Part shown: positions 1 to 28,611 of the stretch, one piece after another
How positions within the stretch are numbered: the stretch's first letter is position 1
How the letters are laid out: every line of letters starts with the position of its first letter
The notes under the pieces: model-generated
Database searches by the model: none
Seen by the model: the letters and a program-made list of their open reading frames with translations, nothing else
Told to the model about the DNA's origin: nothing
Source: a virus
Virus record (IMG/VR): IMGVR_UViG_3300011116_000179
Coordinates: 1 to 28,611 of that record
DNA length: 28,611 bases
Reading direction: 5' to 3' (one strand)
Made by a program: the position numbers and the translations under genes

Positions 1-2
1 CA

Positions 3-172
3 AAGGTTGCCATCACTGAAGAAGCATTTGGCAGGCAGGTGATGAGGCTGCTTTTCGGGAGCTACCCTAGCCAATGCGGTGAAACAAATAAGAGTCTAAA
101 TCAAATTTCAATAACCTTGCAAGTCCACCCTTCTTTTAACTTACCCCATCCGTGAACTTCTATCTTCCAGCC
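3..172 (+). other. Unresolved left edge; possible C-terminal end of a plus-strand gene
   Basis: One plus-strand frame is open from base 3 to a TGA at 170-172, but its last 70 bases lie opposite the 3' end of the nuclease-like gene at 101-454. Another frame ends at a TGA at 40-42, where TGATG could couple it to an ATG at 42. No domain is recognisable in either translation and the sequence is too short to judge coding potential. The minus strand of 1-100 shows no convincing gene either. Either a plus-strand gene ends here, converging on the 101-454 gene, or this is non-coding. Confidence 0.2.
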
Positions 173-454
173 TGCTCGCAAGATAGCCGGTAAGTGTTCA
201 CTTTCTGCAATCTTCTTCACCCTGGCTGAGATGTTAGCTCTTGAGGTTGTTTGAACTAAGAGCGTTTCCTCGTCCTTAAGACAAAGTATGTCGCCTATGT
301 TGAACAAGTCCTGCCTGATCCTAGCCCACGGGTTCCAGTGCTCGACGATCTGACAGACATAACCACGCTCACGAAGCGCAGCTAAAGACCTCTGAGTAGG
401 ACTTACCGACGAACGGCGTTTCTTTTTGGTATCAGCGGCAGAGATTGTCGTCAC
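101..454 (-). CDS. Small PD-(D/E)XK nuclease-like protein
   Basis: 117 aa with a GTG start; the frame is closed upstream by a TAG and there is no internal ATG. The N-terminus is lysine/arginine-rich (about residues 9-15). The core has D49, then GDILCL with D55, then LLVQTTS (Q68-T69-T70) followed by a basic helix SARVKKI. This spacing, with QxT in place of ExK, resembles short phage proteins with a restriction-endonuclease-like fold. It would act on DNA or be a degenerate, non-catalytic relative. No good ribosome binding site precedes the GTG. It is the only minus-strand gene on the early side and is divergent to the recombination operon starting at 514. The gene is probably real; the nuclease assignment is inference from motif spacing only. 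Confidence 0.6.
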   Translation of the reverse strand: MTTISAADTKKKRRSSVSPTQRSLAALRERGYVCQIVEHWNPWARIRQDLFNIGDILCLKDEETLLVQTTSRANISARVKKIAESEHLPAILRAGWKIEVHGWGKLKEGWTCKVIEI

Positions 455-461
455 GATGACA
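446..461. promoter_or_regulatory. Imperfect dyad, candidate operator in divergent region
   Basis: The arms TGTCGTC and GATGACA form an inverted repeat with one mismatch, overlapping the GTG start of the minus-strand gene and lying about 55 bases before the first plus-strand gene. The 455-513 gap between the divergent genes should contain promoters for both directions, but I see no convincing -35/-10 pair. The dyad could be chance. Confidence 0.2.
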
Positions 462-513
462 GTCTTATGGGGTTGATAAGCCTAAGATTACTCCATCGCA
501 ACAAGGAGCCAAC

Positions 514-657
514 ATGAAAATCATACTCACACAAGAGCAGTTAGAAAAAATCATTAAGGAATATTTTTACGACGACTACAACATCAAGATCAACGAGATT
601 GTATTTGCAGCTAACGTAGAACAGTTCTGCACGATCTACACAAAGGAAGCACCATGA
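514..657 (+). CDS. Phage microprotein, first gene of the early operon
   Basis: 47 aa, starting at an ATG eight bases after a clear AAGGAG-type ribosome binding site (about 500-508). It is acidic and aromatic, beginning MKIILTQEQLEKIIKEYF and then YDDYN. It has a predicted amphipathic helix near the start and no membrane segment. The stop TGA overlaps the next ATG (ATGA at 654-657), so translation is coupled. I recognise no family. The good start site, coupling and position at the head of a tightly packed operon make it likely to be a real gene; the function is unknown. Confidence 0.6.
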   Translation: MKIILTQEQLEKIIKEYFYDDYNIKINEIVFAANVEQFCTIYTKEAP

Positions 658-788
658 GCGTTGACTACGATGCCTGGTTAGATAGAAAACTTTACGAATA
701 CGACAGAGAGAGGGAACAAAATGACTACCAACAACAGTTGGAACAACAGGAGCACGAACTTGACCAAGTACAAGATAACGAGGAGTGA
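654..788 (+). CDS. Glutamine/glutamate-rich microprotein
   Basis: 44 aa, begun by an ATG that overlaps the previous stop. Composition is highly polar: a Tyr/Trp/Asp N-terminus (MSVDYDAWLDRKLYEYDRER) leads into a Gln/Glu-rich tail with runs of QQQ and QQ, likely helical. The second half overlaps, in another frame, the membrane microprotein at 721-852. There is no catalytic motif. It could be a small regulatory or host-takeover protein, but nothing in the sequence shows this. Confidence 0.5.
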   Translation: MSVDYDAWLDRKLYEYDREREQNDYQQQLEQQEHELDQVQDNEE

Positions 789-852
789 CTGGATCTTATG
801 CACAGCATTGGGGATTTGCTACGGAACACTGCTCTACCTGTTCATCAAATAA
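721..852 (+). CDS. Nested single-pass membrane microprotein
   Basis: 43 aa. The ATG at 721 follows GAGAGAGGGAACAAA, a usable ribosome binding site. The N-terminal half is polar and basic (MTTNNSWNNRSTNLTKYK, then ITRSD), followed by one hydrophobic segment of about 19 residues (WILCTALGICYGTLLYLFI) ending in lysine. The positive-inside rule predicts the N-terminus in the cytoplasm. The first 68 bases overlap the preceding gene in a different frame. The TAA stop at 850-852 lies just before the AAAGGAG site of the annealing-protein gene. A well-formed transmembrane helix in an overlapping frame with its own ribosome binding site is unlikely to be chance. The function is unknown. Confidence 0.5.
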   Translation: MTTNNSWNNRSTNLTKYKITRSDWILCTALGICYGTLLYLFIK

Positions 853-863
853 AGGAGCCAAAC

Positions 864-1394
864 ATGAAATTTGCAGAGTTAAGGAAAATAAACGTAACCG
901 AGAAGGTCGAGAAGAAAAACGGCCTTTCTTACCTGTCTTGGGCATGGGCCGTGGATACATTGTTGCAACACGATCCTACGGCCACATGGGAGTACAAGCC
1001 TTACCAAATGTGGGGCGACACAGTGATGGTGTTTTGTGAGGTAAAAGCATTCGGTGTATCTCGCACCGCACAACTTCCTGTCATGGACTACAAAAATAAG
1101 GCTATTTCTAACCCTGACGCGTTTGCAGTCAATACAGCTATGCAAAGGTGTCTGGCTAAAGCTATCTCGCTTCACGGTATTGGACTCTACATATACGCTG
1201 GAGAGGATCTGCCAGAGGAAACTAAAGAAGATCCAGCAGACCACCTCAAGATCGTGAGCAAGGCTGAGAGCATGGAAGATCTGAAGCAAGCCTTTACGAC
1301 AGCTTACAAGGCTCTAAAGAACGATCCTGAGGCTATTAAACAAATAGACGCAGCCAAAGAACAGCGCAAGAAAGAACTGACGGAGATCAAATGA
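864..1394 (+). CDS. Sak3-type single-strand annealing protein (DUF1071)
   Basis: 176 aa from the ATG at 864, which follows AAAGGAGCCAAAC; an in-frame ATG at 798 has no ribosome binding site and would overlap the membrane microprotein. The segment KKNGLSYLSWAWAVDTLL near the N-terminus, then the aromatic W-EY-P region, and AFAVNTAMQRCLAKAISLHGIGLYIYAGEDLP in mid-protein (positions about 89-120) are typical of DUF1071, grouped with Sak3-like recombinases of the Rad52-like superfamily. It would coat single-stranded DNA and anneal complementary strands, working with the YqaJ exonuclease encoded downstream. The C-terminal third is charged and helical. The stop overlaps the next start (ATGA at 1391). 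The family call is strong from memory of these motifs. Confidence 0.88.
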   Translation: MKFAELRKINVTEKVEKKNGLSYLSWAWAVDTLLQHDPTATWEYKPYQMWGDTVMVFCEVKAFGVSRTAQLPVMDYKNKAISNPDAFAVNTAMQRCLAKAISLHGIGLYIYAGEDLPEETKEDPADHLKIVSKAESMEDLKQAFTTAYKALKNDPEAIKQIDAAKEQRKKELTEIK

Positions 1395-1693
1395 GTCAGA
1401 TTCTCTCCATTGCCAAGCAATCAGGGGTTCTCATCTCACACCGAGATGAGTTCCTGAAGTCGGTGGAAAAGTTTGGCCGGTTGATGCTCAACAGGTCTAA
1501 ACCGCTAACGCCAACACAAACGGCTTACTTGGCAGCACTCGATGACTGGATGTCTCTAAACGATCTTGCAAACAAGTTCGGATGCACACCACAGAATGCT
1601 TTGAAGATGATTCGTGCCCTGGAGGCTCGCAAGTTGGTAACGAAAGAAAAACTCTACAGGAAATCCTGGGCCTTTCACTACAAACGAAAATGA
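1391..1693 (+). CDS. Small winged-helix DNA-binding protein
   Basis: 100 aa. The segment from about residue 50 reads LDDWMSLNDLANKFGCTPQNALKMIRALEARKLVTKEK, a clear helix-turn-helix followed by a wing, as in MarR- or ArsR-like folds where a short regulator reads DNA through a recognition helix. A predicted helical N-terminal segment could dimerise. It lies inside the recombination operon, coupled to both neighbours by ATGA overlaps, so it may regulate phage early genes or the divergent region at 446-513. The DNA-binding fold is well supported; the target is unknown. Confidence 0.7.
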   Translation: MSQILSIAKQSGVLISHRDEFLKSVEKFGRLMLNRSKPLTPTQTAYLAALDDWMSLNDLANKFGCTPQNALKMIRALEARKLVTKEKLYRKSWAFHYKRK

Positions 1694-2043
1694 ACCTAAA
1701 CACATTTGAAGAAGGACTGCTGGACTCGATCCAGACAGAGCGATGCAAGAAACTGCTCTGGTCTGTTATCCAACTGGCAGTCGATGATGCCTGCAAAGCA
1801 CCCTATAAAACTAGACCACAGGACGAAACGATAACTGCTTTACGATTTTTATTCGGAGACCTTTACGAGTCTGGGCTCGACAATTACCTAATGTGGCTTG
1901 ACGTTGACAGCAAAGAATTCAAGAGACGCATGGTCAATGCCATGTTCTCAGAGCGTCACGATAAGTTCACCGACTTCGAGAGACGAGCCTTCCGAGCTAA
2001 CTACAACTGGTATCTGAGAAATGAGATCAATACTGACAACTGA
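1690..2043 (+). CDS. Conserved phage protein of unknown function
   Basis: 117 aa starting at the ATG that overlaps the previous stop. The frame is open back to 1582, but that extension would lie inside the winged-helix gene. The distinctive parts are ALRFLFGDLYESGLDNYLMWLDVD and DFERRAFRANYNWYLRN near the C-terminus, a pattern I associate with small proteins in phage recombination or replication modules. It looks all-helical with an acidic middle. There is no membrane segment and no recognisable active site. Position between a DNA-binding protein and NinB suggests a DNA-related role, but this is guilt by association. Confidence 0.7.
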   Translation: MNLNTFEEGLLDSIQTERCKKLLWSVIQLAVDDACKAPYKTRPQDETITALRFLFGDLYESGLDNYLMWLDVDSKEFKRRMVNAMFSERHDKFTDFERRAFRANYNWYLRNEINTDN

Positions 2044-2440
2044 GAATGACCGTAGGAGGGTAATAGAGGCCATAGAAGCCACTGAACTTGGTTACATGGT
2101 AACTATCTCCAAACCGCCTCGTACAGCGGCTCAGAATCGGTTTTACTGGTCGATCCTGACGGCTTGCGCAGAACAGTTAATGGGCCAGCAATACACACAG
2201 GACATCTGGCACGAGTGGGCTAAGACAAGGTTTTTGCCTTCTCGTGTCGTTGAGCTTCCTGGTGGTCAAGTCAAAGAGATCGAGCCTTCGACTGCTTCGC
2301 TTACTGTTTCGGAGTTCTCGGATTTAGTAGAGCAACTTCTTCAGTACGCAATCGAGAAGGGATTGATCTGGACAGACGAGATGAAGGACGCTGAACTTGA
2401 CTTGAGGAAGATCAATGTACACCAACAAAAAACTACTTGA
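2021..2440 (+). CDS. ninB: NinB-like recombination mediator (lambda Orf family)
   Basis: 139 aa overlapping the preceding gene by 23 bases. The segment RTAAQNRFYWSILTACAEQL (residues 34-53), a WHEWAKTRFLP stretch and a helical C-terminal half match the NinB/Orf family. In lambda, Orf helps load annealing protein onto SSB-coated DNA and can replace RecFOR. The N-terminal beta segment before RTAAQN argues for the start at 2021; a later ATG at 2096 would remove it. It sits between the annealing protein and two nucleases, which fits a mediator role. Length is close to lambda NinB (146 aa). Confidence 0.82.
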   Translation: MRSILTTENDRRRVIEAIEATELGYMVTISKPPRTAAQNRFYWSILTACAEQLMGQQYTQDIWHEWAKTRFLPSRVVELPGGQVKEIEPSTASLTVSEFSDLVEQLLQYAIEKGLIWTDEMKDAELDLRKINVHQQKTT

Positions 2441-2708
2441 GGCTTGCAGGAATATTCCTTGCGGGTCTTGTTTTTGTGAAGATGGGACTGTAGTCGCTGC
2501 CCATAGGAACCAAGGAAAAGGCATGGGCATTAAAGTCTCTGATGCTTTAGTAGCATCTCTATGTTTCAAATGTCACTCATACTTAGACCAGGGAAAAGAA
2601 ATGTCTCGTGAAGAACGACGAGACTTCTGGAACCAAGCGTACATAAACACAATGCAAGCAATGATCGAACGAGGGATATTAAAGGTGCAACATGGAACAA
2701 AGAACTGA
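2415..2708 (+). CDS. YbcO/DUF1364-like HNH zinc nuclease
   Basis: 97 aa with AGGAAG before its ATG, overlapping the ninB end by 26 bases. Cysteines C11, C16, C19 and C21 lie near the N-terminus. AAH with H30 and GMGIKVSD with D43 follow, and then LCFKCHSYLDQG, giving a C50-x2-C53-H54 zinc-binding knuckle and D58. This order matches DUF1364 proteins such as E. coli YbcO and the Ref/HNH-like recombination nucleases, which bind zinc and cleave DNA. The family's usual place beside NinB-type genes supports the call. The N-terminal part is shorter than in YbcO, with clustered cysteines. Catalytic activity here is inferred. Confidence 0.8.
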   Translation: MYTNKKLLEACRNIPCGSCFCEDGTVVAAHRNQGKGMGIKVSDALVASLCFKCHSYLDQGKEMSREERRDFWNQAYINTMQAMIERGILKVQHGTKN

Positions 2709-3288
2709 TGATTGGTACAAAGCAAGGTTAGGCCATCTAACCGCTTCACGGGCCTCAGACGCGCTTGCGAAACCTGGGACGGCTACACGTAGGAACTATC
2801 AAATCCAACTCGTCACAGAGCGTCTGACAGGCTTACAGGGCGATTCTTTCACAAATGCAGCTATGCAATGGGGAACAGAACAAGAACCCGTTGCCAGAGC
2901 AGCCTACGAAGTCCATACAGGCCATTTCGTCGAGCAGACAGGGTTTCATACTCACAAGTCTATAAAGTGGCTTGGAGCGAGTCCTGATGGGTTTGCAGGG
3001 TCTGGTTTGATTGAGATTAAGTGCCCTAACTCAAACACCCATGTCGATTACTTACTAGCTAAGGAGGTTCCCACTAAATACAAACCACAAATGCTTACTC
3101 AAATGCTCGTGACAGGTAGGACTTGGTGCGACTTTGTTTCTTTCGACCCAAGGCTTCCTGAACATCTACAGTTATTCGTCGTACGTTACGAGCCTAAACC
3201 GGAAGAGCTAACCAAGATCGAGGCTGATCTAGTTGCCTTTCTCAACGAAGTTAATCAAATGGAGTTGTCGCTATGCCAAAAGAACTAA
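2692..3288 (+). CDS. YqaJ-type viral recombinase (lambda-Exo-like exonuclease)
   Basis: 198 aa, with the ATG overlapping the end of the YbcO-like gene after an AAAGGTG site. The N-terminal RTDDWYKARLGHLTASRASD is the usual YqaJ opening. Catalytic residues of the PD-(D/E)XK fold are visible: E63 in GTEQEP, D99 in GASPDG, and E108-x-K110 in LIEIKCP, with glutamines Q133 and Q137 further on. Family members degrade 5' strands of double-stranded DNA ends to give 3' overhangs for annealing. With the Sak3 protein upstream this forms a two-component recombination pair comparable to lambda Red. Length is normal for the family. Confidence 0.92.
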   Translation: MEQRTDDWYKARLGHLTASRASDALAKPGTATRRNYQIQLVTERLTGLQGDSFTNAAMQWGTEQEPVARAAYEVHTGHFVEQTGFHTHKSIKWLGASPDGFAGSGLIEIKCPNSNTHVDYLLAKEVPTKYKPQMLTQMLVTGRTWCDFVSFDPRLPEHLQLFVVRYEPKPEELTKIEADLVAFLNEVNQMELSLCQKN

Positions 3289-3494
3289 CAGGATCAATCA
3301 GCAAGAACAAGAAGAAAGAAAAGGATGTTCACCCAGACTACCGAGGTTCAGCGATGATTAACGGGGTCGAGTTTTGGATATCAGGATGGGTTAACGAGGG
3401 TTCCGACGGAAAGTATCTGGGGCTAAAGTTCCAGCAGAAAGACGGGGAAGTAAGATCAACCAAAGTCGATGACGACGATTCAGTGCCATTTTGA
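3273..3494 (+). CDS. Small basic protein with SSB-like acidic tail; candidate mini ssDNA-binding protein
   Basis: 73 aa, overlapping the exonuclease end by 16 bases, with GGAG upstream. The N-terminus (residues 8-20) is lysine-rich. The middle alternates hydrophobic and polar residues with aromatic positions (MINGVEFWISGWVNEG then KYLGLKFQQKD), which looks like a few beta strands, part of an OB fold at best. It ends in DDDDSVPF, close to the DDDIPF tail by which bacterial SSB recruits partner proteins. Placement straight after the exonuclease fits a ssDNA-binding or SSB-mimicking partner. At 73 aa it is much shorter than canonical SSB (about 150-180 aa), so the assignment is inference. Confidence 0.6.
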   Translation: MPKELTGSISKNKKKEKDVHPDYRGSAMINGVEFWISGWVNEGSDGKYLGLKFQQKDGEVRSTKVDDDDSVPF

Positions 3495-3495
3495 T

Positions 3496-3726
3496 ATGTT
3501 AAGCGTACACCACCAAACCATGCTGAAAAAGGCGTTTGCAAAGCGTCCTGCAAACATTTCGGATGATTCTCCGGTCTTAGAGAGGGTTATTCACATTATC
3601 AGATCTGAGGCTCCGGAGTGTTTTTGGAAGCCTACAGAGTTGGAAAAACGGAGGTTCTTTAATGCACCACGGCCAGGAACTCCTCACGAGGATGCGGTCT
3701 ATCCGTTCCCGAAAGGCTTATTATGA
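3496..3726 (+). CDS. Small early protein of unknown function
   Basis: 76 aa from the ATG at 3496, two bases after the previous stop; the frame is open nine codons further upstream but that part lies inside the SSB-like gene. No family recognised. It is basic in the first third and has conserved-looking proline/aromatic parts near the end (RRFFNAPRPGTPHEDAVYPF). There is no membrane segment. Its stop overlaps the next start in TTATGA. Confidence 0.55.
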   Translation: MLSVHHQTMLKKAFAKRPANISDDSPVLERVIHIIRSEAPECFWKPTELEKRRFFNAPRPGTPHEDAVYPFPKGLL

Positions 3727-3911
3727 GCAACTGGAAAGAGTTAATCGAGAATCAGACGAGGACAGAAAAGTTCAGACCCGTCGAGGAAATATGGAGGGAA
3801 CGCGGCTGGATACCTCCATCAACAGAGTGCCAAGACACAATGGCAAAGCATAAAGCGTTTAAGGAGTGGTCGATCCGTGGCATCGTGGATCAACCTTATC
3901 AAGCAAGTTAA
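3723..3911 (+). CDS. Small early protein of unknown function
   Basis: 62 aa, begun at an ATG overlapping the previous stop (ATGA). Charged and tryptophan-containing, with FRPVEEIWRERGWIPPSTE in the middle. No domain recognised. The last 35 bases overlap the next gene in another frame. Support comes from the coupled start and the tight operon layout only. Confidence 0.5.
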   Translation: MSNWKELIENQTRTEKFRPVEEIWRERGWIPPSTECQDTMAKHKAFKEWSIRGIVDQPYQAS

Positions 3912-4113
3912 GTCATCTGATGTTGGAGAGATAGCGGCAGCGTACGAAAGTGCACTGCCGTTTGTCGTTCAGGACTGGGCAAAGATGATCTTAAAGTTAG
4001 CTAAAAGCAAACGACTTCCGATCATCGAGAAGATCGAAAAGGTACACGGTGACAAGATAGGGCAGATGGTGCGAGACGAAGTTACCGCGCAACACAAAAG
4101 ACTTAAGACTTAG
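3877..4113 (+). CDS. Small basic helical protein, last gene of the early operon
   Basis: 78 aa with a GTG start preceded by AAGGAG (about 3861-3866) at good spacing. The sequence is lysine-rich and predicted helical, with WAKMILKLAKSKRLPIIEKI in the middle, which could bind DNA or form a coil. No family recognised. It ends the plus-strand operon, and its last 11 bases lie opposite the 3' end of the holin-like gene on the other strand. Confidence 0.55.
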   Translation: MASWINLIKQVKSSDVGEIAAAYESALPFVVQDWAKMILKLAKSKRLPIIEKIEKVHGDKIGQMVRDEVTAQHKRLKT

Positions 4114-4528
4114 CCGGAGGGACAACACCCTTAACGCGCTCAAAACTCCTCATCCCAGCAATCCCAAGCATCCCGCTCAAAATAACCCATAGAGCGTCGG
4201 TATCTAGCATGGGAGGAGGTTTTACCTCTCGCGGAACGATTTGTTCTGCTTGCATCCAAGTCCACGCCCAGACTAAAAGCGGGTAAGCAAGGAACTGATA
4301 GAACATCGCACCCGCACCAACCCAACCGATAGCCGGTCGCCAACCGGAAACAAACATGTTCTGGTTAGCCGCCTCGACCTTGTTGACTTCCATTTGACCA
4401 AGATCAATTGCCTGGTCGATACGCTTGGCCTCAAGCTCAAGCTCCATGCGTTCTTTGTCGGATGTGTGCAGGTCTCCGATAACCTTACCGACGCTATCAA
4501 CGATGGAAGAGATTCCGAGCAGGTTCAT
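4103..4528 (-). CDS. GTA-type 3TM holin-like membrane protein
   Basis: 141 aa from the ATG at 4528, which overlaps the endolysin stop (ATGA) and is preceded by AGGAC; an in-frame ATG eight codons upstream lacks a ribosome binding site. A charged helix (residues 22-52) leads to NQNMFVSGWRPAIGWVGAGA, the hallmark of the GTA_holin_3TM family. A long hydrophobic stretch follows (about 66-92, with YPLLVWAWTWMQ), and then a second one (about 112-127). Such proteins sit in the inner membrane and may form lesions for endolysin release. Its position directly after the endolysin supports a lysis role. It is the last gene of the late operon. Confidence 0.8.
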   Translation of the reverse strand: MNLLGISSIVDSVGKVIGDLHTSDKERMELELEAKRIDQAIDLGQMEVNKVEAANQNMFVSGWRPAIGWVGAGAMFYQFLAYPLLVWAWTWMQAEQIVPREVKPPPMLDTDALWVILSGMLGIAGMRSFERVKGVVPPAKS

Positions 4529-5025
4529 AGCTTGAGCGTCCTGTTGATCCAACCCAACATGAACTTCATTTGACTTCTGTCTCGCGTCACGATGTCACGA
4601 TAACGAGCAATCTTTGCCAGCGCGTAATAAGCCACAAATAGTTCAGGATTGGCTTGGTTGAGTGCAGATATAGTCTTGGGGCCAATAACGCCGTCTGGGG
4701 CCGTTTTAACGCATATCTGGGCAAGTTTGATAGATACGGGAACGCCAGCATTGACAGCAAAGTTAAAGAGGGACGAGGCTATAACGTCATGCGTTAAGTC
4801 ATCGCCTTTGATCTTGTTCCAGAAGTTCTCTTTATAGAAGTCTCGGACTAACTGCGTTGGAGGTGTTTCCTGGTAGTCGATATGCTGCCAGCCTTCCCAT
4901 TTGGGGTGCATCTTGCGAGCAATACCCGCATAGGTCTGACCGCCTCGATCTCCCTGAACTTCATGCAGGACGTAACCTCCTTCGTCCTCCATCATCTTGT
5001 CAAACGCTTGTTCAAAGTTAGCCAA
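4525..5025 (-). CDS. GH108 endolysin with PG-binding domain
   Basis: 166 aa using a TTG start at 5025, preceded by GAGGAG at six-base spacing. An ATG at 5169 in the same frame would lie deep inside the upstream gene and give a leader unrelated to the family. Residues 9-34 contain DEGGY with the catalytic glutamate E15 and GDRGGQTYAGI, matching glycosyl hydrolase family 108 lysozymes. Residues about 104-123 (CVKTAPDGVIGPKTISALN) match the PG_binding_3 domain usual at the C-terminus of these enzymes. It cleaves peptidoglycan glycan strands. There is no signal peptide, so export needs a holin. It overlaps the metallophosphoesterase end by eight bases. Confidence 0.9.
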   Translation of the reverse strand: MANFEQAFDKMMEDEGGYVLHEVQGDRGGQTYAGIARKMHPKWEGWQHIDYQETPPTQLVRDFYKENFWNKIKGDDLTHDVIASSLFNFAVNAGVPVSIKLAQICVKTAPDGVIGPKTISALNQANPELFVAYYALAKIARYRDIVTRDRSQMKFMLGWINRTLKL

Positions 5026-5953
5026 CTGCTGCTCCTCGGAAATACGCAGTCCCTTCGATAACCTCGACGAGTTCAGGAGGTAAGAGTAGACCATCTCTGA
5101 AACATAGGACAGCAAAGCCTGAGCACCAAGGAACGGGATTGTCCTCAATATAAGAGAACTGACCTCCATCAGGATCAGCTAACATCCCCGTAGAAATACC
5201 GTATCTGCGACCTCGATAGTCTCCCCATCCTTTGACCTCTAAGAGATGGGTATGCCCTGAGACCGTAGAGATGCCTGCTTTTAGGGTGTTGTTGTAGCCT
5301 GAGTGGATACCTGAATGTTGGAGTCTATGCTTAATCATGCAGATGTCATTGACCATCACCGACCAACTGACAGACCACTCCGGCAGATGATCCTTAAGAG
5401 TCGTACCTTGAATGCCTTTGAACTCAGGAACAGATCCGGCTAATCTTTTGTCAAACCGTATGTCATGGTTTCCTGTGGTTCGATGTAAGAAAGTACCTAG
5501 ACCTTTACAGGCCTTGACGATCTGATCCATATGCCACTGAACCGCTTCGAGTTCATCGCGTAGGCTTGTGACTGGCTCCCAGTCCATAGGGCCATACTTG
5601 GAGATAGTTCCCCCGTCGAGAATATCTCCGTTTGCGATAATCGCTTTGGGCTTTAGGGTCTTGATGAGTTTTAAGAGTGCATTGAACCCAGCGGAAGGTT
5701 CTCCAGGCATGAAGTGAGCGTCAGAGAATACGATCACATAGCCTTCAGTTTCTAGCGTCGCTCGCCTACGATTTTCAGGTAAGGTAAAACGAGCGTCTTT
5801 TGTTGGAAGAAGGATGTTGTATTTCTTCTCGATTGCCCTTCGTCGCTCGTAAACATTGCGAAGAGTAAGACCGATACGGTCTGAAATCTTAGTTGGGCTT
5901 CCTAGTTCTTTCCAGACTCTGATGAACTCTTCATCTTCTGACTTTTTTCTCAC
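5018..5953 (-). CDS. HTH-fused calcineurin-like metallophosphoesterase
   Basis: 311 aa, GTG start with GGAG at six bases. Residues about 15-45 (SPTKISDRIGLTLRNVYERRRAIEKK) form a helix-turn-helix like that of phage terminase small subunits or resolvases. The rest carries the full metallophosphoesterase set: D78-x-H80 (FSDAH), G109-D110, G161-N-H-D164, H209, and G233-H-T-H236. It should bind two metal ions and hydrolyse a phosphate ester; substrate unknown (nucleic acid or nucleotide are possible). It lies between a small protein and the endolysin, so it is transcribed with the lysis genes although nothing ties it chemically to lysis. The catalytic set looks intact. Confidence 0.87.
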   Translation of the reverse strand: MRKKSEDEEFIRVWKELGSPTKISDRIGLTLRNVYERRRAIEKKYNILLPTKDARFTLPENRRRATLETEGYVIVFSDAHFMPGEPSAGFNALLKLIKTLKPKAIIANGDILDGGTISKYGPMDWEPVTSLRDELEAVQWHMDQIVKACKGLGTFLHRTTGNHDIRFDKRLAGSVPEFKGIQGTTLKDHLPEWSVSWSVMVNDICMIKHRLQHSGIHSGYNNTLKAGISTVSGHTHLLEVKGWGDYRGRRYGISTGMLADPDGGQFSYIEDNPVPWCSGFAVLCFRDGLLLPPELVEVIEGTAYFRGAAVG

Positions 5954-6197
5954 GCCAAGCTCCGCGCTCTATGCTCTGGATCATCTTGCGCGGAATCACC
6001 AAAGACTGAGCGATTGCGTCGTCAGTCAATGACTGACAAATTTTCACGCCCTGCTTGGTCTCTGCTAATAAGAATCCTATAGAGACAACAAGCGGGACTT
6101 GAAAGTCCTTGGCTTTCTCTGGGCTATCACCCCACCCAAGAGTGTCGTGGCAGGCATCTTCCCAAACTACTTTAACTATCGGAAGATTGTGCTTCAT
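5931..6197 (-). CDS. Small conserved phage protein, beta-rich
   Basis: 88 aa, overlapping both neighbours by about 23-26 bases. The pattern VKVVWEDACHDTLGW, then a strand containing VVSIGFLLAET, then a C-terminal IPRKMIQSIE is a common layout of small phage proteins of unknown role found near lysis genes: short beta strands and an IPR-x2-I ending. A weak purine-rich stretch precedes the ATG. No catalytic residues are evident. Confidence 0.65.
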   Translation of the reverse strand: MKHNLPIVKVVWEDACHDTLGWGDSPEKAKDFQVPLVVSIGFLLAETKQGVKICQSLTDDAIAQSLVIPRKMIQSIERGAWREKKVRR

Positions 6198-6390
6198 TCT
6201 TCTTATCTTTTATGGCATGGAACCATTTCCAGACAAGCCAGCCGGACTGTAACACAATGTAGAGCAAGGTAGCAACTGCCACCCATTCATTCAGAGTCAG
6301 ACCGCCAACAGTCACTGCTGTTGTGATTGCTACAGGAGGAGTGGCTTTTGCAACCTCTACCAGTACGTCTGACTTCTGTTCGGGTGTCAT
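6172..6390 (-). CDS. Class II-like small holin candidate
   Basis: 72 aa, start overlapping the previous stop (ATGA). The N-terminus is polar (MTPEQKSDVLVEVAKATPP), followed by a moderately hydrophobic stretch and then a strong hydrophobic segment WVAVATLLYIVLQSGWLVWKW, and a charged tail (KDKKNEAQSSDS). One or two membrane passes and a charged C-terminus match small holins of T7-like and related podoviruses. With the GTA-type protein at 4103-4528 this gives two membrane lysis candidates; one may be a holin and the other an antiholin or accessory protein. I see no Rz/Rz1 spanin pair. Confidence 0.7.
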   Translation of the reverse strand: MTPEQKSDVLVEVAKATPPVAITTAVTVGGLTLNEWVAVATLLYIVLQSGWLVWKWFHAIKDKKNEAQSSDS

Positions 6391-6701
6391 AGCATTTGAG
6401 ATGTCGTGAAGTTGCTAACTGGTAATTCTGGCAGAACTGGCAATTCTGGCAAAGTCTCTGGCAAAGTCTCTGGCAAAGTCTGCCAAGCACTCTCTACCCA
6501 AGTCCTGTCTGCATGGTTCCAATTCCACTGATAACCTGCTCTGTCTTGTGGCTTAGGGTCTCTTACGATCCATTCCCAGTTTAGCCATACCAACTCTTTG
6601 TCAGCAGGAACGTCTGTCGGAGGCTCTGGAGCCGGCTGCCAGCCTTCAGTGCCATCTGTTTCAGTGCTTGGGATAGACCCGTTCTTTGTCCAGTGTTGCA
6701 T
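6387..6701 (-). CDS. Proline/tryptophan-rich phage protein with LPE repeats
   Basis: 104 aa, with AGAGGT before its ATG. The first part has EGWQPAPEPPTDVPADKELVWL and several Trp-rich strands (WLNWEWIVRD, YQWNWNHADRTWVESAW). This is typical of small phage proteins encoded after tail fibre genes, perhaps fibre chaperones or caps, though no function is shown. Residues about 74-96 are a low-complexity run of TLPE, TLPE, TLPE, LPVLPE, LPV units, encoded by short tandem DNA repeats at 6417-6480. The stop overlaps the holin-like start. Confidence 0.65.
   Translation of the reverse strand: MQHWTKNGSIPSTETDGTEGWQPAPEPPTDVPADKELVWLNWEWIVRDPKPQDRAGYQWNWNHADRTWVESAWQTLPETLPETLPELPVLPELPVSNFTTSQML
6417..6480. 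repeat. Compound tandem repeat (18-mer x2, 12-mer x3)
   Basis: Two near-identical 18-base units (AACTGGYAATTCTGGCAR, 6417-6434 and 6435-6452) run into three exact copies of TCTGGCAAAGTC (6445-6456, 6457-6468, 6469-6480). All keep the reading frame of the minus-strand gene and encode LPE and LPV units. Such in-frame repeats can expand or shrink by slippage or recombination without breaking the gene. Confidence 0.9.
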
Positions 6702-6710
6702 GGTCTACCT

Positions 6711-8906
6711 CTATAAAGTTGGAAACGCTGCTGTTGGTGCAGTGAAGTTAGCTGTGTAGCGAGCATCGTTTGTAATTCTTACATCCTGAACGTACGCATT
6801 AGCCGCGCTTCCACCTGTCCTGTCAGCACCGATATACATGGAATTGGTTTGGTTGAAGTCTGTGCTTACCGTACCAGTACCGTCATTGGTACCGTTGATG
6901 TATATCTTCGTTTGATTGGTGCTTGTACCTTCTCTGACAACAGCAATATGCGTCCAGGTTGTAGCTGATACCGTACCTGTAGACGTGATCGTGCTTGATC
7001 CATAAGTAAAGACAACTTGGTTGCTGCTATTGAGCGATACCAACCATCCTGTTGTGCCAGTACCTTTACCGACAAGACCGTAGGTTCCAGAGGAGTTTCT
7101 ATAAACCCATAATTCAATCGTGAACTTGCCTGTGCCAATTCTTTGCGGAGGTTGATCCGGTATAAGCAGCCAGTCACCAGTACCGTCAAACGAAATACTA
7201 CTCCCACCCCACTTGCTCTGTGTCGTACTTATCTGAGCATTCCCCACCGTCTCCAAGTCATTCTTAGACGTAGCATCGAAAATACCAGCGTTGGTGAAGT
7301 TGGTTAACAAGACTACATTAGTTGTTGCTGTTGGTGGTTCTGTTGGCACTGAAATGGTTTCGGCGGTTCCGTTGGTGTATTTCAAACCGCTAATGTAACC
7401 ATTCATCACGTTAGCGGCACTACGATCACCACCTATATACAGCGTATCTGTTTGGTTAAAGTCTGTTGATACTGTTGCGGTGGCAGAACTTACACCATTG
7501 ATGTATAGTTGAAATCCGTTGGTTGATGTATTAGTTCTAACCGCAGCAACATGAGTCCAAGCAGAAGAAGGAATCGTTGTTGTTGTATCCACGTTAGTAG
7601 TGCCATGCGTAAACCTAAGCACGTTTGTTGATGTTACTTGTAAAACATAGCCGGTTGATGCGCCGCCTTTAGCTATGATGGAATGAGCCGTTCCTGATGC
7701 GTTTCTGTATACCCATGCTTGTATCGTAAAAGCACTAGTGCCAAGACGAAGGTTTGCATTGTCCGCAACACTCAAATAATCCCCGCTACCATCAAAATAC
7801 CCACTCCCACCATAGGTCGCAGCAGACCACGATGCAGTGGGGTTGAATGGGGAGAAGGCGACTACGGATGGAGTCCCTGTGACGGTTAAAGTATATGTAT
7901 TGCTTGCGTCCCTAAATCTGTTTGACTGGCATGTCAATAGTTGAGTATTAGTAATCGCTGTTAAAGGTGATGTTGGTACTGTTATAGTGCTGTTATTAGC
8001 CCCATAAACATCTGACGTAACTATTCGTACATTTGATAAGTACCCAGTAGCTCTGTACGAAGATGTGTAACTAATATACCCAACATATGTACTTCTCGTG
8101 GTTGGGTAATACCAAGTTGGGTTTGATGTATTAGTTCCTACTGATGTGCCATCAATCCATAATCTTGTTGTTGTAGCATTGTTTCCTATTGCTACATGAT
8201 GCCATGTGTTTGTAGCAATACCAGACGTTGGGGTGCTGATTTCTACTTGACCACCAGCACCATTAGACCATTGAACATAAAAAGTTGTTGAAGTTGCGTA
8301 TATCTGGTAAGCAACTCCGTTTGATGTACTAAAGCTAGCAGCTCCACCACCTTGGGATAAAAACACTCTATCCACCCAAGATGGCATATAAAACCAAAAC
8401 TCAATAGTAAAGTTGGTGGTTATATTTGGGTTACCGGACGCCGTTAAGTAATACAAACTACCATCAAAGTAATTCCCCCACCCAGTCTGACTGAACGGTG
8501 AGAACGTACCCTGTGTCGTGTTGCCGTTGCGGGTGATTGGGAAACCATCGGATGTGATGGTTGTGCTAACAACTGTTTGAGACTGGCTAACTGTGTAAGT
8601 CCCTGCCCCGCCAGTACCTGTACCAAGTGCGGTAATCGTTGTGTTGGCTGTTACACCTGTGCCGGTAATCAAACAACCAACGTAAATCGTTCCTGACGTT
8701 ACAGCCGTAACTGTCATCGTGGTTCCGGTAATGCTAGCCGTAAATACCGCATCACCAGCCGTACCACTATCTAAAAACAAATTGTTCTGTGCGCCGTTGG
8801 TTCCAGAGCCAGGAAGTAGTAGCGTGGTGTATTCGTAGTAAGGGTCTGGTGTGACTGCGCTACCTGAGAAGATAGACGCAATTGCTGCTGTAAGTGCGCC
8901 AGCCAT
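6711..8906 (-). CDS. Triple-LamG (concanavalin A-like) tail/receptor protein
   Basis: 731 aa from the ATG at 8906, formed by TAATG with the previous stop; an in-frame upstream start would overlap the previous gene. Three laminin-G/concanavalin A-like domains are visible at about residues 143-300, 365-515 and 565-720. Each has a YFDG/SFDG-G-YL strand, a [14 protein letters not shown] or FTIELWVY strand, and a W-HVA or WTHVA/WTHIA strand. The second and third share STDFNQT followed by YIG-DR. Such domains bind carbohydrate, so this is likely a host-surface-binding part of the tail. Residues about 49-118 are a Thr/Gly-rich module that appears inserted. The protein is Ser/Thr/Gly-rich throughout. 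It closes the fibre cluster. Confidence 0.82.
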
Positions 8907-9796
8907 TAGGTTACCCCCGCTCCAGAAACATACCAAGTGTCGGTTGCGGTTTTAACGCAAGTCGCTAAACCCTTTGTTGCTACCGTCCTGTTTCCCGTCG
9001 CTCCGTTAGCTAACTGGAAAGTAACACCAGCACCGGAGATCGTTAGGTTGCCTGAGTTGTCATTAACAACAAGAATGACTGTGCCAACAGGAAACGCTAC
9101 GGAGGAATTAGTTGGTACTGTCAAAGTAGCCGTTGAGCCACCCGTAAAGATGACATGCTTACCAGAATCGGTTAGAACCAACGTGTAAGAACTAGATCCA
9201 CCCGATGTCTGTGGGGCTGTTCTAAAGCCTACGGAATTAGTTCCGTCAACCGTACAGTTACTTAACGTCCCTGACGTTGGGGTTCCTAATACAGGTGTAA
9301 CTAAAGTCGGTGATGTAGAAAGTACCGTGTTGCCCGATCCTGTTGATGTTGTTACGCCTGTACCACCATTGGCTACCGGAAGCGTTCCTGTTACCTGCGT
9401 TGCTAAGTTAACTGAGCCAGGGACGGTCTTTAGGTTTCCAGACGCGTCGTAAACACCGTCTGTTGTCCAAGTGTCATTAGCAGCCAGCGTCACCTTTGCG
9501 ATCTGACGACTCGTAGACCCGCTAGAGTTGTTATAGGTCAGCGTAACGGTTACCGCTGCTGTATCTTTGTTTTGGATGGTGATCCACTTAACCACCCTTC
9601 TCGTGGACGACCCAGGAGAAGATACAAGTGTTACCGCAGTTGTGCCGTTAAGCGCACCGTCGCTTGCTCCTTCCGTAAGCGTTGATGACGTACTGTCAGC
9701 ATAAGCAACCGTAAATTCGGGGTTACTGGTAGCCGCAGCCCCAGACATCACCGCCTGTATCGTTTTCGTGGTTGCGTCAAGAACTAAAGTTCCCAT
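8906..9796 (-). CDS. Tail fibre-like structural protein
   Basis: 296 aa, ATG with AAGGAAAG upstream. Residues 1-125 are a beta-sandwich-like domain ([22 protein letters not shown]), residues 137-183 hold the [11 protein letters not shown] and [12 protein letters not shown] motifs also present in the large fibre next door, and residues 203-296 form another beta domain ([17 protein letters not shown] through [16 protein letters not shown]). The shared motifs suggest the two proteins are built from a common parts set and may form one fibre complex. No enzyme motif is visible. Structural role is inferred from composition, repeats and position. Confidence 0.75.
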
Positions 9797-9805
9797 TATC
9801 TTTCC

Positions 9806-12800
9806 TTAACTAAGAAACCATGCGTAGTTTTGCGCTGTAGAACTACCACCGCTTACAGTTGCCCATGATAAGTTACCAGAACCGTCAGTAGATAAGTATT
9901 GACCGTTAGATCCTGCGCTAGACGGGAATGTCAGTGTTGTCGTTCCTGACGACGCAGCCTTAAGCGTAACCGAGGCTGATCCAGAAGAACCGTAGGTTAG
10001 TTTGACACCCTTACCAGAACCACCCGTGTTTACAAGATCGATAATCCCGTCTGCGTAGACAGAACCGTCTGCCGCTAGATAACCTTGGCCTACTAAAACA
10101 CTCGTCCAGTAAAGCGCAGAACTCTGCTTGATTGCTTTGCCGCTTGTACCGTTAAAGACAGCAATGAAGTTATCTGTCGATGAACTTGGGCCGGTGACAT
10201 CACCACCACCCGCAGGCGTAGACCAAGACAGCGCACCAGAACCGTCAGTTTTAAGAAACTGACCTGACGTTCCATCAGCATTAGGTAATGTAAACGTGAC
10301 GTTAGCCGCAACCGTTCCAGGAGCCTTAAGCGCGATGTAGTTACTAGAGTCGGTGTCAGCAAACCGCATAGCACCAGTTGCGCCTAGCTGGACGTTTACA
10401 CCGTCCCAGGTTAGGTTCGATGAGCCACCAAAAGACCCTGAGCTATTAAACTGGATTTGAGTGCTAGATCCACCAGGAGTCGCAGACAACGAAGTCCAAG
10501 CAAGCGTTCCTGATCCGTTTGTTGTTAGTGCCTGACCGTTAGAACCATCAGCACTCGGAAGCGTATAAGTAACATTAGACGCTACCGTATTGGGAGCCTT
10601 GATGCCTATGTAGTTACTTGAGTCAAGATCCGCTAGACGAAGCGCACCTGTAGCACCTAACTGGACGTTAGAACCGTCCCAAGTAAGGTTTGCGGAAGCA
10701 CCAAACGCACCAGAAGAATTAAATTGAATCTGAGTGTTTGACCCAGCAGGATTCCCGCCAGCAGCACCCCAAGATAATCCACCAGACCCGTCAGACGTAA
10801 GGACATTTCCGTTCGTTCCGTAAGAGGTTGGGAACGTGTAGGTTTGTGTCGAGGTGGATGCAGAACTCGATGGTTGTAGACGTAGCGTCTTTGTGCCTGA
10901 TCCTGCATCTGCTGACTGGAGTTCGAGATACCCAGAAGTTCCTGCGCCCGTATTGGCCGTAACCTGCATATAGCCAACAAAAGAGCCCTGTCCAGTGTCT
11001 GTGATGCTTGCAGACGAACTCTGAATGAGTTTGCCTGTCGTACCATCAAACCTTGCAATCCGGTTATCTGTCGCACTACTGGGCCCAGAAACATCACCTG
11101 CCGTTAAGGTTGCGAACTCAAGCGCAGAACCACCAGAGTTAACCTTCAGGTATTGATTAGCAGAACCTAATGAAGAAAGACCAGTACCTCCGTTGGCGAC
11201 AGGCAGTGTTCCTGTAACACCAGTCGTTAAAGGCAATCCCGTGGCGTTGGTTAGCGTACCCGACGAAGGTGTACCTAGCGCACCACCGTTTACAACAACA
11301 GCACCAGAAGAACCTACGTTGACCGCTAGAGCAGTCGCTACGTTAGTTCCTAGTCCTGATATACCCGTAGAAACAGGAAGCCCTGTGGCGTTGGTTAGGG
11401 TTCCTGAGGTCGGGGTTCCTAACGCACCACCGTTAAGAACAAATGCTCCGGCAGACCCTACGCTTACACCAAGTGCAGTCGCTACGTTTGTGCCTAAACC
11501 CGATACGCCTGTAGATATTGGTAGACCTGTGACGTTGGTTAACGTACCGGAAGAAGGGGTTCCTAATGCTCCACCTGGAGCTATGTAATCCGTTCCAGCA
11601 GAAGCAGCAGTTACGACACCAGAGGTTGCCTTTAAGATACCCGTTGTTGTGGCCGCACGAATAACTTTCCCTGTACTTCCGTTGAAGATCGCTAACTGAG
11701 CGTCTGTTGAAGAAGCAGGGCCAGATACATCACCGCCAGTAGAAAGCGTTGCAAACTCAAGAGCCGTCCCACCTGAGTTAACGCGTAGAACTTGAAGGGC
11801 AGCACCTAAAGAGTTAAGACCCGTTCCACCAGACGTAACAGGAATCGCTGTACCGTTGTAGGTAAGCGAGATGTTTCCTGATGAAGTAATCGCAGAACTT
11901 GCAGTCAAGAACGCAGGAGGTGTAATACCTACCGATGTAACCGTTCCTGCGCCAGTTACAGACCCCCACTTAACGCCGCTTGTCTGTGTTGAGTCAGCAA
12001 TAAGGATCTGTCCATCAGTGCCTACAGGAACGCGAATGTTCGTCGTCCCTGAGTTAGCAATGATGTCGCCTTTTGTCGTCGTTGGGGCTAGAGCATTAAA
12101 CGCTGCGTCTTTAGCACTCTGCCCAGTACCGCCAGCAGAGATCGGGATTGAACCCGTTAACTTGGTCGCAGAGAGTGAGGTAATCCACGCAGGATCGGCA
12201 TAAGACCCGTTTGTATAAACACCGTTGGTTACGGTTGCTGCGTTGATATTCCAACTACCACTAGCACCAGAACCCGATGTCGTGACAAATGCACCAGTAG
12301 AACCTACCGCTATGCCAAGAGCAGTTGCTACGTTCGTTCCCAGGCCCGTAACGCCCGATAGCGGCATTCCGGTTGCGTTGGTAAGCGTAATGCTCGATGG
12401 CGTCCCCATCGCGCCGTTAAAGGTCGTAAAGGCTCCAGAAGAGCCTACGTTGACGGCTAAGGCTGTAGCTACATTAGTGCCTAGCCCAGAGACCCCTGTT
12501 GAGATTGGTAAACCTGTCGCGTTAGTTAAGGTCGCAGCAGAAGGAGTGCCAAGGTTAGGGGTTGTCAAAGATGGTGAGGTTGCGCGTACAACATCGCCTG
12601 TGCCTGTGGAACTAGAAAACGAGAGGTTGCCTGACCCATCTGTGCCTAAGACTGCGTTAGCAGAACCATCCACGGAAGGTAAGACAAAGGCTGTATTAGA
12701 CGAGATAGTCGCGGGAGCACGAAGTTCTATGTAGTTAGAACCGTTATCTGCGTCCTCTCCAAACCTTACGCGGCCTGCATTAGCCGTGACACCTGAGACC

Positions 12801-12988
12801 GTAAGAACATCGTTCGTTGTGAAGGTGTCGCCATCGAGTCCAGCCTGTTGATTTTTAAGCTGACTCATCAACTCCCGAATAGCGTTGTTGATGTTACTAG
12901 GCGCACAACCCTCGGCAATGTCGATACCGTCTATGTCGGTGTTATTGCCTGGAGTTGAGGAAAACTCACTTATTTTCGTCTTAGCCAT
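9806..12988 (-). CDS. Large repeat-containing tail fibre protein
   Basis: 1060 aa; start ATG overlaps the previous stop (TAATG). The N-terminus has an opening common in phage fibres (MAKTKISEFSSTPGNNTDID, then APSNINNAIRELMSQLKN), likely the virion-attachment part. The body is low-complexity Ser/Thr/Gly/Ala. A first repeat family (LGTPSSGTLTNATGLP-type followed by SGLGTNVATAL) occurs in pairs at about residues 144-234 and 473-600. A second family is a 91-residue unit at 750-840 and 841-922 (TQIQFNSSG, NLTWDG, NVQLGATGA, SSNYI, TDGSG). More diverged TDGSG-LSW units occur at 115-124, 731-740 and 1033-1042. These would form beta-rich fibre shafts. It is the largest protein in the window and has no chaperone domain. 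Confidence 0.85.
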   Translation of the reverse strand: MAKTKISEFSSTPGNNTDIDGIDIAEGCAPSNINNAIRELMSQLKNQQAGLDGDTFTTNDVLTVSGVTANAGRVRFGEDADNGSNYIELRAPATISSNTAFVLPSVDGSANAVLGTDGSGNLSFSSSTGTGDVVRATSPSLTTPNLGTPSAATLTNATGLPISTGVSGLGTNVATALAVNVGSSGAFTTFNGAMGTPSSITLTNATGMPLSGVTGLGTNVATALGIAVGSTGAFVTTSGSGASGSWNINAATVTNGVYTNGSYADPAWITSLSATKLTGSIPISAGGTGQSAKDAAFNALAPTTTKGDIIANSGTTNIRVPVGTDGQILIADSTQTSGVKWGSVTGAGTVTSVGITPPAFLTASSAITSSGNISLTYNGTAIPVTSGGTGLNSLGAALQVLRVNSGGTALEFATLSTGGDVSGPASSTDAQLAIFNGSTGKVIRAATTTGILKATSGVVTAASAGTDYIAPGGALGTPSSGTLTNVTGLPISTGVSGLGTNVATALGVSVGSAGAFVLNGGALGTPTSGTLTNATGLPVSTGISGLGTNVATALAVNVGSSGAVVVNGGALGTPSSGTLTNATGLPLTTGVTGTLPVANGGTGLSSLGSANQYLKVNSGGSALEFATLTAGDVSGPSSATDNRIARFDGTTGKLIQSSSASITDTGQGSFVGYMQVTANTGAGTSGYLELQSADAGSGTKTLRLQPSSSASTSTQTYTFPTSYGTNGNVLTSDGSGGLSWGAAGGNPAGSNTQIQFNSSGAFGASANLTWDGSNVQLGATGALRLADLDSSNYIGIKAPNTVASNVTYTLPSADGSNGQALTTNGSGTLAWTSLSATPGGSSTQIQFNSSGSFGGSSNLTWDGVNVQLGATGAMRFADTDSSNYIALKAPGTVAANVTFTLPNADGTSGQFLKTDGSGALSWSTPAGGGDVTGPSSSTDNFIAVFNGTSGKAIKQSSALYWTSVLVGQGYLAADGSVYADGIIDLVNTGGSGKGVKLTYGSSGSASVTLKAASSGTTTLTFPSSAGSNGQYLSTDGSGNLSWATVSGGSSTAQNYAWFLS
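10223..10741 (-). repeat. Tandem 273-bp coding repeat in fibre gene
   Basis: Two adjacent copies of a 91-codon unit, offset by 273 bases, each reading TQIQFNSSG, NLTWDG, NVQLGATGA, DSSNYI, APxTVAxNVT, LPxADG and NGSG/DGSG in order. Protein identity between copies is high by eye; the DNA has diverged at third positions. They are candidate sites for in-frame recombination. Confidence 0.8.
11185..11572 (-). repeat. Tandem LGTPSSGTLTNATGLP repeats in fibre gene, cluster 1
   Basis: Three consecutive units of about 49 codons carry GALGTP(S/T)SGTLTN(V/A)TGLP; the first two continue into SGLGTNVATAL and the third runs into [12 protein letters not shown] second cluster of two units of the same family lies at 12287-12559. 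Confidence 0.8.
12287..12559 (-). repeat. LGTPS/GLGTNVATAL repeats in fibre gene, cluster 2
   Basis: Two units of the family found at 11185-11572. Each reads LGTPS or MGTPSS, TLTNATG, (S/T)GLGTNVATAL and VGS(S/T)GAF. The copies are separated from cluster 1 by about 240 codons of non-repeat fibre sequence. Confidence 0.75.
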
Positions 12989-14523
12989 TACTCAGCCTCT
13001 TGATTCGAATACAGCAAGCCGCGCATTGCTGCTGGCGTACTGTAGATTGTAGGCGTTCCTCGGCCTATTTGCCTACCCATAAGCACCTGATTGCGTAGAT
13101 TTTCTACGTTTTGCTGCATCATTCGCTCCGCGCCAAACCTAGATGCAGCCCCAACCGTAGGAAGAACGGCTGCGCCAAGAGGCCCGCCAAACAAATAGCC
13201 TGCGCCAGTAGATAAGCCACCAGACACAACGCCTGTCGGGGCTAGCTTGCCAAGGTATCTAAGGACGTTCTGTATATCGCCACCACGAGCAACGTACTTG
13301 ATAGCTGCTTGCTCTTCGCTATTGAATTGACTCAACCTGTTTTTGTTGTTTGCCAATTGCCTGAACTGCGTTCTAAGCGCGTTCTCCATACCTGACTGAG
13401 AATATTGAGAAGCAGAAGTCGTTGCCTTCTCAATAATGTCGTCTAAGGTTTCCGTCTTGACGCTTCTTGACCACAAATTCCTTGCTGTTTTTAACGCGGT
13501 AGATCCAGCAGCCGCATTACCACCAATCAAGTCAGCCTGACCAAGGTTCTCAACGTAATCATCTAGCTTAGAAATAATCATTCGGCCAAGCCTGCGCTCG
13601 TCTTTTTCAAGAGATCCAGCAGCACTGTTTGCAACACGCCTTAGAATTTCTAACTCGTCTAATGTCTTTGGCGTTTGGCCTTCATTCTGGAAACGCCTTA
13701 AAACAGCAGCGACTTTAGGATGTAGGTCTGCGTCAAAACCAGCAGACTTAACCGTAGTCTCAATGTCGCTTAAACGCTTTTGGAAGCTATTAGGCTGCAC
13801 GATAACGCCAGCAGACGTAGCAACCTCGTAGGCTGCCCTAGCAGCGTCTTTGACAGACTCTCTTGTTGGAACCGTTGGTTTCTCTCCACGCCTTGCGCCA
13901 GCTAGACCTCCAGCAACAACATTGGCAAACATGCCAGCAAGCGGAGAATCTGTTGCGCTTTCTACGGCTTCACCTGTCGCAGCACCTACAGGAGCGGCAA
14001 CCATTTGAGAACCTGGAGCAGCAGCCATTTGCGTAGAAACCGCTCTGCCTGTTGGAGTTGCCGCAACCTGACCTAAGCGCATAAACCCAGGGATTGATGC
14101 CGCTGTACCGCCTAACGCGCTAGAACCTTGCGTAATCATGCGTTCTGGCGTTGTTTCCGGTTGAGGCAGACCAATCTGCGTAAGCAGGTTAGAAATAGCT
14201 TGAGAAGGTGTTACTTTTAACTGGTATTCCTCTGGGACTATTGCGTTATAAGCCTGTGAAGTTAACTCAGCAGCAGGAACGGCTAAAGATCCAGCAAGCA
14301 TACCAACAGGGCCAAGAGGAGCACCAAGAGCAGCACCCATCATTGAAGGGGCCATACCTCTAGCCACAAGCCCAGGGATACGAGAGACACGCTGTTCTAT
14401 GGGCCTATCTACTGGTTGTTGTCTAGCAATGTACTTAAGACCAGCATCAGAAACCTTAGACAGGTCGTTATTAGCTAACGCTTCAAGGTCTGCGTCTGAT
14501 AGCTTGCTTAGATCAATAGCCAT
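12988..14523 (-). CDS. Putative DNA-ejection / internal virion protein
   Basis: 511 aa from the ATG at 14523; AAGGAAA gives better spacing to it than to the GTG at 14526. It opens with a duplicated motif (LSKLSDADLEALAN and LSKVSDAGLKYIA). This is followed by long Ala/Gly/Met-rich amphipathic segments that could insert in membranes (for example PSMMGAALGAPLGPVGMLAG and GGLSTGAGYLFGGPLGAAVL), and a helical charged middle (residues about 225-400). The mix of glycine-zipper-like stretches and helices, and the position between other ejection candidates and the fibre, suggests a protein ejected into the host envelope with the DNA. No peptidase or transglycosylase motif is seen. Confidence 0.68.
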   Translation of the reverse strand: MAIDLSKLSDADLEALANNDLSKVSDAGLKYIARQQPVDRPIEQRVSRIPGLVARGMAPSMMGAALGAPLGPVGMLAGSLAVPAAELTSQAYNAIVPEEYQLKVTPSQAISNLLTQIGLPQPETTPERMITQGSSALGGTAASIPGFMRLGQVAATPTGRAVSTQMAAAPGSQMVAAPVGAATGEAVESATDSPLAGMFANVVAGGLAGARRGEKPTVPTRESVKDAARAAYEVATSAGVIVQPNSFQKRLSDIETTVKSAGFDADLHPKVAAVLRRFQNEGQTPKTLDELEILRRVANSAAGSLEKDERRLGRMIISKLDDYVENLGQADLIGGNAAAGSTALKTARNLWSRSVKTETLDDIIEKATTSASQYSQSGMENALRTQFRQLANNKNRLSQFNSEEQAAIKYVARGGDIQNVLRYLGKLAPTGVVSGGLSTGAGYLFGGPLGAAVLPTVGAASRFGAERMMQQNVENLRNQVLMGRQIGRGTPTIYSTPAAMRGLLYSNQEAE

Positions 14524-14525
14524 CA

Positions 14526-16220
14526 CTATTTCCTTTGCTTTCTTCTCTCAAGCTCTTGTCTCGCAGCACTACCAAGATCGCCAGGGGTGACTTGTTGCTG
14601 CGTCAAAGGCTTTGGCATTTGCGAGAAAACACTATTGATTGTTTGGTTTCTTCCAAAGTCTTGCTCATAAGCATTTTTAGTAGCTACAGCCACTTCCGAC
14701 AGATAACGGTCTAACTCAATTAACTGGCTTTTGTACTGTTCGTATGTTTGCGCTTGTGCCAAGCTAGCAACAAGATTTTCAAACCTTGCACCTTCTTTTT
14801 CTGTGACCGCTCCAACACCGGCTCCGGTTGGAGATGCTGCTCTCATTTCGTTAAGACCAGTTACAAAACTACGGTTAGCTAATTTGTCTATAATTGCTTT
14901 TGCGTCTGCCGCCCGTGTCCCAGCGACCTTGGAGATAAGTTCACCTCCAAAACCAGTAGCGGCCCTAAGCCCTTCATCATTATTCAATAAGTTCCTAATA
15001 TCGTTTTGCGTATCTCGATATGTCCTAAGCATTGACGTAGTTGCTGTCATTACTTGTGGTTGCTTAGACTTAAACTCATTACGAGTTTTTAACGGGATAG
15101 CAGGATTGACAACCGTCGGATTGTCTACCGTTGATTGCGTGTAAGCAGGTTCTCCCGCAACAGGTGCTTGCAATGCTTGTTGTGGTGCTGCTTGTGTTGG
15201 CGCAGGCTGTGCAACTGGTTGTGGCGCAGGCTGTGCTTGCCTAGTGGCTTGAGGTGCAACTTGCGGGGCAACTTGCTGGGTAGCTTGAGGAGCAGCGGCA
15301 GGAGGTGCTAGTAACGGTCTCTGTGGGACAGACGGGCCTCTTACCCCTACCGTTGCCTGTAATTCAACATTCTTTTGTTCTAAAGTAGCAACGTCAGCAG
15401 GGCTTGCCATTTGCGCCCAGTTCATTGCTTGTGCTACTTGCTCAGGACTCAATGACGTATATGCAATACCAGGGAAGTAAACCCTAGCATATACCTTTGC
15501 AGCAGGAGGTAGTGGAGATGACTCCGCATTGAATTCCGTAACCTTTGCGCCAGTCTCAGGATTAAGACCAAAAACCGTATCGCCGACGGCCCTAAATTCA
15601 AGATTTTGTGGCCCTTGATAAAGAACCTTGACCGTCCCATCAGGGTTAATAGCGACAACTCTATTGCCAATTTTTTCGTACTTAGGCTCATTGGTTTTGG
15701 TTTCTATTTCCGCCGCCTTCATAACTTTTTCGTATAAGGCTGGATCTAATGCCGCACGAAGTGCAGATGCCGCTTGCGGGTTAATTGCTCGCGTAATCTG
15801 CCCAGGCATACGCGCTTCTGGCATAACGTTGCCTTCTTCATCCATTGGAACCGGAAGAGGGATTTGCGCTCCAGGTGTCTCGGTAGTTTGTACAAGTCTA
15901 GGCAACTCTTTTCTTGCAGTTTCCATTGCTTGTTGTTTACGAGTCATCTCAGCAAGCTGTAACCCCATCATCTTGTCTTGCACCGCTTGCTGCATTGCAC
16001 CACGGTAGGCTTGCTGCCCCGCCATCAACCCCTGTCCGACAATCTGACCGATGTTCTGACGTTGTGCAGAAGGCCCAGAAGCCATAAGTAAACCGATACC
16101 CGTCCCTAACAGGCCTTGACGCTGTGCTTCTTGACGAAGCCTTTCTGCGTCGTCTGCCCCCATGAGTTGCCCCATGTAAGACGGTTGACTTCCAAACAAT
16201 CGAGCTAAGTATTCGTCCAT
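14526..16220 (-). CDS. Putative internal virion / ejection protein
   Basis: 564 aa, with GAGGGC before the ATG. Residues 1-115 are glycine-rich and then helical with many Gln/Met (GLLGTGIGLLMASG, GLMAGQQAYRGAMQQAVQDK). A low-complexity Pro/Ala/Gln linker spans about residues 300-355. The C-terminal domain (about 385-545) is helical and contains RTYRDTQNDIRNLLNN, AAKIID-like ADAKAIIDKLANRSF, and EMRAASPTGAGVGAVTEKEG, a pattern I associate with conserved domains in phage ejection proteins. Its start is eight bases after the previous stop and its end overlaps the next gene's start region. Enzyme motifs are absent. Confidence 0.66.
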   Translation of the reverse strand: MDEYLARLFGSQPSYMGQLMGADDAERLRQEAQRQGLLGTGIGLLMASGPSAQRQNIGQIVGQGLMAGQQAYRGAMQQAVQDKMMGLQLAEMTRKQQAMETARKELPRLVQTTETPGAQIPLPVPMDEEGNVMPEARMPGQITRAINPQAASALRAALDPALYEKVMKAAEIETKTNEPKYEKIGNRVVAINPDGTVKVLYQGPQNLEFRAVGDTVFGLNPETGAKVTEFNAESSPLPPAAKVYARVYFPGIAYTSLSPEQVAQAMNWAQMASPADVATLEQKNVELQATVGVRGPSVPQRPLLAPPAAAPQATQQVAPQVAPQATRQAQPAPQPVAQPAPTQAAPQQALQAPVAGEPAYTQSTVDNPTVVNPAIPLKTRNEFKSKQPQVMTATTSMLRTYRDTQNDIRNLLNNDEGLRAATGFGGELISKVAGTRAADAKAIIDKLANRSFVTGLNEMRAASPTGAGVGAVTEKEGARFENLVASLAQAQTYEQYKSQLIELDRYLSEVAVATKNAYEQDFGRNQTINSVFSQMPKPLTQQQVTPGDLGSAARQELERRKQRK

Positions 16221-16227
16221 CTTGCCC

Positions 16228-16743
16228 TCACAACAGAGAGATGCGCTTGCGTTGCACTGGTTGAGCGAGCAACGAGTTGAAATCTACACCCTGCGGTACT
16301 TGTCCGCGCTTGATGCCTGGAGGAGGTGGTGCTTGCGGGGCTGACTGCTGCATCATATTTATGCCTTGCATACCCATACGCATAGCCGTAGGCGATCCAG
16401 AGGAAAAAGCCATTTTAGCTAACGGGCCACCAGCACCAGCATAAGTCGCAGAACCACCCGTAGACATAAGCCCAGGTAAACCAAACTCACCTGTCTGCGC
16501 TGCAAGCATTGCCGCCTGCTGTGAACCCATTGTCATCCCAGGCAAAGAACCGTAAGCAGATGCTAGAAATGGATTAGCAGTACCAGCGGCAGCGGCAGCA
16601 GTTCCAGCAGAAGCGGCAGCCTGAGAAGCGGCAGCAGCAGTAGCCATCTCAGCAGCAGTAGCGGCAGCAGCGGCTTCGGCTGCCCCAGCGGCAGCGGTAG
16701 AACCAATAACCTCGGCTGCAATAAGAGGTTCTACGCCGCTCAC
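16228..16743 (-). CDS. Alanine-rich putative virion protein
   Basis: 171 aa, GTG start overlapping the previous stop (GTGA), with AGGAAAGG upstream. Residues about 8-57 are almost only Ala, Gly, Ser, Thr and Glu (for example IGSTAAAGAAEAAAAATAAE), followed by a Met/Gly/Gln-rich middle and a proline-rich tail (APPPPGIKRGQVPQ). The Ala-rich part could be a membrane-active or helical-bundle segment of an ejection protein, or a linker. The gene is sandwiched between two ejection candidates. No domain recognised. Confidence 0.6.
   Translation of the reverse strand: MSGVEPLIAAEVIGSTAAAGAAEAAAAATAAEMATAAAASQAAASAGTAAAAAGTANPFLASAYGSLPGMTMGSQQAAMLAAQTGEFGLPGLMSTGGSATYAGAGGPLAKMAFSSGSPTAMRMGMQGINMMQQSAPQAPPPPGIKRGQVPQGVDFNSLLAQPVQRKRISLL
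16575..16735. repeat. GCA/GCC-rich low-complexity coding tract
   Basis: The DNA behind the Ala-rich segment is a degenerate mixture of GCAGC-type triplets with repeated GCAGCGGCAGC and AGCAGCAGTAGC strings. It is prone to slippage and in-frame length change. Confidence 0.6.
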
Positions 16744-17633
16744 GACAACAAAGCCTTTCCTGCTAGTGCTGCACCAAGTACACCTGCAAGCGGGTTAGAG
16801 TAACTAGGCGCAACCGTTTGCATCCCTTGTGGCGCACCAAAGGAAGATGAGAGGAATGACTGTAAGGCTGCGTAAGGTGCTTGCTGTTGGTAGTTGAATC
16901 TCTGAATAGCGTCTTGCAGGGCTGCCTGTTGGTAGGTCTCTGCTGCCTGACCTGCCTGTGCAAGTTGTGCAATATCTGTGTAGTCCTGCGCAGCCAATCC
17001 TGGAGCAGCACCGATAGCCGCTTGTTGTCTGGCCCTCTCTGCTTCGTAGAGATCAAGGCCCATGCCCAGTGCTTGTTGCTGTCTACCTCTCTCAGCCTCG
17101 TAACCGGAGTAACCCAACTGTGCAGCCTGCCCTGCAAGAGCGTTAGCAAGTGCTCCTTGTGCGCGTTGCTCTTGACTCATTAAGGCTTCGTTAGTCCCGT
17201 AACGTCCCGCCTGAGAAGCGCGAGACCGCATTTGGTTGATTGCGTCTTGGTACTGAGTTGTTGCTGCTTGGAATCCAGGCTGTAAAGCCGCCGTGTAGTA
17301 CGGATTCTGTCCTAGATAACCACCTGCAACCGTATTAGCTAAGACGGGACTTGTTGCCCCTGCTAGCGTCTCAGCACGAGAACCACCAAGCGTCGTTGCT
17401 AACTGCTGTTGCGCTAAAGGCACAAGCGGGTTGCCTTGCATAGCCCTTGTTTGCATCGCAGACAGCGCAGATTGCGTCTGCTGAGACGGGCCTACATAGG
17501 TCTGGCCTGTGTAGAACTCAGGGGCACCCTGTTGATAGAGTCTTTGCGCCTCGCTTAGTCCGTACTGGACATAAGGGCGCATCGTCGGGTCAAGTTCGGT
17601 TCTCGTAACCGTGTTTGTCGTACCGCCAGCCAT
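16740..17633 (-). CDS. Putative internal virion protein, Gln/Ala-rich
   Basis: 297 aa, with GAGAGAGGTTTAAC before the ATG. The N-terminal part reads RTELDPTMRPYVQYGLSEAQ and FYTGQTYVGPSQQTQSALSA, a combination seen in phage internal virion proteins. The middle has helical repeats with YEAERGRQQQALG and YEAERARQQAAIG, two near-copies about 21 residues apart. The C-terminus is glycine/alanine rich (NPLAGVLGAALAGKALLS), possibly membrane inserting. It lies with the other ejection candidates. Family name not recognised with certainty. Confidence 0.65.
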   Translation of the reverse strand: MAGGTTNTVTRTELDPTMRPYVQYGLSEAQRLYQQGAPEFYTGQTYVGPSQQTQSALSAMQTRAMQGNPLVPLAQQQLATTLGGSRAETLAGATSPVLANTVAGGYLGQNPYYTAALQPGFQAATTQYQDAINQMRSRASQAGRYGTNEALMSQEQRAQGALANALAGQAAQLGYSGYEAERGRQQQALGMGLDLYEAERARQQAAIGAAPGLAAQDYTDIAQLAQAGQAAETYQQAALQDAIQRFNYQQQAPYAALQSFLSSSFGAPQGMQTVAPSYSNPLAGVLGAALAGKALLS

Positions 17634-17634
17634 G

Positions 17635-18021
17635 TTAAACCTCTCTCACCCACTTACGGGGTCTAAAACCTAACGCCTTAGCCTTGCGATCCCAGCCTTT
17701 ACGCCACGAATCAAAGCTGATAGTTTTCGCGCCACCACTTCTCGCAATGCCGAGAACATGATCCAAGCCTGCACGACTATCTCCCTTGCCATAAGCGCAC
17801 CAAATATGCAAATTATCGCCGATAGGCTGCAAAACAACAAAGCCCACAACAGAGTTATCCTCAACAAACACCCAAAGAAGTGATCTTCCCGTAAAGCAGT
17901 CCGAGTAAATGTCTTCAGGTATCCACGATTCTGGGCTTTTCTTAAGAATGACTTCCAATCCTGGCTTGATGTACTGCCAGACATTTCTTAGCTCGTCTTG
18001 TTTGATGTATTGCACATTCAT
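17635..18021 (-). CDS. GNAT-like N-acetyltransferase fold protein
   Basis: 128 aa, start overlapping the previous stop (ATGA). It has the strand order of a short GNAT fold: LLWVFVEDNSVVGFVVLQPIGDNLHIW (about residues 48-74), then GDSRAGLDHVLGIARSGGAKTISFDSWRKGWDRKAKALGFRPRKW. The VEDNSVVGFVVL beta pair and the KALGF-x-PRKW ending match GNATs, but the acetyl-CoA pyrophosphate loop (Q/R-x-x-G-x-G/A) is poorly formed, GDSRAG at best. GNAT-like proteins occur in the ejection-protein region of some podoviruses. Catalysis is uncertain; it may be structural. Confidence 0.6.
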   Translation of the reverse strand: MNVQYIKQDELRNVWQYIKPGLEVILKKSPESWIPEDIYSDCFTGRSLLWVFVEDNSVVGFVVLQPIGDNLHIWCAYGKGDSRAGLDHVLGIARSGGAKTISFDSWRKGWDRKAKALGFRPRKWVREV

Positions 18022-18794
18022 CCGACCACCACATAGCCGTATGTCATATCAGACGTTGAATTAGGATAGTGCGTAACAGTCGCAGAACCGTTCGTTACGC
18101 TTGAAACATAAACCAATGGCCCATCAGAGATGTGTTGCATCGTCAAAATAACCGACGGTGTTGCCGGTCTTGTCGGGCTTGATTGTGTCCCTATGTACTC
18201 TAGCCTTACTTGTGTGCTTGTTGCAGCCCAGATAAGTTCAACATAGTCATTAGCCGCGAGATCAACAAAAAGGTTAAGCGCGGCAATCAAGTGCCCGTCT
18301 GTTCCACCATGAGAATTAGGAATCGAGAACTGAGAATTGGAGTTAGTAAGGTCAGTGCCGTTTTTTCTTAGCCACAAGTCAGCGTCTCGGATCTGCGTGT
18401 CAGCGTTTGCAAACTGCACAGAAAACTGAAGGTTGTACTTCCCAGCCGCCCTGACGTTAATCCGACTTGAGTTCGATAAGTAAACGTTATTGCTTAAATC
18501 CGTATTGGAAAACGTGACTGCATAGGATGCCGTTGTGCTTGCAGCCGTTTGGTCGTTAACGTCGAAAAACGAGCCGTAGGGCAATCCACTCACATAGGCA
18601 GCAGCAGAGTAAGGGATAAGAATAATCTTGCTCTCTACCCCTATTCTCGCGTCTGTTATCGTGGTTGTGGTTGCGTTTCCTGTGGCAAGCGTAACCGTTC
18701 CGGTGTTATTCGTCTTACCGTCCATGATGTTGCGGACAATCTCAGCAACGGCTCGCTGATCGCCACCAAACGGAGGTAGCGTCCTGAAGATCAT
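18018..18794 (-). CDS. Beta-rich (C1q/jelly-roll-like) tail-associated protein
   Basis: 258 aa from the ATG at 18794, which overlaps the previous stop (ATGA) after AGGG; an upstream in-frame ATG would run into the gp10-like gene. The first 45 residues (PFGGDQRAVAEIVRNIMDGK) resemble an attachment helix often found at the start of phage tail proteins. The rest has beta strands including GKYNLQFSVQFAN, ADLWLRKNGTDL and LNLFVDLAANDYVELIWAA, which resemble a C1q/TNF-like jelly roll. A trimeric appendage or head-fibre role is plausible. Not confirmed by any clear motif. Confidence 0.62.
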   Translation of the reverse strand: MIFRTLPPFGGDQRAVAEIVRNIMDGKTNNTGTVTLATGNATTTTITDARIGVESKIILIPYSAAAYVSGLPYGSFFDVNDQTAASTTASYAVTFSNTDLSNNVYLSNSSRINVRAAGKYNLQFSVQFANADTQIRDADLWLRKNGTDLTNSNSQFSIPNSHGGTDGHLIAALNLFVDLAANDYVELIWAATSTQVRLEYIGTQSSPTRPATPSVILTMQHISDGPLVYVSSVTNGSATVTHYPNSTSDMTYGYVVVG

Positions 18795-20242
18795 CGCATA
18801 CCCTGTGGCACAACCGTCACATCCAGACCAACCGCTGAAGTCCAAACACCAGAAGGAATGACGTTCAAACGATGGTAGGTTCCTGCCGAGCGTAGACCTA
18901 TCCTGTTATCAGAGTTCGAGGAGTATGTGGAACCCGTGAAGTCTGTTTGTTGATTCAAACGCTTTCTGGAGTTGATCTGTACGGAACAAGAACCGCTGTC
19001 AATAACAGGTCTCACCAAGGTGACAACCGAAGGCATGTCATTCATGGAAAGGTCAGGCGTAATAATACTGGCCGTTAAGTTTGACCCTGAGAAAGCTGCG
19101 ATCTTTGTTCCTATAGTTCCTGTAAGAAGGTTAGATGTAACCGTGTACCCAAAAGAATCTAGGCTTGCAGGCAGCGTATCAATGCTTCCGTATGCGTCTA
19201 GTTGCTCTAACGTAAGACCTGACGAAGAAGATGTCGTTATTGCTGTTGAAGATGCAATCGAATCTAACGTAACCTCAGCATGAGACCACTTAGAAAGGTT
19301 GAAGTTGTAAATGAGCAGAGCAGTTGTTTGGTCTACCGTCTTAAACGCCCATATCACAAGGTTTTTAAGGGGGTCTACAGCAGCAGACATCGTAGACAGT
19401 TGTGAGATGTCTACCGTATTGAAGAACCAACGGTCGATCTTCTCAACGGAAATAGACTGCACAGTCTGCCCATTACAGACATAAAACCCGTCATCAGACA
19501 AAAAGAAGCTCGATCCTGCGTACTGAACGATAGACCCAGACTCTAAGCACCCTAAACCACGCGAGATCGTGTCAAACTGAAACACAAGAGGGCTTCCAAC
19601 GTAAGACATGCGGACAACCGCACGATCCATAAACACGAGCCCAAACTCACCGCCCGTCAAACCCTTGACATGCCCACCGTCTGGGATGTCTTGATAGTCT
19701 GCTTGCGTTGTAGCGGAAGGAGTCCAGCTTGTTTCATCACCTAACGCGCACCACTCGACTCTATTGGGGTAGACCGTTGTTCCGTTGTTGAATCCCGCAA
19801 CCACAAAGTCTCTGACCGTTGTTACATACCTTGACTTAGGCGCAGCAGCACCAAGGTCTGCAAAGGCTGTGGATGTGCCTAATAACCATCCCTGAAGTCT
19901 GTCGCCACCATTAGCGGCAATCAGTCGGTTGCCAAACTGAGCAAACCGCCATTTCTGATCTGAAGGGGTTGTATAACCTCCAGCCTTAGAAACGTCCGTA
20001 AGGTTCCTGTTTGTTCCTAGCTTAAATAGCTTCGTCTCGCCGCCCGCAAAGACCGTGTTTGACTCATCCGTAGAAGTCGCAGACACAACTTGATTAAGCG
20101 ACTCTGAAGCCGCATTGCTCCATTCACTAGGCGCAGATAGAGGCCCATAACCCACCTGTTGAGGAATAACGTTTAACGCCTCAACCAGCGCACCTGCTAC
20201 CCCTGGTTGATCCGGCAACCACTCACCAAAGTTGACTCTCAT
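18791..20242 (-). CDS. P22 gp10-like tail stabilisation (nozzle/tail hub) protein
   Basis: 483 aa, ATGA overlap with the adaptor gene. It opens with FGEWLPDQPGVAGALVEALNVIPQQVGYGPLSAP, the usual start of the P22 gp10-like packaged-DNA stabilisation family. The body repeats beta-propeller-like blades: GGETKLFKL, RFAQFGNRLIAANGGDRLQGW, YVTTVRDFVVAGF, GLVFMDRAVVRMSY, SSFFLSDDGFYVCNG, NLVIWAF. These proteins form the hub closing the tail channel below the adaptor. Position directly after the adaptor matches. Length is close to P22 gp10 (about 470 aa). Confidence 0.8.
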   Translation of the reverse strand: MRVNFGEWLPDQPGVAGALVEALNVIPQQVGYGPLSAPSEWSNAASESLNQVVSATSTDESNTVFAGGETKLFKLGTNRNLTDVSKAGGYTTPSDQKWRFAQFGNRLIAANGGDRLQGWLLGTSTAFADLGAAAPKSRYVTTVRDFVVAGFNNGTTVYPNRVEWCALGDETSWTPSATTQADYQDIPDGGHVKGLTGGEFGLVFMDRAVVRMSYVGSPLVFQFDTISRGLGCLESGSIVQYAGSSFFLSDDGFYVCNGQTVQSISVEKIDRWFFNTVDISQLSTMSAAVDPLKNLVIWAFKTVDQTTALLIYNFNLSKWSHAEVTLDSIASSTAITTSSSSGLTLEQLDAYGSIDTLPASLDSFGYTVTSNLLTGTIGTKIAAFSGSNLTASIITPDLSMNDMPSVVTLVRPVIDSGSCSVQINSRKRLNQQTDFTGSTYSSNSDNRIGLRSAGTYHRLNVIPSGVWTSAVGLDVTVVPQGMR

Positions 20243-20868
20243 CGTTTAGCCAACGTCATGGTTAAAGGCACACCCGAATACTGACCTTCCTCGTCTGAAC
20301 GCGTGAGTGCAGTTATAGCGCGATCATAAAGCGCACCCCAGGTCTGTAACCTGGGATCGTTCATAAGGTAGGGCTCGGCCTCGCCTAGCGACCCGTAGAG
20401 GAGTGCATCCGGACAGGTCGTAAGCCAGAGATTTGTCGTGTTTGACGTAGATAAAAACGCAGGGGCCGCGTAGTAGAGGATCTTGATGTCGTAATTGCTG
20501 TCAGGAATTGGGGCAAATTGAATCGTAGACCCAAGGATGGTGTAGAAAGCTGGTACACCACTTTGGTTCGTCCTACCGTTCCGAATAAAGATGCTCGGCG
20601 TTGCGAACGTAATAGGGAAGTCGGGGTCAGAGTCAACGTACACATCCCTTGCTTGCAAGAAGTCACTAGGGAGGTTAATTGTCGAGACTCCACCGGTCGC
20701 CGTAACCGATGTTTGCGTAAGCATTTGCCGCAAGCGTAAATCTCTACGGAGTCGAATCTCTGCGAGTTGGATGAAGTCAGGGATCGCGGAAGTAAGATCA
20801 TCTCGTGAGAGATAATTAGCTATTGTTGTCTGTAGATTGGCGTAACTGTTTAGGGCCATATTCGACAT
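20239..20868 (-). CDS. SU10-type head-tail adaptor
   Basis: 209 aa; the ATG at 20868 has GGAG only two bases away, so an in-frame ATG at 20859 is as likely. It overlaps the glycosyltransferase end by up to 53 bases. The N-terminal helices (SYANLQTTIANYLSRDDL, then FIQLAEIRLRRDLR) and the following strands (INLPSDFLQARDVYV) match the phage adaptor of SU10-like and P22 gp4-like type, a ring below the portal that receives the tail hub. Gene order (adaptor, then gp10-like) agrees. Confidence 0.85.
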   Translation of the reverse strand: MSNMALNSYANLQTTIANYLSRDDLTSAIPDFIQLAEIRLRRDLRLRQMLTQTSVTATGGVSTINLPSDFLQARDVYVDSDPDFPITFATPSIFIRNGRTNQSGVPAFYTILGSTIQFAPIPDSNYDIKILYYAAPAFLSTSNTTNLWLTTCPDALLYGSLGEAEPYLMNDPRLQTWGALYDRAITALTRSDEEGQYSGVPLTMTLAKR

Positions 20869-21481
20869 CGCTCCACCGGTATTCGTGCGTCCCGATGTGT
20901 CCTATTTCGAGGCTCAATTCGTGATCCACGAAAGTCTTAATCCCGTGATCTAGGGCTTTCACGCAAAAATGCACATCTTCGCCAATTAGACCACCCGCCC
21001 CCCATACTACATCAAACCAAGGTTGCGGCATAGCCTCAAACACAGACTTATGGGTTAGCACAACCCCAAAACCTACAGCAGTCACCTCTTCGATACCCTT
21101 CTTGCCTCGACTCTCGATCTTCTCAAAGATCTCTTTATCTTCGTGAAAGTTAATCGCCGTCGGTAAAACTGGTTTACGTCTCGTGACTGCATTAACCCCG
21201 ACAATCTTTTGCCCGTGTGCTAACAGCCGTTCTAACGTGTTCTTAGGGAATCTCATATCCGAGTCCACCCAAAGGATGTACTCAGCACCATCGGCTAACG
21301 CTTCTTTGGCTAATGACTCTCTTTGACTGAATATGAGAGTGCCTGGGGCTGTGTACAAGAGGAACGATCCGCCTGTTAACGCGCATCTATTTGCCCCGTC
21401 GTATGCTGCCAGTCGAGCCATGTCGAAGGCAGTCCCCGTCATCATCGTGTCCCGACATGGAACACAAAAGGCTATTTTCAT
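20816..21481 (-). CDS. GT-A glycosyltransferase (family 2-like)
   Basis: 221 aa from the ATG at 21481, overlapping the previous stop (ATGA); a longer frame starts at 21532 but lies inside the upstream gene. It starts MKIAFCVPCRD, a typical nucleotide-sugar-binding opening. A DxD-type metal motif DSD lies at 73-75 in YILWVDSDMRF. GEDVHFC (167-173) gives the conserved E-D acceptor motif, and LEIGHIGTHEY closes the fold, as in GT2-like enzymes. It would transfer a sugar from a nucleotide donor, possibly to virion proteins or host surface glycans. Its place between capsid and adaptor genes is unusual for a glycosyltransferase and suggests a virion role. Confidence 0.82.
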   Translation of the reverse strand: MKIAFCVPCRDTMMTGTAFDMARLAAYDGANRCALTGGSFLLYTAPGTLIFSQRESLAKEALADGAEYILWVDSDMRFPKNTLERLLAHGQKIVGVNAVTRRKPVLPTAINFHEDKEIFEKIESRGKKGIEEVTAVGFGVVLTHKSVFEAMPQPWFDVVWGAGGLIGEDVHFCVKALDHGIKTFVDHELSLEIGHIGTHEYRWSDVEYGPKQLRQSTDNNS

Positions 21482-21762
21482 ACTTTTCCTGGACGAGTTC
21501 TGAAGTGTCTGTTCTCTGGGTCGTTCATCCACGCCCTGAATTTCTTTTCGTCTACGATGGCAAAGCCACGCATGATCCCTTGGTTGTTTAGATCGTCAAT
21601 TACTGCATAGGGTAGTTGAGCGTACCGCGTCCACTCACCCCAACGCTCACGCTCGTCAGTGGCGTTATAGAGTGCTTTGTTCTGCTCGATAATAGCCGTT
21701 ATGTCTTGAACTCTTTCAAAGACATACTGGTCGTCGGTTGCATGAAATTTAGTTTTGAGCAT
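21478..21762 (-). CDS. Conserved small protein downstream of capsid gene
   Basis: 94 aa. Its ATG at 21762 directly abuts the T-run of the terminator after the capsid gene, and no ordinary ribosome binding site lies at normal spacing; the nearest purine run (GGGAGG) is part of the terminator stem about 21 bases upstream. The frame ends with NDPENRHFRTRPGKV, a signature of a small conserved protein frequently encoded next to phage capsid genes; the start has VFERVQDITAIIEQNKAL. No enzymatic motif. A role in the virion or in capsid gene regulation is unproved. Confidence 0.7.
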   Translation of the reverse strand: MLKTKFHATDDQYVFERVQDITAIIEQNKALYNATDERERWGEWTRYAQLPYAVIDDLNNQGIMRGFAIVDEKKFRAWMNDPENRHFRTRPGKV

Positions 21763-21797
21763 AAAAAAAGGGAGGTTGTTACGCCTCCCTCTTTTTT
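21763..21797 (-). terminator. Strong intrinsic terminator after capsid gene
   Basis: On the minus strand the transcript reads GGGAGG, an eight-base loop CGTAACAA, CCTCCC and then seven U residues. The flanking A-run makes the stem longer, and the element looks symmetrical enough to work weakly in the opposite direction too. It sits 14-48 bases after the capsid stop and runs directly into the ATG of the 94-aa gene. It would let capsid mRNA be made in excess over downstream tail genes. Confidence 0.85.
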
Positions 21798-21810
21798 ACC
21801 ACAGTTTTTG

Positions 21811-22767
21811 TTACGCTGTCTTGAGGTCAGCCAAGATACCGTGGGCAGCCTCGTTACGCATTTCCATCGTGAACTCAGCAAGGATCTGGGTTTTCTCGGA
21901 GTCACCAGTCTTGGCAAGCTCGTTGGTCTGGAAGGGACGCAGATAACCAACTGCTGCGTATTCCGGATCAAGGATGAACGCGTCACGGCTACGAACGAAC
22001 CTATCAGGTACAACCGAAATCGAACCGAAGTCACTTAAATAAACATCAGCCGCGCCAATGATGGTCGTCGGTGCATCAGAAGGTGCCATGTAACGCTGTG
22101 CTGCGATACCCGCGAAAGCCGAAACGGTCTGCTTGAGAGCAGGGCCAACCACGAGGATCTTGGGGCTTCCACCAGAGGTGTAAACCTGCTGAACGCCATC
22201 CTTGAGGATCGTCTCGGTAAAGGTACGGGTCGTACCATCCGAGCGAGTGCTCACGCCGATTGTGGTGGGGTTAGCACCGTCGGTCGTGTTGTAGTTCGAG
22301 TTGGTCTTGAGCCAAGACAAAAGCGAACCCAACTTGCGAGCCGTGGTTGAATTGCCAGCACTACGTCCCTGGTTAGCAGCAAGAATGGTCTCTTGGTCGC
22401 GCTTTAGTTCCTGCGAAGCCTTGGAAAGCTGGTAGGCTTTTTCTGCGCGTCTGCCTGCAAGGTCAACAGCCATCATGGTTCCTGACACCTGGATCGTCTT
22501 AGCAACGATCTGAGTGTAGTTACCGAGACGGGTCGTCGGGCTGATAGTTGCTGCGGTTGCGTCGTCACCTTCAACCTGTGCGTTGTTGGTTGTTGCTGCT
22601 GCCAACGTGTCGGTCTGCCACTCGTGGTAGACAGCCGTTGCTTTGGTGCGAGCAAGCGACGAAAGGATAGGTGTCTCGGTCGGGCTGATGTTGTAAATAA
22701 CATCGGTTAGATCTTCACGCTGACCGATAGCGGTGAAGGTCTGGAATGTACCTGAAGGAACGGCCAT
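21811..22767 (-). CDS. Major capsid protein (SU10-like, HK97 fold)
   Basis: 318 aa from the ATG at 22767, preceded by AGGAG seven bases upstream; a longer frame starts at 22845 inside the scaffold gene. The start MAVPSGTFQTFTAIGQREDL and then TDVIYNISPTETPILSSL, the TKATAVYHEWQTDTL strand and the C-terminal EFTMEMRNEAAHGILADL match the SU10-type major capsid family (formerly DUF5309). It forms the icosahedral shell around the scaffold. Neighbours (scaffold upstream, terminator downstream) fit. There is no evidence of a fused protease. Confidence 0.92.
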   Translation of the reverse strand: MAVPSGTFQTFTAIGQREDLTDVIYNISPTETPILSSLARTKATAVYHEWQTDTLAAATTNNAQVEGDDATAATISPTTRLGNYTQIVAKTIQVSGTMMAVDLAGRRAEKAYQLSKASQELKRDQETILAANQGRSAGNSTTARKLGSLLSWLKTNSNYNTTDGANPTTIGVSTRSDGTTRTFTETILKDGVQQVYTSGGSPKILVVGPALKQTVSAFAGIAAQRYMAPSDAPTTIIGAADVYLSDFGSISVVPDRFVRSRDAFILDPEYAAVGYLRPFQTNELAKTGDSEKTQILAEFTMEMRNEAAHGILADLKTA

Positions 22768-22780
22768 TTTTAACTCCTGA

Positions 22781-23716
22781 TTACAAGAATCTTTCAAAAA
22801 CCCTTGCAGCGTCCTGTCGACTACCTGTCTTTTTGAGACGCGCAAAGTCCTGTTTTGCTGCTTCTGACTGAATGGTCTTACCTGTGGCAGTCCCAGGCTT
22901 TAGCAACTTCGGAGCCTCCGTAACCTTTTTGGTTACCCCAGGCTTACTTTGCTGCAATTTCTGATACTGCGCGGCCATCCATAACGTCACCACGGCACGA
23001 GAGTCAGTCGCACTTGCAAGTTCCGCATCCGAATAACCAATGCTCTTTGCAAACGCTCGTAAATCACTACGGACTTTCTCACCCTTTTTCGGATCGGCGT
23101 AGTCTGGGATTGCACTTGCAACCTTCTGCGCCTCTTCCGCGATGCGCCTCTCCATATGAACCTCTTGCTCGGCTTGTTGCTCTCTGGCAATGCGTTGCTG
23201 CTCGGCTCTTAACTGCTGGAGTTGCTTCTCTTGGCGAGTCATTTCCGCGACCTTCACCGCATAAGCTATCGGATCGGTCTCTTTCAAACTCTCAATATCC
23301 TCACCTTGCATCTGCTGGCTTAGGAATTGATCCATCACCTTCAGTCGCTCGGCGTAGGCATCTCGTGCCTGCTTTGCTTGCTCGACAGCGGCTTTCTCTG
23401 CCTCTACTGCTTTACGCTGTTCTGCAAGCGCGTTAGTTTTTTTATGGTAATCAGTGCCCTTTTGGTAGCCTTCGATCAACTCTTGGAGGGTCACCTCGCG
23501 TTCTTCACCTGCAGCTTTCACCACAAAACGCTGTTCCTCCTCTTGAGCCTCCTCTTGGACTTCCTCAGACTCAGATTCACTGACAGCAAGTTCCTGTTCT
23601 TCTGACTGGGGTTCTGGTTGCTCCGCTGGAGTCCCACCACCATCCATCATCCCAAGAAACGCATTTGCTGCCTGTCCCACTGTCAAGCTAGTCCCTTGCG
23701 GGTTGCTGCTTTCCAT
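22781..23716 (-). CDS. Capsid scaffolding protein
   Basis: 311 aa, with GAGGTTAG before its ATG. The composition is strongly acidic at residues 30-65 (Glu/Gln run). LQELIEGYQKGTDYHKKTNALAEQ follows, then a long coiled coil (about 95-205) rich in Glu, Gln, Lys and Arg. A basic Lys-rich C-terminus carries the usual capsid-binding helix (FARLKKTGSRQDAARVFERFL). This is the classic scaffold layout, and the gene sits immediately before capsid. Length is normal for podovirus scaffolds. No protease motif is seen. Confidence 0.9.
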   Translation of the reverse strand: MESSNPQGTSLTVGQAANAFLGMMDGGGTPAEQPEPQSEEQELAVSESESEEVQEEAQEEEQRFVVKAAGEEREVTLQELIEGYQKGTDYHKKTNALAEQRKAVEAEKAAVEQAKQARDAYAERLKVMDQFLSQQMQGEDIESLKETDPIAYAVKVAEMTRQEKQLQQLRAEQQRIAREQQAEQEVHMERRIAEEAQKVASAIPDYADPKKGEKVRSDLRAFAKSIGYSDAELASATDSRAVVTLWMAAQYQKLQQSKPGVTKKVTEAPKLLKPGTATGKTIQSEAAKQDFARLKKTGSRQDAARVFERFL

Positions 23717-23726
23717 AAACTAACCT

Positions 23727-23963
23727 CTACTTAAAAAGTTTGAATCGTCTCTTGTTCATCTCGCCTTCGGCGGCAACGGACTCAAGACGCGCTTTCACAC
23801 GACGCACTGCGCTAATCATGAGATACGAATCCTCACGAAGCTCAATGTCGTCCTGATGACTATTGATAATACGCTCGATGTTGTCTTTTTCCAACTCAGC
23901 GAAGATTTCGTTTAGAAACTCATCGCCAAGTAAAGCCTTTGCTCGCTCCCAACGTTGGGTCAT
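23727..23963 (-). CDS. Small helical phage protein between repeat protein and scaffold
   Basis: 78 aa, ATGA overlap with the previous gene and AAAGGA upstream. Helical and highly charged: ALLGDEFLNEIFAELEKDNIERI, then SYLMISAVRRVKARLESVAAEGE. Its place in the packaging cluster suggests a head or packaging accessory. No family recognised with confidence. Confidence 0.6.
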   Translation of the reverse strand: MTQRWERAKALLGDEFLNEIFAELEKDNIERIINSHQDDIELREDSYLMISAVRRVKARLESVAAEGEMNKRRFKLFK

Positions 23964-25573
23964 AAGAGTCCTTTAGCCTTCTTTTTGGGGATTCGTGACT
24001 CGTTAAGAGCCTCTAGGAAATCCTCGCCGTACTTGTTAACAGCCTTCTTACGAATGACGTACTCACCAACCTGTAGGCTTGCATAACCATCGTCAGGGCT
24101 ATCAGGCTTGGGCCCAAGCAAACCTTTGACTTTCCCGCCTTTCTCATAAGCAATCTTGTCTGGCGTGATCTTCCCGCCCATGTAGCTTGCTTGGCTGATG
24201 TCATTAGCAGGAATTACTTCGCCGCCATAGCTTTCACCCGTTTGGCTTTCGTAAGCCTTCTGTAGCGCAGCCTTATCGAAGACCCCAGGCTGGAATAAAG
24301 GCTTAGTTCCGGTGACAGCAGGAACACCAAACTCTAGGGACTGAGGTAACAAACGGGTATATCCAGCCGCACCAGACTTGAACATGAACGGAGCTTGCTG
24401 TGTCGGGCCTGCGCCGTAAAAGAAATCAGTTGTAGGTGCCTTTAGTGAAGTTGTACCGCCGCCAACAGTAAACGGCACAAAGTTAGCGGTCGGTATTTGT
24501 ACACCACCCAAAGCTGCATCAATCACGCTCGCAGGGACGTTCTGCGACATGGCGTATTGCCTAACCATTTGCGCGGATACGTTGGGATTGTCTTTGAATA
24601 GATTCTGTATATACGGAATCATCTCTGCGCTTGTGTACGCAGACAATGGTTTTGTATTGTTTACAGGCTGATTGACGACGGATTGTTGTGCGACGGGAGC
24701 CTTTGGAAAGTTAAGGCTTGCAACCAATGCAGCCATTTGGCTATCAGGAACACCCTGTTGCCCTGCAAACACTCTGAACTCATCAGGTGTAATGTACTTG
24801 CCTGCCGCTTGTTGTTGCGCAATAAGGTTCTGAGCAAACGGAACCATCTCGGTAAACGTATAGTCGGCCATCGTCTTGGGAACGATGTTCCCAGAAGCGT
24901 CTAGCTTCTGCCATGACTGTAGAGTTGGTGCAGCCACGGTAGACCCCTGGTTAACTGTTTGGTTTACGGTTTGATCTACCGTCTGATTGTTTGCGCCCTG
25001 ATTGACTGGCTGTGAGATCGTATTAACGACATCCGTTACAGTCAATGGCTTGATTGCGTCATCTACAGCCTTCAGCAGATTTGCATCAGTTACGCCCAAA
25101 GCCTTTAGTTTGTCGCTTCCAAACTTGTTAGAAACGTACCAGTCAAACTGTTGCTGAGGTGTCATCACAAACCACGATGAAGGCAAGTTGATGCCTATGG
25201 CTTGCGCGTCTGTGCGTAGCTTTTGCTGCGCGTTTATTGCTGCTTGATAGTTGTTTTTATCAGACTCACTGCTGAACGTAGTGCCATCTGTTGCCGTGTA
25301 TACCGGAGGAGGTTGGTAAACCGGAGGAGGTTCGTAAGGAGGTGGCTCTTCTTGCGGCGGTGGAGCAAAAACATCCGACACGGCAGACCTAGCCACATCA
25401 GGACTAAAACCTAACATATTGGTTAGGCCAAAGTACAAAAGAGTGTCAGGGTTTGTGTTCGGAATCAACCCTTGGTTACGCAAATATTGGATGTCCGCGC
25501 TGTTAGGGTTTGAGAAGTATTGATCGACAAACGCCCTAAGCTGATCGGTTGTGTAGCCGTTGTATGTAGCCAT
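23960..25573 (-). CDS. Repeat-rich virion-like protein with Pro linker
   Basis: 537 aa, ATG after AGGG. Residues 7-47 (YTTDQLRAFVDQYF...), 238-287 (YTFTEMVPFAQNLI...) and 313-356 (YTSAEMIPYIQNLF...) look like one helical repeat, the first copy being diverged. A proline-rich linker (about 71-92) and an NQTVDQTVNQTVNQG linker (190-210) separate them. The C-terminus ends in DDGYASLQVGEYVIRKKAV then KYGEDFLEALN, a motif found near the ends of various large phage virion proteins. Position between portal and scaffold is unusual for such a protein and suggests a portal-vertex or core component. Family name unknown. Confidence 0.62.
   Translation of the reverse strand: MATYNGYTTDQLRAFVDQYFSNPNSADIQYLRNQGLIPNTNPDTLLYFGLTNMLGFSPDVARSAVSDVFAPPPQEEPPPYEPPPVYQPPPVYTATDGTTFSSESDKNNYQAAINAQQKLRTDAQAIGINLPSSWFVMTPQQQFDWYVSNKFGSDKLKALGVTDANLLKAVDDAIKPLTVTDVVNTISQPVNQGANNQTVDQTVNQTVNQGSTVAAPTLQSWQKLDASGNIVPKTMADYTFTEMVPFAQNLIAQQQAAGKYITPDEFRVFAGQQGVPDSQMAALVASLNFPKAPVAQQSVVNQPVNNTKPLSAYTSAEMIPYIQNLFKDNPNVSAQMVRQYAMSQNVPASVIDAALGGVQIPTANFVPFTVGGGTTSLKAPTTDFFYGAGPTQQAPFMFKSGAAGYTRLLPQSLEFGVPAVTGTKPLFQPGVFDKAALQKAYESQTGESYGGEVIPANDISQASYMGGKITPDKIAYEKGGKVKGLLGPKPDSPDDGYASLQVGEYVIRKKAVNKYGEDFLEALNESRIPKKKAKGLL
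24946..25012. repeat. NQTV/DQTV short linker repeat
   Basis: Short degenerate coding repeats (QTVDQ, QTVNQ, QTVNQ) in the linker of the 23960-25573 gene, seen on the plus strand as repeated GGTT-TGTTTGGTT/ACGGTTTGATC-type strings. It gives a flexible segment of about 20 residues. Confidence 0.5.
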
Positions 25574-25576
25574 GAT

Positions 25577-27547
25577 TTACCCTGGAATCTCGACGTTGCC
25601 AGTTATACCCGCGCCAACCTTCATTGCCTTCATCTGCGCTTCTGCCTCGAACTCCATACGCTTTAACTCCAACTCGGCTAAAGCCTTTTCCCTTGCAAGC
25701 TGAATATCGGCCATAGCTTTCTGACGCTTGATCTCGATGTCTGCTTTGGCCTGCGCCATCATCATTTGGATAGCAGGATCTTGGCCTTGTTGTTGTTGAG
25801 GTTGTGCAAGTGCAGCATCGACCTCTGGGCCTACAGGTTTGAAGAACTCTGCTGAATCTGGGAACCCTGCTGCCTCAATCAACTTTCCTAATACTGATCT
25901 GTACTGCGAGACACTCACTAAAGGATTGTTCGGGCCGTACGCTTGAATGATCTGCTCTTGCTTGGACAGAACCATACTGAGCATTGCCATCTTTTGCTCC
26001 ATGCTCCCCGTACCAAGTCCGACATTCACTGTGCAGTCGTACTGGTTCGACCACTCTCTTGGGTCGTACTGGACGTACTGCCCACGCATCCGAATCAAAA
26101 CTGCTTTGTCCTGGTACTTGCATAAAAGATGTAATAACCCTTTAAATAAGTCTTTTACGCCCGTTTCTGCAAAGATCCTAGCGATGAGTTCTATCTTGCC
26201 TTGTGAGGCTTGCGTAAGGGCTGCTATGGCCGCTGCAGTGACGTTCTGTAGGATGTTAGGGTCAAGACCTTGAGAGGCTTCTGTAACGCCTGTGCGCTTA
26301 GCCTGAACCTGATCGAGGTACTCTAAAAGAGGGAAGGCTTGCTGACCAACAGGAGGTGTCGTAATCGGAACCAGCGCAGCAGGATTCTTCATCCTCACCA
26401 CACCACCAGGCGTAACGCTTAAGAGATCATCGAGGTTGACCTGACCCTCGACAGCACCCATGCGGGTATTGTTTTGCAGGTACAGGTTATCGAGCATCTG
26501 CCTCGTTACAGTCGTCTTGATAAGCTGGAGATCAACTGTACGATCAGCAGGACAATCCCCAAAAAACCTGTGAGGAATCGGAATAGGACAGATGGTGTAA
26601 AACGGCACATAGTCGGTTTCCTCATTACTTAGGATTTCGTTCCCCGAAAAATGCACCCGTCTTAGTTCTGCGATCCCATCCCCGTCGTAGTCAGTCTTTA
26701 GGTAGCACTCGAACACTTCAACCGTCTGCATGGATTTGTCGAGACTCGGCTCCATGTAGGGCTGTTCGTCACGGTTGTATCTTGCAATGTACTCGGCACT
26801 AAACTCAAGGTCGTTGTAGACCGGAAGGTTCATCACGATCTCAGGATCAAATCCCATTGAGACAAGATCAGACCTTGTGATGAGTTTCCTGTGCGCGACA
26901 AAAGGCGTATCTCGAACGGTCTTTCCTGCCTTAGAGATCAAGAACTCTTCGGGAGGCACATTCTCGACCTTGATCTTTCCGGCTTTAGTTTTCTTCATCA
27001 GCGCAACGTTATGGACACGCATGACTTGGCCGTCAATATCCTGCTCAATCGTCTCTTGTGCTGCGATCTCCATCGTCCCGTCAGACATAAGCATAGCTAG
27101 CTCATCATCTGTCAGGTTTGCGTACTGTTCCTTCGTGACTGAAATCGAGTCGTCCCAGTAGGCTTTGATAACACCGACCTTCTGAAGGATCGCGTCCTTG
27201 AACCAGTCATGCATGATCGAGATGCCTGGGTTTTGCTTCATCAACACCCAATTGCAATATTCAGTGGCTTGCATTGCCATAGGCTCATCACCTGGGCCTA
27301 CAGGCTCGAACACGCCGATCTCATCAGCAGACGTAAACAAACGCATAAGAGGCGGTAGCATCCCGTCGATAGCTTCTGCAACCTCGCCGGTTACGATCTG
27401 GCTACGACCCTCTACCTCGTTACCGTAGGGGTCACGCATGTAGGCAGTGAGCGCGTTCTTACGCTGCTCGACTGTCTCGGTCTCCAAGAAACCTATCGCG
27501 TTATCAATCTCACCTTGGAGAATCGCCTTTAATCGTCCGTCATCCAT
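25577..27547 (-). CDS. Portal protein (P22-like)
   Basis: 656 aa; the ATG at 27547 follows the terminase stop directly (TAAATG). The N-terminal region (GRSQIVTGEVAEAIDGMLPPLMRLF) and the core (LLEYLDQVQAKRTGVTEASQGLDPN, then VTAAAIAALTQASQGKIELIARIFAETG) match the P22-type portal family, which forms the dodecameric ring for DNA entry and the packaging motor. The C-terminal end is a Gln-rich linker and a coiled coil (MADIQLAREKALAELELKRM). Length is close to that of P22 portal (725 aa). Order terminase-portal-scaffold-capsid supports the call. Confidence 0.92.
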   Translation of the reverse strand: MDDGRLKAILQGEIDNAIGFLETETVEQRKNALTAYMRDPYGNEVEGRSQIVTGEVAEAIDGMLPPLMRLFTSADEIGVFEPVGPGDEPMAMQATEYCNWVLMKQNPGISIMHDWFKDAILQKVGVIKAYWDDSISVTKEQYANLTDDELAMLMSDGTMEIAAQETIEQDIDGQVMRVHNVALMKKTKAGKIKVENVPPEEFLISKAGKTVRDTPFVAHRKLITRSDLVSMGFDPEIVMNLPVYNDLEFSAEYIARYNRDEQPYMEPSLDKSMQTVEVFECYLKTDYDGDGIAELRRVHFSGNEILSNEETDYVPFYTICPIPIPHRFFGDCPADRTVDLQLIKTTVTRQMLDNLYLQNNTRMGAVEGQVNLDDLLSVTPGGVVRMKNPAALVPITTPPVGQQAFPLLEYLDQVQAKRTGVTEASQGLDPNILQNVTAAAIAALTQASQGKIELIARIFAETGVKDLFKGLLHLLCKYQDKAVLIRMRGQYVQYDPREWSNQYDCTVNVGLGTGSMEQKMAMLSMVLSKQEQIIQAYGPNNPLVSVSQYRSVLGKLIEAAGFPDSAEFFKPVGPEVDAALAQPQQQQGQDPAIQMMMAQAKADIEIKRQKAMADIQLAREKALAELELKRMEFEAEAQMKAMKVGAGITGNVEIPG

Positions 27548-28611
27548 TTAGACCACCCAAGATACGTTAGGTTTCAGCGGTTTAGACCAACTTGTTTGCT
27601 CTGACATACCAACCGCAAGATACCGAAATGCGTCGCTCGCATGAGATGCCCAATCGTGCAAGGGCTTATCCCAATAGACTTGACGCTTATCGTCGTATTG
27701 TCGCCGATAATTCCTTAGTGCGTCCACTCCACGCTTAGTCTTGGAGTCGAACCAACAAAAGGGAATAAGCCTTCTCACGGCTTGTATCCCGTCGTCAACA
27801 CCCATTCTCGGCACAATCGTGATGTTTAGCCCTGCTTCTTGTAGGAGTTCTAGCCTAGACCGTCCCGATCCTAACTCTCTGACTTGCACATCGTGAGGCA
27901 GTAACTGCTCGGCTAGTTCGTAGTGATTCGTTCTCAGCCAGTTCACATACCAATCGAGCCCTTGACCGTGGTTCTCCACAAAGTCAATGAGTCGTGTTTC
28001 TAGGCCCACTCTCTGACAAACCCAGATTGCAGTGGAGTCGCCTATCCCTAAATCCCATGCACAATAAGTCTTAGCTAAACCATCTACAGGGATGTCATGG
28101 AATCGCTCAGACGGTAGCTCATTGAGAAGCTGTCCGTAGTAACTCCCTTCGATTGCTGAGTCAAAGGAACACTCAAACTCCTGTAGATACTTGTCGTCTC
28201 CCATCTCGGACTTGGCTGCGTCAAGTTCAGCTTGAGGGATAAGACCTGTCTCTGATGCTCGGAACTCAAGTAAGGCCCAATCGTTATGCTGCTCTGCATG
28301 GTCTCTTAGGGTCTTAAAGTGGTTGTTTCCCTTTGGGGTTCCGAGGAATAACGCCCATCCCATTCTGTCTGATAAGGCCGGACGAACCACTTCCGACCAA
28401 ATTTTAGGGTTCTGGTCGCCGAATTCGTCGAATACAACGCCGTCAAAATACTGTCCTCTAAGAGAGTCTGGGTTATCAGACCCCGCAAGTTGGATGCGTC
28501 TGCCCCAGAAATCAACCCGAAGTTCTGCAATATTCGCGGTGGCGTTAAGGGGCTCGGTAAACTTGAGGAGGTAATCCCAGATAACTCGTTTGGTCTGAGA
28601 GTAGGTAGGCC
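27548..28611 (-). CDS. Large terminase subunit, N-terminus cut by window edge
   Basis: Partial: 353 complete codons are readable to the window edge. The frame continues upstream of the GTG at 28390, giving PTYSQTKRVIWDYLLKF and RRIQLAGSDNPDSLRG, and then the Walker B motif FDGVVFDEF. The catalytic-coupling FLGTPKGNNHF lies further on. A nuclease domain follows, with YCAWDLGIGDSTAIW (metal-binding D) and, near the end, HDWASHASDAFRYLAVG with the last metal-binding aspartate. The Walker A loop is outside the window. It powers DNA packaging through the portal and cuts the concatemer. Family: terminase large subunit with RNase H-like nuclease. Confidence 0.95.
   Translation of the reverse strand, partial: PTYSQTKRVIWDYLLKFTEPLNATANIAELRVDFWGRRIQLAGSDNPDSLRGQYFDGVVFDEFGDQNPKIWSEVVRPALSDRMGWALFLGTPKGNNHFKTLRDHAEQHNDWALLEFRASETGLIPQAELDAAKSEMGDDKYLQEFECSFDSAIEGSYYGQLLNELPSERFHDIPVDGLAKTYCAWDLGIGDSTAIWVCQRVGLETRLIDFVENHGQGLDWYVNWLRTNHYELAEQLLPHDVQVRELGSGRSRLELLQEAGLNITIVPRMGVDDGIQAVRRLIPFCWFDSKTKRGVDALRNYRRQYDDKRQVYWDKPLHDWASHASDAFRYLAVGMSEQTSWSKPLKPNVSWVV

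Follow-up and report, generated by a model that had tools for sequence, protein, structure and literature searches.

Upstream of a gene for a single-strand annealing protein (SSAP), the viral DNA analysed here contains a short hydrophobic reading frame that starts inside another small gene, raising the question of whether this frame is a real gene and, if so, what a protein of such limited size might do. The window, i.e. the whole stretch of DNA under analysis, is a 28.6-kb virus record whose portal, adaptor and capsid proteins match SU10 families, the portal having relatives in Methylophilales phage Venkman and Pelagibacter phage HTVC106P.

Genomic context of the microprotein gene

The features of the locus are compiled in Table 1. 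On the plus strand, the microprotein gene is followed by genes for the annealing protein, a weakly MarR-like protein, NinB, an HNH protein and a YqaJ exonuclease; the ATG of the annealing gene is reached 12 nt after the microprotein stop (11 intervening bases). A consensus scan for a promoter returned none. The position in this recombination operon suggests that the microprotein is expressed early.

Table 1. Features around the microprotein gene (window coordinates)
Feature	Position	Strand	Remarks
Acidic 44-aa gene	654-788	+	First 68 nt of the microprotein gene (721-788) overlap it in another frame
Purine-rich Shine-Dalgarno-like sequence agagagggaacaaa	707-720	+	5' of ATG 721; doubles as codons of the 654-788 gene
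Membrane microprotein gene, 43 aa	721-852	+	ATG 721, stop 850-852; kept in 105 distinct loci; omega about 0.35 outside the overlap
Predicted transmembrane helix WILCTALGICYGTLLYLFI	790-846	+	Invariant W24, L30, G31, G35, L37, F41; hydrophobicity; AlphaFold2
Spacer with the ribosome binding site of the annealing gene	853-863	+	AGGAG 853-857
Sak-type single-strand annealing protein (SSAP_Sak/DUF1071)	864-1394	+	PF06378, E 4.5e-43; phrog_659

The minus strand of the window carries, at positions 10-77, a match to the Rfam int-alpA RNA (RF02996; 42.8 bits, above the gathering score) and, at 101-454, the gene of a conserved 117-aa protein without family match, which is transcribed divergently beside the microprotein operon and adjoins this operon in 16 of 16 relatives examined, the ERF group included. 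Further away on the same strand (4103-6390), genes for a GTA 3-helix holin and a T7-family holin flank those for a GH108 endolysin and a metallophosphoesterase.

Reading frame and translation start

The product of frame 721-852, MTTNNSWNNRSTNLTKYKITRSDWILCTALGICYGTLLYLFIK, consists of a single transmembrane helix preceded by a short polar head. A preliminary description of this DNA had reported a 43-aa frame with its own ribosome binding site, overlapping with its first 68 bases a 44-aa gene in a different frame and ending just before the annealing protein. The coordinates, the length, the extent of the overlap and the end just before the annealing gene were borne out by the sequence. The claim of an own ribosome binding site held in part: the candidate GAGAGGGAAC is present 5' of ATG 721, but taken alone it is weak evidence for initiation, because the same bases provide the D-R-E-R-E-Q codons of the upstream gene. 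A possible second start was seen at TTG 760 in the microprotein frame, preceded at a distance of 7 nt by AGGAG (748-752), from which a 30-aa form would result; this AGGAG is missing in locus L067. A hairpin at 728-741 (CCAAC-AACA-GTTGG) was set aside, since it cannot persist in forms that miss two codons there.

ATG-initiated frames of the microprotein kind were seen once in the window, compared with about 0.15 expected in Markov-1 sequence of the same composition. An antisense GTG frame (678-803, minus strand) is likewise strongly hydrophobic, so that a hydrophobic frame by itself is unremarkable. As judged from the comparative data below, it is conservation, rather than hydrophobicity, that decides on the reality of frame 721-852.

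Conservation across related loci

A search anchored on the annealing protein, and blind to frame 721-852, yielded 80 loci. The microprotein was kept in all 67 loci with enough upstream DNA and an annealing protein of at least ~67% identity, comprising 66 nested copies (L001-L067 minus the truncated L039) and the short 25-aa form in L068. It was absent from all 12 more distant loci obtained in this search (L069-L080), where other small genes are found. Directly upstream of the annealing gene, L069-L072 encode a different, basic small protein of 35 aa (MITKYRRLRMSG...), and most of L073-L080 a YDxWLE-type protein of roughly 100 aa. With microprotein-anchored searches added, 105 distinct loci were obtained; an annealing gene comes next in 104 of them (Sak, 92; ERF, 12), and in the remaining one the contig ends there.

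Of 67 sequences, with the window counted, 59 start with ATG and 8 with GTG. The residues of the overlapped gene vary at this position while ATG/GTG stays, an argument for retention of the start itself. Relatives were examined for a dropped frame or helix, named in the preliminary description as counter-evidence, and the outcome did not refute the gene. On this comparative evidence, frame 721-852 was confirmed as a genuine phage gene. Among 11 reference phages, one of them a Lederbergvirus record, none had a small, strongly hydrophobic gene before the SSAP; that such a gene is a general phage feature was rejected on this count (0/11).

Selection on the frame

A tree-based substitution count over 49 distinct aligned sequences and the 21 codons outside the overlap gave 105 synonymous, 81 nonsynonymous and 0 stop events (p 1.9e-12 for the omega listed in Table 1); read in the remaining two frames, these bases gave omega values of 0.89 (12 stop events) and 1.20. 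Pairwise substitution counts agreed with the tree-based result. By these substitution patterns, the non-overlapping part of the microprotein was shown to be under purifying selection as a protein.

The same counts bear on a reading in which the conserved stretch is an N-terminal extension of the annealing protein, translated from ATG 798, or non-coding DNA. The ATG 798 frame is open in 32 of 32 distinct TM-only segments and, in the window, runs in frame into the SSAP gene; however, it is this frame that evolves neutrally (omega 1.20), in the L047 type it stands in a different register (SSAP offset 13, not 15), and the SSAP has its own start with AGGAG before position 864. The extension was rejected on the substitution pattern, and the reading as a whole is extremely improbable.

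Within the overlap, omega was about 0.62 in each of the two frames (p about 0.01). Given this weak frame-specific signal, the nested head may lack function. Overall, the overlap varied about a third as much as the remainder of the upstream gene, a contrast to which small alignment shifts in the upstream gene may contribute, so that main reliance was placed on the non-overlapping part.

Forms of the family

The window type comprises 43 aa, and a variant two codons shorter exists; the L047 type has 41 aa (MSENSWNN...VEWLLCAALGIALGVLMFFFVR), and intermediate forms are found in L067 and L243. In the L047 type (L047, L321-L329), the acidic gene was observed without its usual stop, its frame staying open across all of the microprotein gene and reaching into the beginning of the annealing gene. 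Divergent members have a stand-alone form of 25 aa, MRKIEWLAYIALGMFYGVLMFLFVR, free of overlap with the acidic gene; of the 11 distinct loci with this form, 10 continue into ERF and 1 into Sak. The acidic upstream gene is present in the nested loci and absent from the stand-alone type; polar head and acidic gene co-occur and go missing together. The earlier picture of a nested gene has to be revised in this respect, as nesting is dispensable and the stand-alone versions are the helix only.

Because the smallest members, at 25 aa, correspond to the helix alone, the helix is the likely working part; its W...LGxxxGxL...F pattern would form the functional core, with the nested head as a likely accessory. 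The simplest reading of the co-occurrence is that a translation start within the upstream gene gave rise to the head and that the helix suffices.

The annealing fold is exchanged at the microprotein junction in L139/L252, in L243 and in the 25-aa group. In L139 (3144-3758) and also in L252, the annealing protein is a hybrid of an ERF-type core and a Sak-type C-terminal tail; the tail shares its final residues, AIKQIDAAKEQRKKELTEIK, with the window annealing protein, pointing to an exchange of the annealing core with the tail kept.

The junction also invites the explanation that the frame is a leader, which couples translation to the SSAP or brings the mRNA to the membrane, the peptide being incidental. 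The SSAP starts a few to 12 nt after the stop, and its ribosome site falls within this gap; the positional link outlasts the replacement of Sak by ERF, and yohP mRNA has been reported at the membrane independently of translation (PMC7549839). Against this, codon-level selection on specific residues, the invariant W, G, G and F included, exceeds what coupling needs, and the SSAP has its own ribosome binding site, so that a mere leader is decidedly unlikely.

Transmembrane helix and database searches

The helix segment listed in Table 1 is the best 19-residue window (KD 1.92; Hessa-type sum -0.84), and the AlphaFold2 model of the microprotein is a single helix covering residues 21-42 with a local pLDDT of about 90, in agreement with the single transmembrane helix described previously. 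The residues given as invariant in Table 1 are so family-wide, and two of them, G31 and G35, constitute a GxxxG motif. Such patterns are common in helices and are no proof of dimerisation. Membrane topology is weakly predicted, and the L047 type has no net positive head. Expression and membrane insertion, as proposed in the preliminary description, are likely from the conserved start and frame, the predicted helix and the position in the recombination operon. Coding under protein-level selection, together with one predicted helix and little else, places the product descriptively among phage single-helix membrane microproteins.

PHROGs (v4), Pfam, NCBIfam and PADLOC gave no family match for the microprotein, or chance-level matches only, and there was no match to the PADLOC models of anti-phage defence. 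In tblastn searches of cultured phages with the 43-aa or the 25-aa query, no homologue was found at E up to 10, and the pattern matches in the bacterial genomes searched included none that was confirmed as a homologue. Based on these searches, the microprotein family is new, while its kind, that of phage single-helix microproteins, is familiar; the microprotein may stand unnamed in a phage small-gene catalogue.

The microprotein was also considered as a lysis regulator that forms hetero-oligomers with the holin of the phage, in the manner of an antiholin or accessory holin. By eye, the E/D-W start of its helix resembles the LNEW start of the T7-family holin helix (6172-6390), but profile comparison (hhalign) with the phage's own PF10746 holin gave a probability of 0.8% over 10 columns, ungapped scores against the holin were no better than those of shuffles, and the gene belongs to the recombination operon on the strand opposite to the lysis cassette (4103-6390). 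A holin/antiholin relationship was rejected on the profile comparison and the shuffle-level scores, and assignment as a T7-type (class II) holin (PF10746) on the missing Pfam match and the location of the gene at 721 (+), outside the lysis cassette (-); a regulatory role in lysis is very unlikely.

Proposed mode of action

The best explanation, held with moderate confidence, is that of an early single-pass inner-membrane microprotein whose glycine face acts on itself or on a host membrane protein. It would probably be made early together with the recombination operon and, because it is too short for cotranslational capture, would be inserted after release from the ribosome, with the N-terminus probably inside; Escherichia coli YohP (27 aa) is a worked example of post-release insertion of a single-helix protein (PMC7549839). 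The glycine face would pack laterally, with a second copy of the microprotein (homodimer) or with a helix belonging to an inner-membrane protein of the host. This packing would change a host membrane function early in infection, such as the entry of phages that arrive later or the work of a transporter or sensor, of a protease, or of a defence protein bound to the membrane. With almost nothing of the 25-residue core outside the membrane, the microprotein could act only within it. A function as an anchor of the annealing protein is disfavoured: a soluble part is missing from the core, and the core outlasts the exchange of the annealing fold from Sak to ERF at the junction.

The preliminary description had offered an early host-modifying or anti-defence role as a possibility; the present data speak neither for nor against it, and no defence family matched. 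Two specific forms of the membrane-effector explanation lead, each at modest probability: superinfection exclusion, and interference with a defence protein bound to the membrane. Some small phage membrane proteins block the DNA entry of further phages, and early insertion into the inner membrane might enable the microprotein to do the same. Its early-operon position, its one short helix lacking a catalytic part and its retention across many sequences of one phage group fit such a role, which we nonetheless place on the improbable side, with no sequence match to any named exclusion protein in the family libraries searched and nothing specific that indicates DNA entry. Alternatively, the microprotein might act against a membrane-bound defence or regulatory protein of the host, one conceivable way being to fill the helix interface of a membrane effector. 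The conserved possible packing face, the absence of a soluble domain and, again, the early-operon position are compatible with this; however, PADLOC and the other families provided no match, and the microprotein is uniformly kept across the group, unlike anti-defence genes, which usually come and go, making this option unlikely.

Relation to known systems and significance

phiX174 E and MS2 L, the single-helix lysis proteins of small phages, are encoded in overlapping frames, and the likeness to the microprotein is that of a membrane protein in a frame overlapping another gene; in contrast to these phages, the present one has holins and a GH108 endolysin elsewhere, and its microprotein gene is part of a recombination operon. 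Lambda and P22 have small early genes near their recombination genes (kil, arf and others), which are similar in being small genes in an annealing-protein operon, whereas a strongly hydrophobic microprotein before the SSAP was not among the genes of the 11 reference phages.

YohP and similar bacterial single-helix proteins likewise consist of almost only one helix, and YohP is, as the phage microprotein, too short for cotranslational SRP capture (PMC7549839). YohP dimers are mediated by a glycine in the helix (PMC7549839), but YohP is without GxxxG, which is invariant in the phage microprotein; YohP is a bacterial protein, the microprotein is encoded by a phage gene, and no sequence relationship between them was shown. 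Phage small genes number over 2 million (PMC11323111), and the microprotein is like the proteins reviewed there in its short gene and dense early operon; that review nowhere uses the word "transmembrane".

It is possible, although we lean slightly against it, that the microprotein represents an undescribed family of minimal phage membrane effectors with a 25-residue core, which would act in the host inner membrane by helix-helix packing only and be kept beside the annealing gene despite the Sak/ERF exchange. In any case, a group of uncultured phages conserves as a gene a frame of a kind, short and nested, that gene callers easily overlook. In this minimal single-helix protein, natural variants and invariant residues make function testable by point mutation, and the fact that its gene stays linked to annealing genes of two families gives a hint as to how early phage operons hold together.
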